Assembly: GCF_013177315.1 (NCBI RefSeq) | Contig: NZ_CP053661.1 | Location: 4,402,001 to 4,466,000, forward strand | Length of the DNA: 64,000 nucleotides | Direction of reading: 5' to 3' | Origin: Thermoleptolyngbya sichuanensis A183 | GTDB lineage: Bacteria > Cyanobacteriota > Cyanobacteriia > Elainellales > Elainellaceae | Part shown: piece after piece, positions 1-64,000 of the stretch | How the letters are laid out: each line of letters starts with the position of its first letter | Position numbering within the stretch: the first letter of the stretch is position 1 | Notes under the pieces: generated by a model | Told to the model about the DNA's origin: nothing | Database searches by the model: none | What the model saw: the letters and a program-made list of their open reading frames with translations, nothing else | Program-made: the position numbers and the translations under genes

Positions 1-2623
1 CGACGGGCTTGGTGGTAAAGAGGGGGTCGAACAGGCGCTTCTGAACCGATTCGGGGATGCCAGGGCCGTTGTCGATCAAGTAGATAGCAACGCGATCGGG
101 CACGATGTATTCCGTGCGGATGGTGATGCGGGGGGAATCGGAGCCATTCCTGCCGGGATTGCTTTGCGAATTGCCCCAGTCTCCTTTTTCCAGCGCCTCG
201 TCAAGCGCGTCGATGGCGTTGCTGAGGATGTTCATAAACACCTGATTCAGCGAGCTAGCGTAGCACTCCACCTTGGGCAGCGAGTCATATTCCCGCACCA
301 CCTCGATGGCGGGCTGGCCCGGCTTTCCCTTAAGCCGATTCTGCAAAATCATCAGCGTGTTGTCGATGCCCTCATGCAAATCGACGGCTTTGAATTCCGC
401 CTCATCCATGCGCGAGAAGTTGCGGAGCGACATGACGATTTTCTGAATGCGCTCTGCCCCAACCCGCATAGACTTTAGCAGCTTGGGCATATCTTCTAGC
501 AAGAAGTCCAGGTCGGTGTTGCCCAGCAAGTCTTGAATGGCAGGCACAGGGTCAGGATAGTGCTGTTGATAGAGGCGTACCACTTGCAGCAGGTCTTCGG
601 TGTATTCGTTTGCATAGTTGAGATTGCCGTAGATGAAGTTCACCGGGTTGTTGATTTCGTGAGCCACGCCTGCCACCAGTTGCCCCAGTGATGACATTTT
701 TTCGCTTTGAATCAGTTGCGATTGGGTGCGCTGGAGTTCCCAAAGTGTGTTTTGCAATTCGTCAGTTTGTTGGCGCAGTTGGGCTTCCGACTGCTGGAGG
801 GCTTCTTCGGCAAATTTGCGATCGCTGATGTCAAAGCGAATAGCCAGATACTTTTGCACGCGCCCATCCTGGTCGAGCGCGGGCACGATGGTGGTAGATA
901 CCCAGTAAAAATGACCTGCTTTGGCGCGATTTTTCACCTCGCCGCGCCACACCTTGCCGCTGCGAATCGTCGCCCACATGTCCCGGAAAAACTCCGGTGG
1001 ATGATAGCCAGAGTTAACAATCCGGTGGGTTTTGCCAATTAGTTCTGCCTCGCTATAGCCTGAAAGCTCGCAAAACTTATCATTGACATAGGTGATTATG
1101 CCGTGGGGATCGGTCACTGCAAGAATGGCAGCCTGATCCATTGCGAACTGGCGGAACTGGAGTTCCTTCAGCGTTTTCAGCAGGGAATGCTCAGCCCGTT
1201 CGCGGATAGAGACAGCCTTTTGCAGTTCATCGACGGTTTCCTGGAGTTCGGCGGTGCGCTCCTCCACGCGAAACTCCAACTCTTCCTTGGCCTGGCGCAG
1301 GGCTTCTTCGGCGTGGCGGCGATCGCTCACCTCCATCGAGATGCCCGTCGTGCCGATAACCTGCCCTGCCTCGTCATACATCGGCGTTTTGGTTGTGCTA
1401 AACCAGCGTATGGTGCCGTCTGGCATGGGAAGCTGCTCTTCTAGCGAGAAGATCTGACCCGTGTTCATCACGGCCTGGTCTTCATCCTGGAACATTTGCG
1501 CCTTGTCGGTCGGCCAGAGATCAAAATCGGTTTTGCCAATCAGGGCTGCCGGAGCAGTCCCTACCGACTCGGCAAAAGATTGGTTTACCACCACATGTTG
1601 TCCCTGACAATCCTTTAGCCAGATGCGATGAGGAATGTTGTCCAGTACGGATTTGAACAGGTGTTTTTGGCGGCGCAGTTCTTCCTCGGCCTGCCTGCGA
1701 TCGGTGACATCGCGAAATGTGCCGACGGCTTTGAGCGGGATACCGTTTTCGTCGTGGATGGTAACGCCAATATCGCGATACCAGCGGCATTCGCCCGTGC
1801 GGGTAAACATGCGGTATTCCACGTCGTAGGGGGTTTGCCCTGTGGGGTCTTGGATGTGGGCTAGTAGGGCGGCGGTGACCCACTCGACATCGTCGGGATG
1901 GATGCGATCGCGCCAAGCATCTACTCGGTTAGGAAACTCATCCACTGTCTGAAAGCCCAACAGTTCGCGAAACTTGGGCGACCACCAGACGGGATTATCG
2001 GGATGGTTCAAGTCGCCGTTGATCAGCCCAATTTCCCAAAGCCCCTCGTTGGTGGCCTGATTGGCCAGATCAAAGCGGGCGATCGCCACCTCTAGCTCTG
2101 CCTCCCGCCACTTCAGCGCAGTCATGTCTTGAATCGTGCAAACCAGATAGCAATTGCCCAGTGCGTCTTGAATTCGCGTTTTCTTGACCAGCACGATTCG
2201 GGTCACGCCGGAGGCATCGGTCATCGACTCTTCATGGACTTGGGCTTCTCCGCTTTGCAGCACCAGACGATCCGCCGCTTGGAACTCCGCTGCCTCATGG
2301 GGCAAGAATAGGTCTTGATCGGATTTGCCCAGAATCTGCTCTCGCGTCAGCCCCGTGAGCTGGCAAAAAGCGTCGTTGAAGTATAAGTAGCGATACTGAT
2401 CGTCTTTGACAAAAATGGGGTCGGTGATGCCCTCCAGCACCGCGCTCAAAAATCCCTGGGCGCTGCCCGAGGCTGCCGCCACAGTGAGCGGGTCGATCGA
2501 GCCAGCCGTGCCAACGGGGCGATCGCCCGTGGAGGGTCGTTCAGACAACGAGGATTGAGATGATGGTTTAGCGAACGATGGATCAGACAGCAATTGGGAA
2601 GAAAGAGCCTCGTCTGGAGACAT
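1..2623 (-). CDS. Multi-PAS sensor histidine kinase (3' end outside window)
   Basis: An open frame runs from ATG 2623-2621 to the window edge (874 codons) with no stop. Reading it shows an acidic/Ser-rich N-terminus, PAS domains at about residues 53-170, 175-308, 315-431 and 486-598, coiled-coil linkers around 438-485 and 600-640, and the phospho-acceptor motif GVAHEINNPVNF with the histidine at residue 655. The HATPase follows, with N-box (NQVFMNILSNAIDAL) and G1 box (DNGPGIP). The frame is cut just after the LFDPLFTTKP motif, so only the last part of the ATPase domain and any receiver domain are missing. No transmembrane segment is seen, so it is probably a soluble cytoplasmic sensor; the PAS ligands (redox, light, gas) cannot be inferred. 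It stands alone, with a repeat-rich gap upstream. The family call is firm; the signal is unknown. Confidence 0.93.
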   Translation of the reverse strand, partial: MSPDEALSSQLLSDPSFAKPSSQSSLSERPSTGDRPVGTAGSIDPLTVAAASGSAQGFLSAVLEGITDPIFVKDDQYRYLYFNDAFCQLTGLTREQILGKSDQDLFLPHEAAEFQAADRLVLQSGEAQVHEESMTDASGVTRIVLVKKTRIQDALGNCYLVCTIQDMTALKWREAELEVAIARFDLANQATNEGLWEIGLINGDLNHPDNPVWWSPKFRELLGFQTVDEFPNRVDAWRDRIHPDDVEWVTAALLAHIQDPTGQTPYDVEYRMFTRTGECRWYRDIGVTIHDENGIPLKAVGTFRDVTDRRQAEEELRRQKHLFKSVLDNIPHRIWLKDCQGQHVVVNQSFAESVGTAPAALIGKTDFDLWPTDKAQMFQDEDQAVMNTGQIFSLEEQLPMPDGTIRWFSTTKTPMYDEAGQVIGTTGISMEVSDRRHAEEALRQAKEELEFRVEERTAELQETVDELQKAVSIRERAEHSLLKTLKELQFRQFAMDQAAILAVTDPHGIITYVNDKFCELSGYSEAELIGKTHRIVNSGYHPPEFFRDMWATIRSGKVWRGEVKNRAKAGHFYWVSTTIVPALDQDGRVQKYLAIRFDISDRKFAEEALQQSEAQLRQQTDELQNTLWELQRTQSQLIQSEKMSSLGQLVAGVAHEINNPVNFIYGNLNYANEYTEDLLQVVRLYQQHYPDPVPAIQDLLGNTDLDFLLEDMPKLLKSMRVGAERIQKIVMSLRNFSRMDEAEFKAVDLHEGIDNTLMILQNRLKGKPGQPAIEVVREYDSLPKVECYASSLNQVFMNILSNAIDALDEALEKGDWGNSQSNPGRNGSDSPRITIRTEYIVPDRVAIYLIDNGPGIPESVQKRLFDPLFTTKPV

Positions 2624-3212
2624 AGGTTTGATGATGGTTTAATAAGCTGACTCGGTGAACGCTACAGCGTTGTTGGGTGGGATGAAGTCGCACTGCCCTG
2701 AAAAGGCTGCTTTGATAAGTTAAAGATAGAGATGGCGCACCCGTTGGAGTAACTCACTAGTGTCAAGAACGCTACAGATAGACATGAAACCGACGTGTAG
2801 CCCACTGCTATGATTTTCACCGTTGATTGAATCCGAATATGGTCGTTTAATGCAGAGCGAATATTCATCTGATACAGAGCGAATGTTACGGAGCGACTAC
2901 AGCGTTTTTGAAGCTAGTGAGGTATAGATGGGACAAAAGCCGTCGCATAGCTAGCATATGCCTCGCCTTGCAGGGGAGTGCTGTAGAGCAACTTCTCTCA
3001 TAGAGTTCCCAATCGCTCTCGTAAACAAAACTACACAAACCATATCCGGTCGAGGGATGTGGAAATTTCGCAAAGTCATTCGCTGATGAACAAGCTGTGT
3101 GACCTGACCCTCCCGCTTTAATTGGTATTGCGGTGGATATGGTTGAGCAGCAGCAAGCCTCGGTGCTAGGTCGGTTTGGCGTGATTAGCTTGGCCGGGCA
3201 GTTGGGGCTGGT

Positions 3213-3244
3213 GTAGGCAACCTACACTGGCGTAGGCAACCTAC
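3213..3244. repeat. Duplicated 13-bp palindrome
   Basis: GTAGGCAACCTAC occurs twice, 6 bp apart. Each copy is itself an inverted repeat (GTAGG/CCTAC). Role unknown. Confidence 0.7.
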
Positions 3245-3262
3245 AGCGTTTTTGAAACCAGT

Positions 3263-3352
3263 AGGACTTACGCAGTTGGACGATTTCTCGCGGGCTGCGC
3301 CCGCGAGAAATCGTCCAAAACCCAAAGAGCCTATCGCAAGTGCGTAAGTCCT
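3263..3352 (+). repeat. 90-bp palindromic element, copy 1
   Basis: The element is bounded by AGGACTTACGC and GCGTAAGTCCT. Inside, 3276-3318 forms a perfect 20-bp stem with a 3-nt loop (TTGGACGATTTCTCGCGGGC / TGC / complement). A one-sided arm 'aaaacccaaagagcctatcg' follows. It interrupts a segment whose diverged relative lies at about 2895-2950, with ACCAGT on both sides, which suggests insertion. It is one of seven full copies in the window. Confidence 0.85.
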
Positions 3353-3562
3353 GACCAGTTTGAAACTAGTGAGGTACGAGATGGGTCAAGAGCTATCGCC
3401 TTTCCTAGTGAGCAAATGTCTCACATCGCAAGAAAATGCCGTGGCTAGCGCTATGTGAAATTGAAATTTGGGCATTGCCTGGCTTACTGTGCAGGTTGAC
3501 TGTGACAGTTTTGCAAAGTCGTTATTTAATAAGAAATAAGCCGCGCATGAGGATGATAAACG

Positions 3563-4855
3563 GTGCGATCGCCCTTGGACGAGGTAGTACAAAACCTCTC
3601 GCAAGATCCCAATCTGCTTCGCATCAAGAAGTTGCTGATTTACGCCAGCCAGCAAACTTGGGAGCGAGATCCAATCAAAATCCAGCAGGTAGACCTGTAT
3701 CCGCTGGTGCAAGACCTGCGGGCCCAGTATCCCACGCGCCAAATTCTGGAAGCGCACCTGACGGCTCTCGTCAACACGCTCAGCAAAGTGACAGAGTATA
3801 CCCTGGTAGCCAATGCTGCGCTGAGCTATCTAGAGCCGCTCTATCCGGCAAACGAGTCTTTGGCGATCGCCGCCAGTCCCCAAGACTATCAGCAGGTTGC
3901 TGCCCAGTTTCAGCAAAATACCAACAGTTCCCGCATCAAAAAGCTGCTCTTCGCCGCCTGCACCCAGACCTGGGAAAATGACCCCCAGGTGCTGAGCCAG
4001 CATTCCCTAGTTGAATTGGTGCAGCGGCTCCATCGGTTGACCGCCACGCCTCAAACCCTCGATGCCATCCTCTCCAGCATCGTCCGCACGCTCAATCGCC
4101 AAGCCGAATACACTCGCGTCGCCCAGACGATTATCCACGCCTTTACGCCGCTCTATGGGGACATACTAGAGGTTACCCAGGCCAATCTGGCAGTCCCTCC
4201 CTCCTCGCTTGCCGACGAAACGCGCATTCACAACTCGGTTGCGCCGCCCTCTATCCGCTCTACTGTTGAAGCATCTCCTGCTAGAGAGCCTACAGAAGCT
4301 CTTGCCACAGATTTCCCATTTCCGCAATCTAGAGCCTGCTCCGCTACATCGGCTTCTTGTGAATCGCTGCTTAAACTAGACGACCCGGCCTTGTGGGTTG
4401 ATTTGCGGCTAACGCTAATGAAATTCAGCAACCCACTACGGGCAAAGCTGCTGCTATACACGGTGCTATACGAACCCCTGCCGCCGGGTCTGCCAGCCTG
4501 GACGCACTTGAAAGGCTACGATCTGGACACGCTGCTCAAGCAGGTATGGCAGCAGTATTCCTCGTTCAACGTGCTTAGTGCTGAGTTGGGAAAAGCCGCT
4601 GATTTATTGGCCGATCTGGAATCCACGGGCGATCGCCCTGCCGAGTCCCGTGCCAACCCCTACCAGCCCGTTGCCAGTGCCCTGCTGCGGGCGTTTCAGC
4701 CGTTTTATCCCAGTTCAGATTGCACCCAAACCGATTTACCAGCCGCCTTCCCGGAGAATGGAGCGGGCGATCGCCCCAACTCCTGCGCTCCCCCCGCTTC
4801 TACCCCAACTGGCGATGATCCCACTGGCATCGTCAGCCATCCCGAACCAAACTAA
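3563..4855 (+). CDS. Hypothetical protein with three internal repeats
   Basis: 430 aa from a GTG start that overlaps a HIP1 octamer; GAGG lies about 10 bp upstream. I do not recognise the family by function. Three related alpha-helical repeats are visible: residues 15-95 (RIKKLLIYASQQTWERDP...EYTLVANAAL...LEPLYP), 122-199 (RIKKLLFAACTQTWENDP...EYTRVAQTI...FTPLYG) and a more diverged one at about 276-384 (RAKLLLYTVLYE...VASALLRAFQPFYP). A low-complexity linker occupies 200-275. There is no signal peptide or membrane segment, so it is probably cytoplasmic. The next gene, 75 bp downstream on the same strand, is a pentapeptide protein and may be co-transcribed. Coding status is well supported by HIP1-rich codon use and the repeat structure. 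Confidence 0.8.
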   Translation: MRSPLDEVVQNLSQDPNLLRIKKLLIYASQQTWERDPIKIQQVDLYPLVQDLRAQYPTRQILEAHLTALVNTLSKVTEYTLVANAALSYLEPLYPANESLAIAASPQDYQQVAAQFQQNTNSSRIKKLLFAACTQTWENDPQVLSQHSLVELVQRLHRLTATPQTLDAILSSIVRTLNRQAEYTRVAQTIIHAFTPLYGDILEVTQANLAVPPSSLADETRIHNSVAPPSIRSTVEASPAREPTEALATDFPFPQSRACSATSASCESLLKLDDPALWVDLRLTLMKFSNPLRAKLLLYTVLYEPLPPGLPAWTHLKGYDLDTLLKQVWQQYSSFNVLSAELGKAADLLADLESTGDRPAESRANPYQPVASALLRAFQPFYPSSDCTQTDLPAAFPENGAGDRPNSCAPPASTPTGDDPTGIVSHPEPN

Positions 4856-4930
4856 AAACGCCCCGTTCCGCAAATTAGCCCATCATGAAGGTCTAACTCC
4901 CAAATTTCAATCCCCATTCCTGTTCTCTCC

Positions 4931-5923
4931 ATGACGCCGCAAGAACTGCTCCAGCGCTACGCTCAACGCGAAACCCACTTCAGCGGCGAAAACCTAGCCG
5001 GAGCCTATCTAAGCCATGCAGATCTGATTGGCATCGACCTCAGCCGCGCTGATTTGCGCCACGCCAATCTTGCCCTTGCCTATCTCAATCGGGCAAACCT
5101 CAGCAAGGCCACGCTCGATCACGCAACTCTCAGTGGCATCAACCTCAGTCAAGCCACGCTCACCGGGGCCAGCCTCAATGATGCTGACCTGCACGGCGCA
5201 ATCCTGACCGGGGCCGACCTCCGCAGCGCAGCCCTGACCTTAGCAGATTTGCTCGATGCCAACCTTAGCGATGCAGATTTGCGGAATACCGACCTGAGTG
5301 GCGCAAATCTAACGGGCGCTTGCCTGCGTGGGGCTAACCTGCGCGAAGAAAACCGTCGCTACACCGCCAACCTCCGCGGCGCAACACTCCGCAAAGCCGA
5401 CCTACGCGGCGCAAACCTGACGGGTGCAGACCTGGCACGGGTAGACCTGCGCGAAGCCGACCTCAGCGAAGCCACCCTCCGCAGCGCCACCCTCAGCAGG
5501 GCCGACCTCAGCGGCGCGAACCTGCGCGGAGCCTTCCTCACCGAAGCGGATCTGTCCCAGGCCTACCTGCGCTCTGCCAACCTGACCCATGCCAAGCTAG
5601 AACGTGCCATCCTCACCGAAGCCGACCTCCAGAATGCGGTCTTGCGAAGCGCCATCCTGCCCGATGCCCAAATGACCCGCGCCGAGCTACAGGATACAAT
5701 TCTCGCCTTTGCCCAACTCAGCCGTGCTGACCTCAGCCGCGCCAACCTCCAGGGGGCAGACTTGCAGTATGCCCAACTCACCGATGCCTACCTGGCCAGA
5801 GCCAGCCTAGTCAATGCCAATCTCAGCAATGCAAACCTGGTGCGGGCAGAACTCAGCAGCACCGATCTGGCGGGTGCAATTCTCAAAGGCGCAACCCTGC
5901 CGGATGGATCAGACGGTTCGTAA
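4931..5923 (+). CDS. Pentapeptide repeat protein
   Basis: 330 aa, ATG start. From about residue 18 to 325 the protein is an almost unbroken run of A(D/N)LXX pentapeptides (for example GAYLSHADLIGIDLSRADL). These fold as a right-handed quadrilateral beta helix. One interruption, EENRRYT near residue 142, would form a loop bulging from the helix. There is no signal peptide or other domain. Pentapeptide proteins are very common in cyanobacteria; a few are DNA-mimic gyrase inhibitors, but most have no known role, and nothing here points to a partner. It lies 75 bp after the three-repeat hypothetical on the same strand. Confidence 0.95.
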   Translation: MTPQELLQRYAQRETHFSGENLAGAYLSHADLIGIDLSRADLRHANLALAYLNRANLSKATLDHATLSGINLSQATLTGASLNDADLHGAILTGADLRSAALTLADLLDANLSDADLRNTDLSGANLTGACLRGANLREENRRYTANLRGATLRKADLRGANLTGADLARVDLREADLSEATLRSATLSRADLSGANLRGAFLTEADLSQAYLRSANLTHAKLERAILTEADLQNAVLRSAILPDAQMTRAELQDTILAFAQLSRADLSRANLQGADLQYAQLTDAYLARASLVNANLSNANLVRAELSSTDLAGAILKGATLPDGSDGS

Positions 5924-6030
5924 TCCAGGCTTTCCCAGACGTGACTCCTGGAGCATTACACGTTCAGGAATCCGTACAAGACTGCAAGAGTGGCAACCCA
6001 AAATCCCCAATCCCCAATCCAAAATCCACT

Positions 6031-6783
6031 CTAGAACCTTCGTCCCAAAAGCCGCTGTCGCACGCCGTCCGCAATTTTCTGCCCCAGATACTCTGGAATC
6101 AGGTTCTCATTGGGCCCCAGCAGATACAGGATGAGCCGCGTCCGTCCGCGCCACACCAGTAGGTTTGCGTTAACCACCAGCAGGTCTTCCTGCCAAATCG
6201 CGTACATCACCTTATAGAACAGCCCCGGCTGGTTGTCTGCTTCAATCAGCAGCGCAGGCAGGTGAAACACTGGGTCCACATAAAACTCGGTTTCCACCTG
6301 TTCCAGACCAGCATCCAGGTTAAACTCGACCGCCAGCATCTCTTCTACTTCAAAGCGGCCGCCCAGCGCCTCTCGAATGGCACGACAGACATTCTCTGCC
6401 GTCTTTTCGCTCAGCGCCTTGCCGCTCCGCGCCACCACCAGCTTGATAAACACCAGCATCGGCGGATAGATCTGACCGTAGAGACTCAGACCGTGAATCG
6501 TCAGCCCGTAGGCTGCCAGCACACCGAAAATGTCACTGAGCAAAAACGACTGGTTGCGGTAGGCAAAGTGCAAGGCGCTCTTATTGCCCTCTGGCTTGAT
6601 TTCAATAACCGCCTGGCGACTTTTGTAGAGCTGATAGGCCAGGCGCAGGTTTTGAAGCTGAATCTCGCTGCTGACAAATTGCTCATAAAACTGTGGAAAC
6701 GCCCGGTTAAAGCGTTTCAAAAGTTCCAGCGTCGTTGGTTTTAAGCCCGGAGCCATATTTGGGGAAAGCCCTTGTGTGCCCAC
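6031..6783 (-). CDS. ACT-domain-like regulatory protein
   Basis: 250 aa. The C-terminal half has the beta-alpha-beta pattern of an ACT domain (HLPALLIEADNQPGLFYKVM, about residues 175-240, with the typical DxPGLxxxV turn). The middle (LHFAYRNQSFLLSDIFGVLAAYGLTIHGLSL, about 70-150) reads as a second, diverged ACT-like unit. This resembles the tandem ACT tail of GlnD uridylyltransferase without the catalytic part. An inferred role is small-ligand (amino acid or nitrogen status) sensing. A second start ATG (MAPGLK) lies nine codons in, near 6756. The gene is converging with the pentapeptide gene and has no operon partner. Confidence 0.75.
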   Translation of the reverse strand: MGTQGLSPNMAPGLKPTTLELLKRFNRAFPQFYEQFVSSEIQLQNLRLAYQLYKSRQAVIEIKPEGNKSALHFAYRNQSFLLSDIFGVLAAYGLTIHGLSLYGQIYPPMLVFIKLVVARSGKALSEKTAENVCRAIREALGGRFEVEEMLAVEFNLDAGLEQVETEFYVDPVFHLPALLIEADNQPGLFYKVMYAIWQEDLLVVNANLLVWRGRTRLILYLLGPNENLIPEYLGQKIADGVRQRLLGRRF

Positions 6784-6976
6784 ATGATGGATTTTGAGTC
6801 GATTCCTGAGGCTCGGCAGAACTGCTGACGGGGCATTCAGCTGTCTGAGGGTCAGGATGATCGCAATTTCGCCAGTAGGCGACGCAGTAATGCGCTTCTA
6901 TCTTAGAAAACCCTAACTGTAGGTCAATCTCTCACAAATTGCACCCCTACATTCGGTGAATTTGCGACCGGGGACA

Positions 6977-7075
6977 TCGAAATTTGTGGTCGAAACGTGG
7001 GGTCGAAACGTGGGGTCGAAACGTGGGGTCGAAATTTGTGGTCGAAACGTGGGGTTGAAATTTGTGGTTGAAATG
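6977..7075. repeat. 13-bp tandem repeat before GNAT gene
   Basis: Seven full units and one partial unit of two alternating variants, TCGAAACGTGGGG and TCGAAATTTGTGG, end about 38 bp before the GNAT start. Unit boundaries: 6977, 6990, 7003, 7016, 7029, 7042, 7055, 7068. Confidence 0.9.
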
Positions 7076-7113
7076 CAGCAGCCTTTTTGGGAACAAGAGA
7101 GGAACGCTATACT

Positions 7114-7680
7114 ATGCTAATACTGCTGTCCCAATCTTTGTCTAGGCTACGCACTCGCATGGGCTTCTGGAAAAGCTTATTCACTGCTTCTGATGCTGCC
7201 GCTGCGTCCAGACCGGCCCAACCTGAGGGACAGGTGGCACCTGTAATGACGACCACCAGCGGGTCTCGGATTTTTTTTAGCACCGATCGTGAGATTGACC
7301 TCTACGAGTTAGAGGAGTTGTGCGATGCGGTGGGCTGGTCGCGGCGACCGCTCCGCAAGGTCAAAAAGGCGATTCAGCACAGCTTTTTGGTGGTGTCGAT
7401 GTGGGAGCAGCGAGGCGCTCAGCGAAGGCTGATTGGCTTTTCTCGCGCTACGTCCGACCATGCCTTTAATGCCACGATCTGGGATGTGGTGGTGCATCCT
7501 GATTTTCAGGGTAAGGGGCTGGGTAAGGCGCTGATGAAGCAGGTGATCAAGAAGCTCCGCAGCGAAGACATTAGCAATATCACCCTGTTCGCTGATCCGC
7601 ATGTCGTGGAGTTTTATCGGCATCTGGGCTTTATGTCTGATCCGGAGGGGATTAAGGGAATGTTCTGGTATCCCGATTAA
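7114..7680 (+). CDS. GNAT N-acetyltransferase, Ycf52/NSI-like
   Basis: 188 aa from ATG 7114, preceded by GAGAGG at 7097-7102. The frame is open to a TTG at 7087, and ATG 7159 (MGFWKSLF) is another possible start. The acetyl-CoA signature (motif A) is [20 protein letters not shown], followed by the C-terminal EFYRHLGF typical of GNATs. The overall pattern, including the N-terminal [21 protein letters not shown]-type region (here [16 protein letters not shown]) and WDVVVHP, matches the plastid Ycf52 / plant NSI group and its cyanobacterial orthologs. Known plant members acetylate melatonin precursors and protein N-termini or lysines; the substrate here is unknown. It probably uses acetyl-CoA in the cytoplasm. 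A 13-bp tandem array lies immediately upstream and could affect its promoter. Confidence 0.9.
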
Positions 7681-7772
7681 GTCTCGATAAGTCTTGAGAG
7701 GAGATACGGGAAGATTAGCGCTGTTGGCGCTGTAGGAAGGGCTTTGAATGGCTTTAAGAAGCGGGCGCAACT

Positions 7773-8225
7773 CTAGCGGCGGGTTGGGCCAAGCTGACGC
7801 GCCTGCTCTACCCAGAGCGATACGTCGCCCAGTGGCGGGCAGAGATCTTGGCGCTGCATTGTGGCAATTTGCAATCGCATGAGCTGGCGGTGAAGCTTGG
7901 GGAGCGGGGTGTCTGCTAGCTGCTGAACGGAAATGATTCCCGTGTGGAGCAGCAGCCCGCAGTAGGTACAGCCAACAGCGGGAATGCGGGCCAGGTCGCA
8001 TAGGGCGGCCCATTTGTTGACGTATTTGGGATGAAGCTGGAGGTGCGCTGCCAAGTTGTGCCGCTGGGCGGGGGTTTGGGTGCGCTGCCAGAACTCTAGG
8101 GTGGTTTTGAAGCCTGCCCGATGGAGCAAGTCCAGGTTTTCGGCGCTGAGGCCGGGGAGTTGGGCGATCGCCCAGTTGCAGGAGCGAATGGGCTGGGGCA
8201 GGGTTTCGCGAGATTTGGGCGGCAT
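7773..8225 (-). CDS. DUF4332 helix-hairpin-helix protein
   Basis: 151 aa from ATG 8225 (MPPKSRETL). The frame stays open upstream to an ATG at 8402, but that extension is low in conserved features. The body (LPGLSAENLDLLHRAGFKTT, ...AALCDLARIPAVGCTYCGLL, ...GIISVQQLADTPLPKLHRQL) shows paired helix-hairpin-helix units typical of DUF4332. Such units usually bind DNA non-specifically, but no role has been assigned to the family. Two cysteines (CTYC; an additional C in AALCDL) are notable. It converges with the GNAT gene; the 92 bp between them contain no obvious terminator. Confidence 0.75.
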   Translation of the reverse strand: MPPKSRETLPQPIRSCNWAIAQLPGLSAENLDLLHRAGFKTTLEFWQRTQTPAQRHNLAAHLQLHPKYVNKWAALCDLARIPAVGCTYCGLLLHTGIISVQQLADTPLPKLHRQLMRLQIATMQRQDLCPPLGDVSLWVEQARQLGPTRR

Positions 8226-8639
8226 TTTAAGCGTTCTGGGGCGGTGGGATGGCTTGAGGCTGGGGCAGGCGACGAGCGGCAACACGATGGCTGGCAACAC
8301 GATGGTTAGGCTGCTCCAGTTAGGCTGCTCCAAATCCATCATGGCATGGACGCAAGGCATAGACAGCCAGGGGAATTCCTTCGGCAGTCTGGATTGTTGC
8401 AAAATTCCTAAGAATTGTTAGGAATTGGCTACAAATGGCGGTTTTCTGGAGCATCTGGGGGCACTCTAGGCGGGTTAAACTGTATCTAATAATACTTTTT
8501 GTCGCCATAAGGCTTGCTTTTCTCGCGTGTCTCTTGTCTGGCGGCTGACTGGATTAGCTAACTGCTGGACTGGTTCACGGTTGGCGCTTGTACCGTTTGC
8601 TTTTGACTGATTTGCTCTTGGCTTAAACAATCACACTCT

Positions 8640-8999
8640 ATGAAACCGACCCATCGAAGCAGCATTCCTCCCAATGAGATTGGCGGGGCGATCGCCCCTC
8701 AGTCTTCCCCACCTCCGTCGTCTGCCGCAGGGATTGCTGCTGAGTCGGAGGAGCTATCGGACAGCCTGTACATTCCGCAGCCGCAGAAGCCTGAATCAGC
8801 CCGCCGCGTCCGCAGTCTGAAACGCCAGCAGCAGGCCCGGGCGATCGCCGAAGGTCGCTTGACGCAAATTGGCGAAGAACTGCTGGGACTGGCGGATGAT
8901 CTGCGATCGCTCAATCCAGACCTGTCGGACTCGCTCGACGATGCCTGGAGCAACGTGGAACAGGCGCTGGAGATGCTGCTGGACGAGGCGGCGTGGTAG
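8640..8999 (+). CDS. Small conserved hypothetical protein
   Basis: 119 aa, ATG 8640. The first 50 residues are Pro/Ser-rich and look disordered. Residues 55-119 form a charged helical region (RRVRSLKRQQQARAIAEGRL, then LADDLRSLNPDLSDSLDDAW and an acidic tail). There is no signal peptide, membrane segment or known motif. HIP1 sites lie inside the frame and codon use matches its neighbours, which supports coding. Not recognised functionally. Confidence 0.65.
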   Translation: MKPTHRSSIPPNEIGGAIAPQSSPPPSSAAGIAAESEELSDSLYIPQPQKPESARRVRSLKRQQQARAIAEGRLTQIGEELLGLADDLRSLNPDLSDSLDDAWSNVEQALEMLLDEAAW

Positions 9000-9073
9000 G
9001 AGAGGGGAACGCGGCGGCAGGCTGGCATGAGTGGGAGGCTGGAAGGATTAGGAGCGCTGGCTTCCGCGCCCCA

Positions 9074-10027
9074 TCACGCTCGCCTGCCCTTGCGGCTGCA
9101 ATACCCAACCAGTGCGGCAAATAGCCCCATGCCAGCGACATACTTGAGCAGGTCGGGCACAGCGGGGTTGGGAGAAAAGAAGCCTTCGATAATGCCCGCG
9201 ATGACCAGCAGCGGAACCACGCCGTACATCAACTGGGCGGCCTGGGTGCCGTAGCGCTTGAGCGCATCGACGCGGCGCAGCGGCCCCGGAAAGAGGAGGG
9301 CACGAGCCAGCAGCAGCCCTGCGCCCCCTGCCAGAAAAATGGCGGGCAGTTCTAGCGCTCCGTGGGGAAAGACAAAGGCCCAAAAGGGGAAGGCGAGATT
9401 GTTTTGCCCCACCAGCGCGGCGATCGCCCCGATATTGATCCCATTCAGCAGCAGAATGTAGACCGTCGCCAATCCTGCCGTGATGCCGCCCGCCGCCGCT
9501 GCAAAGGAGACCTTCAGATTGTTCACCATGATGTTGCTGGCGGCGTAAGGTTCCACGCCGACGATCGACCCCATCCAAAGCTCCTGGCGATCGCGCACCT
9601 GGCGAATAATGGAGCTGGGCACCATCAGTTCGATAAAGCTCGGATCGCGCCAGGAATACCACCAGGCGACCAGGCCCGCCAGCACAAACAAGGCCGTTGC
9701 CAGCGCGATGTACCCCACGCACTGCTGCACCACCGCCGGAAACCCCGATTGGTAAAACTGGCGCACCGCCTCCCACTCCTGCCGCCGCAGCCCTTGATAA
9801 ACCTGGGCATAGCCGCGTGTGGTCAGCGATTGTAGCTCTTGGGTCAGGCGCGGGCTGATCTGCTGGGCGCGGGCCAGATCGCCCGACACGGCTCGATAAA
9901 GGCTGGCAAGCTGATGAATTTCCGCCGCCGTCAGCGACTTTAGCCCGCGCCGTTCCGCCTGTTGCAGCAGACGGTCGAGGTCGTTCCAGCTTGATTCTCG
10001 GCGGGCAGTCCAGCGGCAAATGTCCAT
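9074..10027 (-). CDS. Stage II sporulation protein M family membrane protein
   Basis: 317 aa. The N-terminal ~90 residues are soluble and helical (WNDLDRLLQQAERRGLKSLTAAEIHQLASLYRAVSGDLA...). Membrane segments follow near 100-125 (CVGYIALATALFVLAGLVAW), 165-195, 205-230, 255-280 and 290-312. The pattern matches the SpoIIM (DUF95) family. In non-sporulating bacteria these proteins occur next to RDD-domain and other membrane proteins, as here: the membrane protein and RDD pair starts 167 bp away on the opposite strand. The role outside Bacillus is not established; in Bacillus, SpoIIM works in peptidoglycan remodelling during engulfment. Confidence 0.9.
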   Translation of the reverse strand: MDICRWTARRESSWNDLDRLLQQAERRGLKSLTAAEIHQLASLYRAVSGDLARAQQISPRLTQELQSLTTRGYAQVYQGLRRQEWEAVRQFYQSGFPAVVQQCVGYIALATALFVLAGLVAWWYSWRDPSFIELMVPSSIIRQVRDRQELWMGSIVGVEPYAASNIMVNNLKVSFAAAAGGITAGLATVYILLLNGINIGAIAALVGQNNLAFPFWAFVFPHGALELPAIFLAGGAGLLLARALLFPGPLRRVDALKRYGTQAAQLMYGVVPLLVIAGIIEGFFSPNPAVPDLLKYVAGMGLFAALVGYCSRKGRRA

Positions 10028-10194
10028 GTTGGGGTCAGCGAGGGGAGGGAGCCGGAGCGGGCAAAACGTCTGTTGGAGGACGCAGATCAGATTTCAGGAG
10101 ATTGCAAAAGGGTGAAACTCTGCCGATGCGTAGACTACGATAGCATCAGTCCTTTGCGCTCTGGTGGGCTGCTTGCCAGCCTCGTTCGATTTTT

Positions 10195-11232
10195 ATGACC
10201 CTCAGCCCTAGCTCCGGCCCAAACTCTCCTGACCTGACTCAGCCACTCACTGTCGGCAATGCGGTAAACGTTGGCTTTCGGCTGTATGGAGCCAAGCTCA
10301 AGCCCTATTTGTGGCTGGCCACCCGATCTACGCTATGGGTTTTGCTGCCCATTATGTTGGCGATCGCCCTGGGTCTGTTTTATGCCACGACGCAGCGCTA
10401 CTTCACCACGCTAGGGCTGGTGATTCCGGCGTGGGTGGTGCTGATGGTGTTTTGCTCAGCCCGATCCTACTCGCTATCGGCGGCGATCGCCCGTCTGGGC
10501 TTTGGCGATCTGACCCAACAGCCAGAGAGCATCGAAGCGGCCTGTCGCTATACCCGCGCCCGCCAGTGGCAGTTTTTGTGGGTCTATGTGCTGCTGTTTT
10601 TGCTGGGAGCCTCAGTATCGCTACTGTTTTACATCGTGGCAGCCGTAGTGGTCGTCGTTATGCTTGTGTTTGTCGGCGGCACAGACTTTTTGCTAAATCC
10701 CCAGTCGGCAGCGCTAGTGAACCCAGGCCTGATCCTCCTAGCGTTTCTGGTCTTTTTGGGAATCGTCGGACTGCTGATTTGGATGCTGACCTGGTTTAGC
10801 ATCCGATTCTCGGTGCCCGATCTGCCGCTGGCAGTGGAGCCAGGACTGAAGGCAACCCAGTCGCTAGGGCGCAGTTGGGAATTGACCCATAAAAACGTCG
10901 GGCGAATTTTCCTGATTTTGCTGGTGACATGGATCGCCACAATCCCGCTGCAATTTGTGATTCAGATTCTGCTAGGCATTGCCCAAGAGGCGATCGTCCG
11001 CATCTATCCCGAAAATTCTCCCCTCTATGGCCTGCTCACGTTTGGCAGCAGCTTCCTGATTAGCCTACTGCTGGGCATTTTTACCCTACCGCTCTGGCAG
11101 TCGATCAAAGCCACCATTTACTACGATTTGCGCCGTCGCCGAGAGGGTCTGGGGCTGCAACTGAGCAATCCTGAACTCGACGATGGGGACTTTGGCTCTG
11201 CCGATATTCGGGATTCTGCTCCCCCTCGATGA
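10195..11232 (+). CDS. Multi-pass membrane protein of the RDD/SpoIIM cluster
   Basis: 345 aa, ATG 10195. About six hydrophobic segments are visible (near residues 40-62, 70-90, 125-160, 180-205, 235-260, 280-305). An amphipathic region (DLPLAVEPGLKATQSLGRSWELTHKNVGRIF) matches cyanobacterial proteins with a DUF975/GdpP-like membrane domain. It starts with a soluble stretch NVGFRLYGAKLKPYLWLATR. It lies 6 bp before the RDD gene, so the two are almost certainly co-transcribed, and it diverges from the SpoIIM-type gene. Function unknown; the cluster suggests a membrane complex for lipid or envelope homeostasis (inference). Confidence 0.8.
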   Translation: MTLSPSSGPNSPDLTQPLTVGNAVNVGFRLYGAKLKPYLWLATRSTLWVLLPIMLAIALGLFYATTQRYFTTLGLVIPAWVVLMVFCSARSYSLSAAIARLGFGDLTQQPESIEAACRYTRARQWQFLWVYVLLFLLGASVSLLFYIVAAVVVVVMLVFVGGTDFLLNPQSAALVNPGLILLAFLVFLGIVGLLIWMLTWFSIRFSVPDLPLAVEPGLKATQSLGRSWELTHKNVGRIFLILLVTWIATIPLQFVIQILLGIAQEAIVRIYPENSPLYGLLTFGSSFLISLLLGIFTLPLWQSIKATIYYDLRRRREGLGLQLSNPELDDGDFGSADIRDSAPPR

Positions 11233-11238
11233 GGCTCT

Positions 11239-12018
11239 ATGCGCTTTTTTAACCGGATCAATCTGCATACGCCCGAAAGCGTGGAGCTAGAGTTTTCTCT
11301 GGCGGGCATCGGCAATCGGGCGCTGGCGCTGCTGATTGATTATCACGTTGTGGCGCTGTCGCTGTTGGGTTTCTCAATCCTCTGGATTTTTTTGTCAACT
11401 CAGTTGATGAGCTATTTGCTCCAGCGGGAGGGCGACTTTAGCGCGGTGCCGCCTTGGCTGCTGGCGGTGTTTATCCTGGGTACGTTTGCCATCTATGCGG
11501 GCTATTTCATCGGCTTTGAGGTCTATCGCCAGGGACAAACGCCGGGCAAGCGCTTCGCCAAAATTCGCGTCATCCGCGACGACGGCCGCCCCATTGGATT
11601 GACGCAAGCGGCGCTGCGATCGCTCTTGCGCCCCATCGACGACTTTTTCTTCATCGGGGCGCTGTTCATCCTGTTTGGCAAACGAGAAAAGCGTATCGGA
11701 GATTGGGTCGCTGGAACCATCGTGGTGCAGGAAACGGGTCGTCGCGCTAAGCCCAGCCTGGCCCTTTCCGACCGCACTCAGCAGCTTGTTGCCCATTTAC
11801 CCACGCTGGCCAACCTGCGGAACCTACACCCCGACGACCTCGCAGTCATTCGTGAATACCTCGACCGCCGCAAGGACCTGACCCGCAAAGCCCGCCATGA
11901 CCTCAGCCTGACGCTTGCCTGCCAAGTGCGATCGCGCATTCAGCTAGAAGCCATCCCCGACGGGTTGACCTCGGATGAGTTTCTGGAAGCGGTGTACTTG
12001 GCGGTCGTTCAGGCATAG
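11239..12018 (+). CDS. RDD family membrane protein
   Basis: 259 aa. The RDD hallmarks are all visible: the first segment with R and D (GIGNRALALLIDYHVVALSL), a second membrane helix near residues 72-95, the TPGKRFAKIRVI motif (about 110), and RIGDWVAGTIVV near 150. A soluble C-terminal tail of about 100 residues is helical (HLPTLANLRNLHPDDLAVIREYLDRR...). Some RDD proteins act as Na+/H+ antiporters, but most are uncharacterised. It starts 6 bp after the upstream membrane gene, indicating translational coupling, and its stop is only 3 bp from the convergent debranching enzyme stop. Confidence 0.92.
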   Translation: MRFFNRINLHTPESVELEFSLAGIGNRALALLIDYHVVALSLLGFSILWIFLSTQLMSYLLQREGDFSAVPPWLLAVFILGTFAIYAGYFIGFEVYRQGQTPGKRFAKIRVIRDDGRPIGLTQAALRSLLRPIDDFFFIGALFILFGKREKRIGDWVAGTIVVQETGRRAKPSLALSDRTQQLVAHLPTLANLRNLHPDDLAVIREYLDRRKDLTRKARHDLSLTLACQVRSRIQLEAIPDGLTSDEFLEAVYLAVVQA

Positions 12019-12021
12019 ACC

Positions 12022-14286
12022 CTACGCCTCGATCACCACGCGCAAATTCCCGCGTTTTTTCACGACGCAGCATCCCGTTGCATTGCCGACGCGCTCAAAC
12101 TCCAGGTCGAGTAGGGTGCTGCCCACGCGCAGGTTTTGCAGCGACAGGTGGCGGATCGAGTCGGGCAGCACCGGGTCGAGAATTCGCAGGTGGTTGGCGG
12201 GGGCATTGGGCACGGGGTTGATCATCAGTTGCATCAGATGAAACACCGTGCCCGTGGCCCAGGCCTGAGGTGAACAGGCGACGGGATATTGCACCGGGGC
12301 TGTGCCGGGGGTGCGCTCGTAGCCACAGAACAGTTCCGGCGGGCGACAGTAGGGCTGTTGCAGCGTCATGTCTAGCAGTCCTTGGGCAATTTCTAGTGCG
12401 GCATCGGTAAATCCGAGCGATCGCAGTCCCAGGGCAATCAGTCCGTTGTCGTGGGGCCAGACCGAGCCAACATGATAGCCCATTGGGTTGTAGGCGGGCG
12501 ACAGGCTGCTCAGGGTGCGGATGCCCCAGCCGTTAAACAGGTCGGGCGCTTGCAGCCGTTCCGCCACGCTACGGGCTTTTTCTAGGTCAAAGATCCCCAG
12601 CCCCAGGCAGTGACCAGGATTAGACGTAATGCTGTCCACGGGCTTGCCATCCCCATCCAGCGCCAGCGCACAAAAATCCAGGTCGTCTACCCAAAAGTCA
12701 CGGTTGAACCGGGTTTTGAGATCCTGCGCTTCGGCCTGCCAGCGATCCGCCAGGTCAAACCGTTTGTAGAGCCGAGCAATGTCGCTGAGGCGGAGCTTTG
12801 CGGCATAAACATAGGCCTGCACTTCGCACAGGGCGATCGCCCCCTGCGCCATTTGACCATGCCGATCGACGATGCAGGTGTCGGAATCTTTCCAGCCTTG
12901 GTTGGGTAGGCCTTTGCGCGATCGCCGATTGTAGCTGAGATAGCCCGTTTCGCGACAGGACTGGTCAATCCACTCCATTGCGGCCAGGGCATTAGGCCAG
13001 AGACGATCCAGCGTGTCGCGGTCGTGCGTCCAGGCATAATAGTCGGCATAGAGCAGCAGCCATAGCGGGGTTGCGTCTACTGTGCCGTAGTAGGGTGTGT
13101 GGGGAATCTCCTGGCAACGGGCCAGTTCCCCAAAGCGCAGCTCGTGGAGAATTTTGCCGGGGGCTTCGTCGCGCCAGCCATCGTCGGCTTTGCCCTGATA
13201 ATGCGCCAAGACGGTCAGGGTTTCGCGGGCGATCGCCGGGTCAAGGATCAGCGTTTGCATCGCCGCAATGATGGAATCACGCCCAAACAGCGTAGAAAAC
13301 CAGGGCACACCCGCCGACAGCGCCTTGCCCTGCTCGAAGGTCTGCCGCAGCAGGTAGATGTCTTGCTCCGCCCGTTCTAAAATCTGGTTGATGTCTTTGT
13401 TGTCGGTGCGGATGCGCGTTGTGGCGGCGTGCCATTCGGTTTCCTCCAGTTGCTCGGCGGCCTTTGCCTGCATCAGCGTCGTCGGCGGGCTGACCGTAGA
13501 CACCAAGCGCCCATTCATCCGCATTTCTAGCCGATAGCCCACTTTCACGGTCTGGTGAGAGGCTAGGTCTACATACCAGAGGGCGGTGTAGCCCTTAAGG
13601 AAACTGGGGCGCTGGTGCAAAAACTGGATGTGCGATTCCGTCAACACGCCGTCGCGCCCCTGATAGGCTAGCGTTAGTTCCGTCGGGTCAGGGACGGAGC
13701 TATGGGTAAAGCGGGGCTGGCCGTTGCTGTCGGCATCGCCAAACCCGGTCGGCGGCATCACCCGGCGCAGCAGTTGCCCGCGATCGCCCCGCTGAAAGCC
13801 GCGAATTTCAAACAAATCCAGAAAATCGGCATCAAAGCTGAGGCTCATTTCAAAGCGCACAGGCTTCGTGCTGTAGTTAGTCAGCGTCAATTCTTCAAAC
13901 AGACCGCCATTCAGCACGATTTCACGCTCAATGCCGAGAGTGTCGGCGGGCAGGTTGTCGTCGATCAGCGGGTTGGTACAGAGGGCAGAAAAGGCGAATC
14001 CCTTGGTGGCATTGCTGCTCAGCAATACGGGCGATCGCCCCTCGATTTGCAGTTCCAGACGGCTGAGAAACCGTGTATCTCGGCAAAATAGGCCCAGGCT
14101 GGCGACGGTGCTATCGTCCAGCCGTCCCGAAATGTTGCCCAGCGTATCGATAATCAGAAACAGGTCATCGTCTTTGAGTGTGAGTGTCGGCTGGGGGCGA
14201 TCGCTCGTCACACAGGCCCACTCCGCCACAGGTGCTTGATTCGCGGGCACAAAGGTACGTCCATCAAGTTCAATCAGGTCGGGCAT
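12022..14286 (-). CDS. Amylo-alpha-1,6-glucosidase / glycogen debranching-type enzyme
   Basis: 754 aa. The N-terminal beta-rich domain (about 35-290; TLKDDDLFLIIDTLGNISG, LGLFCRDTRFLSRLEL) matches the glycogen-debranching N-terminal domain. The C-terminal (alpha/alpha)6 barrel has GVPWFSTLFGRDSIIAAMQT (about 325), WKDSDTCIVDRHG, GYHVGSVWPHDNGLIALGL and the ELFCGYERTPG region. These are the signatures of bacterial amylo-alpha-1,6-glucosidases, which hydrolyse alpha-1,6 branches of glycogen or related glucans. There is no signal peptide, so it is cytoplasmic. The exact substrate (glycogen versus compatible-solute glucosides) is not fixed by sequence alone. It sits about 5 kb from the phosphorylase-like chimera, a loose glycogen link. 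The C-terminus is complete. Confidence 0.9.
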   Translation of the reverse strand: MPDLIELDGRTFVPANQAPVAEWACVTSDRPQPTLTLKDDDLFLIIDTLGNISGRLDDSTVASLGLFCRDTRFLSRLELQIEGRSPVLLSSNATKGFAFSALCTNPLIDDNLPADTLGIEREIVLNGGLFEELTLTNYSTKPVRFEMSLSFDADFLDLFEIRGFQRGDRGQLLRRVMPPTGFGDADSNGQPRFTHSSVPDPTELTLAYQGRDGVLTESHIQFLHQRPSFLKGYTALWYVDLASHQTVKVGYRLEMRMNGRLVSTVSPPTTLMQAKAAEQLEETEWHAATTRIRTDNKDINQILERAEQDIYLLRQTFEQGKALSAGVPWFSTLFGRDSIIAAMQTLILDPAIARETLTVLAHYQGKADDGWRDEAPGKILHELRFGELARCQEIPHTPYYGTVDATPLWLLLYADYYAWTHDRDTLDRLWPNALAAMEWIDQSCRETGYLSYNRRSRKGLPNQGWKDSDTCIVDRHGQMAQGAIALCEVQAYVYAAKLRLSDIARLYKRFDLADRWQAEAQDLKTRFNRDFWVDDLDFCALALDGDGKPVDSITSNPGHCLGLGIFDLEKARSVAERLQAPDLFNGWGIRTLSSLSPAYNPMGYHVGSVWPHDNGLIALGLRSLGFTDAALEIAQGLLDMTLQQPYCRPPELFCGYERTPGTAPVQYPVACSPQAWATGTVFHLMQLMINPVPNAPANHLRILDPVLPDSIRHLSLQNLRVGSTLLDLEFERVGNATGCCVVKKRGNLRVVIEA

Positions 14287-14451
14287 AGTCTCTGGAGAAA
14301 TCAGGGTTTAAGAGCGATGGATCAAGGTTAGGAAACAGGTCTGAAAGACAAAACCTTCGGGGTTAGATTTCCCTAAATCCCCCTGAATTCGGAGGAAGTA
14401 AGGTCATCTCAGGCATAGTCGTCACAGGGGGCATCCCAGTTATGCAAACTC

Positions 14452-14734
14452 GCCCTCATCCCCCAACCCCTTCTCCCGTTTTGGGAGAAGGAGGTCTGGC
14501 TTAGTGGTGCAGAAAACTTTTTTGAGTCTCACGATGAACAGTCTGAACGATCAAAATGGTGGCTGAAACCCACTGCCCTTGTTCGATTTTTCGAGAAATC
14601 CCAAGACCGCCATTTTTCGAGAATCCTTGATTTATGAGGATTTATAAGGGCTCCAGGAGTTTTCTGCACCACTAAGGGAGGTCTGGATTCAAAGTCCCTC
14701 TCTCAGAGCGGGAGAGGGATTTAGGGTGAGGGTG
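14452..14734. repeat. Cyanobacterial dispersed palindrome, split by MITE
   Basis: The left part 'ccctcatcccccaacccctt' and the right part '...gggatttagggtgaggg' form the two arms of a typical intergenic palindrome of cyanobacteria (CCCTCA.../...TGAGGG). It is interrupted by the 177-bp element at 14500-14676. Confidence 0.7.
14500..14676. mobile_element. 177-bp MITE with 19-bp perfect TIRs and 10-bp TSD
   Basis: The ends CTTAGTGGTGCAGAAAACT (14500-14518) and its exact reverse complement (14658-14676) form 19-bp terminal inverted repeats. The direct repeat GGAGGTCTGG lies immediately outside each end (14490-14499 and 14677-14686), a perfect 10-bp target duplication. The interior is non-coding, so it must be moved by a transposase encoded elsewhere. 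A 10-bp duplication is compatible with IS4-type transposases (inference). Confidence 0.92.
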
Positions 14735-14943
14735 ACACAAGTGGGATGCACTTGTCGTCACACGCTTTCCAGTAGTCGCTTTTAGTCGTAGCCAGTAGCG
14801 ATTCAATGCACTTGCAAATACTCTGAGAAAATCCATCTCAAATCCGATTTAAATCGCTTTTAACCCAGATTGGAACTAGGCAAAAGCATTGCGTGATGAT
14901 GGCAGATGTTACGAATTTGAGAGCATGTTTTGCTCTCAAGTCC

Positions 14944-14971
14944 ATCACCATTTGTGATCACAAATGGTGAT
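14944..14971. promoter_or_regulatory. 28-bp perfect palindrome (possible operator)
   Basis: ATCACCATTTGTGA is followed directly by its reverse complement, with no spacer, centred on TGATCA. It is too symmetric and too long to be chance in about 1 kb. It could be a dimeric regulator site or a cruciform, and no gene starts nearby. Confidence 0.5.
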
Positions 14972-15203
14972 CGGCAAATGGGCAAGCTTAACAAATAAGT
15001 AAGGTCTGACCGAAACGGTTCAAACTCAGCAGTTCAATCTGAAAAGTTTCACCCGATGCTGCGCTAGATCTAGTACGAAGATGCTTCGGCAGGCCCTACT
15101 GAAGGGACACTTGCCAAACCTTCACCGTTCAGACCCTACCAAGCCAGACCATACTAAGTCAGACACTAAGTAGATAGACTAGATTAAAAACAGATCCTGA
15201 ACC

Positions 15204-15239
15204 CTAGCGCCGCCCGCTGCGCGGGCGGCGCAGGGTTTT
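15204..15239. terminator. GC-rich hairpin, terminator-like
   Basis: AACCCTAGCGCCGCCCG pairs with CGGGCGGCGCAGGGTT around a short loop, followed by TTTGGGTTTT. It is a strong stem with a weak T-run. No gene clearly ends here, so its role is uncertain. Confidence 0.35.
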
Positions 15240-15474
15240 TGGGTTTTATGTTTATTAATGTCCACCTACTTACCAAGTAGCAATAGGCACTCATTTTAGT
15301 GTGACATGACTTTTTTAAAGTTAAGCTAAATCCTCAATAAAAGATTTTGAAGCGATGAGTTGTAGCAATATTTCAACTTAATTTAATAGCAGTTTCAAAG
15401 ACTTTTCAATTACGTCTGTTTGACAAGTTTGAGTCCTGTGAATGCTGCTCAGATTTTATAAAAAATTCAGATTC

Positions 15475-15564
15475 AGGACTTACGCACTTGCGATATGCTC
15501 TTTGGGTTTTGGACGATTTCTGGAGGGCGCAGCCTGCGAGAGATCGTCCAACTGCGTAAGTCCT
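15475..15564 (-). repeat. 90-bp palindromic element, copy 2
   Basis: It has the same AGGACTTACGCA...TGCGTAAGTCCT ends as copy 1 but in the opposite orientation (the GGGTTTT arm comes first). The central stem is degraded (ttggacgatttctggag / ctgcgagagatcgtccaa). Confidence 0.8.
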
Positions 15565-15780
15565 AAGATTATAAAAAACGCAGTAGCACGGCTCATATCA
15601 AATCTCCAAAGATCTGCTCCATATAAGAAGGAGCTAGGGAGCATGTCATCTTTGGAAGGAGGTATTTATACGCATAGGCTGTAATGCTCTATCTACGGGC
15701 TTTCAGCTACCCTGTTGCGCTATCACTCAAGTTCTGCCTCTGCAAAAGTGACATGCACCCAGGAGCTAGAGCTAGCCGCC

Positions 15781-15930
15781 ATGAGCGGAGTCCTCAAAAT
15801 CGATATCGCTGAAACAGCAGAAGAACCAAAATGTGGTCTATCTACTTACTTATTTCAGAGCAAAGAAGTTAAAAACAAGAGCGGCATGGAAACGCTTGAC
15901 TGTCCCATGCCACTCATGATCGCGCTTTGA
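15781..15930 (+). pseudogene. Possible IS630-type transposase remnant
   Basis: The start MSGVLKIDIAETAEE resembles the N-terminus of cyanobacterial IS630-family helix-turn-helix transposases. Similarity stops after about 16 residues, and the frame then runs into unrelated sequence. No further transposase domains follow. A weak call from memory of the family N-terminus. Confidence 0.25.
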
Positions 15931-15980
15931 AAGCAGGCTAAAAACTGGCTGAAAACAGGCGAATAGAATGCGAACCCTCG

Positions 15981-18368
15981 CTATTCCTTGGTCACCACCA
16001 CTTTGACAACGCCTTCGTTGTCCTCCAGGTGGGTATCCACAAAGAAGGCATCTAGCTTGGCCGGTTCCAGCACTTCCAGGTGCAGCACGTCATCGTAGCC
16101 GTTCAGCGTAGACCAAGTTGCACCGACAGGAACGCCCGTCTTCTGGTTAATCACCTTGCCGTTGTAAATCCACAGGATGACCCACGGTTCGCCGGGATGG
16201 CCGACTTCGGCTTTGTAGTCAAAGGCTCCCTCTGCGATGCGGATAGCATATTTGCCGGGGGCCAGGTCGGTCTTGACCGCGATGTCGTTCTGAATGCGGC
16301 TGATTTCAAGGTCACTCAGCAGGAAGCAGTTTGCCTTGCTGTCTACCTTCAGGTCGGTGACGGAGGTATAGGTCGGCTGGGTCAAACCGGCGATCGCCGC
16401 ACCACCTGCCGCCACGCCCCCCAGCACTGCACCCGCCGCCGGAATCCCATCGGCAAACACCGAAGGAACGCGCACATGCTCCGACCGTGCAGCAGGGAGC
16501 CAAGTGCCATCGGCAGCGGTGTAGCCCACCTCGGCCAAGTAGTCGCGATCGGGCGTGGCAATGGGCACATGATAATCCTGGTCTAGCTCCGACACGTCAT
16601 AGGTTTTGACATCGTGGGCGGATTGCTTGTCCAGGTCAATGTTGGTCACGTCATACAGCTTCAGCTTAAAGTCGCGACCCCCTTTCGCTTTCAGGTCTGC
16701 CTTTTGCTCGTCGGGCACTTCCCAATAGGCGTAGGCTGTTTTGGAATCGCGGGGGGTTAGCACGATGCGGCCGGTCTTGTCCTTGCCTGCCAGCCCCACC
16801 AGCGCTGCCCCAGCGGCCGCCGCACCTCCCAGCACAGCCACGCCGGGGACACGAGCCGCCTGGACGAACTCACGAGTTTCGGGCGTTTCTACCACTGGCG
16901 CAATATCAGCCGCTTCCACTGGACAAGCGGGGACGCGCACATGTTCAGAGCGCACTGCCGGAAGCCAAGTGCCGTCGGCAGTGGTGTAGCCCACCTCCAC
17001 CAGATAATCGCGATCGTCCACGGCGATGGGCAGGTGGCGATCCTGGTCGGTTTCTGCCACGTCAAACATCTGGACGCTGTGCGGCTCCTGACGATTCAGG
17101 TCGATGTCTGTCACGTCCAGCAGTTTCAGCTTTAGATCTCGACCACCCCGACGCTTTAGGTCAGCCTTCTGATCGTCCGTCAGTTCCCAATAGGCGTAGG
17201 CATCTCGACAATTGTAAGGCGTTAGCACCACACGGCTGCTGGGGCGTACCGGGGGCGGCAGGGGCACGGGCGGCGCGGCCACCACGGGCGCAGGCGCGGC
17301 TTTGGGACGAGTCAGCCACCACAGCAAGCCGCCCGCGGCCGCTAGCAGCGGCAACAGCCACCAGGGAAAGCCGCCCCGTGCTGGAGCAGTTTCTGCTGGA
17401 GCAGCCGCAACGGTTTCCGTGGGAGTTGGGGTCGGTGTGGGGGAGGGAGATTCAGCAACCGGGCTGGGCGAAGGCGATGCCGCAGGGCTGGCTGCTGCAA
17501 ACACTTCCTGACCCGGTGCGGTGGTGGCAAATCCAAGCAGGGCTTCGCTGCCGGGGTTCAAATCCTTGTAAACATAGGCGCGGGGCTGGGAGTAGGGATA
17601 GCGGGGGTCGTCCGGCAAGGTTTTGTGCATGGGCACGATCTTGACAGCGCTGTTGCCAATGGCCTGATCGGCGATCGTATAGCTGATGCCGTTTTCGCCC
17701 AGTTCCGCTGTTACGGCTTCGGTGGTGTCTTCTGCAACCTGCACACCGTTCGCTCCGACTGCAATCGGCCCACCTGCAAACACCTCCTTAAAAACATCGT
17801 AGCCACTTAGAGCAAGGCGGGTGTCGCTAGAGTCTGGGCGATCGACAAACTTAATTGGCAGGTTTGGGCCACCCACTTCTGACCAGTTGGTGATTTCGCC
17901 CTTAAACATCCGAGCGAATTGCTCAAAGGTGAGGTCGCCGTCAAAGGCGCTGTTGGGGCCGACAATCACGGCAATCTTTTCGCGCTCTAGCTTTTCTTCT
18001 CGGAAGCCCTTGGCCCGGTCTGCTTCGGTCAGGGGGCGACCGATGGCCGCAATGTCGATGTTGCCCGCGTCGAGTGCCTCTAGCGCTGGGATACTGCCGC
18101 TTTCGGCCAGTTCTACTCTAGACCCGCTGTATTTGCCCTCAAAGCGACCCTTAAGCCCCTCATTGGGGACGCGCATACTGCTGGAGCCATCTACCCGCAC
18201 GACGGTATCTGCGGGCAGGGAGTCGGGCAGGGTGAACTGGGGCGCTTGGGCAATGACTTGGGAAATCAGCGTGGGGCGGCGATTCAGCGATGCGGCGATC
18301 GCATCTGTAGCGGCGGCTAGCGTTAGCACCGTAGCCGATAGTCGAAGGACAGAAGAGTTTAAGCGCAT
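15981..18368 (-). CDS. PstS-like domain - TM - tandem DUF4912 protein
   Basis: 795 aa. Residues 1-25 are a signal peptide. Residues 50-285 are a PstS-type periplasmic binding domain (RVDGSSSMRVPN, SGSIPALEALDAGNIDIAAIGRPL, GEITNWSEVGG, RPDSSDTRLALSGYD). A Pro/Thr/Ser linker (292-328) and one membrane segment (333-352, FPWWLLPLLAAAGGLLWW) follow. Then come two DUF4912 domains (about 378-480 and 533-635; RxVLTPxxxxxAYAYWEx), a Gly/Ala hydrophobic stretch (508-526), and a C-terminal domain (668-795) shared with the small protein encoded at 18605-19000. Predicted topology: binding domain outside, the rest inside. PstS-like proteins bind phosphate or related anions; DUF4912 has no assigned role. 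No Pst permease genes are nearby, so this looks like a sensor or scaffold rather than a transporter part. Confidence 0.88.
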   Translation of the reverse strand: MRLNSSVLRLSATVLTLAAATDAIAASLNRRPTLISQVIAQAPQFTLPDSLPADTVVRVDGSSSMRVPNEGLKGRFEGKYSGSRVELAESGSIPALEALDAGNIDIAAIGRPLTEADRAKGFREEKLEREKIAVIVGPNSAFDGDLTFEQFARMFKGEITNWSEVGGPNLPIKFVDRPDSSDTRLALSGYDVFKEVFAGGPIAVGANGVQVAEDTTEAVTAELGENGISYTIADQAIGNSAVKIVPMHKTLPDDPRYPYSQPRAYVYKDLNPGSEALLGFATTAPGQEVFAAASPAASPSPSPVAESPSPTPTPTPTETVAAAPAETAPARGGFPWWLLPLLAAAGGLLWWLTRPKAAPAPVVAAPPVPLPPPVRPSSRVVLTPYNCRDAYAYWELTDDQKADLKRRGGRDLKLKLLDVTDIDLNRQEPHSVQMFDVAETDQDRHLPIAVDDRDYLVEVGYTTADGTWLPAVRSEHVRVPACPVEAADIAPVVETPETREFVQAARVPGVAVLGGAAAAGAALVGLAGKDKTGRIVLTPRDSKTAYAYWEVPDEQKADLKAKGGRDFKLKLYDVTNIDLDKQSAHDVKTYDVSELDQDYHVPIATPDRDYLAEVGYTAADGTWLPAARSEHVRVPSVFADGIPAAGAVLGGVAAGGAAIAGLTQPTYTSVTDLKVDSKANCFLLSDLEISRIQNDIAVKTDLAPGKYAIRIAEGAFDYKAEVGHPGEPWVILWIYNGKVINQKTGVPVGATWSTLNGYDDVLHLEVLEPAKLDAFFVDTHLEDNEGVVKVVVTKE

Positions 18369-18604
18369 GATTAATCAACCGAAGTAAGTGGGGCAAATGT
18401 TGAGAAACTATAATGTTGAGAAACTATTAGGAGATGCAGGTAGGAAATCAGGAAACGTTTAGAAAACAGCCATTGAAACTGCGTGTCATCCTACGAGGGC
18501 TACGGGTCGCACTTTTCGCTACAATCCTGCTCAGCGAATCAACCCGAAATCAACGCTCAGAACACTGCTCAGTGAACTCAGCAACACTTAGAAAGCTCAG
18601 AAAA

Positions 18605-19000
18605 CTAGTGCTTGGCGACGGTTAAAAAAAGTTCACCCGTGTTGTCTTCTAGATAGGTGTCAAAAAAGAAAGCAGACACTGTAGTCTGCCCTTTGACCTC
18701 CAGCGTCACTGCATCTTCGTAGCCGTTTAGCGAAACCCAGGTCGCGCCTACGGAAACCCCCGTGTCTCGATTAGTGAATGGGCCGCCATAGATCCACAGC
18801 AGCACCAGAGGCTCACCAGAGTGTCCACTCAGTCCGCGATAGCTAAAGGTTCCACTCTTGATTTTCAGCGTGTAAACACCTGGCTCTAAAACGGTGGAAA
18901 CCGCAACTTCCTTTTGCAGCTTCTCCATTTGCTCAGGCGTGAAAAAATAGCAGTTCCGCTGACTGTGAACATCCAGTTCGGCGACGACAGTACCCACCAT
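18605..19000 (-). CDS. Small protein with the same C-terminal domain as the DUF4912 protein
   Basis: 131 aa, ATG 19000 with AAGAGG upstream. The whole protein aligns with residues 668-795 of the neighbouring 795-aa protein: CYFFTPEQMEKLQ / CFLLSDLEISRIQ, GEPLVLLWIYGG / GEPWVILWIYNG, VGATWVSLNGYEDAVTLEV / VGATWSTLNGYDDVLHLEV, and FFFDTYLEDNTGE / FFVDTHLEDNEGV. It looks like a beta-rich soluble domain with no signal peptide, probably cytoplasmic. It is not recognised as a named family. It lies 236 bp upstream of the 795-aa gene on the same strand and may interact with it or compete with its C-terminal domain (inference). Confidence 0.8.
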   Translation of the reverse strand: MVGTVVAELDVHSQRNCYFFTPEQMEKLQKEVAVSTVLEPGVYTLKIKSGTFSYRGLSGHSGEPLVLLWIYGGPFTNRDTGVSVGATWVSLNGYEDAVTLEVKGQTTVSAFFFDTYLEDNTGELFLTVAKH

Positions 19001-19136
19001 TGCTAACCTCTTGTACTAAAACAAAAACAGCTTGAACTCATTCAAAAATGTCAACTGGCAACTTTACCTGAAGCCATCAAAAAGTAATGAAATCGAGATG
19101 ATAACTTTTCTTTTTCAAGCGTGGATTATACGGGTT

Positions 19137-19206
19137 TATGAACTGAGTGTAAAGTTCATAGACGCTGCGTAAGTAGGGAAAAAATCTTCTAGCTCACGCA
19201 GCGTCT
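19137..19206. promoter_or_regulatory. Two adjacent perfect inverted repeats
   Basis: TATGAACT/AGTTCATA (19137-19144 / 19153-19160) and AGACGCTGCGT/ACGCAGCGTCT (19160-19170 / 19196-19206) lie end to end. They sit between the 3' end of the phosphorylase-like gene and the start of the 131-aa gene. They could end transcription of the former or regulate the latter. No T-run follows the stem on the minus strand. Confidence 0.45.
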
Positions 19207-19260
19207 CTTGCATTTGTTTCACATCCCGACAATCAAACCTAAACCCCTGCTAGCAGGAGA

Positions 19261-22200
19261 CTAGCCGGGAAGCGACATCGAGGATTGCAGCGGGCTGGTG
19301 GCAATTTTCCAGATGGACTGGCTGTAGCCACAAATCGCGCGATCGCTCGAAAAGTAGCCCGCCCGCGCCGCCGTCAGGATGGATTTGCGTGTCCAGCCCT
19401 CGACATCGCCGTAGGCTGTTGCGACTCGCTCTTGAGCGGCTACATAGGCGGCATAATCTGCCAGCACGCCGTAGGGGTCGCCGTAGAGTAGCCGATCCAG
19501 CAGCGGGCGGAACAGGCCGCCGTCGCCATAGGAGAACGCTCCCGACGCGATCTGGTCGATGGCCTGCTTCAGTTCGGGCATCGATTCGTACAGGTGATAG
19601 CGGTTGTGGTCGCCTTCGTAGAGCGGCAGGGACTCTGCCGCCGTCCGCCCAAACAGGAAACTGTTTTCTGCGCCGACGGCATCTGCCAGTTCTAGGTTAG
19701 AGCCGTCCAGCGTGCCCAATAGCAGGCCGCCGTTGAGGGCGGCGATCAGGTTGCCCGTGGCAGAGGCTTCTGTGCCTGCCGTGGCGATGAATTCCGCCAC
19801 ATCGGCCGCCGGGAAAATCACCTGGCTATTTTTGATGGTGAAGTCTTTGATAAAGACCACTTTGAGGCGATCGCCCACGTCCCCATCTGCGTTCACCGTT
19901 TCCGCCACCGCATTGATCAGCTTGATCATCAGCTTGGCTGTGGCATAGTCTGGCGCGGCTTTGCCCGCAAACAGCACGGTACGCGGCGTGAAGGCAGCCC
20001 CCGGATTTGCCTTAATCCGGTTGTAAAGCGTCACCACATGCAGCAGGTTGAGGTGCTGGCGCTTATGCTCGTGGATTTCATTCGCTTGTAGGTCAAACAG
20101 GCTCATCGGATCCACCGAAAGTCCCCACTGCTGCTGGATGAGTTCCACAAGCAACTGCTTTGCCATCAGCTTGGCCTGTCGCCACTGCGCCCGAAACTCC
20201 GCATCTTCGGCATAGGCCTCCAGATCCTTCAGCGTTTCCAGGTGCGTCACCCAGCCGCTGCTCAGCTTTTGGGTGATCAGGTTGGATAGGGGCGGATTGC
20301 TCAGCGCCAAGAAGCGGCGCGGCGACACGCCGTTGGTCTGGTTGCTAAATTTCTGCGGCATCAGTTCAGCAAAATCAGCGAACTTTTGCTTCAGCAACTC
20401 GGTATGCTGGGCCGACACGCCGTTGACCGCGTAGCTGCTGAGCAGCGCCAGATTCACCAGACGGAAGTGCTTTTCGCCCGCTTCATCCACCAGCGACAGG
20501 CGAATCACCTTGCCCTCGTCGCCGGGATACTGCTCGCGCACTGTGCCCAAAAATCGGCTGTTGAGGTCTAGCAGAATCTCGAAGTGGCGCGGGAACAGCT
20601 TTTGCACCGTCGGCAGCGAGTAGTGGTTGGAGTCCAACGCCTCCGGCAGCAGGCTGTGGTTGGTGTAGGCAAACGTTTTGCAGGTGATGTCCCAGGCCTG
20701 ATCCCACTCCAGCCCGTGCCCGTCCATCAGCAGGCGCATCAGTTCGGGAATGGCAATGATTGGGTCAGTGTCGTTGATTTGGATCGTCACTCGTTCTGGC
20801 AGGGTGTGGATGCTGCCGCCTGCCTCTAGGTGTCGGCGAATTGCATCTTGCAGCGAGGCAGACACAAAGAAGAACTGCTGCCGCAGGCGCACTTCCCGGC
20901 CGTATTCCTCCATGTCGCTGGGATACAGCACCTTGGATAGGTTGGCATCGGTTTCTGCCTTCCACAGGCGCAGCAGGCTGGCCGCGCCAGAGCGATAGCC
21001 TGGAATCAGGGTGTCGTAGGGGATGGCGCGAATGGCTTCGTCGGGAACCCAGCGCATCCGGTAGCGGCCATCGACATCCATGTAGGCTTCGCTGCGGCCG
21101 CCAAACAGCACGTTCACCGCTGCTTCCGGGCGCTCAATTTCCCAGGGGTTGCCGTTTTTCAGCCATTCGTCCACGACTTCGACCTGCCAGCCGTCGCTGA
21201 AGTCTTGGTCGAAAATGCCGAACTCGTAGCGGATGCCGTAGCCGATTGCCGGAATGGTGGCCGTTGCCAGCGAGTCGAGGTAGCAAATCATCAGCCGACC
21301 CAGCCCGCCGCGGCCCAGACCGGGTTCTTCTTCCAGCGCGATCAGGTCCTCCAGGGTAATGCCCAGTTCGGCTAGCGAAGTCTGCGCTTCGGGCGACAGA
21401 CCCATTGCGAACAGATTATTGGCTAGGTGGGGCCCGGGCAGATATTCTGCCGAAAGCTCAATCACCAAGCGATCGCCCAGGGTGGCCCAATCCGTCTCTG
21501 GCGTTCTCAGGGCAAACAGGCGATCGCGCACCACGTAGGACAGCGCCATGTACTTGTCCCAGGGTTCTGCCGTGTCCAGCGTCTTGCCGCAACGATGCAT
21601 CAGCGCGTCCAAAAAGGCTTGCTTCAGCGTTCCATCGGTGGGTTCTACGAGCATTTCTGGAACGGGTTCCACAATGGGTTCCGCAGCGGGTTCCGTGACT
21701 GGTTCATTCGAGAGGGCGATCGCAGGCTTAATGGTTTCCGTGACGGGTTCTGCAACGGATTCCATCACGGGTTCCATAATCGGTTCCATCACGGGTTCGA
21801 TCACTGTTTCGATGACCGTTTCCGTTACTGTGTCAATTACCTCCTCGACTGTTTCCGCCACAGGTTCCGCTACCGATTCCACGATTGGCGCAACGGCTTC
21901 TTCAACCGATTCCTTCAGCGCTTCAAAGGAGTCGGCCACGGGCGCTTCGGGAACGGGCTGCTGCGTCAGCTCAATCACCTCTTCCGTGCTGATCAGTTCT
22001 ACAATTTCGGGTTCCGTCACCGCAGGCGGCTCTACGGGCGCGGGCGCGATGACCTCCGGCTCTGGCGTGACGATGGGAACGGGGGTATAGCCAGGGCGCA
22101 CAAAGGTTGGGCGCAGTTCCACGACTTTATTAAATGCGGCCCGGGCATCGTCCTCGCGACCCAGCAGCACTAGGGTTTCGCCTTTGCCAATCCAGGCTTC

Positions 22201-23736
22201 GGTGAGGTCGGGCTGGAGGGCGATCGCCCGGTCAAAGCTTTCGATGGCAGGTTCATGGCGGCCCAGCCCGGCCAGGGCCAGCCCCCGATTCAGCCAGATC
22301 AGCGCGTCGTTGGATTCTGCCTCGACGACTTCATCCAGGTAGGGCAGCGCTTCGGCATAGCGGCCACCTTCCACCAGCTTGGAGGCCTGGATAAACAGCG
22401 CAGGCACGTCCACCACGCGAGGAGCGACCACAGGCTCCGCAGGAACGACGGGTTCCATCACGGGCTGCGGCGCAACGACGGGTTCTGCGGTGACCGTTTC
22501 CGCAACCACAGGCTCCGCCATTTCCGTAACCACAGGCTCCACCTGGGTTTCTGCTTTGGGTGCAGGTGGCGGAACCATTGACGACTGCTGTACATCCTTG
22601 GCCGCCGGGCCGCGCTTGGCCAGCCAGCCACCCAGCCAGCGGGCCGCCAGCGCCAGCAGCGCCAGAGGCAGCAGCAGCCACAGCCAGCCGGGAAGTCCAC
22701 GTCGCTCTGCCACTACAGCATCATCGGCGGTCTGGGCCACGGTTTCGACCACGGGTTCCGCAACTTTCTTGACCCCGCGGCCGGTGGCAATCGCCTTGGC
22801 CTCTTCTAGCTTGGCGGCGGCGATCGCCGACTGACCCGTCTCGCCCTGAGCCAGTCCCAGAAACGAGGCGATCGCCGTGCTGCCGTCGCGATAGGCATAG
22901 CCACGGGGCACGGTGTAGGGATAAATCGTGTCTTCGGGCAGGGTTTCTTGCAGCACGCCGATTTTCACGGGGCGGGCTTTGGTCTGGTTGGTGAGCTGGC
23001 TGGCGATCGCATAGCTAATGCCATCTTTCCCCAGCAGGCGAATCACTTCGGCGGTGTCGTCTTTGTCTAGGCGCACCACGTTGTCGCCCAGCGCCACCTC
23101 GGTATTCTGCAAAATGCCGTATTTGCCCAAGGCCAGGCGGGTGTCGCTGTCCAGCGGGCGATCGATGAAGCGGATCGGCCCCGGTTCGCCGCCAACCTCT
23201 GACCAGTCGGTGATTTCGCCCCGGAAGATTTGGGCAAACTGCTCAACGGTCAGCACGCCGTCAAAGGGATTGTTTTTGCCAACGATAATGGCAATTTTTT
23301 CCAGGCTGATGGGAATTTCCTTCAGGCCCTTGAGCTTTTCGGTGCGGGTGAGGGGACGGGCGATCGCCGCTAGGTCAATGTCGCCCTCCAGCAGTTTCTC
23401 AATTGCTGCCTCGGTGCCGCTTGCGTCGATGGTGACTTCGCTGCCTGCGACTTCCTGCTCGTAATATTTCTTGAGTGCCCGGTTGATAGGCAGCATCGTG
23501 GGCGAACCGTCGATCCGCACATTCAGATCCTCTGCCAAAACGTCCGCCACCGTGTTGGGGGCCGCCGGACTCAGCGCAACTTCAGCGAACAGTGGGACAG
23601 GCTGGAACGGAGCAGTTTGGGCGATTCGCGGAGCGATCTCTGCGGAAATCGCCGCCGGGCCAAACAGCAGAACTGATGCCGCTGTGGAGCAGAGCGCAAG
23701 GCAAAACGTTGGGAAAAATCGCTGGGGTCGCATCAT
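19261..23736 (-). CDS. PstS-like - TM - TPR - glycogen phosphorylase pseudoenzyme chimera
   Basis: 1491 aa in one open frame. Signal peptide 1-32; PstS-like binding domain about 60-305 (VTIDASGTEAAIEKLLEGDI, GEITDWSEVGG, RPLDSDTRLALGKYG); membrane segment 347-372 followed by KRG; E/P/V-rich linkers 385-440 and 548-698; TPR region 445-545; near full-length glycogen phosphorylase (GT35) fold 700-1485 (GLGRGGLGRLMICYLDSLAT, YGIRYEFGIFDQ, NQTNGVSPRRFL, FAGKAAPDYATAK). Key PLP-site residues are replaced. Using rabbit muscle numbering, Lys680 is Ile (I1331 in ATGNLIAALNG), Arg649 is Thr (T1300), Lys568 is Asn (N1219) and Arg569 is Glu (E1220); Lys574 is kept. It therefore should not bind PLP or phosphorolyse glycogen. 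Predicted topology puts the phosphorylase fold in the cytoplasm. It may be a glucan-binding or regulatory module driven by a periplasmic ligand (inference). Confidence 0.9.
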   Translation of the reverse strand: MMRPQRFFPTFCLALCSTAASVLLFGPAAISAEIAPRIAQTAPFQPVPLFAEVALSPAAPNTVADVLAEDLNVRIDGSPTMLPINRALKKYYEQEVAGSEVTIDASGTEAAIEKLLEGDIDLAAIARPLTRTEKLKGLKEIPISLEKIAIIVGKNNPFDGVLTVEQFAQIFRGEITDWSEVGGEPGPIRFIDRPLDSDTRLALGKYGILQNTEVALGDNVVRLDKDDTAEVIRLLGKDGISYAIASQLTNQTKARPVKIGVLQETLPEDTIYPYTVPRGYAYRDGSTAIASFLGLAQGETGQSAIAAAKLEEAKAIATGRGVKKVAEPVVETVAQTADDAVVAERRGLPGWLWLLLPLALLALAARWLGGWLAKRGPAAKDVQQSSMVPPPAPKAETQVEPVVTEMAEPVVAETVTAEPVVAPQPVMEPVVPAEPVVAPRVVDVPALFIQASKLVEGGRYAEALPYLDEVVEAESNDALIWLNRGLALAGLGRHEPAIESFDRAIALQPDLTEAWIGKGETLVLLGREDDARAAFNKVVELRPTFVRPGYTPVPIVTPEPEVIAPAPVEPPAVTEPEIVELISTEEVIELTQQPVPEAPVADSFEALKESVEEAVAPIVESVAEPVAETVEEVIDTVTETVIETVIEPVMEPIMEPVMESVAEPVTETIKPAIALSNEPVTEPAAEPIVEPVPEMLVEPTDGTLKQAFLDALMHRCGKTLDTAEPWDKYMALSYVVRDRLFALRTPETDWATLGDRLVIELSAEYLPGPHLANNLFAMGLSPEAQTSLAELGITLEDLIALEEEPGLGRGGLGRLMICYLDSLATATIPAIGYGIRYEFGIFDQDFSDGWQVEVVDEWLKNGNPWEIERPEAAVNVLFGGRSEAYMDVDGRYRMRWVPDEAIRAIPYDTLIPGYRSGAASLLRLWKAETDANLSKVLYPSDMEEYGREVRLRQQFFFVSASLQDAIRRHLEAGGSIHTLPERVTIQINDTDPIIAIPELMRLLMDGHGLEWDQAWDITCKTFAYTNHSLLPEALDSNHYSLPTVQKLFPRHFEILLDLNSRFLGTVREQYPGDEGKVIRLSLVDEAGEKHFRLVNLALLSSYAVNGVSAQHTELLKQKFADFAELMPQKFSNQTNGVSPRRFLALSNPPLSNLITQKLSSGWVTHLETLKDLEAYAEDAEFRAQWRQAKLMAKQLLVELIQQQWGLSVDPMSLFDLQANEIHEHKRQHLNLLHVVTLYNRIKANPGAAFTPRTVLFAGKAAPDYATAKLMIKLINAVAETVNADGDVGDRLKVVFIKDFTIKNSQVIFPAADVAEFIATAGTEASATGNLIAALNGGLLLGTLDGSNLELADAVGAENSFLFGRTAAESLPLYEGDHNRYHLYESMPELKQAIDQIASGAFSYGDGGLFRPLLDRLLYGDPYGVLADYAAYVAAQERVATAYGDVEGWTRKSILTAARAGYFSSDRAICGYSQSIWKIATSPLQSSMSLPG

Positions 23737-23929
23737 CGAAGGTCACCGATAGGATTGGCACTACGGACAAACACTAAGCTGCCTTTCTAAATACAGAAAA
23801 TAGACGCTCTGAAAAGCAGGCTCCTTAGGCTCCTTAAAAGCGAGTTATTAAAGCAGACACAATATGCAACTTGCAACTTTCCGCCTTCCCTCATTCCCCA
23901 ACCCTTCCCCGACAGGGTGTCACTGGGTA

Positions 23930-24232
23930 CACCCATCTCGATTGTTTGCATCAGGCTTTGAAAGATCCCCCTTAAATCCCCCTTACTAAGGGGGACTTCC
24001 GATCCAGTTCCCCTCATATTTAAGGGGGGTTAGAAGGGATCATTTCCCCTCTTGCTAAGGGGGGCTAGGGGGGATCATCTCTCCGTTTAAGGGGGGCTAG
24101 AGGGGATCATTTCCCCCTTGCTTAAGGGGGGCTAGGGGGGATCAGTTCCCCCCTTGCTAAGGGGGGCTAGGGGGGATCAAAGCATCGCCGCTCAAGCCTA
24201 GAAGACTGGTGTGTACACAACAGCCTACATGG
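23930..24232 (+). repeat. Dispersed repeat copy A with 5-unit tandem array
   Basis: Homologous, in reverse orientation, to 46063-46270; both begin with 'catctcgattgtttgc' and end in 'cgccgctcaagc(c/a)tagaa'. Inside, units like AAGGGGGGCTAGGGGGGATC are repeated five times here (24001-24177, 32-38 bp each) but only twice in the other copy. Confidence 0.85.
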
Positions 24233-24289
24233 CGAGTAGGAGAGCCAGAGTGGCTTGAATCCCTCTCCTGCTCTGGGCTTAGAGCCTTC

Positions 24290-24510
24290 GGCATACCAGA
24301 GACGGGTGAGAGGGATCGGCAAAGTTGCACACCTCGCTAAAGCAGTTAAAGCAGTCGTTTAAGCAATAACCTGTGAACAGGCAAGCCCTTTGCGCTTGGA
24401 CACCAGCCCGGTGCCAAGCTGCTAAAGATACTCTCAGAAAGTATCGGAAACGGTAAGTTCTGCTGGATACACCCCAACCGGGGGCGGTGAAGGTGGGGTG
24501 TGAAAAGGAT
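24290..24510. ncRNA. Possible structured RNA (unassigned)
   Basis: Four short hairpins follow one another: CCTGT/ACAGG (about 24370), TTGG..ACC/GGT.CCAA (about 24398-24420), GATACT/AGTATC (about 24427-24445) and ACACCCCAACC/GGTGGGGTGT (about 24470-24502). Such spacing suggests a folded RNA or a 3' UTR, but I cannot match it to a known family or decide the strand. Confidence 0.25.
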
Positions 24511-24518
24511 ATGACCAC

Positions 24519-24540
24519 AAAAAAGACCGCCTAGGGGCGG
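24519..24540 (-). terminator. Intrinsic terminator of the TPR/PPC gene
   Basis: On the minus strand CCGCC-CCTA-GGCGG is followed by TCTTTTTT. It lies about 150 bp after the stop of the gene at 24693-25418. Confidence 0.75.
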
Positions 24541-24564
24541 CCGCTGCTGGAATAAACCTCTTGT

Positions 24565-24601
24565 GTGAATCGTTGAGCAGCACCGCCGCTCAACGATTCA
24601 C
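24565..24601. repeat. 14-bp perfect inverted repeat
   Basis: GTGAATCGTTGAGC (24565-24578) pairs with GCTCAACGATTCAC (24588-24601) around a 9-nt loop. It precedes the terminator of the minus-strand TPR/PPC gene and may stabilise its mRNA 3' end. Confidence 0.7.
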
Positions 24602-24692
24602 GCTCTCAGAAAAGCATTTATGCAAGAGGTCTAATGTAGATGAAAAATGCTTGTTTAGGGGAGACGGCAAGCCTCCAAGGGGTTTAGTTCGA

Positions 24693-25418
24693 TTACCGAA
24701 CGCCTCCTCCAGGAAAAGCCCCAGAAGGAATAGGGCTGACCTCCGCTTGAACCACGACGATCAGGTCGCGCAACATCTGCGCCATCTCCTGGTTGCCCTG
24801 CCGTTCGTAGGCGGCGGCGGCTCGCTCATAGGCAGAAACGATGCTGCGAGCTTCTTCTGGCTTCAGCCGTCTGGCATCGTCATAGAGCAGATTGCCAAGT
24901 TCCACGTAGGCTTCGGGGCTTTGCGGGTCGGCACGAATGGCTTCATTGAAGGCGGCGATCGCCCCAGCATAGTCGCCCTCCTGGTTCAACTGAACGCCGC
25001 GCGAAAAGGCCAAGTCATAGGCTGTCGCAATCCGCACGTTCACGGTGTAGGTTCCTGCCTGACCGTAGGGCGACTGTGCGAGGATTTTGTACGCGCCGCT
25101 GGTCGGTAGCGTCGTGACGATCATTGGGCCACTCGTGCGGCCGTAGTATTCATTTCTGGCGACTTCATCGCCGTTGGGCGCAATCAGCACCACCGCACCC
25201 GAAAAGCCGTCCGTGCGGAGGGCGATCGCCACGGTCTGCCCTGCTGTCCCCGCGAAGGTGTGCGTCCCCACCAGAGGTTGCAGGTTTCCTTCCTGGTAGA
25301 GAATCCAGCCGTTGGCCAGGGCCCGCTGAAGGGGTAGCCCCAGCGATACGCAACTTAGCCCGGTGGAGAGTGCCAGCAGCAGCCCCAGCCGCTTATATTG
25401 AAATCGTTGACTTTTCAT
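24693..25418 (-). CDS. Exported PPC-like domain + TPR protein
   Basis: 241 aa. The signal peptide is at 1-35 (LGLLLALSTGLSCVSLGLPLQRALA). A beta-sandwich of the bacterial pre-peptidase C-terminal type spans about 40-130 (GTAGQTVAIALRTDGFSGAVVLIAPNGDEV...LPTSGAYKILAQS...GTYTVNV). TPR-like helices span about 135-225 (AYDLAFSRGVQLNQEGDYAGAIAAFNEAI, SPEAYVELGNLL). It is probably periplasmic or outer-membrane associated, acting as a protein or glycan adaptor. It is on the same strand as the upstream PstS-like chimeras but about 1 kb from the nearest, so an operon is unlikely. Its own terminator lies downstream at 24519-24540. Confidence 0.82.
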   Translation of the reverse strand: MKSQRFQYKRLGLLLALSTGLSCVSLGLPLQRALANGWILYQEGNLQPLVGTHTFAGTAGQTVAIALRTDGFSGAVVLIAPNGDEVARNEYYGRTSGPMIVTTLPTSGAYKILAQSPYGQAGTYTVNVRIATAYDLAFSRGVQLNQEGDYAGAIAAFNEAIRADPQSPEAYVELGNLLYDDARRLKPEEARSIVSAYERAAAAYERQGNQEMAQMLRDLIVVVQAEVSPIPSGAFPGGGVR

Positions 25419-25720
25419 AGAAACGTCCTTATCGCTAACCTGGGAATAATCTGGGAATAACCGAGAGAGAATGCGAATGAAGTGCGAATAGACAGGATAC
25501 AGTCTCGAAATCTTTGATCAGAAGAAGAGCAAGGTGAGAAGAGCGAGGTGATCCTGACTAAAATCGTGACTCAAACGTATTTGGCTCATGTAGCCCTAGC
25601 CAGTCTGGATTGGTTTAGCCAGTAGTAGTTTATATAGTCTTGATTCGCGGGAGAGTGGACACTCAGAGTGGTTTCAACAGCGCCCATGATAGTGACAGGA
25701 TTCACATTCAGGTCTGAAAT

Positions 25721-25753
25721 TTCCTTACAATTCTGGAAATTTTTTGTAAGGAA
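25721..25753. promoter_or_regulatory. Inverted repeat TTCCTTACAA-N13-TTGTAAGGAA
   Basis: Perfect 10-bp arms lie 130 bp upstream of the CocE gene. A similar TTACAAGAATTTCC sequence recurs in tandem upstream of the secreted protein gene at 57113-57748, so it may be a regulator site. Confidence 0.4.
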
Positions 25754-25829
25754 CTCGGTATTTTCCCCCAGTTGACCCAGCCATGAAGCTAGCTTGAAGT
25801 CGAGTTAAAGTCTTCAAGTCAGCCTTACC

Positions 25830-25871
25830 AAGTTAACGTCACCAAGTTAACGTCACCAATCAACGTCACTG
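25830..25871. repeat. Three 14-bp tandem units
   Basis: AAGTTAACGTCACC occurs twice, followed by the variant AATCAACGTCACTG, ending 11 bp before the CocE start codon. Confidence 0.75.
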
Positions 25872-25882
25872 AGGGGTTCCTG

Positions 25883-27628
25883 ATGTCGCCTTCCGATCAC
25901 TCCCTGCTTATAGTGCCCCCTTCTCCCTGCGATTCCGCTATGCTGCCTGTATTGCCCAAGAAAACTGCGTCCATGTACACCCGCGACCGAGTGCGCCTGG
26001 ATGCGGATGTCTACTATCCCGATGCAGAGGGGCCGTTTCCGGTGCTGCTGATGCGGCAGCCCTACGGACGGGCGATCGCCTCTACGGTGGTCTATGCTCA
26101 TCCCGCCTGGTATGCTGCCCACGGCTACATCGTGGTCATTCAGGACGTGCGCGGGCGCGGGACATCGGAGGGCGAGTTCCACCTATTTGCCCACGAAATC
26201 GAGGACGGAGCCGACACGGTGGAATGGGCCTCCCAGCTTCCCGGCAGCGATGGGCAGGTGGGGATGTACGGCTTTTCTTACCAGGGCATGACCCAGCTCT
26301 ACGCGGCGATCGCCCAGCCCTCTGCCCTCCGCACCATCTGTCCCAGCATGGTCGCCTTTGACCTCTATGCCGATTGGGCCTACGAAGGCGGAGCCTTTTG
26401 CTATCAGAACAATCTCAGTTGGGCGCTGCAACTGGCCAGCGAAACCGCCCGCCGCCAAGGTGACCCAGAAGCCTACGAAGCGCTGTATGCCGTGGCCCAT
26501 GCGCCGTTTAAGGTCGATCCGGTCTGTCCCCGCTCGGAACTGCTGGAACGCCTCGCGCCCGACTCCTTTTATCACGACTGGCTGAGCAACCCCGACCCCA
26601 CGGCAGACTATTGGCGACGGCTTTCCCCCAAGACCTATTGGGGCGAGGTCGATTTGCCCATGCTGCATATTGGCGGCTGGTTTGACACACACCTGCGGGG
26701 CACGCTGCGGCTCTATCGCTCGATGGCGGCCCGCAGCAGCTATCTCCAGCACCTCTGGGTGGGGCCCTGGGCGCACTTGCCTTGGGGGCGGCGCGTGGGC
26801 AGCGTAGACTACGGCCCGGCGGCCAGTTCGCCCATCGACCAGGTGCAGATCCGCTGGTTTGACCAGTTTTTGAAGGGCATCGACTCCGAGCTAATGCACG
26901 AGTCGCCGGTGCATTTGTTTGATTTGGGAACTCACCAGTGGCGATCGCTCGGTGCGTTTCCCAATCCGCCCAAGACCCCGCTCTGGCTAGCAGGCAACGG
27001 CCTGGCGGCCATGGGCGACGAACACGGTGCGCTAACCCCTCAGGGAGGCGCAGCAGGGACGGATACGGATCGAGGCGCAGCAATCCCCGACAGCTTTGTC
27101 CACGACCCGTGGCGGCCTGTGCCCGCGCTGGGCGGACATGCAACTGTGCCGCCGGGCCCGGTCGATCGGTCTGCGCTGGATAGCCGCACGGATGTCGTTA
27201 CCTACACCAGCGAACCGCTCGCCGATGACCTGCTGATCGCTGGAGAAATTTTGGTAGATGTGTGCTGCAACGCAGACACCTTTAGCTTTGACCTGGGCGC
27301 GGCGCTGTCGGAAGTGAAACCCAACGGCACGGTGCTGCAATTCACCCAGGGCTATCTGCGAATTGGCACACACTACCCCGCCCAGCCCGCGCCGCGCTAC
27401 ACAATCGCCCTCCAGCCCACCTGCATCCAGCTTCCCAAGGGCAGCGCCCTGCGTCTCAGCCTCAGCGGAGCCAGTTCGCCCGCCTATCCGGTAAATGCAG
27501 GCGGCGGCACGCTCCCTGCTGATAGCCAACTGATGGAGGCACGGGTAATCACGGTGTCGGTGTATTCTGGCACGACGGACACGCCTTCGCGGGTGATGCT
27601 GCCTGTGGTCAAGTCTGTGGATTTGTAG
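25883..27628 (+). CDS. CocE/NonD family serine hydrolase
   Basis: 581 aa. An alpha/beta-hydrolase with the X-Pro dipeptidyl-peptidase S15 fold: nucleophile in MYGFSYQGMTQ (Ser132), Asp268 in GGWFDTHL, His298 in GPWAHLPWG. The oxyanion region is MRQPYG. A C-terminal jelly-roll (about 430-575; ADDLLIAGEILVDVCCNADTF...) completes the CocE/NonD architecture. Members hydrolyse esters or amides, such as cocaine esterase or glutaryl-7-ACA acylase, but the natural substrate here is unknown. There is no signal peptide. Internal ATGs at 25940 and 25973 (MYTRDRVRLDADVYYP, where conservation begins) are possible starts. It is a single gene, followed after 14 bp by palindromic element copy 3. Confidence 0.93.
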   Translation: MSPSDHSLLIVPPSPCDSAMLPVLPKKTASMYTRDRVRLDADVYYPDAEGPFPVLLMRQPYGRAIASTVVYAHPAWYAAHGYIVVIQDVRGRGTSEGEFHLFAHEIEDGADTVEWASQLPGSDGQVGMYGFSYQGMTQLYAAIAQPSALRTICPSMVAFDLYADWAYEGGAFCYQNNLSWALQLASETARRQGDPEAYEALYAVAHAPFKVDPVCPRSELLERLAPDSFYHDWLSNPDPTADYWRRLSPKTYWGEVDLPMLHIGGWFDTHLRGTLRLYRSMAARSSYLQHLWVGPWAHLPWGRRVGSVDYGPAASSPIDQVQIRWFDQFLKGIDSELMHESPVHLFDLGTHQWRSLGAFPNPPKTPLWLAGNGLAAMGDEHGALTPQGGAAGTDTDRGAAIPDSFVHDPWRPVPALGGHATVPPGPVDRSALDSRTDVVTYTSEPLADDLLIAGEILVDVCCNADTFSFDLGAALSEVKPNGTVLQFTQGYLRIGTHYPAQPAPRYTIALQPTCIQLPKGSALRLSLSGASSPAYPVNAGGGTLPADSQLMEARVITVSVYSGTTDTPSRVMLPVVKSVDL

Positions 27629-27642
27629 AACCTTATATTTTC

Positions 27643-27732
27643 AGGACTTACGCACTTGCGATAAGCCCTCCGAATTTTAGACAATCTCCTGTAGGATGCG
27701 TCCGTGAGAAATTGTCCAACTGCATAAGTCCT
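27643..27732 (-). repeat. 90-bp palindromic element, copy 3
   Basis: AGGACTTACGCACTTGCG...GCATAAGTCCT, degraded in the centre. It starts 14 bp after the CocE stop. Confidence 0.8.
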
Positions 27733-27889
27733 AATTTGGTAAAGCGTTGTAGCAGCCGGGTTGCCTAGCTTTCTCAGGTAAGGCACAGACGTTAGGGGTT
27801 TTTACCTGAGATCCGGTTGACAAGACGCAGCGGAGCAGACGTGCATGAGCGGCCCGCCAATCCCCTCTCACTACAAACCAAACCAAAAC

Positions 27890-27978
27890 AGGACTTACGC
27901 AATCGCAATAAGTTTTCTAGGTTTTGACGATTTTTCGCGGGCTGCGCCCGCGAAAAATCGTCCAATCGCGTAAGTCCT
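27890..27978 (-). repeat. 90-bp palindromic element, copy 4
   Basis: The central stem is intact (GACGATTTTTCGCGGGC/TGC/complement), with ends AGGACTTACGC/GCGTAAGTCCT. It lies 94 bp 3' of the PTPA-CTERM stop, next to that gene's terminator. Confidence 0.85.
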
Positions 27979-27980
27979 AC

Positions 27981-28013
27981 AAAAAAGAGCCACAGCACAC
28001 CCGTGCTGTGGCT
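27981..28013 (-). terminator. Terminator of the PTPA-CTERM gene
   Basis: Minus strand: AGCCACAGCAC-GGGT-GTGCTGTGGCT, then CTTTTTT. An 11-bp perfect stem with a T-run, 60 bp after the stop codon. Confidence 0.92.
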
Positions 28014-28072
28014 TCGTCAAAACATGCCTAGCGACTTACAAAACGGCGATGTCACCCGACATCAATTGCGGC

Positions 28073-28720
28073 TCAAACCTCAGCATCCAGGGTTTCTTCT
28101 TCCGCTTCCCTCCGCTTCCGCAGCGCCGCCGCCCCCATCGCCATCAGCCCCGGCAACAGCGCTGGAGTGGGAACAGCTTCTGCGGAAATAGAATATGACC
28201 GCCGCTCCCCAGGATTAGTCCAGCGCAACTGAGCAGTTAGTAAACCTTGACCTAGGATGCTCCCTTCAGCATTCCTAAAGTTACCAAACAGCTCAACATC
28301 AACTGGACGAAAGTTTCCATTCTTACTGCCGACCAACACTGTGGCACTCGAAAGGTCAAACAATAAATCTGGAGCGATGTCTAAGAAGGCATTCACAGGG
28401 ACAGAAACGCCTCCCATGAATGTCAAATCCTGGATGGTTCCGACCTTCCCTATGTAGGGCACAAAGCCCCCTGTGCCACCCGTGACTTTAATTTGTCCTG
28501 TACCAGAACTAGCTGCAAAATCCAGCTTGTCCACTACTGGGGAAAGCCCGTCGAATCCAGATCCAATAACTAGTACCCCGAAGCCGGGTTCATTGGAAAT
28601 GTCAATCGTGTCTCCAGGCCTAATAGCAGCAGCCTGTGTAGAGGGAGCAGCAGATAATGCACCCGCCGCAACGACTGCGGCGAGGGCAACTGCCTTCAAT
28701 CCAAAATTTCTTAAGTTCAT
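28073..28720 (-). CDS. PTPA-CTERM sorting domain protein
   Basis: 215 aa. The signal peptide is at 1-31 (AVALAAVVAAGALSAAPSTQA). The body (31-180) is beta-rich and Gly-rich with no catalytic motif. The C-terminus at 183-211 is the sorting signal: AVPTPALLPGLMAMGAAALR followed by KRR, i.e. the PTPA box, a membrane helix and basic residues. This variant of the PEP-CTERM system is common in Leptolyngbya-like cyanobacteria. It sends proteins across the membrane for processing by an exosortase-type enzyme and probably to the cell surface or exopolysaccharide. No exosortase is in the window. The long leader 28721-29100 contains several hairpins and may regulate it. Confidence 0.9.
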   Translation of the reverse strand: MNLRNFGLKAVALAAVVAAGALSAAPSTQAAAIRPGDTIDISNEPGFGVLVIGSGFDGLSPVVDKLDFAASSGTGQIKVTGGTGGFVPYIGKVGTIQDLTFMGGVSVPVNAFLDIAPDLLFDLSSATVLVGSKNGNFRPVDVELFGNFRNAEGSILGQGLLTAQLRWTNPGERRSYSISAEAVPTPALLPGLMAMGAAALRKRREAEEETLDAEV

Positions 28721-29505
28721 AGTTAAAACCTACCTTTATGCACGTTTGTTGAACGTGAACCGTGTTTGCAAACTTCGGTAGGCTACCGGTCTTCTGGTAG
28801 AAGACCCGGCAAGACGTGGGATTTTACTTTATAACTCTTCAAAGGGCTGCCTTGAACCAAGGGGGCAGGAAAGCTTTGAGGAGGGCGGTAATGTCGTCCG
28901 GTAGCCTGGGTAGCGCACCCCGGACAGAGCAAGAATGGCAGGCCTATTTCCCAAACGTTTTACTGGCTGGGACAGCCTGGGTATGAACAAACCCCTGGTA
29001 GACGGTCTAAGAGATGCATCGCAAAAATGCATCACGAAGTGGAGCTTGGTAGACACGGCTAGTTGGAGTCGCGCTATTCACGCCTCCGTGTTTATCCTGA
29101 CGTGATGGACTGGTAGAAGTTACTGAGCGAGTATCGATTTCATCGTATTTTTACAGAACTGACCCGGTTGCTTTATACAAGGTTTATGTAGATTTCTTTA
29201 CTTATCTAAACAAATGGAAAAGATGAAGTGGCTTTACAGGAGTGACGGGTGAATCGGGATAAAAGTTCATGTTTTTTGTTGAATATCCGTAAATACCTGG
29301 AGCGGGTGGGCTAATTGGAACGCGAGTGGGGGTTGGATAAAACAGTTGGATGAAGGGCGATCGCCCTTTTAACCGGGTCATTGCAGGCCAACTGGGTAGC
29401 CATTAAACTGGGTAGGCATCAGATGGTTAAACGTTAAATTATAGAAATATCGCAGTTCATAAATCCTCGACGGCTCTTTATTGGCGCTAGACCGTTTGCC
29501 CCTCT
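28721..29505. other. 785-bp intergenic region rich in hairpins
   Basis: Between divergent genes. Hairpins: GGTCTTCT/AGAAGACC (28788-28806), GTCCGG...GGGT/ACCC..CGGAC (28896-28925), GATGCAT/ATGCATC (29013-29033) and CACGG/CCGTG (about 29056-29090). These fall in the leader of the minus-strand PTPA-CTERM gene. The remainder up to 29505 shows nothing recognisable. Confidence 0.5.
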
Positions 29506-30315
29506 ATGGCAAAACCCCGACCTCCCCGACGCAACGGTTTTTATCGAGACGACACAGTTGGGAGCATTCTCAACAAGCTGCCGCCAGAGGCAAAGATTTG
29601 GGTAGAAAGCCTGCCCTGGCACCAGCGGCGTTACGTACTGTCGCTGTGTCACCTGATGTGTGCAGCATCGCCAGAGGTGCAGGCGGAGTTTCTGGACAAC
29701 TACACGGCCGATGGGCTGGTGTCGCGCAAGCTAGAGGACAAAGAAACCGAGCAGCGGGTACGAGACTATCTCAAAGAATTTCGCATTGCCACCGAGCTGG
29801 ACGCAGGCGTGCTGCGACGCTATATCCGCCAGTTTTATGTGCATTCTGCTCAGGATGCACGACGGCAGCCAGATTTATACCTGGAATCGGCGCTGCGGCT
29901 GGTGTTCAGCACGGAGGAGCGCAACAACGTATTTAGCTATGTGCTGGGCTTTGAGCTGCTGAAAATGATGTTTCGCATGAGTTGGTATCAGCATGAAAAG
30001 CTGTACCGCCTACAGCGCAACCAGGATGACTTTATTGCCACCTATATTAAGCCGATCCAATATGCTCATCGGGTCAACAGCATTGTCGTGCCCAAGGATG
30101 AAGGCGTGTTTTTTGCGCGGCGAAACTATTTTGTGCAGGAGCCAGAAATTCCCGAAAAGCGGCTGATTGAACTGGTGATGGCGACGTTTACTACGGATGT
30201 CGTTTCAAACTTTGGCTTTTCGCTGATGCGCCACCCGAATTCACTCATTTTTGACTACGACCACATTTTTGACCTGGAACAGGACGTGATTTTTGACCTG
30301 AACGCAACAGAGTAG
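29506..30315 (+). CDS. Conserved cyanobacterial hypothetical protein
   Basis: 269 aa, ATG 29506. Highly charged, soluble and largely helical (LPPEAKIWVESLPWHQRRYV, KETEQRVRDYLKEFRIATEL, AGVLRRYIRQFYVHSAQDAR). The sequence feels strongly conserved across cyanobacteria. Some databases label such proteins cobyrinic acid a,c-diamide synthase, but I see neither a P-loop nor a glutamine amidotransferase motif, so that name is not supported. There is no signal peptide. The next gene (30457-30999) is on the same strand about 140 bp downstream. Confidence 0.85.
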   Translation: MAKPRPPRRNGFYRDDTVGSILNKLPPEAKIWVESLPWHQRRYVLSLCHLMCAASPEVQAEFLDNYTADGLVSRKLEDKETEQRVRDYLKEFRIATELDAGVLRRYIRQFYVHSAQDARRQPDLYLESALRLVFSTEERNNVFSYVLGFELLKMMFRMSWYQHEKLYRLQRNQDDFIATYIKPIQYAHRVNSIVVPKDEGVFFARRNYFVQEPEIPEKRLIELVMATFTTDVVSNFGFSLMRHPNSLIFDYDHIFDLEQDVIFDLNATE

Positions 30316-30456
30316 CGATGCAAGGTGAGGTTTAGGCTGGGGACGCTGGTGTGGGAATCTCTGTCTTGGGGCGCAGGCCCCTTCTGAGAGATTCCCCGTC
30401 AAATGGGAATACTTTGGGGAAAGCGCCCTCTGGGTTTTTACCCATCTCCTGCGTCT

Positions 30457-30999
30457 ATGTGGCATCGGCTCCGAAACTGGTTCTATAGCTTGCGTAGCTA
30501 CACGGCCCTGCGTCCTGATCTGGCAATGCGGCGGCGGGTGGTGCGATCGCTCCAGCGGCGGACGAGCCTTAGCCCCCAGGAATGGTTTCACACCTACGGC
30601 AAATCGCTGGGTATCGCAGAAGCGGTCGTCAACTTTGCGGCTCATCAGTTGGAGCAATATTCGGGATTACCCTTTGGGAAACTGCTGCCGGGCGATCGCC
30701 TAGAAGCGGATTTGCACTGGACGCAGGTGTGCTGGTTTGACTGGGAACTATCCTTCTATGAAGATGTCCAGCAGACCTTCGAGGTGTTTCTAGAAGGGGA
30801 TTTGGAGGAACTGCTAGAGGGAACGCTGGGCAACTTTCTAGTGTGGTTGACGAAGCAAGTTCCGTCAGAATTGCTCCAGGCAGACCCCTTACCTAAGGAC
30901 TTGCCCAAGGACTCGCCACAGAACCCGCCACAGAACCCGCCAAAGAACCCGCCACAGAACCTAAAGCCCAAGCACCTAAAACTGCGATCGCCCAGCTAG
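30457..30999 (+). CDS. Hypothetical protein with Pro-rich tail
   Basis: 180 aa from ATG 30457 (MWHRLRNWFYSL); the frame is open to ATG 30403. The central part (LSPQEWFHTYGKSLGIAEAV...LLPGDRLEADLHWTQVCWFD) is reminiscent of acyl-carrier-like DUF1493 proteins (EWFxxYG, GDxLxxDL), a tentative match. The tail repeats KDLPKDSPQNPPQNPPKNPP and ends in a basic stretch, so it is disordered. No membrane segment. It follows the conserved hypothetical at 29506 on the same strand. Confidence 0.6.
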   Translation: MWHRLRNWFYSLRSYTALRPDLAMRRRVVRSLQRRTSLSPQEWFHTYGKSLGIAEAVVNFAAHQLEQYSGLPFGKLLPGDRLEADLHWTQVCWFDWELSFYEDVQQTFEVFLEGDLEELLEGTLGNFLVWLTKQVPSELLQADPLPKDLPKDSPQNPPQNPPKNPPQNLKPKHLKLRSPS

Positions 31000-31093
31000 C
31001 CAGTCTTGCAGCAAGGCCAACGATGGTTCGGCCCAGACCATTGCTCATTGCTCGGCTCAAGGGATGCAGGCTGGCTGCTAGCCCGTCCCCTCG

Positions 31094-31161
31094 CCTCTAG
31101 AAAACTTTTGCCTCCAGAAAACTTTCGCCTCCAGGAAACTTTCGCCTTCAGGAAACCTGAG
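31094..31161. repeat. Four 17-bp tandem units upstream of chlP
   Basis: The consensus CCTCCAGAAAACTTTCG is repeated four times with one to four changes. It lies about 230 bp before the chlP start. Confidence 0.85.
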
Positions 31162-31395
31162 GAAAGCCTGGGATTGCCATTGACGATCTTCAGTGGGCCC
31201 ACCCATAAGGTCTGAAACGCTTGCAAAACAAGGGATATGGGATGCTAGACAGAGAGGATCTGCCTCAATTCTCGTTACGAGAAGTTACAGTCTGTTTCAA
31301 TTTCGCCATATCCCCAAAACCCTTGCTGAATCAGGCTCCCCGCTCATGCTACGATGCCACTCGTACGCTTTACATGAAAATTTGGGAGACGACCT

Positions 31396-32619
31396 TTGGC
31401 TCTACGGGTTGCTGTCGTTGGTTCCGGGCCGGCAGGTTCTTCCGCTGCCGAGACCCTGGCAAAAGCAGGTATCGAAACTTATCTCATTGAACGCAAGTTA
31501 GACAACGCAAAACCCTGCGGTGGGGCGATTCCACTCTGCATGGTGGGCGAATTTGACCTGCCGCCAGAAATTATCGATCGCCGCGTCCGCAAGATGAAGA
31601 TGATCTCACCCTCCAATATCGAGGTCAACATCGGCAGCACGCTCAAGGATGACGAATATATCGGCATGTGTCGCCGCGAAGTGCTGGACGGCTTTTTGCG
31701 CGATCGCGCTGCCAAACTGGGCGCAAAGCTGATCAATGGCACGGTCTATGGGTTGGATCTGCCAAAAACCAGCAGCGACCCCTACACCCTCCACTATGCC
31801 GACCACTCCAACGGCAGCGTGGAGGGCACTGCCCAAACCCTGCAAGTTGACCTGGTGATTGGTGCAGACGGCGCAAACTCTCGCGTTGCCAAAGCCATTG
31901 ATGCGGGGGACTATAACTATGCGATCGCCTTCCAAGAGCGCATTCGCCTGCCCCAAGACAAAATGGCGTACTACCACGAGCTAGCTGAAATGTATGTCGG
32001 CGATGACGTGTCGCCCGACTTTTACGCCTGGGTCTTCCCGAAATACGACCACGTTGCCGTTGGCACGGGCACGATGAAGGTAAACAAGTCCCGCATCAAA
32101 GATTTGCAAGCGGGCATTCGCCAACGCGCCGCAGCCAAGCTAGAAGGCGGCGAAATCATCAAAGTCGAAGCGCACCCCATTCCCGAACATCCCCGCCCCC
32201 GTCGGGTGGTGGGCCGTGTGGCGCTGGTGGGCGATGCCGCTGGCTATGTCACCAAGTCTTCTGGCGAAGGCATCTACTTTGCCGCCAAGTCGGGTCGCAT
32301 GTGCGCCGAAACGATTGTGGAACTGTCCAACAAAGGGCAACGCATCCCCACCGAAGACGACCTCAAGGTCTACATCAAGCGCTGGGACAAAGCCTACGGC
32401 GCAACGTACTTGGTGCTGGATCTGCTTCAGCGCGTGTTCTATCGCTCCGATGCGACCCGCGAGGCGTTTGTGGAAATGTGCGCCGATATCGACGTGCAAA
32501 AGCTCACCTTCGACAGCTACCTGTACAAGACAGTCGTGCCTGCCAACCCACTGACGCAGCTTAAGATTACTGCCAAAACCATCGGCAGTCTCCTGCGCGG
32601 CAACGCCCTAGCTCCTTAA
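31396..32619 (+). CDS. chlP: Geranylgeranyl diphosphate/geranylgeranyl-chlorophyll reductase ChlP
   Basis: 407 aa. TTG start at 31396 with GGGAG eight bases upstream; the N-terminus LRVAVVGSGPAGSSAAETLA is the FAD-binding GxGxxG motif. NAKPCGGAIPLCMVGEF and the RRVRKMKMISPSNIEV region are characteristic of ChlP, as is the DGDAAGYVTKSSGEG-type motif (here VGDAAGYVTKSSGEGIYFA). The enzyme reduces the geranylgeranyl group to phytyl for chlorophyll, and supplies phytyl diphosphate for tocopherol and phylloquinone, using NADPH at the thylakoid membrane. HPPD at 61 kb works in the connected tocopherol pathway but is not linked. A monocistronic unit with its own terminator downstream. Confidence 0.97.
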   Translation: MALRVAVVGSGPAGSSAAETLAKAGIETYLIERKLDNAKPCGGAIPLCMVGEFDLPPEIIDRRVRKMKMISPSNIEVNIGSTLKDDEYIGMCRREVLDGFLRDRAAKLGAKLINGTVYGLDLPKTSSDPYTLHYADHSNGSVEGTAQTLQVDLVIGADGANSRVAKAIDAGDYNYAIAFQERIRLPQDKMAYYHELAEMYVGDDVSPDFYAWVFPKYDHVAVGTGTMKVNKSRIKDLQAGIRQRAAAKLEGGEIIKVEAHPIPEHPRPRRVVGRVALVGDAAGYVTKSSGEGIYFAAKSGRMCAETIVELSNKGQRIPTEDDLKVYIKRWDKAYGATYLVLDLLQRVFYRSDATREAFVEMCADIDVQKLTFDSYLYKTVVPANPLTQLKITAKTIGSLLRGNALAP

Positions 32620-32639
32620 AAATCCAGGCTAAAAACTCC

Positions 32640-32729
32640 AGGACTTACGCACCTGCGATAGACTTTCTGGATTTTGGACAATTTCTCGCAGGCACAGCCC
32701 GCGAGAAACTGTCTAGCTTCGTAAGTCCC
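32640..32729 (-). repeat. 90-bp palindromic element, copy 5
   Basis: AGGACTTACGCACCTGCG...TTCGTAAGTCCC, starting 20 bp after the chlP stop. The central stem is partly degraded. Confidence 0.8.
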
Positions 32730-32736
32730 AAACTCA

Positions 32737-32774
32737 AAAAGACTAGGCGAGGGAATCCCCAACCTAGTCTTTTT
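32737..32774 (+). terminator. Terminator after chlP
   Basis: AAAAGACTAGG pairs with CCTAGTCTTTT around a 15-nt loop. A-run and T-run flank it, so it could act in both directions. Confidence 0.85.
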
Positions 32775-32929
32775 GTTTTTAGATCTATATCCATTGGATT
32801 TAGATCTACGATCTGTATCCAACAATGATGGCAATGAATAATGGCAATGATGGATGAACTCCACACTGCTCATGGTCAGCCGCTTCGGGATCAACCTTCT
32901 GGATCAACCTTCTGGATTAGACAGAAGCA

Positions 32930-33166
32930 CTAAACAGGAATCGTTTCGGGAGCTGCCAGCGCCAGGATGTGATAGCAAGCGGGGGTCTCTTCTCCGAGAA
33001 CCTCATTAATTCGCGTGCGAATCAGCAGGTGCAGCTTTTGAATCGAGTCATCAAAGTTGTGCTGAACATGGAGAACCGCAGTCTGCTTTTGGTATTGACT
33101 GCCGTAGTATGCCACAAAGTAGGTGTTGCGGTTTGCGGCGGGTGCATCGAGGACAAAATCGCTCAT
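32930..33166 (-). CDS. Small conserved hypothetical protein
   Basis: 78 aa. ATG 33166 is preceded by AGGAG (AGGAGATAAGCCA), a good ribosome site. The sequence (NTYFVAYYGSQYQKQTAVLH, LLIRTRINEVLGEETPACYH) is compact and soluble with one cysteine. Not recognised. It has its own leader and no partners; chlP ends about 310 bp away. Confidence 0.75.
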   Translation of the reverse strand: MSDFVLDAPAANRNTYFVAYYGSQYQKQTAVLHVQHNFDDSIQKLHLLIRTRINEVLGEETPACYHILALAAPETIPV

Positions 33167-33660
33167 TGGCTTATCTCCTGGAGACGGGGGGATGAATAAA
33201 GCCGTCTCGGTTGAGGTCAGTTAAGTTCCTAGACAGAGTGAAGCGAATTGAAAGCTAGCTCTGGTGAATCTCATTGCTAAGTGTAGCGCTGAGGGGGAGG
33301 TTTATACCTGGTACAAGTGGGTGAAGTTTCGCAGGTCAGACAGGCTAGTTCTGATTGATGCTTCAGTCCTGTAGGGCTATGTTCCGGAGGGGTTTGGAAT
33401 TTTGGGCTTTGGATTTTGGATTTAGCCTGGATTAGGCTGAAGTGGCGAAACATCAATTCTCTTAAGCGGAGCTGCGAATGAGATTGCTGGAAGCCTTGCA
33501 GACGCTTGACGAGCAACCCAAAATCGCAAATCCAAAATCGAGAACCGATAGAGCCGCCTCCCGCTCCTCATCCCTGGGGTTCCTGGTTGCGCTCTCTAAG
33601 CATTAGGGTATGCCGGGTGAAGGAGAGATCCGTCCGCATTTTCACGCGATTTCCCAGGCG
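33167..33660. other. Gap with simple-sequence repeats only
   Basis: There is no gene. It contains runs of the type 'ttttggattttgg' / 'ccaaaatc' (33395-33425 and 33520-33545), also present at 6001-6030 and 63983-64000, which look like a low-complexity intergenic repeat of this genome. Confidence 0.5.
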
Positions 33661-34800
33661 TTAGGGGCGCATGGCGACTTTGATCACAGTGCGATCGCGC
33701 ATATCGTAAAAAGTCTGTTGCAAGTCCTTGAGCGGCCGCTCGTCGCTGATCAGCTTTTCAAAGGGGCGATCGCCCGCCGCCAGCATCGCCAGCGCATCGC
33801 GGACATGGCGCGGCGTGCTGTGAAAGACTCCCTTCAGCGTCAGTTCGCTGTAGTGCAGTTGCTCGGTGCTGAGGGTAATCGTGGTGTCCCGTGGGCAGCC
33901 GCCAAACAGATTTACGGTTCCCCCCGGACGCACACAGGCGATCGCCTGTTCCCACACGCTGGGTACTCCCGTCGCTTCGATGACGACATCCGCGCCCCAG
34001 CCGTTTGTCAGCGACTTCACTAGCCCAGGCACATCTGCAACCTGGCGATGGTTGAACCCCTGCGATGCTCCAAACGCCTCGCCCACCTGGAGCCGCGTAG
34101 AGCTACCGCCAAAGAGGAAGATTTCGCAAGGCATGTTAGCGTGTTGGCGTGAGGGAAGAGAGAAGAACGAAGAACGAAGAAGTTCCGTTTTTCGTTCTTC
34201 GTTTTTCGTTCTTTCCGCCTCTCCCCCTCTCCCTCCAACGCCATAGCCCAGCGATAGCGCCGCCACAAACATTAGCCCAATCGCGCCGTCCCCCAAAATC
34301 ACGACGCGATCGCCCGACTGGATATTCGAGCGAGACAGCCCGTGCAGCACGCAAGCCAGGGGTTCTGTCATCGCGGCGATCGCATCGGACATGCCTTCAG
34401 GAATTGGCAAGAGGTTGTGCTGCACAATGGGCGCGGGAATGGTCAGAAACTCTGCAAATGTGCCATTGTTAAACACCAGTTGGGTGCAGAGCGAGTATTC
34501 CTGCCTTTGGCAAAAGAAGCAATCCATGCAGGGCGCAGAGTTGTTCGCCACGACGCGATCGCCCACCTGCCAGCCCGTCACTCCGTCCCCCAGCGCCGCA
34601 ATATGCCCTGCGCCCTCATGCCCAAAGCGAGTCGGCGGCTTTAGCATCTTGGCATGGCCACCCCGCCGCCACACCTTTAGATCCGTGCCGCAGGTCGTTG
34701 CCGCCGTCACCCGCAGCAGCACCTCTCCCGGCCCCGGCACAGGTGGCGCTTGCTGCTCCAAACGCAGGTCTTCCTGACCATAGAGGACGGCTGCCAGCAT
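33661..34800 (-). CDS. Zinc-dependent alcohol dehydrogenase with repeat insertion
   Basis: 379 aa, MDR superfamily. Catalytic zinc ligands Cys37 (CGTDLK) and His61-Glu62 (FGHEGAGH); structural zinc cysteines 91, 94, 97 and 105 (CMDCFFCQRQEYSLC). The Rossmann motif GDGAIG is at 170-175. Between the first and second strands of the nucleotide fold, residues about 189-218 (GEAERTKNEERKTELLRSSF...) are an insertion encoded by a DNA inverted repeat (34151-34236). Family members normally continue directly to a strand like CEIFLFGGSSTRLQ, found here at 225-238. The frame is intact. The substrate is unknown; relatives oxidise sorbitol, threonine or similar alcohols with NAD(P). The start is 5 bp after the pyrE stop, so it is probably translated from the pyrE transcript. 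Confidence 0.9.
   Translation of the reverse strand: MLAAVLYGQEDLRLEQQAPPVPGPGEVLLRVTAATTCGTDLKVWRRGGHAKMLKPPTRFGHEGAGHIAALGDGVTGWQVGDRVVANNSAPCMDCFFCQRQEYSLCTQLVFNNGTFAEFLTIPAPIVQHNLLPIPEGMSDAIAAMTEPLACVLHGLSRSNIQSGDRVVILGDGAIGLMFVAALSLGYGVGGRGGEAERTKNEERKTELLRSSFFSLPSRQHANMPCEIFLFGGSSTRLQVGEAFGASQGFNHRQVADVPGLVKSLTNGWGADVVIEATGVPSVWEQAIACVRPGGTVNLFGGCPRDTTITLSTEQLHYSELTLKGVFHSTPRHVRDALAMLAAGDRPFEKLISDERPLKDLQQTFYDMRDRTVIKVAMRP
34151..34236. repeat. Inverted repeat inserted in-frame in the ADH gene
   Basis: The arms AAGAACGAAGAACGAA and TTCGTTCTTCGTTTTTCGTT flank 'gaagttccgttt', with outer GAGGGAAGAG/CTCTCCCTC arms. It encodes the extra segment of the dehydrogenase. Confidence 0.75.
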
Positions 34801-34805
34801 TTTCT

Positions 34806-35435
34806 TTATCCCTCACCCGCTCGTTGCAGCGCTGCCCAGCGAGACTGGATCTCAGTAATCGAAAAAATCGCCTGAAAGCCCAGCCCTTCTTGGTAATACA
34901 AGTCTGCTGCGCCTTGATGGCGATCGACCAAGGAAATAATATGGTTCACCGCATACCCGGCATCGCGCAGACGATCGACCGCTTTGAGCGCCGATTGTCC
35001 TGTGGTCACCACGTCTTCTAGCACCACCACCGGGCTACCCGACGGCAAAACCGGCCCTTCAATATAAGCCTGGGTGCCGTGGCCCTTCGCCTCTTTACGG
35101 ACGATCAGCGCGGCGAGCGATCGCCCCTCATAGGTCCCCACCACGCTCGTCGCCGTTACCAGCGGATCGGCCCCCAGCGTCAGCCCCGCCACCGCCACTG
35201 CCTCCGCCGGAACCTGGGCCAGCAGCAGCCGTCCACAGGCCAGCCCACCCCACGGATGCAGCGTCACCAGCTTGCCATTGATGTAGTAGCGGCTCGTCTG
35301 CCCAGAAGACAAGGTAAACTCGCCTTCCTTATACGCCGCCTCGCAAAATAAATCCAGCACCGACTGGCGCAGCGTAGGCAGGTCGCAGGTGGCCACAGCA
35401 ACGGGAGAGTGTGGACTAGAACTTTGGAGGGTCAT
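34806..35435 (-). CDS. pyrE: Orotate phosphoribosyltransferase
   Basis: 209 aa from ATG 35435 (MTLQSSSPHS). A frame upstream to 35537 exists but overlaps the tRNA gene, so this start is chosen. The PRPP-binding loop is VVVLEDVVTTGQSALKAVD. The substrate side shows TLSSGQTSRYYINGK and GLTLGADPLVTA, and RKEAKGHGTQAYIEGP is the flexible lid. It converts orotate plus PRPP to OMP, the fifth step of pyrimidine synthesis. Length and motifs fit the bacterial family. It is followed after 5 bp by the dehydrogenase gene. Confidence 0.95.
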   Translation of the reverse strand: MTLQSSSPHSPVAVATCDLPTLRQSVLDLFCEAAYKEGEFTLSSGQTSRYYINGKLVTLHPWGGLACGRLLLAQVPAEAVAVAGLTLGADPLVTATSVVGTYEGRSLAALIVRKEAKGHGTQAYIEGPVLPSGSPVVVLEDVVTTGQSALKAVDRLRDAGYAVNHIISLVDRHQGAADLYYQEGLGFQAIFSITEIQSRWAALQRAGEG

Positions 35436-35470
35436 GTTGTAGGTTAGGATGATCTTGAAAACCCAGAAAA

Positions 35471-35543
35471 TCCAGGGTGCAGGGGTCGAACCTGCCTGAG
35501 GCGAATTATGAGTTCGCTGCCTAATCCGCTCGGCCAACCCTGG
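35471..35543 (-). tRNA. trnI-CAU: tRNA-Ile (anticodon CAU)
   Basis: Minus-strand cloverleaf: acceptor CCAGGGT/ACCCTGG, D-arm with GGCCGAGCGGATTAGGC, anticodon stem GCGAA/TTCGC with loop CTCATAA (anticodon CAT), variable CTCAG, T-stem GCAGG/CCTGC with loop TTCGACC, discriminator A. Anticodon CAU is shared with Met, but AACTCATAATT and the GGCYGARYGG D-arm match the plastid trnI-CAU type. The C34 would be modified to lysidine to read AUA. CCA is not encoded. Confidence 0.88.
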
Positions 35544-35845
35544 TTAGGAAAATCGCCCACACGAGGCACCATGCCTTTGCTAGTCCATTGTAATGTCGGA
35601 GTGGGGGATTTCAAGTCTGGACACACTTGAATTTTCCAGTGCCGATTTTCCAGGCTGTTGATATTCTTATATTCTGAAAGCCTGCATTCTGAAAGCCTGC
35701 ATTTTTGGAAGCGCCTGCTTCTTATAAAATCTCCTCTCAAGCTTGCATCTCAAGCTCGTATCTCAAAGCCAGTTAACCCCACTTGCCTCGCATCGCGCCA
35801 GTTCCGCAATTCCTTAAAGCCTCTACTACAGAATTAAAAGCCTCT

Positions 35846-36196
35846 ATGAAACTTAATTCTACCGTCGCACTCACGTTAATCTTGCTGACGCTCATGGCCG
35901 CAGCGGGGGTGGCAAGCGGCATTTGGGGCTATGCGCTGGGGCGTGAGGCACTGCGCGGCGTGACCCAGCCCGACGTGCGGCCGACCTCGCTGGGCAGCGA
36001 AGCCGCCGGAGAACAGGGCAGCCGCGACGAGATCATCATCATTCCCGAATCTAAAATCATCGAGGATGTAAAAAATCGAATCAACAACAGTCAGCCTGCT
36101 CGCTCCAGCACAGAAGGACTGGGACGAGTCAGCGACGCTGGAGCCAAGGAGGACGCTATCAACCCTGTCAATCGAGCCAGGTGGTGGCTTGGATGA
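35846..36196 (+). CDS. Small single-pass membrane protein
   Basis: 116 aa from ATG 35846 (MKLNSTVALTLILLTLMAAA). One N-terminal hydrophobic helix of about 25 residues (signal anchor or signal peptide) is followed by GYALGREALRG and a polar, disordered tail with a hydrophobic IIIIPESKIIEDVKNRI patch. No known family is seen. It lies 37 bp before the CNNM-type transporter gene on the same strand and is probably its partner in one transcript. An in-frame ATG at 35783 would give a longer N-terminus. Confidence 0.7.
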   Translation: MKLNSTVALTLILLTLMAAAGVASGIWGYALGREALRGVTQPDVRPTSLGSEAAGEQGSRDEIIIIPESKIIEDVKNRINNSQPARSSTEGLGRVSDAGAKEDAINPVNRARWWLG

Positions 36197-36233
36197 GTCT
36201 TTGGTCTTGTCCCTGTTTTCCTGATAGTCGCGG

Positions 36234-37679
36234 ATGATTCCCCTTGCTGCTTCGGTTGTTGCGCTCAGCGCTGCCCAGCCCCTCACGGCCTCTGGCGTGA
36301 TGTTAAGACTTCTGGCAGTTCTGTCGCTGATTGCCATCAATGCGTTTTTTGTAGCCGCAGAATTTTCCATTGTGTCCGTGCGACAGTCACGCATCAGCCA
36401 GTTGGTGATGGCAGGTGACGTGCAGGCCAGAACTGTGCAGGATTTGCAGCGCAGTCTGGAAAAGCTGTTGTCTACTGCCCAGTTGGGCATTACCTTATCC
36501 AGTTTGGCGCTGGGCTGGATTGGCGAAAAAACGGTAGCCGTGCTGCTGCAAATCGGACTCAGCCGCTTGCCGCTGGGCGCGACGGGGCAACTGGCGATTT
36601 CTCACTCCGTGGGGGTTCTGGCCGCCTTTTTGCTGATTGCCTATCTGCAAATTGTGCTGGGAGAACTCTGCCCCAAGGCGCTGGCGCTGCTTTATCCAGA
36701 GCAACTGGCGCGGTTTTTGGGGCCGCCTAGTCTGGCGATCGCCCGCTTTTTTAACCCCTTTATCTGGGTGCTGAACCAGTCTACCCACTGGCTGCTACGG
36801 CTGATTGGCATCCGCGATAGCAACCAGGGCTGGTATAACCGCGTCACGCCAGAAGAATTGCAGCTTATCATCCAAACCTCCAGCGAAACCAGCGGACTGG
36901 AAGAAGAGGAGCGGGAGCTACTCAGCAACGCGCTGGAGTTTGCCGAAGTGTCTGTGCAGGCGGTCATGGTGCCCCGCATCAGCATCACGGCCCTGCCCCA
37001 GGATGCCACCTTTCAAGACCTGCTGGATGCCGTTGCGGAAACGGGCCACTCTCGCTATCCCGTGATTGGCGACTCGCTGGATGACATCCTGGGCATCATC
37101 TATTTCAAGGAACTGGCGGCTCCGCTGGTGCAGGGACAAATCACGCTAGAAAGCCCCATTACGCCGTGGGTGCGCCCGGCCCAGTTTGTGCCCGAAAACC
37201 TGGAACTCAGTGAGCTATTGCAACTGATGCAGCGATCGCGCCAGGCCCTGGTCATGGTCGTCGATGAGTTTGGCGGCACGGCTGGACTGGTGACGCTGAA
37301 GGATCTGGCCTCCGAGATTATCGGCTATCCCGATGAGCCGGACACCCCCGAAGAGGAGCCGATGATCCAGCAGTTGGATGAGCGGACGACGCTGGTGCAG
37401 GCGCAGATGACCTTGGAAGAAGTGAATGAGGCGCTCGACCTCGACCTGCCGATTCTAGACGACTACCAAACGCTGGGCGGCTTTTTGATTCACCAATTGC
37501 AAAAAATCCCCGTGCAGGGCGACAGCCTCCGCTACGGCGATTTGCACCTGACGGTGACCTCGGCGGCCGGCCCCCGACTGCACCAGATTCGCATCGAGCG
37601 AGCGCCCGTCCCAGACTCAGCCTCTTCTGCCACAACCTCAGCCGATACCAATGCACCATCCATAACCCCCAACCCCTAA
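36234..37679 (+). CDS. CNNM/CorC-type (hemolysin family) transporter
   Basis: 481 aa (459 aa if ATG 36300, MLRLLAVLSLIAINAFFVAA, is the start). The DUF21 membrane domain (about 20-200) has AEFSIVSVRQSRI and QLGITLSSLALGWIGE. A CBS pair is at about 225-350 (VMVPRISITALPQDATFQDL, ALVMVVDEFGGTAGLVTLKD). The C-terminal transporter-associated (CorC_HlyC) domain is at about 380-455 (ALDLDLPILDDYQTLGGFLI). Members export Mg2+ or exchange Na+/Mg2+ at the cytoplasmic membrane; hemolysin is a historic name. It starts 38 bp downstream of the P-type ATPase's neighbour region and ends 40 bp before the ATPase gene. Confidence 0.92.
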   Translation: MIPLAASVVALSAAQPLTASGVMLRLLAVLSLIAINAFFVAAEFSIVSVRQSRISQLVMAGDVQARTVQDLQRSLEKLLSTAQLGITLSSLALGWIGEKTVAVLLQIGLSRLPLGATGQLAISHSVGVLAAFLLIAYLQIVLGELCPKALALLYPEQLARFLGPPSLAIARFFNPFIWVLNQSTHWLLRLIGIRDSNQGWYNRVTPEELQLIIQTSSETSGLEEEERELLSNALEFAEVSVQAVMVPRISITALPQDATFQDLLDAVAETGHSRYPVIGDSLDDILGIIYFKELAAPLVQGQITLESPITPWVRPAQFVPENLELSELLQLMQRSRQALVMVVDEFGGTAGLVTLKDLASEIIGYPDEPDTPEEEPMIQQLDERTTLVQAQMTLEEVNEALDLDLPILDDYQTLGGFLIHQLQKIPVQGDSLRYGDLHLTVTSAAGPRLHQIRIERAPVPDSASSATTSADTNAPSITPNP

Positions 37680-37718
37680 CTTGCTACACTAGCCGTCATA
37701 CGGACTTGACGCACACAT

Positions 37719-40196
37719 ATGAGTGAAGCGGGTGTTCCTCAAGCATTTACGCTGCATGGGCTGACCGAGGACGAGGCGATCGCCCGACGCGCAGCAGGAC
37801 AAGGCAATAACGTCACCCTCCAATCCACCCGCTCCTACGGGCAGATCCTTCGCGAAAATCTGTTTACGTTTATCAATAGTGTTTTCTTTTTGCTCAGCCT
37901 GGTGATGTTTTTGCTGCGGCGGCCGGGCGATGGATTTTTGGTAGTGGTCGTCATCTTTGGTGGCGTGTTGATTAACATCTACCAGGAAATTTGGGCAAAA
38001 CGAAAGCTGGATCAAATCGCCCTCCTCAGCCGACCCAAGGCGACCGTCATCCGCGCCGGACAGGAGCGCGAAATTGACCCCAGTGAAATTGTGCTGGGGG
38101 ACGTGCTGTTGTTGCGGCCGGGCGACCAGGTGGTGGTGGATGGGGCGATCTTGGGCGACGGCCATGCCGAGCTAGACGAATCGCTGCTGACGGGCGAATC
38201 GGAACTTGTGCCCAAAACGGCGGGCGAACGGGTTTATTCTGGCAGCTTCTGCGTCAGCGGGACGGCCTGCTACGAGGCGCAGAAAGTCGGCAAGGACACC
38301 TTTGCCTATCAGCTCATGGCGGGGGCGCGGGCGTTTCGCAACATCCTGACACCGCTCCAGCGTGAAATTAACGTCGTGATTCGCGTCTTTGTGCTGATCG
38401 CCTGCTTTTTGTGGATTTTGATCAGCATTAGCTTTCTCAGCCAGTCCTATTCCCTCAACGACGTGGCGCAGCGGGCGGCGGTGGTGGCAGGGCTAGTCCC
38501 CGCAGGGCTGCTGCTGGCGATTACGCTGGCCTATGGGCTGGGAGCAGTGCGGATGCTGGGGCAGCAGGTGTTGATTCAGCAGGCAAATGCGGTGGAGTCG
38601 CTGAGCCATGTGGAGGTGCTGTGTTTGGACAAAACTGGGACGCTGACGACGAATCACCTGACGCTGGAAGCGGTGTATCCTATTGGCATTCCAGAAGAGG
38701 AGCTGCGATCGCACTTGGGCGACTTTGCCGCCAGCCTCAGCACCACCAACCGCACCAGCGAGGCGATCGCCGCTGTCTGTCCCGGTTCCGTGCGATCGCC
38801 CATTGCCGAAGTGCCCTTTTCCTCCGCACGAAAATGGAGTGCGATCGCCTTTGACAGCGGCCCGCGCCCCGGAACCTACGTGCTGGGTGCGCCCGAAATC
38901 CTCCTGAAAGCCGCGCCCCTGCCCGCCAACTGGGTCAGCCGGATGCAGCGGATGACAGGAGAAGGACTGCGGGTGGTGCTGCTGGCCTGGAGCGCCGACT
39001 GGGCAGCGCTCAAGGAAACGGTTGCGATGCCCCAGATGCCGCCCGATCTCGCGCCGCTGGGGCTGCTCTGCTTTAGCGACCAGTTGCGGCCAGAGGCCTA
39101 CGAAACGCTCCAGGGCTTCCGGCAAGCGGGGATCGACGTGAAAATTATCTCTGGCGACAACCCCCAGACCGTCGCGGCCTTGGCCAAGCAAGCAGGACTG
39201 AGCGACCAAATTTCGCTCATTTCTGGCACAGAATTGGCTGACCTCGATGCTGCCCAGTTTGCCCAGGCCGCGCAGGCGCACACCATTTTCGGCCGCATCA
39301 CGCCCGACCAAAAAGCTGACCTGGTGCGGGCGCTGCGAAAATCGGGGCGCTATGTTGCCATGATTGGCGACGGGGTGAACGACGTGCTGGCGCTGAAGCA
39401 GGCCCACTTGGCGATCGCCATGGAAAGCGGCAGCAAAGCCACACGCGGGGTCGCCGACATCGTGCTGCTGCGAGACTCTTTTGCCGCACTGCCCCATGCG
39501 TTTCTGGAGGGACAGCGGATTCGCAGCGGCATCCAGGACGTAATGAAGCTATTCCTGGTGCGCGTGTTTTGCGTTACGCTGCTGATCTTTGCCACGGCCA
39601 TCGTCACCGACAGCTTCCCCCTCGAAAACAAGCAAAGCGCAGTGGTGACGCTGATCGGCGTGGGGCTGCCGACGATCTTTATCCCCGTCTGGGCGAAGCC
39701 TGCGCCCACGCCACGCGGCGGATTGGTGCGCTCGATGCTGCATTTTGTTGTGCCTGCCACCCTCAGCCTGACGCTGGTGTCGCTGCTGGTGTACCTGTTT
39801 TTCTTGGTCAGCGCCGTGCTGGATTTGCCCCCGTTTCAGGAACTCCGCCAGGTTGATTATTCCCTGCCCCGCAGTGCCTTGGTGACGATTTTAGTGCTGG
39901 GGCAGCTATGCCTGCTGCCGTTTCTCAAACCCCCAACCCGCGCCTGGGCCGGCGGCGAACCCTACAGTGGTGACTGGCGCTATACCCTGATGGCGATCGC
40001 CCTGCTAGGGATTTACCTGCTGATCGTCGCCCTGCCGCCGCTGCGAGAATTCTTTGAACTGTCGCCGCTGAGCATTCCCGGCTATCTCTACATCGGGCTA
40101 GTGGCGGTGGAATGGTGCCTGCTGCTGCGCTTTATTTGGCGATCGCGCTTTTTCGATCGATTTCTGGGCGTTGATCTGAGCGATCGCCCCAGTTGA
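37719..40196 (+). CDS. P-type cation-translocating ATPase
   Basis: 825 aa. The phosphorylation site is DKTGTLT (Asp304), the actuator motif LDESLLTGESELVPK and the hinge GDGVNDV (about 550-556). About ten membrane helices are visible. The conserved fourth-helix proline site reads LVPAGLLLAI rather than the usual VPEGL, which together with the size points to the CtpE-like branch (Ca2+ uptake or cell-surface cation ATPase in mycobacteria) rather than heavy-metal P1B pumps; no N-terminal metal-binding CXXC is present. Cation: unknown. It lies on the same strand 40 bp after the CNNM-type transporter, consistent with divalent cation homeostasis. Confidence 0.93.
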   Translation: MSEAGVPQAFTLHGLTEDEAIARRAAGQGNNVTLQSTRSYGQILRENLFTFINSVFFLLSLVMFLLRRPGDGFLVVVVIFGGVLINIYQEIWAKRKLDQIALLSRPKATVIRAGQEREIDPSEIVLGDVLLLRPGDQVVVDGAILGDGHAELDESLLTGESELVPKTAGERVYSGSFCVSGTACYEAQKVGKDTFAYQLMAGARAFRNILTPLQREINVVIRVFVLIACFLWILISISFLSQSYSLNDVAQRAAVVAGLVPAGLLLAITLAYGLGAVRMLGQQVLIQQANAVESLSHVEVLCLDKTGTLTTNHLTLEAVYPIGIPEEELRSHLGDFAASLSTTNRTSEAIAAVCPGSVRSPIAEVPFSSARKWSAIAFDSGPRPGTYVLGAPEILLKAAPLPANWVSRMQRMTGEGLRVVLLAWSADWAALKETVAMPQMPPDLAPLGLLCFSDQLRPEAYETLQGFRQAGIDVKIISGDNPQTVAALAKQAGLSDQISLISGTELADLDAAQFAQAAQAHTIFGRITPDQKADLVRALRKSGRYVAMIGDGVNDVLALKQAHLAIAMESGSKATRGVADIVLLRDSFAALPHAFLEGQRIRSGIQDVMKLFLVRVFCVTLLIFATAIVTDSFPLENKQSAVVTLIGVGLPTIFIPVWAKPAPTPRGGLVRSMLHFVVPATLSLTLVSLLVYLFFLVSAVLDLPPFQELRQVDYSLPRSALVTILVLGQLCLLPFLKPPTRAWAGGEPYSGDWRYTLMAIALLGIYLLIVALPPLREFFELSPLSIPGYLYIGLVAVEWCLLLRFIWRSRFFDRFLGVDLSDRPS

Positions 40197-40288
40197 TACA
40201 CTAAGACGGCATATCCTTCATCCGAATATGCATTCACAGGCATATTTACATACTTAAAGATGCTCGTTTGAAAATCTCAGGAGACCCC

Positions 40289-40714
40289 ATGACCCGCGCC
40301 ATTATGGAAACCGAGAAGGGCACGATTACCCTGGAACTGTTTGACCAGGACGCGCCCAACACCGTGAAAAACTTTGTGGATTTGTCTAACAAAGGCTTTT
40401 ATGACGGGCTGAACTTTCACCGCGTCATTCCCGACTTTGTGATTCAGGGCGGCTGCCCCAACGGCGACGGCCGCGGCGGCCCCGGCTACACCATCAAGTG
40501 CGAAACCGCAGGCAACCCCCACAAGCACCAGGCCGGCTCCCTGTCGATGGCCCACGCTGGAAAAGACACAGGCGGCAGCCAGTTCTTTATCTGCCATTCG
40601 CCCCAGCCCCACTTGGACGGCAAGCATACGGTGTTTGGCAAGACGGAAGATATGGACGTAGTGAACGCAATTCGCCCCGGTGACAAGATTTTGTCGGTCA
40701 AGATCGAGCCGTAG
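40289..40714 (+). CDS. Cyclophilin-type peptidylprolyl isomerase
   Basis: 141 aa from ATG 40289, with AGGAG 5-9 bases upstream (an in-frame start at 40268 lacks one). Cyclophilin signatures: [39 protein letters not shown], and [13 protein letters not shown]. The core active-site residues (Arg in FHRV, Phe in SQFFI, Phe in VFGK) are present; the usual Trp is replaced, as in many bacterial forms. There is no signal peptide, so cytoplasmic. It catalyses proline cis-trans isomerisation. Own transcript with a strong terminator. Confidence 0.95.
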
Positions 40715-40782
40715 TCTTAGCCTAAGCTAACCCTCAGCCTCATTGACCCCTTGCCCGGTGCGCGAGGAATTTTACCAAAAAC

Positions 40783-40824
40783 AAACGGATGCCCAAGGAC
40801 TCTTCTCCTGGCATCCGTTTTTTG
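40783..40824 (+). terminator. Terminator of the cyclophilin gene
   Basis: AAACGGATGCC pairs with GGCATCCGTTT (11 bp, 16-nt loop), followed by TTTTG. Confidence 0.92.
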
Positions 40825-40870
40825 TGTAATGAACCATAGGAAAATAAGCAGAGAAGCGATATAAGCAGAC

Positions 40871-40906
40871 TTTCTTCGATGCATTAAGTGATCCATATCG
40901 AAGAAA
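40871..40906. promoter_or_regulatory. Inverted repeat TTTCTTCGAT-N16-ATCGAAGAAA
   Basis: Perfect 10-bp arms 260 bp upstream of ndhF3, in AT-rich DNA. A candidate regulator site for the CO2-uptake operon; no gene for the regulator is in view. Confidence 0.45.
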
Positions 40907-41166
40907 ATCTATCCAGTTTCGATTTGCTTTAGGTTTTAAGCTAATCTAGAAAACATCTGATATAGATTTTTTTCAATATCTATCTAGGTCGTCATAGACT
41001 TAGGTCTTCGCGCTCAGGCTTCCAACCGCGCCCCTCTTTGCTCTGAATTTGCTCTGATACTGATGTCCTGTCCTGCATCACAGGGCCAATTTGGAGCATG
41101 TCAAGAGGGCTGAAGCTTTGGGCTACTTAGTTTTCAGACCTGATCCCTCACCCAACTCCCCGGAAT

Positions 41167-43026
41167 ATGGCTGAACTCCTTATTCAAAGTGCGTGGCTCA
41201 TTCCCTGCTACCCGCTGATGGGCATGGTACTGTCCATGCTCTGGTTCCCCTCGGTGACTCGCCTGACGGGGCCGCGTCCAGCAGGATATGTGAACCTGAT
41301 CATGACGGCGATCGCCTTTCTGCACGCGCTGCTGATTTTCCCGGCCGTCTGGCAACAGCCCGCCGTCACGTTTCGCCTGCACTGGCTGACGGTCGCAGGG
41401 CTGGATTTAACCCTGCCTCTGGAAGTGTCCGCCCTGACCATCGGCGCAATCTTGCTCATCACTGGCATCAACTTCCTGTCCCAACTCTACGCCGTTGGCT
41501 ACCTGGAAATGGACTGGGGCTGGGCGCGGTTCTTTGCGCTGCTGGCGCTATTTGAAGGCGGCATGTGCGGGCTGGCGCTATGCGACTCGCTGTTTTTCGC
41601 CTACATGATTCTGGAAATCCTGACGCTGGGAACCTACCTGCTGATTGGCTTCTGGTTTAACCAATCGCTGGTGGTGACGGGGGCACGGGATGCCTTTTTG
41701 ACCAAGCGGGTTGGCGACCTGTTCTTGCTAATGGGCGTGCTGGCGATTTATCCGCTGGCAGGCACTTGGGACTTTGATGGACTGGCAGCCTGGGCCCAGA
41801 CATCTGAGGTGAATCCGAAGCTGATGACGCTGGTCGGGCTGGCGCTGGTGGCGGGGCCGATGGGCAAGTGCGCCCAGTTTCCTCTGCATCTGTGGCTGGA
41901 CGAGGCGATGGAAGGACCCTTTCCCAGCACCATTCTGCGAAACTCGGTCGTTGTAGCGACGGGGGCCTGGGTGCTGATCAAGCTGCAACCCGTGCTGGCG
42001 CTGTCGCCCACTGTCACTACTGCTGTTATTGCTATTGGAGCCGTCACAGCGCTGGGCGCATCCCTCATTTCCATTGCCCAGATCGATATCAAGCGATCGC
42101 TCTCCTATCTGGCTAGCGCCTACATGGGCATTGTGTTTATGGCGGTGGGTGCAGGTCAAACGCAGGCGGCGCTGCTGCTGCTGCTGACCTATGCGATCGC
42201 CGTTTCGGCCATGATTATGAGCTGTGGCTCCATCGTGCTGAACAGCATCACCCAGGACTTGACGCAGCTTGGCGGGCTATGGAGCCGTCGCCCGGTGTCG
42301 GGACTGTCCTATGCGATTGGGGCACTGGGTCTTGTAGCAGTTCCCCCCTTGGGTGGTTTTTGGGCGCTGCTGAAACTGGTAGACGGGCTGCGCGAAGACT
42401 CTCCTACCGTGGCAATCATTCTGCTGGTGGTGAATGATCTGGTGGCCTTCAGCGTGGTGCGGGTGTTTTGCCTGATTTTTGGCAACCAGGCAAAGCAGAT
42501 GGCCCAGCGATCGCCCGAAAATCTCTGGCCCGTGACCCTGCCGATGGTTGTGGTGGCGGCCCTCACGCTGCACCTGCCGCTGGTGCTACAAAGCCTGAAC
42601 CTCTTGCCAAATTGGGCGCAGCTAGATAAAACCGCTGCCCTGCTGCTGACCTGGTCGAGTTTGGCTGGCATGGCGATCGCCGCTGTGGTCTACCTGGGCC
42701 CCGTCGAAAAGCCCGTGCGCCTGCCCTGGAAGCCGCTGCAAGACCTACTCGCCTACGACTTCTATACCCCCAAGATCTACCGCTCTAGCGTTGTGGGCAG
42801 TGTGGATATCGTGTCGCGGCTGGTGGACTGGGGCGATCGGTACATTGTCGATGGACTGGTGAATCTGGTTGGAATTGCCTCAATTTTTGGCGGCGAAACC
42901 CTGAAGTATGGCAACACGGGCAAAACCCAGTTCTATGCGCTCACGATTGCCGTTGGTTTGACGGTGCTAATTGTTCTTAGCGCCTGGTCGATTTTGTCCA
43001 ACCTGAAGCTCGTTGTGTTCGGCTAA
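41167..43026 (+). CDS. ndhF3: NAD(P)H-quinone oxidoreductase subunit F3 (NDH-1MS)
   Basis: 619 aa multi-pass membrane protein of the NuoL/NdhF type: HDF-like core LNFLSQLYAVGYLEMDWGWA, PMGKCAQFPLHLWLDEAMEGP (proton-channel lysine region) and DIKRSLSYLASAYMG. The low-length C-terminus lacks the long amphipathic arm. It belongs to the CO2-uptake NDH-1 variants; the F3 assignment (rather than F4) rests on being followed by ndhD, cupA and cupS, the order of the high-affinity NDH-1MS operon. It works in the thylakoid membrane, coupling electron flow from ferredoxin to CO2 hydration. It starts with ATG 41167. Confidence 0.95.
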   Translation: MAELLIQSAWLIPCYPLMGMVLSMLWFPSVTRLTGPRPAGYVNLIMTAIAFLHALLIFPAVWQQPAVTFRLHWLTVAGLDLTLPLEVSALTIGAILLITGINFLSQLYAVGYLEMDWGWARFFALLALFEGGMCGLALCDSLFFAYMILEILTLGTYLLIGFWFNQSLVVTGARDAFLTKRVGDLFLLMGVLAIYPLAGTWDFDGLAAWAQTSEVNPKLMTLVGLALVAGPMGKCAQFPLHLWLDEAMEGPFPSTILRNSVVVATGAWVLIKLQPVLALSPTVTTAVIAIGAVTALGASLISIAQIDIKRSLSYLASAYMGIVFMAVGAGQTQAALLLLLTYAIAVSAMIMSCGSIVLNSITQDLTQLGGLWSRRPVSGLSYAIGALGLVAVPPLGGFWALLKLVDGLREDSPTVAIILLVVNDLVAFSVVRVFCLIFGNQAKQMAQRSPENLWPVTLPMVVVAALTLHLPLVLQSLNLLPNWAQLDKTAALLLTWSSLAGMAIAAVVYLGPVEKPVRLPWKPLQDLLAYDFYTPKIYRSSVVGSVDIVSRLVDWGDRYIVDGLVNLVGIASIFGGETLKYGNTGKTQFYALTIAVGLTVLIVLSAWSILSNLKLVVFG

Positions 43027-43066
43027 TTCCTCACCCTGACCCCCATTCCTGATTCTTACCAAACCT

Positions 43067-44608
43067 ATGCTCAGCATCTTGATCTGGCTACCAATTGTTG
43101 CTGCCCTTGTGCTGGCGCTACTGCCATCGTCGATTTCAGGCCCAAAAGTGCGAGCGATCGCCCTCTGGGGTTCCGCTGGCATCCTGGCGTACACCCTATT
43201 TCTCGCCAGCCAGTTTGATCTCAGCAATCCGGGGCTGCAAATGCAGGAATACTTGCCCTGGATCGAACCGCTGGGGCTGGACTATCGCCTCGGCGTAGAT
43301 GGTTTATCGCTGGTGCTGCTGGTGCTGAATAGCCTGCTCACTTGGATTGCCATCTTCAGCAGTTCCGAAACGACCGAGCGGCCGCGCCTGTTTTATGGGC
43401 TGGTGCTGCTGGTCAGCGGCGGTGTGGCAGGCGCATTCGTCGCGCAAAATTTGATGCTGTTCTTCTTACTGTATGAACTGGAACTGGTTCCTTTTTACCT
43501 GCTGATTTCCATCTGGGGTGGCGAAAAGCGGGGCTACGCAGCGGTCAAGTTTCTGATTTACACTGCCCTGTCGGGGGCGCTGATTTTGGCGGGCTTCTTG
43601 GGGTTGGTCTGGTTCACAGGCAGCAAGTCCTTTGACTACAGCGCCTTGATGGGGCAGACGCTGCCATTGGGGCTGCAAGTTGCGTTACTGGTGACGCTGC
43701 TGATTGGCTTTGGCATTAAGGTGCCGCTGGTGCCGTTCCACACCTGGCTCCCAGATACCTACGTGTCGGCCTCGGCTCCGGTCGCCATTCTGCTGGGCGG
43801 TGTGCTAGCAAAGCTGGGAGCCTACGGCATCTTCCGCTTTTGTCTGTCGCTGTTTCCCGATGCCTGGGCGCTGCTGGCTCCGGGCTTGGCCACCTGGGCC
43901 GCAGTCAGCATCCTCTATGGCGCAACAGCGGCGATCGCCCAAAAGGACATCAAGCGCATGGTCGCCTACAGTTCCGTAGGTCACATGGGTTATCTACTAC
44001 TAGCGGGCGCAGCACTCACCAGCCTCAGCATGGTCGGCGCAATTTCCCAAATGTTTGCCCACGGCGTGATTCTGGCGCTGCTGTTTCACCTAGTCGGCGT
44101 GATCGAAACCAAAGTTGGCACTCGCGAACTGGATGTGCTGAACGGTCTGCTGAACCCGATTCGCGGACTGCCGTCGGTCAGCGCTCTGCTGATTTTGGGC
44201 GGCATGGCCAGCGCGGGCATTCCCGGACTGGTGGGCTTTATTGCCGAGTTTCTGATCTTCCAGGGCAGCTACGCCGTGTTCCCGGTGCAAACCCTAATGG
44301 GCGTGGTTGGCACGGGCTTAACTGCGGTGTACTTTGTCATTCTGATGAACCGCACCTGCTTCGGCAAGCTAGACAATGCGATCGCCCGCTTTCCCCAAGT
44401 CGAATGGTCAGAGCGCGTTCCAGCCTTAGTGCTTGCCTGGATTATTTTCCTGCTGGGCATCCAGCCCAACTGGCTCGTCCGCTGGATCGAACCCACTAGC
44501 AACGCGCTGATCGCCGCCGTCACCACACCCGCAGAAACCCGTCTGGCGATTGCCCCTATAGCGAAAACCCCTGATCTTCTGTTGATGTCCAGCCCTGTCA
44601 GCAAATAG
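43067..44608 (+). CDS. ndhD3: NAD(P)H-quinone oxidoreductase subunit D3
   Basis: 513 aa, about 14 membrane helices of the NuoM/NdhD antiporter-like fold. Hallmarks: LMLFFLLYELELVPFYLLIS (glutamate in the proton channel), PLVPFHTWLPDTYVSASAPV and DIKRMVAYSSVGHMGYLL. It sits 40 bp after ndhF3 and about 100 bp before cupA, as in NDH-1MS operons. It forms the distal membrane arm together with NdhF3 and carries out proton translocation in cyclic electron flow around PSI and CO2 uptake. Confidence 0.95.
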   Translation: MLSILIWLPIVAALVLALLPSSISGPKVRAIALWGSAGILAYTLFLASQFDLSNPGLQMQEYLPWIEPLGLDYRLGVDGLSLVLLVLNSLLTWIAIFSSSETTERPRLFYGLVLLVSGGVAGAFVAQNLMLFFLLYELELVPFYLLISIWGGEKRGYAAVKFLIYTALSGALILAGFLGLVWFTGSKSFDYSALMGQTLPLGLQVALLVTLLIGFGIKVPLVPFHTWLPDTYVSASAPVAILLGGVLAKLGAYGIFRFCLSLFPDAWALLAPGLATWAAVSILYGATAAIAQKDIKRMVAYSSVGHMGYLLLAGAALTSLSMVGAISQMFAHGVILALLFHLVGVIETKVGTRELDVLNGLLNPIRGLPSVSALLILGGMASAGIPGLVGFIAEFLIFQGSYAVFPVQTLMGVVGTGLTAVYFVILMNRTCFGKLDNAIARFPQVEWSERVPALVLAWIIFLLGIQPNWLVRWIEPTSNALIAAVTTPAETRLAIAPIAKTPDLLLMSSPVSK

Positions 44609-44705
44609 CTAGGCTGTGCTTTAAAACCCCAAGCTAGGTTTCAGGCTTTTTTCGCATTCCCCAACACCCTGTCACCCCGTCCCCCCATCCTTCTTTCATC
44701 TCGCC

Positions 44706-46013
44706 ATGACCACTACTCTCCAAACCCCCCCCACCCTCATCCCACCCTCTCGGCATCCCCACGCCGACATCATCCATCGGCTAGAGGCCGGCGGCTCCAT
44801 GCTGCCCGACACGCCCGAAAACCTGATGCAGATCATCGGCATCTACAAAGCCTACGCCGTGCCGATGGATTTCTACTGGCGCGACCTGCTCTACATTGCA
44901 GAGCAGGTGTTTCTCGACCCGTTTCCCTTTTTCAAATACTTCATTTCCCAGGAATACCTCGATCGCCCCAACCACTACGCCGGAGACACGGCCGACCTGC
45001 GGATCTGGCGTGGTCGAGCGTCTGCCCACCCGGAACTGCTGGAATTTATGGAAAAGGGTGAACTCAAGAAAAAGCTGCCCAAGCTCTTGCACCACCTCTG
45101 GCACGACCGGGTGAATATGGAATTTGCCGAAGAATGTATGCGGGCCATGCTGTGGCATCGGCACATGTACGCTCCGGTGAACCAGTTTGATGCCTATCTA
45201 GACTCCGACGAATATAAGCAAAATGCCGATCGCGCCATCCGCGCCTATTTCAAGAAAAATCCGGTGATGCTGGGGTTATATAAACTCTTCCCCGATATGT
45301 TCCTAGAAAAGGTGAGGGAACTGTCTTACTACTCCAATCTGGGGCTGTTCTGGGAAGTGATGGCTCCGGTGTTTTTCGAGATGTCGGACATCTACGATGA
45401 GGGCGGGTTTAAAGGCGTACCCGACGCAATGAACTTTTTGGTGAACGGTATTTTTGCGATCGCCGGCCGTCCCATCTACCATCACGCCTACATCGACGGC
45501 GAATGCTACGAAATCATTCCCAAGTCCAAGGGCTTTACCTGGCTCTATGAAGCAGCGCTACCCTACGTAGAAGCCGTGTTCTACCGTACTTCTCCCTTCC
45601 GGGGCACTAAGTCCTACAACGCCCAGGCTAACCAAGTGCCCGCAGACCAGAAAGACTTTCACTACGGCATTCTCTATGCCGACGTGTTTCCTGTAGGCAC
45701 TGCGGGCATTCCGCCGACGCTGCTGATGCAGGACATGCTGCACTTCCTGCCGCCCTACTTGGTGGAATATTATCATCAACACTGCCGGGGAGAAGACGAC
45801 ATGCTAGTGCAGTTGGGGATTACCTTCCAGCGGTCGATGTACAACGTCACATCGGCGGTGATTCAGGCATTGCGGACGGCGCTGCTGTATCCGCTGGATG
45901 ATCCCAATCCTAAGCACCGCATGGCCAATCGCAAGTTCTTTGAAGCGCAGATGGATCGGTTCCTGCGTCCAGAGGCCCGCCTGCGCGATATCCAGAGTCC
46001 AGACTATCGCTAG
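44706..46013 (+). CDS. cupA: CO2 hydration protein CupA (ChpY)
   Basis: 435 aa, ATG 44706. Soluble, with the characteristic CupA/CupB sequence (HRLEAGGSMLPDTPENLMQI, KFVEEC/AEECMRAMLWHRHMYAPVN, IPPTLLMQDMLHFLPPYLVEY). The histidines in MLWHRHMY and the Cys/Asp-rich parts (YHQHCRGEDDML) likely coordinate the zinc used in CO2 hydration. It converts CO2 to HCO3- as part of the NDH-1MS complex. The A form (not B) is assigned because cupS follows. Between it and cupS lies a 400-bp gap filled by a dispersed repeat. Confidence 0.95.
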   Translation: MTTTLQTPPTLIPPSRHPHADIIHRLEAGGSMLPDTPENLMQIIGIYKAYAVPMDFYWRDLLYIAEQVFLDPFPFFKYFISQEYLDRPNHYAGDTADLRIWRGRASAHPELLEFMEKGELKKKLPKLLHHLWHDRVNMEFAEECMRAMLWHRHMYAPVNQFDAYLDSDEYKQNADRAIRAYFKKNPVMLGLYKLFPDMFLEKVRELSYYSNLGLFWEVMAPVFFEMSDIYDEGGFKGVPDAMNFLVNGIFAIAGRPIYHHAYIDGECYEIIPKSKGFTWLYEAALPYVEAVFYRTSPFRGTKSYNAQANQVPADQKDFHYGILYADVFPVGTAGIPPTLLMQDMLHFLPPYLVEYYHQHCRGEDDMLVQLGITFQRSMYNVTSAVIQALRTALLYPLDDPNPKHRMANRKFFEAQMDRFLRPEARLRDIQSPDYR

Positions 46014-46408
46014 GTTCTCCTTAAGTTCCCCTGGACTGAAGTCTCTTCGGACAGGCTCGGTTCCCCCTGAACAAGCTACTGTGTATATCCAAGTTTTCTA
46101 TGCTTGAGCGGCGATGCTTTGATCCCCCCTAGCCCCCCTTAAATAAGGGGGGAACTGCTCCCTCCTAGCCCCCTGAGCAAAGGGGGGAACTGGATCGGAA
46201 GTCCCCCTTATTAAGGGGGATTTAGGGGGATTTTTCAGAGCCTAACGCAAACAATCGAGATGTGAGTACACCGTAGCCTTAACAAGGGGGCTGAGGGTGG
46301 ATCAGGTCCGAAGGCTTCAAATAGGCTTCAAACATATGAGTCCTAATTGACTCTTAAATCAATTCACTGATCTGTTCACTGACCAATCCATCTAACATTC
46401 CTTAAGCC
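46014..46408. other. Repeat-filled gap inside the cupA-cupS unit
   Basis: Most of the gap is copy B of the dispersed repeat (46063-46270); the remaining bases 46271-46408 show nothing recognisable. Confidence 0.6.
46063..46270 (-). repeat. Dispersed repeat copy B (2-unit array)
   Basis: Reverse orientation of copy A (23930-24232). It has only two GGGGGGCTAGG-type units instead of five, and lies between cupA and cupS. Confidence 0.85.
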
Positions 46409-46810
46409 ATGCCTACGATTGTTGATATTGCTGTGCAAACGGAAGGCTTTTCTACGCTCGTCGCAGCAGTTCAAGCGGCGGGTCTGGTGGAGGTGTTGCA
46501 GAGCGGCGGGCCGTTCACTGTGTTCGCACCAACGGACGATGCCTTTGCCAAATTGCCACCCGGCACTGTTCAAACCCTTGTGCAAAATCCGCCGCAGCTT
46601 GGGCGCATTTTGAAATACCATGTCGTGTCTGGTAAGTACACCCAGGCAGATCTCAAGGGACTGAAAAGCCTGACTTCTGTCGAAGGCTCAGTGATTCCGC
46701 TTGATCTGTCCGATGCCTTTGAGGTGAAAAATGCGACGGTGGTGATGCCCGACGTGGAAGCGGACAATGGCGTGATTCATGTAATTGATAACGTGATCTT
46801 GATGGGCTAA
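46409..46810 (+). CDS. cupS: CupS, fasciclin-domain subunit of NDH-1MS
   Basis: 133 aa. A single fasciclin (FAS1) domain: [40 protein letters not shown] (H1 box) and the H2-type end [16 protein letters not shown]. The length equals the known CupS. It belongs to the NDH-1MS complex with CupA; unlike most FAS1 proteins it has no signal peptide. It has lost tight coupling to cupA because a dispersed repeat separates them. A hairpin terminator follows at 47044-47085. Confidence 0.92.
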
Positions 46811-46841
46811 ATCTGGGTGGGTTGATCCTTCTCGATCTCTC

Positions 46842-46855
46842 AGGACTTACGCAGT
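46842..46855 (+). repeat. End fragment of the 90-bp palindromic element
   Basis: AGGACTTACGCAGT only, 31 bp after the cupS stop; the rest of the element is absent. Confidence 0.55.
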
Positions 46856-46877
46856 CAGATCTCCCGAAATCCTCCTT

Positions 46878-46986
46878 GTTCAAGCCCTAACCTGCTTGAC
46901 GCAGCATTTCTTGGTCTAGCGGGTTAGAGCCTGACTTAGCCCATTCCCGGTTCAAGCCCTAACCTGCTTGACGCAGCATTTCTTGG
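46878..46986. repeat. Two perfect 37-bp direct repeats, 35 bp apart
   Basis: The copies are identical at 46878-46914 and 46950-46986 (GTTCAAGCCCTAACCTGCTT...). Only two copies, no cas genes and no GAAAC end, so it is a local duplication rather than a CRISPR array. Confidence 0.9.
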
Positions 46987-47043
46987 ACTTTCACCCTTTT
47001 CTGGGTTAGGCAGTGCCCGAAAAGTAAAGTAATGATTCTTGGC

Positions 47044-47085
47044 ATAAGGATGGGCAGCGCACCGGCCGCCCATCCTTATATTTTT
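47044..47085 (+). terminator. Terminator of the cupS unit
   Basis: ATAAGGATGGGC pairs with GCCCATCCTTAT (12 bp), followed by ATTTTT. Confidence 0.88.
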
Positions 47086-47426
47086 AGGACATTCTTATGC
47101 CAATTTAGGGCTATTCTGGCTTAAAGCTTTCGGCAGACCAGAAAAGAGTGAGGCAAATAAAGTGAAATGTACTTAAATCTCAGATCTTTTCTAGAGAATA
47201 ACGCCTGCTCAAATCGAGTGAATTTTTGATAACTTCTGCAACGGTTTTGCGTCTCAAGTTTGTTGCAAAACACACCAAATGATGACATTTCTTCGCCAGA
47301 TCTGACAACATCCTTAAGACCTGCGCCTTCACCCAAAAGCCTGTTAGAAAATGCCAGTTGCATCTAGAAGCATAGTCAACACCTGCGTCTAGATAAAACT
47401 TCACGTTTCGCCTTCAGGTCGTCGCC

Positions 47427-50400
47427 ATGAACCAGCACGCTTTGTCCGCTGAGCCGCCCCATGTTTTGAATCACCTGCCCGATCGCCAGGGACTCTATGA
47501 TCCGCAGTTTGAGCATGATGCCTGCGGTGTGGGCTTTGTGGTGCAGATGAAGGGGCAAAAATCCCACGACATTATTGAGCAAGCGCTGACGATTTTAATC
47601 AATCTGGATCACCGGGGCGCGTGTGGCTGCGAGAGCAATACGGGCGACGGCGCGGGAATTTTAATGCAAATTCCCCACAAGTTTTTGGAGAAAGTAGCAG
47701 CAATCGAAGGCATTGCGCTGCCTGCACTGGGGCAGTATGGCGTGGGCATGACCTACACCTCGCCCGATCCGGAACAGCGACGGCGGGGAGAGGCGATCGC
47801 CGCTCAGATCATTGCCGAAGAAGGGCAAACGCTGCTGGGCTGGCGCGACGTGCCGACGGATAATTCATCACTGGGCAACACCGCAAAGGCCAGCGAACCG
47901 TTTATGCGGCAACTGTTCATTCAGCGATCGCCCGATTTGACCGATGATCTGGCGTTCGAGCGCAAGCTATTTGTGATTCGCAAGCGCGTTCACAAAGCTA
48001 TTCGCACTGCTGGTATCGATCCGTTCTGGTATCAGGCTAGTTTGTCGTGCCGTACGCTGGTCTATAAAGGGATGCTGATGCCGGAGCAGGTAGGCAAATA
48101 CTATCCCGACTTGCATGATCCGGACATGGAGAGTGCGCTGGGTCTGGTGCATTCACGCTTTAGTACCAACACGTTCCCAAGCTGGGAGCGATCGCACCCC
48201 TATCGCTACATCGCCCACAACGGCGAAATCAATACCCTGCGCGGCAACATCAACTGGATGCACGCCCGTCAAGCCTTGTTTGAGTCCGACTTGTTTGGAG
48301 ATGATCTGAAAAAAGTTCCTAACCTGATCAACATTAATGGCAGTGACTCCGGCATCTTTGATAACACACTGGAACTGCTGACACTGGCAGGGCGATCGCT
48401 CCCCCACGCCGTCATGATGATGATTCCAGAACCCTGGACGGCCCACGAGTCCATGAGCCAGGACAAAAAGGCGTTTTACGAATACCACGCCTGCCTGATG
48501 GAACCCTGGGATGGCCCCGCCTCTATTGCCTTTACCGACGGCACAATGATGGGCGCAGTGCTGGATCGCAACGGGCTGCGTCCCTCCCGCTACTACGTCA
48601 CGCATGATGATCTGGTGATCATGGCCTCGGAAGCGGGTGTGCTGCCCATCGAGCCAGAGCGCGTCGCCCACAAGGGTCGCCTCCAGCCTGGCCGCATGTT
48701 CCTGGTAGATATGAACCAGGGCCGCATTATTGCCGACGATGAGCTAAAGCAGCAAATCGTTACCCAGCAGCCCTACCGCGAGTGGCTGGATCGGTATCTG
48801 GTGGATCTCGCCAGTTTGCCCTCTGCAGCTGAATCCCCCGCTGCTCTCCCTACCGACCTCACTCGTCTGCAAACTGCCTTTGGCTACACCTTTGAAGACC
48901 TGCGGATGCTGCTGCTGCCGATGGCGCGGGACGGCGTGGAGGCGGTGGGCGCAATGGGCACGGACACGCCGCTATCGGTGCTGAGCGATCGCCCCAAGCT
49001 GCTCTACACCTACTTCAAGCAGTTGTTTGCCCAGGTGACGAATCCGCCCATCGACTCGATTCGTGAGGAAATCATTACCTCGGCCGAAACCACCATTGGT
49101 TCCGAGCGCAACCTGCTGGAACCCGTGCCGGAAAGCTGCCAGATGATCAAACTGAAAACGCCGATTCTGACGAATGCGGAACTGGCAAAGCTCAAGGCGC
49201 AACCAGACGGGCCGTTCCGCTCGTCCACGCTGCCGATGGTGTTTGACGCGCAGGCGGGCGCGGCCGGGCTGGAGCAGGCATTGGACGCGCTGTTTGCGGC
49301 GGCGGATGGGGCGATCGCCGCTGGAGCCAGTATTTTAATCCTGAGCGATCGCTCCGTCAGCGAAACCCAGGCCCCCATCCCGGCGCTGCTGGCAGTGGCG
49401 GGGCTGCACCACCACCTGATTCGCCAGGGCACGCGCACCCGCTGCGGCATCGTGCTGGAGTCGGGCGAACCTCGTGAGGTGCATCACTTTGCGACGCTGA
49501 TCGGCTATGGCTGCGGCGCGATTAATCCCTATCTGGCGTTTGCGACCCTCCAGGGCATGATCGACGACGGGCTGCTGGTGGATGTGGACTACGCCACAGC
49601 CTGCAAAAATTACGTCAAGTCTGTCACCAAGGGCGTGATCAAAGTCGCGTCAAAAATTGGCATTTCCACTATCCAGAGCTATCGCGGGGCGCAGATTTTT
49701 GAAGCGATCGGGCTAAATCGTGCCGTCGTAGATCGCTACTTTAGCTGGACAGCTTCGCGTATCGAAGGCGTAGGCTTAGAGGTCATCGCTCAGGAAGCGA
49801 TTTTGCGGCATCATCACGCCTTTGCGGAACGGACGACGGATAACGAAACGCTCGATGTTGGCGGCGAATATCAATGGCGAAAGGAGGGCGAAGCGCACCT
49901 GTTTAGCCCGCTGACGATTCACACGCTGCAACGGGCCGTGCGTGAGGGCAACTACGAGTTGTTCAAGCAATATTCCGCCCTAGTGAATGAGCAAAATCAG
50001 CAATACTTCACGCTGCGTGGATTGCTGCAATTCAAGCCACGGCAGCCCGTGCCGATTGAGGAGGTGGAACCCGTGGAGGCGATTCTCCGGCGCTTCAAGA
50101 CGGGCGCAATGAGCTACGGCTCCATTTCCAAGGAGGCGCACGAAACGCTGGCGATCGCCATGAACCGCATCGGCGGCAAGTCCAACACGGGCGAGGGCGG
50201 CGAAGACCCCGACCGCTATACTTGGACAAACGAGCGCGGCGATTCCAAAAACAGCGCCATTAAACAAGTGGCATCGGGTCGCTTTGGCGTGACCAGTCTC
50301 TACCTGTCCCAAGCCAAGGAAATCCAGATCAAGATGGCCCAAGGCGCAAAACCGGGCGAAGGCGGGCAGCTTCCCGGCAAGAAGGTCTATCCCTGGATCG

Positions 50401-52049
50401 CCAAGGTGCGCCACTCCACCCCCGGTGTGGGGCTGATCTCGCCGCCGCCTCACCACGATATCTACTCCATCGAAGACCTAGCAGAACTGATTCACGACCT
50501 GAAAAATGCCAACCGCGAGGCCCGCATCAGCGTCAAGCTCGTGTCCGAAGTCGGCGTGGGCACGATCGCAGCGGGGGTGTCCAAGGCCCATGCCGATGTG
50601 GTGCTGATTTCTGGCTTCGACGGCGGCACGGGCGCATCGCCCCAGACCTCCATCAAGCACGCGGGCTTGCCGTGGGAACTGGGACTGGCGGAAACCCACC
50701 AAACCCTGGTGCTAAACAACCTGCGATCGCGCATTGTGGTGGAAACCGACGGGCAGATGAAGACGGGTCGGGATGTGGTCATTGCTGCCCTGCTGGGAGC
50801 CGAGGAGTTTGGCTTTGCCACTGCGCCGCTGGTGACGCTGGGCTGCATCATGATGCGGGCCTGCCACCTCAACACCTGTCCGGTGGGAATTGCCACCCAA
50901 GACCCGCAGCTCCGCGAAAAGTTCACAGGCGACCCCCAGCACACGGTCAACTTCATGACCTTCATCGCCCAGGAAGTGCGGGAAATCATGGCGGAACTGG
51001 GCTTCCGAACACTGAACGAAATGGTCGGTCGCACGGATGTTCTGGAACCCAAACGCGCCATTGACCACTGGAAGGCAAAAGGGCTGGATTTCTCCAAGAT
51101 CCTCTATCAGCCAGAAGTCGGCCCGGAAGTCGGGCGCTATTGCCAGATGCCGCAGGATCATGGGTTGGAAAAATCTCTCGACTTGACGATGCTGCTGGAT
51201 CTCTGCCAGCCCTCCATCGAGCGGGGCGAACCCGTCCGCGCTACGCTGCCGATCAAAAACGTGAACCGCGTGGTCGGCACGATCCTCGGCAACGAAATCA
51301 CCAAGCGCCATTGGGAAGGGCTGCCGGACGACACTGTGCATCTGCATTTCCAGGGCAGCGCAGGTCAGAGCCTCGGTGCATTTGTGCCGCGCGGCGTGAC
51401 GCTGGAACTGGAGGGCGACGCGAATGATTACCTGGGCAAGGGCCTCAGCGGCGGCAAGATTATTGTCTATCCACCTGCTGGTTCGACGTTTGTGGCGGAA
51501 GAAAACATCATTGTCGGGAATGTGGCGCTCTATGGAGCGACCGCTGGCGAACTGTATGCGCGGGGCATCGCGGGTGAACGCTTTGCCGTCCGCAACTCCG
51601 GCGTGACGGCGGTGGTGGAGGGCGTGGGCGACCACGGCTGCGAATACATGACGGGCGGCAAGGTGGTCGTGCTGGGCAGCACCGGGCGCAACTTCGCCGC
51701 AGGCATGAGCGGCGGCGTGGCCTACGTGCTAGACGAAGCGGGCGATTTTGCGACCCGCTGTAACACGGCAATGGTGGGGCTGGAAACCCTGGAGGACGCT
51801 GAAGAAATCAGCGATCTGCGCCAGTTGATTCAGCAGCACGCCGACTATACCCAGAGCGCCGTGGCTCAGCGGGTGCTGGCGGATTGGGACAACACTGTGC
51901 CGAAGTTTGTCAAGGTGATGCCGAAGGACTATAAGCGCGTGCTGGAGGCGATCGCCGCTGCCCTGTCTTCTGGCCTCAGTGGCGACGATGCCCTGGCCGC
52001 CGCCTTCGAGCAAAACGCCCGCGATGTGGCCCGCGTGGGTGGCAGCTAA
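47427..52049 (+). CDS. gltB: Glutamate synthase large subunit (GOGAT)
   Basis: 1540 aa. A short propeptide precedes the class II amidotransferase nucleophile Cys33 ([11 protein letters not shown]). Further on are the synthase domain with [20 protein letters not shown] and [15 protein letters not shown], an Fe-S and FMN region with [15 protein letters not shown], and the C-terminal glutamate synthase beta-helix ([17 protein letters not shown]-type repeats; [12 protein letters not shown]). It transfers the amide of glutamine to 2-oxoglutarate. The gltD gene 131 bp downstream on the same strand argues for the NADPH/NADH form rather than the free ferredoxin form, although the sequences of the large subunits are close. 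ATG 47427. Confidence 0.92.
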
Positions 52050-52180
52050 ACCGTCTCTTTTGGGGTGGGTGCTACTCACCCTGAAAGGGGTCTAGGAACC
52101 GCTGGAGGCACTGGAAAGGGCTGTGATCAGGGCATTAACCGCTGGACTCAAATTAGAAAAAACTCCGTCAAAACACCACT

Positions 52181-53665
52181 ATGGGCAAACCAACCGGCTT
52201 TATCGAATATCTCCGCGAAGCACCCACCGAACGCGAACCGGGCGATCGCATTCGCGACTGGAACGAGTTTCATAACCCCATGCCGGAGGAGCGGCTCCGC
52301 ACCCAAGCGGCCCGCTGTATGGACTGCGGCATTCCCTTTTGCCATACGGGAATGCTGGTCAGCGGCATGGCCAGCGGCTGCCCCATCAACAATCTGATTC
52401 CCGAATGGAATGACCTGGTGTATCGCGGGCTGTGGCGCGAAGCCCTCGATCGCCTCCACAAGACCAACAATTTTCCTGAATTCACGGGGCGTGTCTGTCC
52501 TGCTCCCTGCGAGGGTTCCTGCGTGCTGGGCATCAACAATCCGCCCGTCACCATCAAAAACATCGAGTATTCCATCATCGAAAAGGGCTGGGAAGAAGGC
52601 TGGATCACGCCCAAACCACCCGCCCACCGCACCGGGAAAAAGGTGGCGATCGTTGGCTCTGGCCCGGCTGGACTGGCCGCCGCCGACCAGCTTAACCGCG
52701 CTGGTCACTGGGTGACGGTGTTTGAGCGGGCCGATCGCCCCGGTGGGCTGCTGATGTACGGCATCCCCAACATGAAGCTGGATAAGGAAAAGATCGTGCG
52801 GCGGCGGCTCGATCTGCTGGAAGCCGAGGGCATCGAGTTTATCTGCAATACGGAAATCGGCAAAGACCTACCTGCGGAAGCGCTGCTGAAGGACTATGAC
52901 GCGGTGCTGCTCTGCACGGGCGCAACGAAACCGCGCGATCTGCCGATTGAAGGGCGGAACCTGAACGGGATTCACTTTGCAATGGAGTTTCTCACGGGAA
53001 ATACCCGCGCTGTTCTCGACAAACAACCTGGCAAAGACTACATTTCCGCAGCCGGAAAGGACGTGGTGATTATCGGTGGCGGGGACACGGGAACCGATTG
53101 TGTGGGAACGTCGATTCGCCACGGCTGCAAGAGCCTGGTGCAGCTTGAGATCATGCCCAAGCCTCCACAGGAACGCGCCGCCAACAACCCGTGGCCGGAA
53201 TGGCCCAAGGTCTACAAAATGGACTACGGACAGGAGGAGGCGGCGGCCATGTTTGGGGCAGACCCACGCACGTACCTCACCACCACCACGAAGTTTGAAG
53301 GGGATGAAAACGGGAACGTAAAAGCGATTCATATTACGCAGGTGGAATGGACAAAGAACGACAACGGTCAGTTCATTCCCCAACCCATCCCCGGCACGGA
53401 AAAAGTGCTGCCTGCCCAACTGGTGCTGCTGGCAATGGGATTTCTGGGGCCAGAGCAACCGCTGCTCGACTCCCTGGGCATCGAGCGCGACTCCCGCAGC
53501 AATATCAAAGCCGCCCACGGTCAGTTCACCACCAGCATTCCTGGCGTGTTTGCCGCAGGCGACTGTCGGCGCGGACAGAGCCTAATTGTCTGGGCGATCA
53601 ACGAAGGGCGCGGCGCAGCGCGAGAGTGCGATCGCTACTTGATGGGCAGCACCGATCTACCGTAA
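52181..53665 (+). CDS. gltD: Glutamate synthase small subunit
   Basis: 494 aa. Two 4Fe-4S cysteine groups in the N-terminal part ([41 protein letters not shown]). FAD motif [22 protein letters not shown](P)H motif [18 protein letters not shown], and the C-terminal [19 protein letters not shown]. It passes electrons from NAD(P)H to GltB. Own ATG with a weak ribosome site; it follows gltB after 131 bp. A 10-bp hairpin lies downstream at 53675-53716. Confidence 0.95.
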
Positions 53666-53674
53666 AGCAGTAAA

Positions 53675-53716
53675 GCAGGAGAGGTCAGGCAGCTTAATGC
53701 CCGCAGCCTCTCCTGC
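53675..53716 (+). terminator. Hairpin after gltD (weak terminator)
   Basis: GCAGGAGAGG pairs with CCTCTCCTGC; there is no T-run, so termination is doubtful. Confidence 0.4.
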
Positions 53717-53754
53717 TCCGCCTCCCCGCACAACTCACCAACCCACCAATTCCT

Positions 53755-53967
53755 ATGGACACTCCCTCCCCTCGCACGGTCTATCACAACCTCCGGCTGC
53801 TGGAACAGGTCAACGCTGCCACCAGCGCCGTCTATCGCCAGCTTGCTCAGGAAGTCATTGCTGATCCGAACGTGGATCTGGCCTGGCGACAGGCGATCGC
53901 CAATCGGCTGCATCAGGCGAATCACCAGCTTGGGCAAAAAACCGTGAGTAAAGGCGACAGCTACTAG
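53755..53967 (+). CDS. Small hypothetical protein
   Basis: 70 aa, ATG 53755. A helical, polar sequence (RTVYHNLRLLEQVNAATSAV, DLAWRQAIANRLHQANHQL). No signal peptide or known motif. It contains a HIP1 site and reads in a codon style like its neighbours, which supports coding, but length makes this uncertain. It is followed after 8 bp by element copy 6. Confidence 0.5.
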   Translation: MDTPSPRTVYHNLRLLEQVNAATSAVYRQLAQEVIADPNVDLAWRQAIANRLHQANHQLGQKTVSKGDSY

Positions 53968-53975
53968 CCTGCAAA

Positions 53976-54064
53976 AGATTACGCAGTTGGACGCTTTCTC
54001 GCGGGCAGCGCCTGTGAGAAAGCGTCCAAAACCCAGCAAACTTAATCGCAAGTTCGTAAGTCCT
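53976..54064 (+). repeat. 90-bp palindromic element, copy 6
   Basis: AGATTACGCAGTTGGACGCTT...AAGCGTCCAAAA...GTTCGTAAGTCCT. It starts 8 bp after the stop of the 70-aa ORF, and the central stem is mostly kept. Confidence 0.8.
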
Positions 54065-54163
54065 AAATGAGATGATGGGATCAGGAAATCAGGCAGGGGG
54101 AGAATGATGAGAGCCGTGTTCTGTTTCGTTGGGATGCCAATACCTCAGCACTCCGTCCCCCTG

Positions 54164-55147
54164 TCATCGCCTCTCCCCCTCGCCTCCTCCCTCCATCTGC
54201 CCCTCTCCACTCGCCGCCCGCGCATTGCGCCGCATCATCTCCGGCTTGATTCGCCGCAGCGCCGAAGCCGTCGTGCGATCGCCCCATTCTTCGTCCGAGA
54301 TCTCGGCTAGTTCCGCCAGCGCGGGGTTGACATGGCACGGGTAAGGCTGAAACTCGGCTACGTCTGTTTCCTGGGCGAAGCGCTGATTCCAGGGGCACAC
54401 GTCCTGGCAGATGTCGCAGCCTGCCACCCAGGCATCGAGCTTGTCGGCAATGTCGTCGGGCAGTTTTGCGGCGCGATTTTCGATGGTGTGGTAGGCAATG
54501 CAGCGATTGGCATCGACCACAAAAGGTTCCACAATTGCGCCCGTGGGACAGGCCTCGATGCAGCGGGTGCAGGTGCCGCAGTGCTGCGTGTGGGGCGTAT
54601 CGGCCGCCAGTGGCAGATTCGTCAGCACTTCGCCCAAAAACACCCAGGAGCCATACTCGCGGGTAATCAGGTTGCTGTTTTTGGCAATCCAGCCCAGCCC
54701 GGCCCGCTCCGCCCAGACTTTATCTTGTATCGGGCCCGTATCAGCATAAAAGCGCGTCTGAATCCCGTCGCCCTGGGCCTCCAGCCAGCGACACAGCGCC
54801 TTTAGCTTTTTGTGCAAGACGCGGTGATAGTCGCACCCCCAGGCGTAGCGCGAGATTTTGGCCACTCCCGGCGCAGTTGACCGCATTTGATTCACGTAAT
54901 AATTTAGTGCCACGCAGATTACAGACTGCACCTCCGGCAGGATCTGCCGCACGTCCTGTCTTCGGGGGTTCGCCATCCACGCCATATCCGCGTGATAGCT
55001 CTGCGCCAGCCAGCGGTTCAGCCCCGCCGATTCCGCTGTGACAGTTGCGACAGAGGCAATGCCGACTTTGTGAAACCCCAACTCTAGCGCGGCCTGTTTT
55101 ACTCGTTCTGCTTGGCTCAGGTCTGGACTTCGCGCAGGAGGGGTCAC
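54164..55147 (-). CDS. queG: Epoxyqueuosine reductase
   Basis: 327 aa from GTG 55147, whose GTGA overlaps the mscS stop; an in-frame ATG at 55213 would overlap mscS by 70 bp. N-terminal cobalamin-binding part ([41 protein letters not shown]). Two 4Fe-4S clusters: [16 protein letters not shown] and [11 protein letters not shown]. It catalyses the last step of queuosine synthesis, reducing epoxyqueuosine in tRNA with cobalamin. Its C-terminal HEAT-like extension is short, and the end is rich in Gly/Arg ([13 protein letters not shown]), which may be a recent addition. It is translationally coupled to mscS. Confidence 0.93.
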
Positions 55148-57012
55148 GGGGAACTCACTGCCGGAGTAGCGTTGAGATTGAGGTTTTCCAAACTGGCGCT
55201 GTAGGTAATCCATTGAGGTTTGCCAATTTGAATCTGATTTGCTTCAAATGCTTGACGAACGCGCAGCCGAAATTCGCGGCCGACGCTCCATTGTTCTAGC
55301 GGAAGTGTCTTAATCCACACTCGCACCAGCATCCCTGTATGATCAAGTTCATCAATGCCTAAAACATCAGGAGATTCTATCAAGCGATCGCGCCACCCAA
55401 GCTCATTATAGAGGTCTTCCGAAACCTGTTTTAGCACTTTCAGAACCTTCACTGGATCATTCTCATAGGCGACGATAATTGAGAAATCGACTCGTGACCA
55501 GAGGCGCGTCAGATTACAAACATTGGTGATGCTGCTATTGGGAATGGTAATCAGCTGCCCCTCACTGTTACGGAGTTGAGTAACGCGCAAATTCAGCCGT
55601 TCAACCAGTCCACTTTTGTCCCCAATTTTCACCACATCCCCAACGGCAAACTGATCTTCGATCAAAATAAGACAGCCGTTTACCAAATCTTTGATCAGGC
55701 TTTGAGAACCAAAGGAAATAGCTAAACCAATAACCGCGCCACCTGCCAGAATGGAACTTGTTGGAATATTAAATAAGCCCAGAGTCCAGACAATTCCAGT
55801 CAGGATTAAAACGAAGGTAATTAGCCCCTTCAGGGCTTCGGAAATTGTCTTGGTTCGTAGGGCAATGCGCTGGGTTTCACCGATTGGTAAAAGCCCATTG
55901 ATTTTCCAGGAAAATAGAAATCGATCAATTAAGCTGCGGCTAATACGAATGAGTAAACTAATGCCAAACCAGATTGCCAGTAGGGCAAGAGGGGTTGCCC
56001 AAACGTAAACGCTCCATCGCATCAAAAGCGGCACAGTTGATATAATTCTGGCAATGCCGACATACCACATCAAAATGAAAATCCAAAACAGCGCCCACTT
56101 TAGAAACTTGTCAACATCTAGCTGTCGTTTGACGCTGAACTGAGCCTGCAAAGCTTCTAAAAAATGCGATCGCAGTTCTGCAATTTCTCGTGCTTCTGAT
56201 TCTTCTCCTTCTGGCAAATCGGACGAGACATTTGTGATTATTGGCGCGTTACGCTGATGCGTTTTTTCTGCACTGGCGATCGCCGCGAGTTGTTCCTCAT
56301 AGCGGGCTTCTAGCGTCCGCTGGCGACGAGTCAAAAGTCGCTGCAAAAACCAGATGATGCCACTTGCCAAAAGCAGCCCCACCAAAAGCTGAAATGCATG
56401 CCGAAGGCGCTGCAAAATAATGTCTTTTGAGGTGAGCTGCTTAAAGCGAACCATCTCGTTTTGCAGAATGTCCTGCCATTCTTTTGCCAGCTCATCCAGC
56501 GGTTTGCTATTCCAATCGGAGTCGGGCTCAGTAACGGTGACTAAGCGAATGGGGCGTGTGGTTTGGTCATCGCTGATTTGCAAAACCGGGCGATTGTTAA
56601 GAATGGCAATCGTCACCTTGGGGGTTTCTTTGGCGTTGGCGGCTCGACTCAGCACGCGCCACAGTCGTGCGTTTACCTCCTGCGCTCGCACTTCCACGGG
56701 CAGGCGATTCTGCGGCACATCTTCCCGGTTAAAAATCGTAGGAGACGTGACTTCAAATAACCATTTATTGTCAAGTGGAGAGCGAATGGGGGCAGTCTCG
56801 TATTCTCCGTGGCGGCTGACACCATCAGGTGGGCTAAAAGCCGGATTTGATAACCGCGTGGGCAGGGAAGGCAGTTGCCCTAGGGCAGGGGATAGAGGCG
56901 GGGTCAATTCTCCGGCGATCGCCAGCCCGCAACTCAACAGGCTTATCAGTGCAAACCGGAGAGCCGCTTGGACGGCGCGAGAAGCAAAAAACTGACGCAT
57001 AAGTTTGCACAA
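55144..57012 (-). CDS. MscS-family mechanosensitive channel
   Basis: 622 aa. Signal peptide at the start ([22 protein letters not shown]), then a periplasmic part of about 200 residues with no known domain. Membrane helices are near 210-230, 295-320 and 325-345, plus the pore helix region. The MscS core is clear: [40 protein letters not shown] and [19 protein letters not shown]. It releases osmolytes under hypo-osmotic stress. ATG 57000 is an alternative start. Its stop is overlapped by the queG start, so the two genes share a transcript. Confidence 0.93.
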
Positions 57013-57112
57013 GACTCTGTAAAATCTCGTGTCAGCAGCATCTATTCCACTACTCTAAGGGCGGAAGCAGATCTAGAGGGCATCACTTGAGCCTGAGAAT
57101 TGTAACCCGCCG

Positions 57113-57748
57113 CTATTGGGCATCGGGGCTAGAAAAGGTTGCTGCTGGCAAGTTGGGAACCAGAATTACAGTATCACCTTCAGTCTGAATTTCGTAGAAC
57201 ACGCGGCTCTCTCTAGAGGCGCAGCACAGCGGATCGCCGGATTCGTAGCGATTAAACTGGGCACTCAGTCCGTCTGCACCATACAAATCCACGCTAAAGA
57301 CGCTGCCATCGGTTCGGGAGTCCATCAGGATGGGCGACAGCGTGCCCACAAACGCACCTTTGTTAAACACAAACACCTGATAGCGGAGGGGGCGACACAT
57401 GCCGTCAGTATTCGCCATGCCTGTGATTACGGTTGTGTCGTTGAAAACCTGAGCGGCTCCGGTCAGCGTCCAGCCCGCAGCCTGCACCAGCGCATCTTCA
57501 GGCAGCGTTGCCTGTCGAAACGATTGCATACAATACTCCAGGTTGCTACCGCTCTCTGGCTGGGGCGCGGCAGGGATGGCAGCACCGGGCTGGTTCCAGT
57601 TGGGCATATTGTCGTCCAGCCAGGAGCCGCTGGGGTCGGGTGGAGGGGTTTGGGCGATTCGCGAAGCGATTCCTGCGGGAATCGCCCCCGATAGCCCAGT
57701 CACCCAAGTCAGAAATACAGCGCTAAAAAGGGAAATAGAACGACGCAT
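57113..57748 (-). CDS. Secreted LppP/LprE-like protein
   Basis: 211 aa. Signal peptide 1-33 (LFSAVFLTWVTGLSGAIPAG). The mature part has the pattern of LppP/LprE-type proteins: WTLTGAAQVFNDTTVITGMA, CRPLRYQVFVFNKGAFVGTL, SPILMDSRTDGS and RYESGDPLCCASRESRVFYE. The cysteines C92, C114 and CC (about 174) may form disulfides. The lipobox is not convincing, so it may be soluble in the periplasm. In mycobacteria these are lipoproteins of unclear function. The promoter region has two adjacent 14-bp units (57760-57787). Confidence 0.8.
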   Translation of the reverse strand: MRRSISLFSAVFLTWVTGLSGAIPAGIASRIAQTPPPDPSGSWLDDNMPNWNQPGAAIPAAPQPESGSNLEYCMQSFRQATLPEDALVQAAGWTLTGAAQVFNDTTVITGMANTDGMCRPLRYQVFVFNKGAFVGTLSPILMDSRTDGSVFSVDLYGADGLSAQFNRYESGDPLCCASRESRVFYEIQTEGDTVILVPNLPAATFSSPDAQ

Positions 57749-57759
57749 AGGGCTAGTTT

Positions 57760-57787
57760 TTACAAGAATTTCCTTACAAGAATTTCC
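57760..57787. repeat. Two adjacent 14-bp units (TTACAAGAATTTCC)
   Basis: They lie just upstream of the LppP-like gene's start (minus strand). The half-site TTCCTTACAA also occurs in the inverted repeat at 25721-25753. Confidence 0.7.
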
Positions 57788-57920
57788 AAAGGACGTTTGA
57801 ACGGAAATTAAGCAGGAATCTGACGGAGATTGGCAAAGAAATAGAATACAAGTAGTTATACCAGAGGAACCGTAGAGCGAATCGAACTGCCCAATTTCTC
57901 ACTCTCCCAGGCTAGCCCCG

Positions 57921-58811
57921 ATGCCCGCGCAGTCCTCTAATTACCAACCCCAGGCAAGCGATACCACCGTAGCCGCAGACCAGCTGCGGTTCAGGCTGCT
58001 GCGCCAACAGTCTATGGCCAGTCGCCTGGAAATGGCAGCCGCGCTGGAACGGAGTGCTCGTGAGCTGTCCTGGGTCAGCCTCCAGCAGCGGTTCCCATCT
58101 TTGCTTCCCGAGGCATTTGCCGAAAAAGTGCTGCGAACCTGGTGTGGAGGGCGGTTCTGTTCGGATGTTCTCGAAGGCATATTGGCGAACATCAGCCCAA
58201 GCCCCGCTTTACCAGGGAAAGACATGAACTGGATTCAAGACTCTCTAGCCCTGGCAGTGCAGTTGCATTCCATTTTTCAATCGCTAGGTGTGGATTACTA
58301 CATCACGGGCGGAGTTGCCGCAACCGCCTACGGAGAACCCAGAACCACTCAAGACTTAGACGTAGTGTTGAATTTGAACCCGGATTTGAATCCCGCAGAT
58401 TTGACACAACTGATTTCAGCGCTGGAAGCAGCAGGTTTTTATGTGCCAGGAGTGGAAGAAGTCCTAACCAGACAAACGCGCACGTTGCAGATTATTCATC
58501 AGGAAACCATCCTCCAGGCTGATCTGGTGCTATCTGGCGCGGATGCGTTTGATATGGAAAAGTTTCGGCGGCGGCGGCGACTGTCGATTCCCAATCGGGG
58601 CGACTTTTACTTTGCGTCTCCAGAAGATTTGATTTTGAGCAAGCTGCAATGGCGGCAATCTAGCCAGTCAGAGAAGCAGTGGCGAGACATTCTAGGAATC
58701 TTGAAAACCCAGACGGATCAGCTTGACATCGCCTACTTGCAACATTGGTCTGCCCAATTGGGGGTTGCGGCTGATCTGGAACAAGCGTTTCAGGAATCGG
58801 GTTTGATTTAG
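57921..58811 (+). CDS. Nucleotidyltransferase-like protein with N-terminal extension
   Basis: 296 aa. The nucleotidyltransferase fold is seen at about 110-240: YITGGVAATAYGEPRTTQDLDVVL carries the G[GS]-x9-D-x-D core (split here as GGVAATAYG...DLDVV), and QADLVLSGADAFDMEKFRRR follows. This matches the AbiEii/MNT-like (DUF6036) superfamily, whose members are toxins, antitoxins or tRNA-modifying enzymes. The first 100 residues (AALERSARELSWVSLQQRFP, KVLRTWCGGRFCSDVLEGIL) are a separate helical domain not known to me. No HEPN partner is next to it, so it is either a solitary remnant of a toxin-antitoxin pair or a domesticated enzyme. Confidence 0.85.
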   Translation: MPAQSSNYQPQASDTTVAADQLRFRLLRQQSMASRLEMAAALERSARELSWVSLQQRFPSLLPEAFAEKVLRTWCGGRFCSDVLEGILANISPSPALPGKDMNWIQDSLALAVQLHSIFQSLGVDYYITGGVAATAYGEPRTTQDLDVVLNLNPDLNPADLTQLISALEAAGFYVPGVEEVLTRQTRTLQIIHQETILQADLVLSGADAFDMEKFRRRRRLSIPNRGDFYFASPEDLILSKLQWRQSSQSEKQWRDILGILKTQTDQLDIAYLQHWSAQLGVAADLEQAFQESGLI

Positions 58812-58815
58812 GGAT

Positions 58816-58906
58816 AAGACACACGCAGTTGGGGGATTTCTCACGGGCGTATTCCGCAAGAAATCGCCCAAAACCCAGAAAACTTAATCGCAAGTGCGTA
58901 AATCCC
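58816..58906 (+). repeat. 90-bp palindromic element, copy 7
   Basis: Diverged ends (ACACACGCAGTTGGGGGATT...TGCGTAAATCCC), 4 bp after the nucleotidyltransferase stop. The central stem has decayed. Confidence 0.65.
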
Positions 58907-58953
58907 AAGGGATTGGGGTGTAGAGACGAGGGTTAGGACAGACGACAGCAGCA

Positions 58954-59937
58954 TTACTTGTATTCGATCAGCGCGTTGCGGCGGCCCAGCAGGCGATTGG
59001 TGTGAAATTGCAGCACGCCCACCAGCCCTGGAAACTTGCCCAATACGCAGGATGCGGCATAAGGCAGCGCGTCGGAGGCCTTGTAGCCCTGCTGCTTGAA
59101 ATAGCGGTAGATGCGATAGGTCATGAGCGGATAGCCTAGCAGCAGCAGCAGGCTGAGACCCTTGGTCAACGGTGCAAGGGCGATCGCCCCCAGGGGAATT
59201 CCCAATCCCCATAGCCAGATGCTCCGCGTTTCCTTGACCCAGTGCCCTTCGGGTGGGGCCCCGTGCAACCAAGAGCCTTCGGCGTAGGCGTGGCCGGCCC
59301 GCTTGGTGCGCTTCCACCACTGAGCAAAGCGCGTCATGTTGGCATCGTGTAGGGTCATCTCGGTATCCAGCCGGAAGATTTTCCAGCCCTGCTGCCGCAG
59401 CCGCACGCAGAGTTCTGGCTCCTCGCCCGCGATCAGCGCGGGGTTATAACCGCCCACCTGCTGCACCGCCGCCACCCGCATCAGCGCATCGCCGCCACAG
59501 GCCTTGGCCTCGCCCACGGGCGTATTCCACTCCATGTCGCAGAGGCGGTTGTACAGCGTGGCATCCGGGAAGCGCTCCCGCCGCCGCCCGCAGACCACCG
59601 CCCAGTCGGGATGGTCGTGCAGGGCTTGGGTAGCCTGCTCTATCCAGCCGGAGACAATTTCGCAGTCGCCATCGACAAACTGCACAAACTCTGCATGGGG
59701 CAGCAGTTCCAGCAGTCGAGCAAATCCGGCATTGCGGGCGCGGGCGGCGGTGAAGGGAATCGACAGATCCAGCGCGACCACCTCCGCACCGAGCGATCGC
59801 GCTAGTTCCACGCTCCCGTCTGTAGAGCCAGAATCGACGTAGACCACCTGCGCCGCCCGACCCACCACCGACGAGAGACATTGCCGCAGGCGATCGCCCT
59901 CGTTGCGCCCAATTGCAACAACTCCCACGCTGTCCAT
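58954..59937 (-). CDS. Family 2 glycosyltransferase
   Basis: 327 aa from ATG 59937 (MDSVGVVAIGRNEGDRLRQC), chosen over the upstream TTG because GAGG lies 8 bases before it. GT-A signatures: IGRNEG, VVYVDSGSTDGSVELARSL, the DXD-type FVQFVDGDCE and later AGEEPELCVRLRQQG. The C-terminal part has membrane helices (about 235-290) and a basic stretch. It probably adds a sugar to a membrane-bound or exopolysaccharide intermediate. No clustered polysaccharide genes were seen. Confidence 0.93.
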   Translation of the reverse strand: MDSVGVVAIGRNEGDRLRQCLSSVVGRAAQVVYVDSGSTDGSVELARSLGAEVVALDLSIPFTAARARNAGFARLLELLPHAEFVQFVDGDCEIVSGWIEQATQALHDHPDWAVVCGRRRERFPDATLYNRLCDMEWNTPVGEAKACGGDALMRVAAVQQVGGYNPALIAGEEPELCVRLRQQGWKIFRLDTEMTLHDANMTRFAQWWKRTKRAGHAYAEGSWLHGAPPEGHWVKETRSIWLWGLGIPLGAIALAPLTKGLSLLLLLGYPLMTYRIYRYFKQQGYKASDALPYAASCVLGKFPGLVGVLQFHTNRLLGRRNALIEYK

Positions 59938-60147
59938 CGAGTTGCCCTCTGTCAATCTCTTCGTGCCCTTTCGGTGCCCTCTAGCGCCCTTCTAGCGCTC
60001 TTTATAGTGCCCTCTTAGAACCCTTGTAGTACCCTTTACATTAAGCAAGCGCTGCTATACAGACACTTCCATGTCTAGATTACCCAGTTTCTAGGGCAAC
60101 CCCGCAATGAGATAACGCTTCAAGACAACTCAAGCCCTGGCCAAGCC

Positions 60148-60579
60148 CTAGAGCGGCGGGTTATTGCGATGCCCCAGCACTTGCGACTTTAGCTCGTTGA
60201 AATCGTTGACCAGTTCCTTCCGATTTGAGGCCCGCAGCAAATAGCGATAGACAAACCACGCCGTGTAGCCCAGCCCAATCAGCTCAAAGGTAGGAGCCAG
60301 CAGGGGAATATCGTTGACCGACCGCAGAATCGCCAGCACCAGCCGCACCGCAATCAGCGCTGCCAGCAGCAGACCAATGGTGACAAAGGGGCTTTTGTAC
60401 TGCCCAAAAAACTCAGATAGGTATTTGGGCAGGTCGGCAACGAATTCTGTTGCTTTGTCCACGTACTCACGCCACTCTTCGCCCGTGTTTTCCTCGGTGC
60501 CGAAGGGAGTCAGCTTTCCAGTGTCCTCGGCGTTGATAAAGTCAGGGGTGTTAATTTCGTTTTTGACTTCAGGTTCCAT
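60148..60579 (-). CDS. CAAD-domain / CURT1-like thylakoid protein
   Basis: 143 aa. An acidic N-terminus (1-48) is followed by an amphipathic helix (EEWREYVDKATEFVADLPKY), two membrane helices at about 65-88 (FVTIGLLLAALIAVRLVLAI) and 95-118 (FELIGLGYTAWFVYRYLLRA), and a C-terminal helix. This is the CAAD domain, also called CURT1, which curves thylakoid membranes and is fused to some aminoacyl-tRNA synthetases in cyanobacteria. Here it stands alone, as in CurT. It stands alone in its locus. Confidence 0.93.
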   Translation of the reverse strand: MEPEVKNEINTPDFINAEDTGKLTPFGTEENTGEEWREYVDKATEFVADLPKYLSEFFGQYKSPFVTIGLLLAALIAVRLVLAILRSVNDIPLLAPTFELIGLGYTAWFVYRYLLRASNRKELVNDFNELKSQVLGHRNNPPL

Positions 60580-61174
60580 AACCGTTCCTTATTACAACAA
60601 CAATCGGGTGACAGCAATCTGAGGTTTTGCGATCTGAGGTTTCGCAATTGGATACTGTTGAACCGTGTTCAGACCGGACAGCGCTTGCCAAGATGATAGT
60701 CTAACGAACTGCTGTCCTCTGGCAACAACGATTTGTAACTCCTCTTGTAGCTCCTCTTGTCAGTACTCCTGTAACCACTCCTATAACTGCTCCTGCACTT
60801 CTCGCCCTGCAATCTCCGTCTAGAACGACAGAAACCTTGCAGGAAAAGACATTTAGATTTTTTCAAAAAAAATCTTATCTTTAGATTCCATTTGACACTA
60901 AAGCAGACCTTGAGAAAATGCAAGACTACCCTCCTGTCTTGTCGAACAACCTGAGTCTTGCAGGACAAGCGCAAGAGAGGGAGAGCGATTGGCGATCAAA
61001 GAGTTGACAAATCTTTAACTTGGGACGGCGACTCCCATGCTTCCTTATGCTCTCGTTCTCAGGCTTCCCCGTATTTGGGGTAGTCTCCCTCGCTGCATTT
61101 TAGACAGACACGCGATAAGCTGAGGGCGTTTGGTGTGGGTGTGTTTGGGTTGCATTTTGGTAGGCAGGCTGACG
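60580..61174. other. Intergenic region with low-complexity stretch
   Basis: A run of 'ctcctcttgtag'-type units lies at 60735-60795, otherwise AT-rich. Short frames here look non-coding. No gene. Confidence 0.5.
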
Positions 61175-62290
61175 ATGGACATTCAGCATATTCACTTCTA
61201 TGTAGGCCATGCGGGGGAATGGCGCGAGTGGTTGATCGAGCGGTTGGGCTTTTTGCCTGTGGCGACGGCCCGCAGCCGCGAAACCTGGACAGAAATCGTG
61301 CGCTGTGGGGGGGTGTGGATAGCGGTATCCTCAGCCCGAACCCGCAGTAGCCCAGTGGCGCGTTATCTCGATCAGCACCCGCCCGGAGTCGCGGACTTGG
61401 CGTTTGGGGTGAGCAATGTGGCGGCGGTCATGACCCAGGCGATCGCCGCTGGAGCAACTGTCTTGCAGCCCGTCACAGAAGAAGACCTGCTCAACGGCAC
61501 TCTGCGCTGGGGGGCGATCGCCGGATGGCAAGATTTGCGTCACACGCTGCTGGACTGGTCGGGGCAGGCGGCAGTCCCCATCTGGGCCACCTTGCCCGAT
61601 TTAGAAACGCTGGACTTTTGGGAGCCGGGAGCCATGTCACCCCACTGCGCTGGTTTTTTTGAACAAATCGACCATGCAGTGCTGAATGTGGCCGCGGGCA
61701 ACCTGGAACCAGCTACCCTCTGGTATGAACAGGTGCTAGGGCTGCGGCGACAGCAGGGCTTCACTATTCAGACCGAGCGTTCGGGCCTGTGCAGTCGCGT
61801 GTTGGGGCATCCTGGCAGCACGGTGCAATTGCCGATCAATGAACCCGCCTCGCCCAACTCGCAAATTCAGGAATTTCTCGATATCAACCGGGGCGCAGGG
61901 ATTCAGCATGTTGCGCTGCGGACGCGGGATGCCCTGGGGGCGATCGCCCAGTTGCGCCAGCGCGGGGTCGAGTTTCTCGATGTGCCGCTGGAATATTATA
62001 CCCAGCTGCGGCAGCGTGAGGGCTTTTCGCTGTCGGAGGAGGCCTGGCGGGCGATCGCCCAGCAGCAAATCCTGGTAGATTGGGCCGCCCATGAACCCAA
62101 CGCCATGCTGCTCCAGGCGTTTACCCAGCCCATCTTTCCGCAGCCGACTTTTTTCCTGGAAGTGATCGAACGCCGCGCCTACTGGGCCGGTCAGCAGCAG
62201 CGCCTCCCTGACGGCTTTGGCGAGGGCAATTTTCAAGCCCTGTTTCGCGCAATGGAGCGAGAGCAGCAGAAGCGGGGGAGTCTGGGGTAA
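61175..62290 (+). CDS. hppD: 4-hydroxyphenylpyruvate dioxygenase
   Basis: 371 aa from ATG 61175 (MDIQHIHFYVGHAGEWREWL). Two VOC modules. The iron facial triad is His167 (EQIDHAVLNV), His245 (IQHVALRT) and Glu329 (FLEVIERR). The C-terminal GEGNFQALFRAME is the conserved gate helix end. The enzyme makes homogentisate from 4-hydroxyphenylpyruvate using Fe(II) and O2; in cyanobacteria it feeds tocopherol synthesis, while plastoquinone does not depend on it. It may share the phytyl pool with ChlP at 31 kb. No operon partners. Confidence 0.93.
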   Translation: MDIQHIHFYVGHAGEWREWLIERLGFLPVATARSRETWTEIVRCGGVWIAVSSARTRSSPVARYLDQHPPGVADLAFGVSNVAAVMTQAIAAGATVLQPVTEEDLLNGTLRWGAIAGWQDLRHTLLDWSGQAAVPIWATLPDLETLDFWEPGAMSPHCAGFFEQIDHAVLNVAAGNLEPATLWYEQVLGLRRQQGFTIQTERSGLCSRVLGHPGSTVQLPINEPASPNSQIQEFLDINRGAGIQHVALRTRDALGAIAQLRQRGVEFLDVPLEYYTQLRQREGFSLSEEAWRAIAQQQILVDWAAHEPNAMLLQAFTQPIFPQPTFFLEVIERRAYWAGQQQRLPDGFGEGNFQALFRAMEREQQKRGSLG

Positions 62291-62351
62291 GGAGAGGCAT
62301 CCCTCTGCATGGCTGTTGCGGCCCCCAACCCTGCTGCTCCTGCTGCCCCGG

Positions 62352-63794
62352 TTACACAGGCGTTGCCGAGGAATGCCGCCGTTCCTGTCGCATCAGAACA
62401 TAGCCCACCACCAGCCAGAAAATCAGCAGTCCACCCGTCAGCAGCAACACAGGAACCAGTCCCCAGCTATTCACCAGGGCCGGAGCCGCAGCGGTAAATA
62501 GGCCGCCGCCCACGATGGGTTCAAAGAACAACTGCTTGTAGGCGAAGCTTTCAAATGCGCCGGTGCTGTTGTCGGGGTCTACCATTCGCAGAAGCAAAAT
62601 GCCCGTTGCGGTCACGCCCATCGACTGGCCCATGTCGCCGATGCCCTTTTCAAACCAATGTTGCGAAAACAGGCGCGGAGCCAGCCACAGGAAGATGAGT
62701 ACGTTCCACAAAATGCCCAGGATGCTGAGCGTCAGAAACACACCCAAGTTGCCGCCGATCACCCGCAGCGAGATGGAGGCGATCGCCGCAATCACGACCA
62801 CATCCAGCGCCACGCCCGCGATGTTTTGAATCATCGGGCGAATGACCAGCGCCCCCAGCCCCAGCCGATTCAGAATGGACTGAGTGATAATGCCGCCCAC
62901 CAGCGCCAGCGGAAACAGCGGCACAAACGGCATCACCACAAAGCCCGTCTGTCCCCAAGTGACGGACTCAAACCACTTCAGCGCCTCTAGCAAGAGCCAG
63001 CCAAGGGCGATCGCCATGCCGACGATGCCAAAGTTGATCGACAGCGGATCGACCAGCAGATTTCGCAGCAGCCGCGCCCGCTGCTGGCGCAGTTCCGGCG
63101 TTTCGGCCACCACGTTCAGGTCGGGAATTTCCTCTGGCTCGATGGCGTTTCGGTTAATCGAAGCGACATAGCCCTTGCGCCGCCCCCAGTCGGCCAGCGC
63201 CGTGCCTAGCACAATACCCGACACAATGCCCACCGTCGCCAGACCAATCGCCAGATCTGCGCCATCGGCATATCCCAGATTGTTCAGCGTTTCTGCCATA
63301 CCGCCCGCCGTGCCGTGGCCGCCCTCAAAGGCGATTTCGATCAAGCAGGAGGCGATCGGGTTTGCCCCAAACACCGGCCCCAAAATCAGCAGCGTGGCCA
63401 AAATGCCGACGACATATTGCCCCCAGGCGAGGGTCTGCCCAAACACCACCTGAGGCGCGGCTTTGCGCCAAATGTCGCGCGGCGGCGGAATCGTCTCACC
63501 GAGAAATAGCGCGGCAAAGACGATGTTGATAAACACACCGGGAGCCTGCGACCAGACGGTGCGGACATTTTCGGAAAACAGACCGCCCGCCAGCAGCGAC
63601 TCTTCGCCACCAATGGACGTGGCGATCGCCCCCAATACCTGCGGCCCCAGCAGCAGCGCCAGCACCCCTGCAATGATCGACGCAGGCAAATAAAGCCGTT
63701 GAAAAAAGCGAATTTTATGCTTCAAATAGCGCCCCGCCAGCAGCAATATCGCCAGCAGCACAAAGGCAAATAAGACCGTTCGTAAATTAAACAC
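62352..63794 (-). CDS. Sodium/glutamate symporter family protein
   Basis: 480 aa. GTG start at 63794 with GGGAG 7 bases before it. Roughly 12 membrane helices; GltS-type re-entrant signatures FEGGHGTAGGMAETLN and a second GQSMGVTATGILLL segment, the inverted-repeat pair typical of GltS. A central basic loop (RKGYVASINRNAIEPEEIPD) separates the halves. It transports glutamate with Na+ in E. coli; the substrate here is inferred from family. It may recover glutamate made by the GOGAT pair at 47-53 kb, but is not linked to it. A hairpin region lies upstream at 63828-63875. Confidence 0.92.
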   Translation of the reverse strand: MFNLRTVLFAFVLLAILLLAGRYLKHKIRFFQRLYLPASIIAGVLALLLGPQVLGAIATSIGGEESLLAGGLFSENVRTVWSQAPGVFINIVFAALFLGETIPPPRDIWRKAAPQVVFGQTLAWGQYVVGILATLLILGPVFGANPIASCLIEIAFEGGHGTAGGMAETLNNLGYADGADLAIGLATVGIVSGIVLGTALADWGRRKGYVASINRNAIEPEEIPDLNVVAETPELRQQRARLLRNLLVDPLSINFGIVGMAIALGWLLLEALKWFESVTWGQTGFVVMPFVPLFPLALVGGIITQSILNRLGLGALVIRPMIQNIAGVALDVVVIAAIASISLRVIGGNLGVFLTLSILGILWNVLIFLWLAPRLFSQHWFEKGIGDMGQSMGVTATGILLLRMVDPDNSTGAFESFAYKQLFFEPIVGGGLFTAAAPALVNSWGLVPVLLLTGGLLIFWLVVGYVLMRQERRHSSATPV

Positions 63795-63827
63795 GATTTC
63801 TCCCAGCCCTTACGGCAGATGACCAAC

Positions 63828-63875
63828 CCGCCCGTCAACCCATTTGCAACGCTGCAAGTTTTTGGAGACGGGCGG
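63828..63875 (-). promoter_or_regulatory. Hairpin in the leader of the glutamate symporter
   Basis: CCGCCCGTC (63828-63836) pairs with GACGGGCGG (63867-63875) around a 30-nt loop that itself contains TTGCA/TGCAA. It may be a cis-acting RNA element; it does not fit the cyanobacterial glnA (glutamine) riboswitch consensus that I know. Confidence 0.4.
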
Positions 63876-64000
63876 ATGACAACTTGATTGCTATATAGCC
63901 TTTTATTAAGGCAGCAAGCCGTAACTCAGGGCACAGGTTTGATAGGAAGTGTTACAGAGGACGGGGAAACAGAGTGAGGCGGATTTTGGATTTTGGATTG

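Follow-up and report, generated by a model that had tools for sequence, protein, structure and literature searches.

Organization of the locus

The window, as we call the whole stretch of DNA that was analysed, comprises 64,000 nt of Thermoleptolyngbya sichuanensis A183 (contig NZ_CP053661.1, positions 4,402,001-4,466,000). It contains a single minus-strand frame of 1491 codons, the features of which are collected in Table 1; the plus strand over the same region is interrupted by many stops. An earlier note on this DNA had described one continuous fusion of a signal peptide, a PstS-like binding domain (PBP), a membrane helix, TPRs and a glycogen phosphorylase (GT35) domain, and exactly this order was recovered. 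Hydrophobic segments corresponding to the proposed signal peptide and single membrane helix were found at residues 7-25 and 347-365. Pfam placed PBP_like_2 at residues 71-282 and located TPRs between residues 451 and 542, within the span of 445-545 that had been claimed for them. The Phosphorylase model PF00343 matched residues 788-1478 with 868 bits (cut-off, 27), and the NCBIfam model TIGR02093 spanned residues 703-1478 with 915 bits (cut-off, 553). The GT35 fold, described earlier as nearly complete, is covered along its length by TIGR02093, but 23 residues directly before its VLYP motif are absent. Because the TIGR02093 cut-off is passed, automatic annotation would probably label genes of this kind as phosphorylases.

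Table 1. Features of the fusion gene and its neighbours, with positions in the window
Feature	Position	Strand	Basis
Whole fusion ORF, 1491 aa, signal peptide-PBP-TM-TPR-linkers-pseudoGT35	19261..23736	-	Frame plus Pfam/NCBIfam
Signal peptide segment, about residues 1-31	23644..23736	-	Hydropathy (segment 7-25)
PstS-like PBP domain, about residues 71-310	22807..23526	-	PF12849; best solved relative Sll0540 (9l8j)
Asp198, at the Gly site of the soluble Ser-Gly-Thr anion loop	23143..23145	-	Asp/Glu in 67/67 rows with a long inner part
Single transmembrane helix, about residues 346-366	22639..22701	-	Hydropathy (347-365); C-terminal flank richer in basic residues across the family
TPRs, residues about 445-545	22102..22404	-	Pfam/NCBIfam (within 451-542)
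E/P/V/A-rich linker	21637..22092	-	Composition
Degenerate GT35 glycogen phosphorylase domain, residues 703-1479	19300..21630	-	Pfam, NCBIfam, alignment
Point between residues 929 and 930 where 23 residues are deleted, tower-helix position	20947..20952	-	16/16 fusions versus 0/36 canonical rows
Ile1331, at the site of the PLP lysine (rabbit Lys680)	19744..19746	-	Ile/Met/Ala in 16/16 fusions, Lys in 36/36 canonical rows
CTD, small 131-aa partner protein without a Pfam family; model confident and rich in beta structure	18605..19000	-	Adjoins fusion in 11/16 loci
Sibling receptor, signal peptide-PBP-TM-DUF4912 x2-CTD, 795 aa	15981..18368	-	Frame, Pfam, CTD match
DUF4912 (Pfam domain of unknown function), FN3-like beta sandwich	16458-17240	-	Predicted, high confidence
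Enzyme of glycogen-debranching type (GDE_N_bis, GDE_C), close to the cassette	12022-14286	-	Domain match

The gene for a small protein, termed CTD here, lies directly downstream of the fusion, and the CTD domain recurs as the C-terminal end of the sibling receptor encoded close by. The debranching gene listed in Table 1, a PPC-TPR gene and a hydrolase gene were not found in the other fusion-bearing stretches, some of which are short; on this ground, interpretation of the locus as a glycogen operon was rejected. Elsewhere in the window, the minus-strand gene at 28073-28720 encodes an exported-looking protein, whose C-terminus resembles a sorting tag of the PTPA/PEP-CTERM type.

Distribution and conservation of the fusion

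The degenerate GT35 type was found in at least 16 genomes of two cyanobacterial families. Among the matches listed in a search of relatives, the same long frame occurs in a second genome of the genus (G001) at 84% identity and also in other genera of the family, and a profile of the degenerate domains searched against 388 genomes of the class returned at least four more from a second family. Sixteen GT35 domains at or near full length were examined, an edge fragment in G015 standing outside this number. The order PBP-membrane helix-GT35 was present in every fusion whose N-terminal part is covered (13 of 13), which answers the proposal in the earlier note that the domain order be sought in other genomes; the fusions of G031, G035, and G308 start at a contig end. 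Most copies are 49 to 60% identical to the GT35 domain of the window.

The possibility that an assembly error had joined two genes, or that the gene is a decaying pseudogene, can be regarded as negligible. One of the 16 copies (G246) does carry an in-frame stop. Set against this, the source genome is a single contig of 5.5 Mb, and the frame recurs in the second genome of the genus, in other genera and in another family. Comparison of the source genome with G001, the sole pair tested, gave an overall dN/dS of 0.13, with part-wise values of 0.078 (PBP domain), 0.126 (TPRs), 0.104 (GT35), and 0.49 (signal-peptide region).

For comparison, 36 rows of ordinary (canonical) cyanobacterial phosphorylases were used, which came from loci already collected rather than from a random draw and include two identical rows. 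In a quick, unrooted LG+G4 tree, one branch with an SH-aLRT value of 100 divides the 16 fusions from these 36 GlgP rows. This fits a single origin of the fusion GT35 domains: the fold of a central PLP enzyme would have been converted to a non-enzyme once and afterwards retained by at least two families.

Cofactor site and tower region of the GT35 domain

By alignment, the GT35 domain of the fusion has lost both its PLP cofactor site and its tower region. Residues are given in rabbit phosphorylase numbering, mapped onto the fusion by motif. Ile1331, Thr1300, Asn1219, and Glu1220, named in the earlier note, were all found where it had placed them. At the position of the PLP lysine, occupied by Lys in all 36 canonical rows, the fusions have Ile (11 copies), Met (4 copies), or Ala (1 copy). 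Lys568 and Arg569, both invariant in the canonical rows and presumably near the PLP phosphate, are kept in none and in two of the 16 fusions, respectively, Arg569 being lost in 14. His341 is replaced in 16/16 fusions, every time by Asp, and Asn133 is replaced in all of them as well. The earlier proposal of a transmembrane protein whose inner phosphorylase is PLP-less is thus supported, and the design is shared by a conserved family. Thr1300, at the site of Arg649, had likewise been considered a mark of inactivity; Arg is missing there in 36/36 ordinary cyanobacterial rows too, and this marker was discarded. One row without the PLP motif (L083), considered as another inactive enzyme, was also dismissed, the lysine being kept.

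The stretch of 23 residues that directly precedes the VLYP motif is present in 36/36 ordinary rows and absent from 16/16 fusions. By the rabbit numbering, it would comprise the loop ahead of the tower helix and most of the helix itself. According to PMC2837607, this helix is conserved in the interface of the GlgP dimer, and the bond to PLP is stabilised when the dimer forms; on this description, loss of the tower and loss of the cofactor site fit together. The fusion protein would be incapable of phosphorolysis, because its GT35 domain is no longer able to bind PLP in the normal way or to form the tower-helix dimer.

Two ordinary glgP genes, both with the PLP lysine, are located elsewhere in the genome, so that the fusion copy is not needed for catalysis. 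The presence of these genes is compatible with a different role, in which the fusion would regulate the two ordinary GlgP enzymes or anchor them to the membrane by forming mixed dimers, as described for Pho1a/Pho1b in plants (PMC12267944). We consider such a role improbable and weight it down because of the tower deletion: the element that PMC2837607 presents as a conserved part of the interface is missing from 16/16 fusions. It is also very improbable, judging from the residues involved, that the domain is still an enzyme that works independently of PLP. A phosphorylase of the archaeon Methanococcus maripaludis is reported to need no PLP (PMC12267944), but the changes at Lys568, Arg569, His341, Asn133, and Lys680 in the fusions are radical, and relatives keep the PLP lysine.

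Retention of the sugar side of the pocket

In its general sequence, the domain resembles cyanobacterial GlgP: it passes the PF00343 and TIGR02093 cut-offs, shares about 50 to 56% identity with the closer cyanobacterial enzymes, and keeps residues of the sugar side. Unlike GlgP, it is without the PLP lysine and Lys568, has lost Arg569 in 14/16 copies, has the tower-region deletion, and is fused to a membrane receptor. Seven residues of the sugar side (H377, N484, E672, D339, L136, H571, and Y613) are identical in 16/16 fusions and 36/36 canonical rows. S674 and G675, presumably sugar contacts, vary among the 16 fusions, and since His341 and Asn133 are replaced in all of them, the pocket is altered on its acceptor side.

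Of 375 columns conserved in the ordinary enzymes, the fusions keep 216 (58%); 7 are conserved but different, and 152 vary. The retention of the seven sugar-side residues is mild evidence, because 58% of the conserved columns are kept anyway and the residues were chosen by us. Given that they are kept in 16/16 fusions, it is plausible that the domain is a PLP-less pseudoenzyme that binds alpha-glucan.

The outer domain and its ligand

The N-terminal domain has a PBP superfamily fold by sequence (PF12849; 97.9 bits, cut-off 27), and its best solved relative is Sll0540 (9l8j; E value, 4e-45). These matches liken it to PstS and phosphate-binding proteins of the Sll0540 type. It differs from them in being anchored to the membrane, in having a Ser-Asp/Glu-Thr loop, and in scoring below the curated PstS model (TIGR02136; 94.8 bits, cut-off 206.6). 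The glycine of the Ser-Gly-Thr anion loop, a phosphate contact in Escherichia coli PstS, is kept in 3/3 soluble relatives compared from the same genome (L042 to L045, with L044 left out). It is Asp or Glu in 67/67 family rows with a long inner part, taken as one that extends over 150 residues past the match; these rows include near relatives, and the fusion has Ser-Asp-Thr. The full set consisted of 75 family rows, and the 8 that are short frame ends (4 Asp, 3 Gly, and 1 Lys) were set apart. Loop 3 reads Gly-Arg/Ala-Arg in at least 61 of the 75 rows and Ser-Arg in the three soluble relatives.

The earlier proposal of a phosphate-like ligand is weakened by the ligand loops, with the anion-loop glycine exchanged in 67/67 rows and loop 3 altered. 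Because of the exchange of this glycine, the designation "phosphate-binding" is doubtful: the domain is PstS-like, yet hardly has an ordinary phosphate site. In the fusion of G025 (L048:6905-10570), the helix, TPR, and GT35 parts remain, whereas the PBP domain is reduced to its second half and has lost the first three ligand loops. Ligand binding by the outer domain is for this reason not universal.

Phosphate sensing by way of Pho regulation was rejected on a search with one paired consensus pattern, in which up to 3 mismatches were allowed. It gave no match near the fusion gene, and the sole match in the window, at position 40716, is weak, as 16/100 shuffles have one too.

Membrane helix and topology

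A hydrophobic helix is located between the PBP and GT35 domains in 13/13 fusions with the N-terminal half covered. Its score ranged from 1.62 to 2.52 in 12 of them, 8 of which exceed a stricter value of 1.8, and the helix of G025 was read by eye. In the wider family, 66 of the 69 proteins tested have a clear helix. The 15 residues after it contain on average 2.6 Lys plus Arg compared to 1.2 in the 15 before it (n = 66), with more after than before in 45 proteins, equal numbers in 11, and fewer in 10. The lone CTD protein has no signal peptide visible by eye, and this, together with a sibling receptor that has an HHH_5 end, points to an inside C-terminus. Taking into account the basic flank, the HHH_5 and TPR modules within the family, and the CTD protein, an inside C-terminus is the better reading of the fusion.

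The CTD partner and its genomic context

The predicted model of CTD is rich in beta structure (pLDDT, 94.1). In the genome scan, the best 80 of 87 relatives represent 75 distinct loci, all of them cyanobacterial as far as we could recognise from the record names. CTD adjoins the fusion in 11/16 loci, the window counted, and was not found beside it within the stretches examined in the other five (G012, G025, G031, G264, and G308). In 7 of these 11 (the window, L046, L049, L050, L054, L096, and L097), CTD is followed by a sibling PBP receptor with a CTD end; after CTD, L014 and L053 stop at the contig end, and L051 and L052 show no sibling receptor.

Many of the 75 CTD loci contain a pair made up of CTD and then a PBP-TM-DUF4912-CTD receptor. 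A receptor with the degenerate phosphorylase is found upstream of CTD in 7/75 (L099, L102, L115, L118, L133, L150, and L158), and in L117 part of a GT35 domain, cut off at the edge, occupies this place. The upstream gene gave no GT35 match in the 31 other CTD loci examined. Outside these 31, L166 and L172 have TPR-CTD frames upstream of CTD. Two of the 31 have other long frames there. In Leptolyngbya sp. PCC 7375, the slot of the phosphorylase receptor upstream of CTD is taken by a PBP-TM-TPR-CTD receptor (L162:6452-9931; 1160-codon frame). In Iningainema tapete, a 1598-codon frame with CTD-like matches lies just upstream of the CTD gene (L119:4987-9780); its start looks similar to a von Willebrand A domain, where Pfam reports none.

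According to the matches listed for 25 genomes of the same family, 8 have a full fusion, each together with CTD, 7 have CTD alone, and 10 have no CTD match, one of the last (G015) having the fusion fragment at a contig edge. This distribution suggests that the fusion was a later addition to an older CTD/DUF4912 receptor pair.

A galactose-lectin (PA-IL/LecA-type) identity of CTD failed in the sequence tests. The CTD alignment comprised the window and 57 of the 75 loci (L117 was dropped because its matched stretch contains a stop codon, and 17 more were omitted to limit size); none of these 58 members matched PA-IL (PF07828), and no PA-IL was detected in the genome itself at an E value of 1. 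Against two single cyanobacterial PA-IL-like proteins, hhalign probabilities were 1.0 and 5.1%. The fold search leans towards such a lectin, as a lead only: the top VIA row for the CTD model is PllA-like lectin (Z score, 6.2; rmsd, 2.8; 82 residues aligned), tied with unrelated folds. Foldseek returned nothing for the model at an E value of 0.001 or better, a CTD profile search of the PDB also returned nothing, and no family stands out in the fold searches, where absence from the lists excludes nothing.

A modular PBP-TM-X family

The DUF4912 domain of the sibling receptor is confidently predicted to adopt an FN3-type beta-sandwich fold. Its model (pLDDT, 95.8), for which the alignment was built from both copies in the window and 47 of the 129 segments matched, fitted FN3 with an E value of 7e-5 in Foldseek and a Z score of 9.6 in VIA (rmsd, 3.1; 88 residues aligned).

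The fusion gene is a member of a modular PBP-TM-X family, in which the same stem carries DUF4912 pairs, a coiled coil with three HHH_5 modules, TPR with CTD, or TPR-GT35. It thereby opens a view on a wider receptor family: its own genome (G000) has five long frames of the PBP type in which a helix can be made out by eye. One of these encodes a PBP-TM-long coiled coil-three HHH_5 protein in a 1696-codon frame (L057:4722-9809; G000 C1:1456721-1461808), a receptor with a possible nucleic-acid-binding end.

This modularity bears on the main rival explanation, that the protein is a membrane scaffold whose GT35 domain would serve as a conserved protein-interaction platform within the family and have no glucan role. 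We regard this as a real but somewhat doubtful possibility. The unrelated inner parts borne by the same PBP-TM stem (FN3-like DUF4912, coiled coil plus HHH_5, and TPR plus CTD) and the changes of acceptor-side residues in 16/16 fusions are in its favor, whereas the sugar-side residues are invariant in 16/16 despite identities of mostly 49 to 60%, and a scaffold need not keep the pocket.

Proposed role of the fusion

The fusion is probably a sensor or an anchor rather than an enzyme, because its cofactor site is lost, its sugar site is seemingly kept, and its relatives are conserved in other cyanobacteria. Our working model, to which we give slightly less than even chances, is a single-pass receptor or anchor with a PLP-less, alpha-glucan-binding pseudoenzyme at its inner end. 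The PstS-derived domain would be positioned outside the cytoplasmic membrane, in the periplasm or the thylakoid lumen, with one helix spanning the membrane and TPRs and long flexible linkers carrying the GT35 domain inside. This inner domain, unable to hold PLP normally or to make the tower-helix dimer and hence to phosphorolyse glycogen, would most likely still bind alpha-glucan chains, its sugar-side pocket being kept. The fusion, the CTD protein encoded beside it, and the sibling receptor may jointly sense or tether glycogen at the membrane. A signal from outside may alter the GT35 domain inside, by which the state of glycogen at the membrane would be coupled to that of the outer domain. 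If the inner domain does bind glucan, it offers a concrete handle on the sensing or placement of glycogen at the membrane in cyanobacteria.

A further-reaching version, which we consider rather unlikely, is that of transmembrane carbon-store receptors. The PstS-derived outer sensor would have lost phosphate binding, the PLP-less phosphorylase would read glycogen inside, and the cell would compare an outside cue with its store. If this were true, such carbon-store receptors would make up a branch within a cyanobacterial superfamily of modular PBP-TM-X receptors, and the fusion would be the first pseudo-phosphorylase receptor known to us.

Sensor kinases such as BvgS exemplify single-pass receptors that have a periplasmic-binding domain on the outside. 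The fusion resembles them in consisting of an outer domain of ligand-binding type, one helix, and an inner effector part. In contrast to them, its inner part is a degenerate metabolic enzyme rather than a kinase, cyclase, or methyl-accepting domain. Among the matches listed from full-text searches of open PubMed Central papers, a scope that excludes subscription papers and preprints, neither a degenerate GT35 protein nor a membrane receptor with a GT35 end was found described, and the same holds for the PBP-TM-X family.

Reuse of a glucan enzyme as a non-enzyme has a precedent in plants, where BAM7 and BAM8 are inactive beta-amylase-like transcription factors (PMC12892837). They share with the fusion the reuse of a glucan-degrading enzyme fold without catalysis and differ from it in fold and enzyme, in being nuclear, and in having no membrane receptor part. 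In "Cyanobacteria bacterium RM1_2_2" (L116:740-4546), a second, more decayed GT35 without the PLP motif is spread over two frames and lies opposite a tandem CTD gene.
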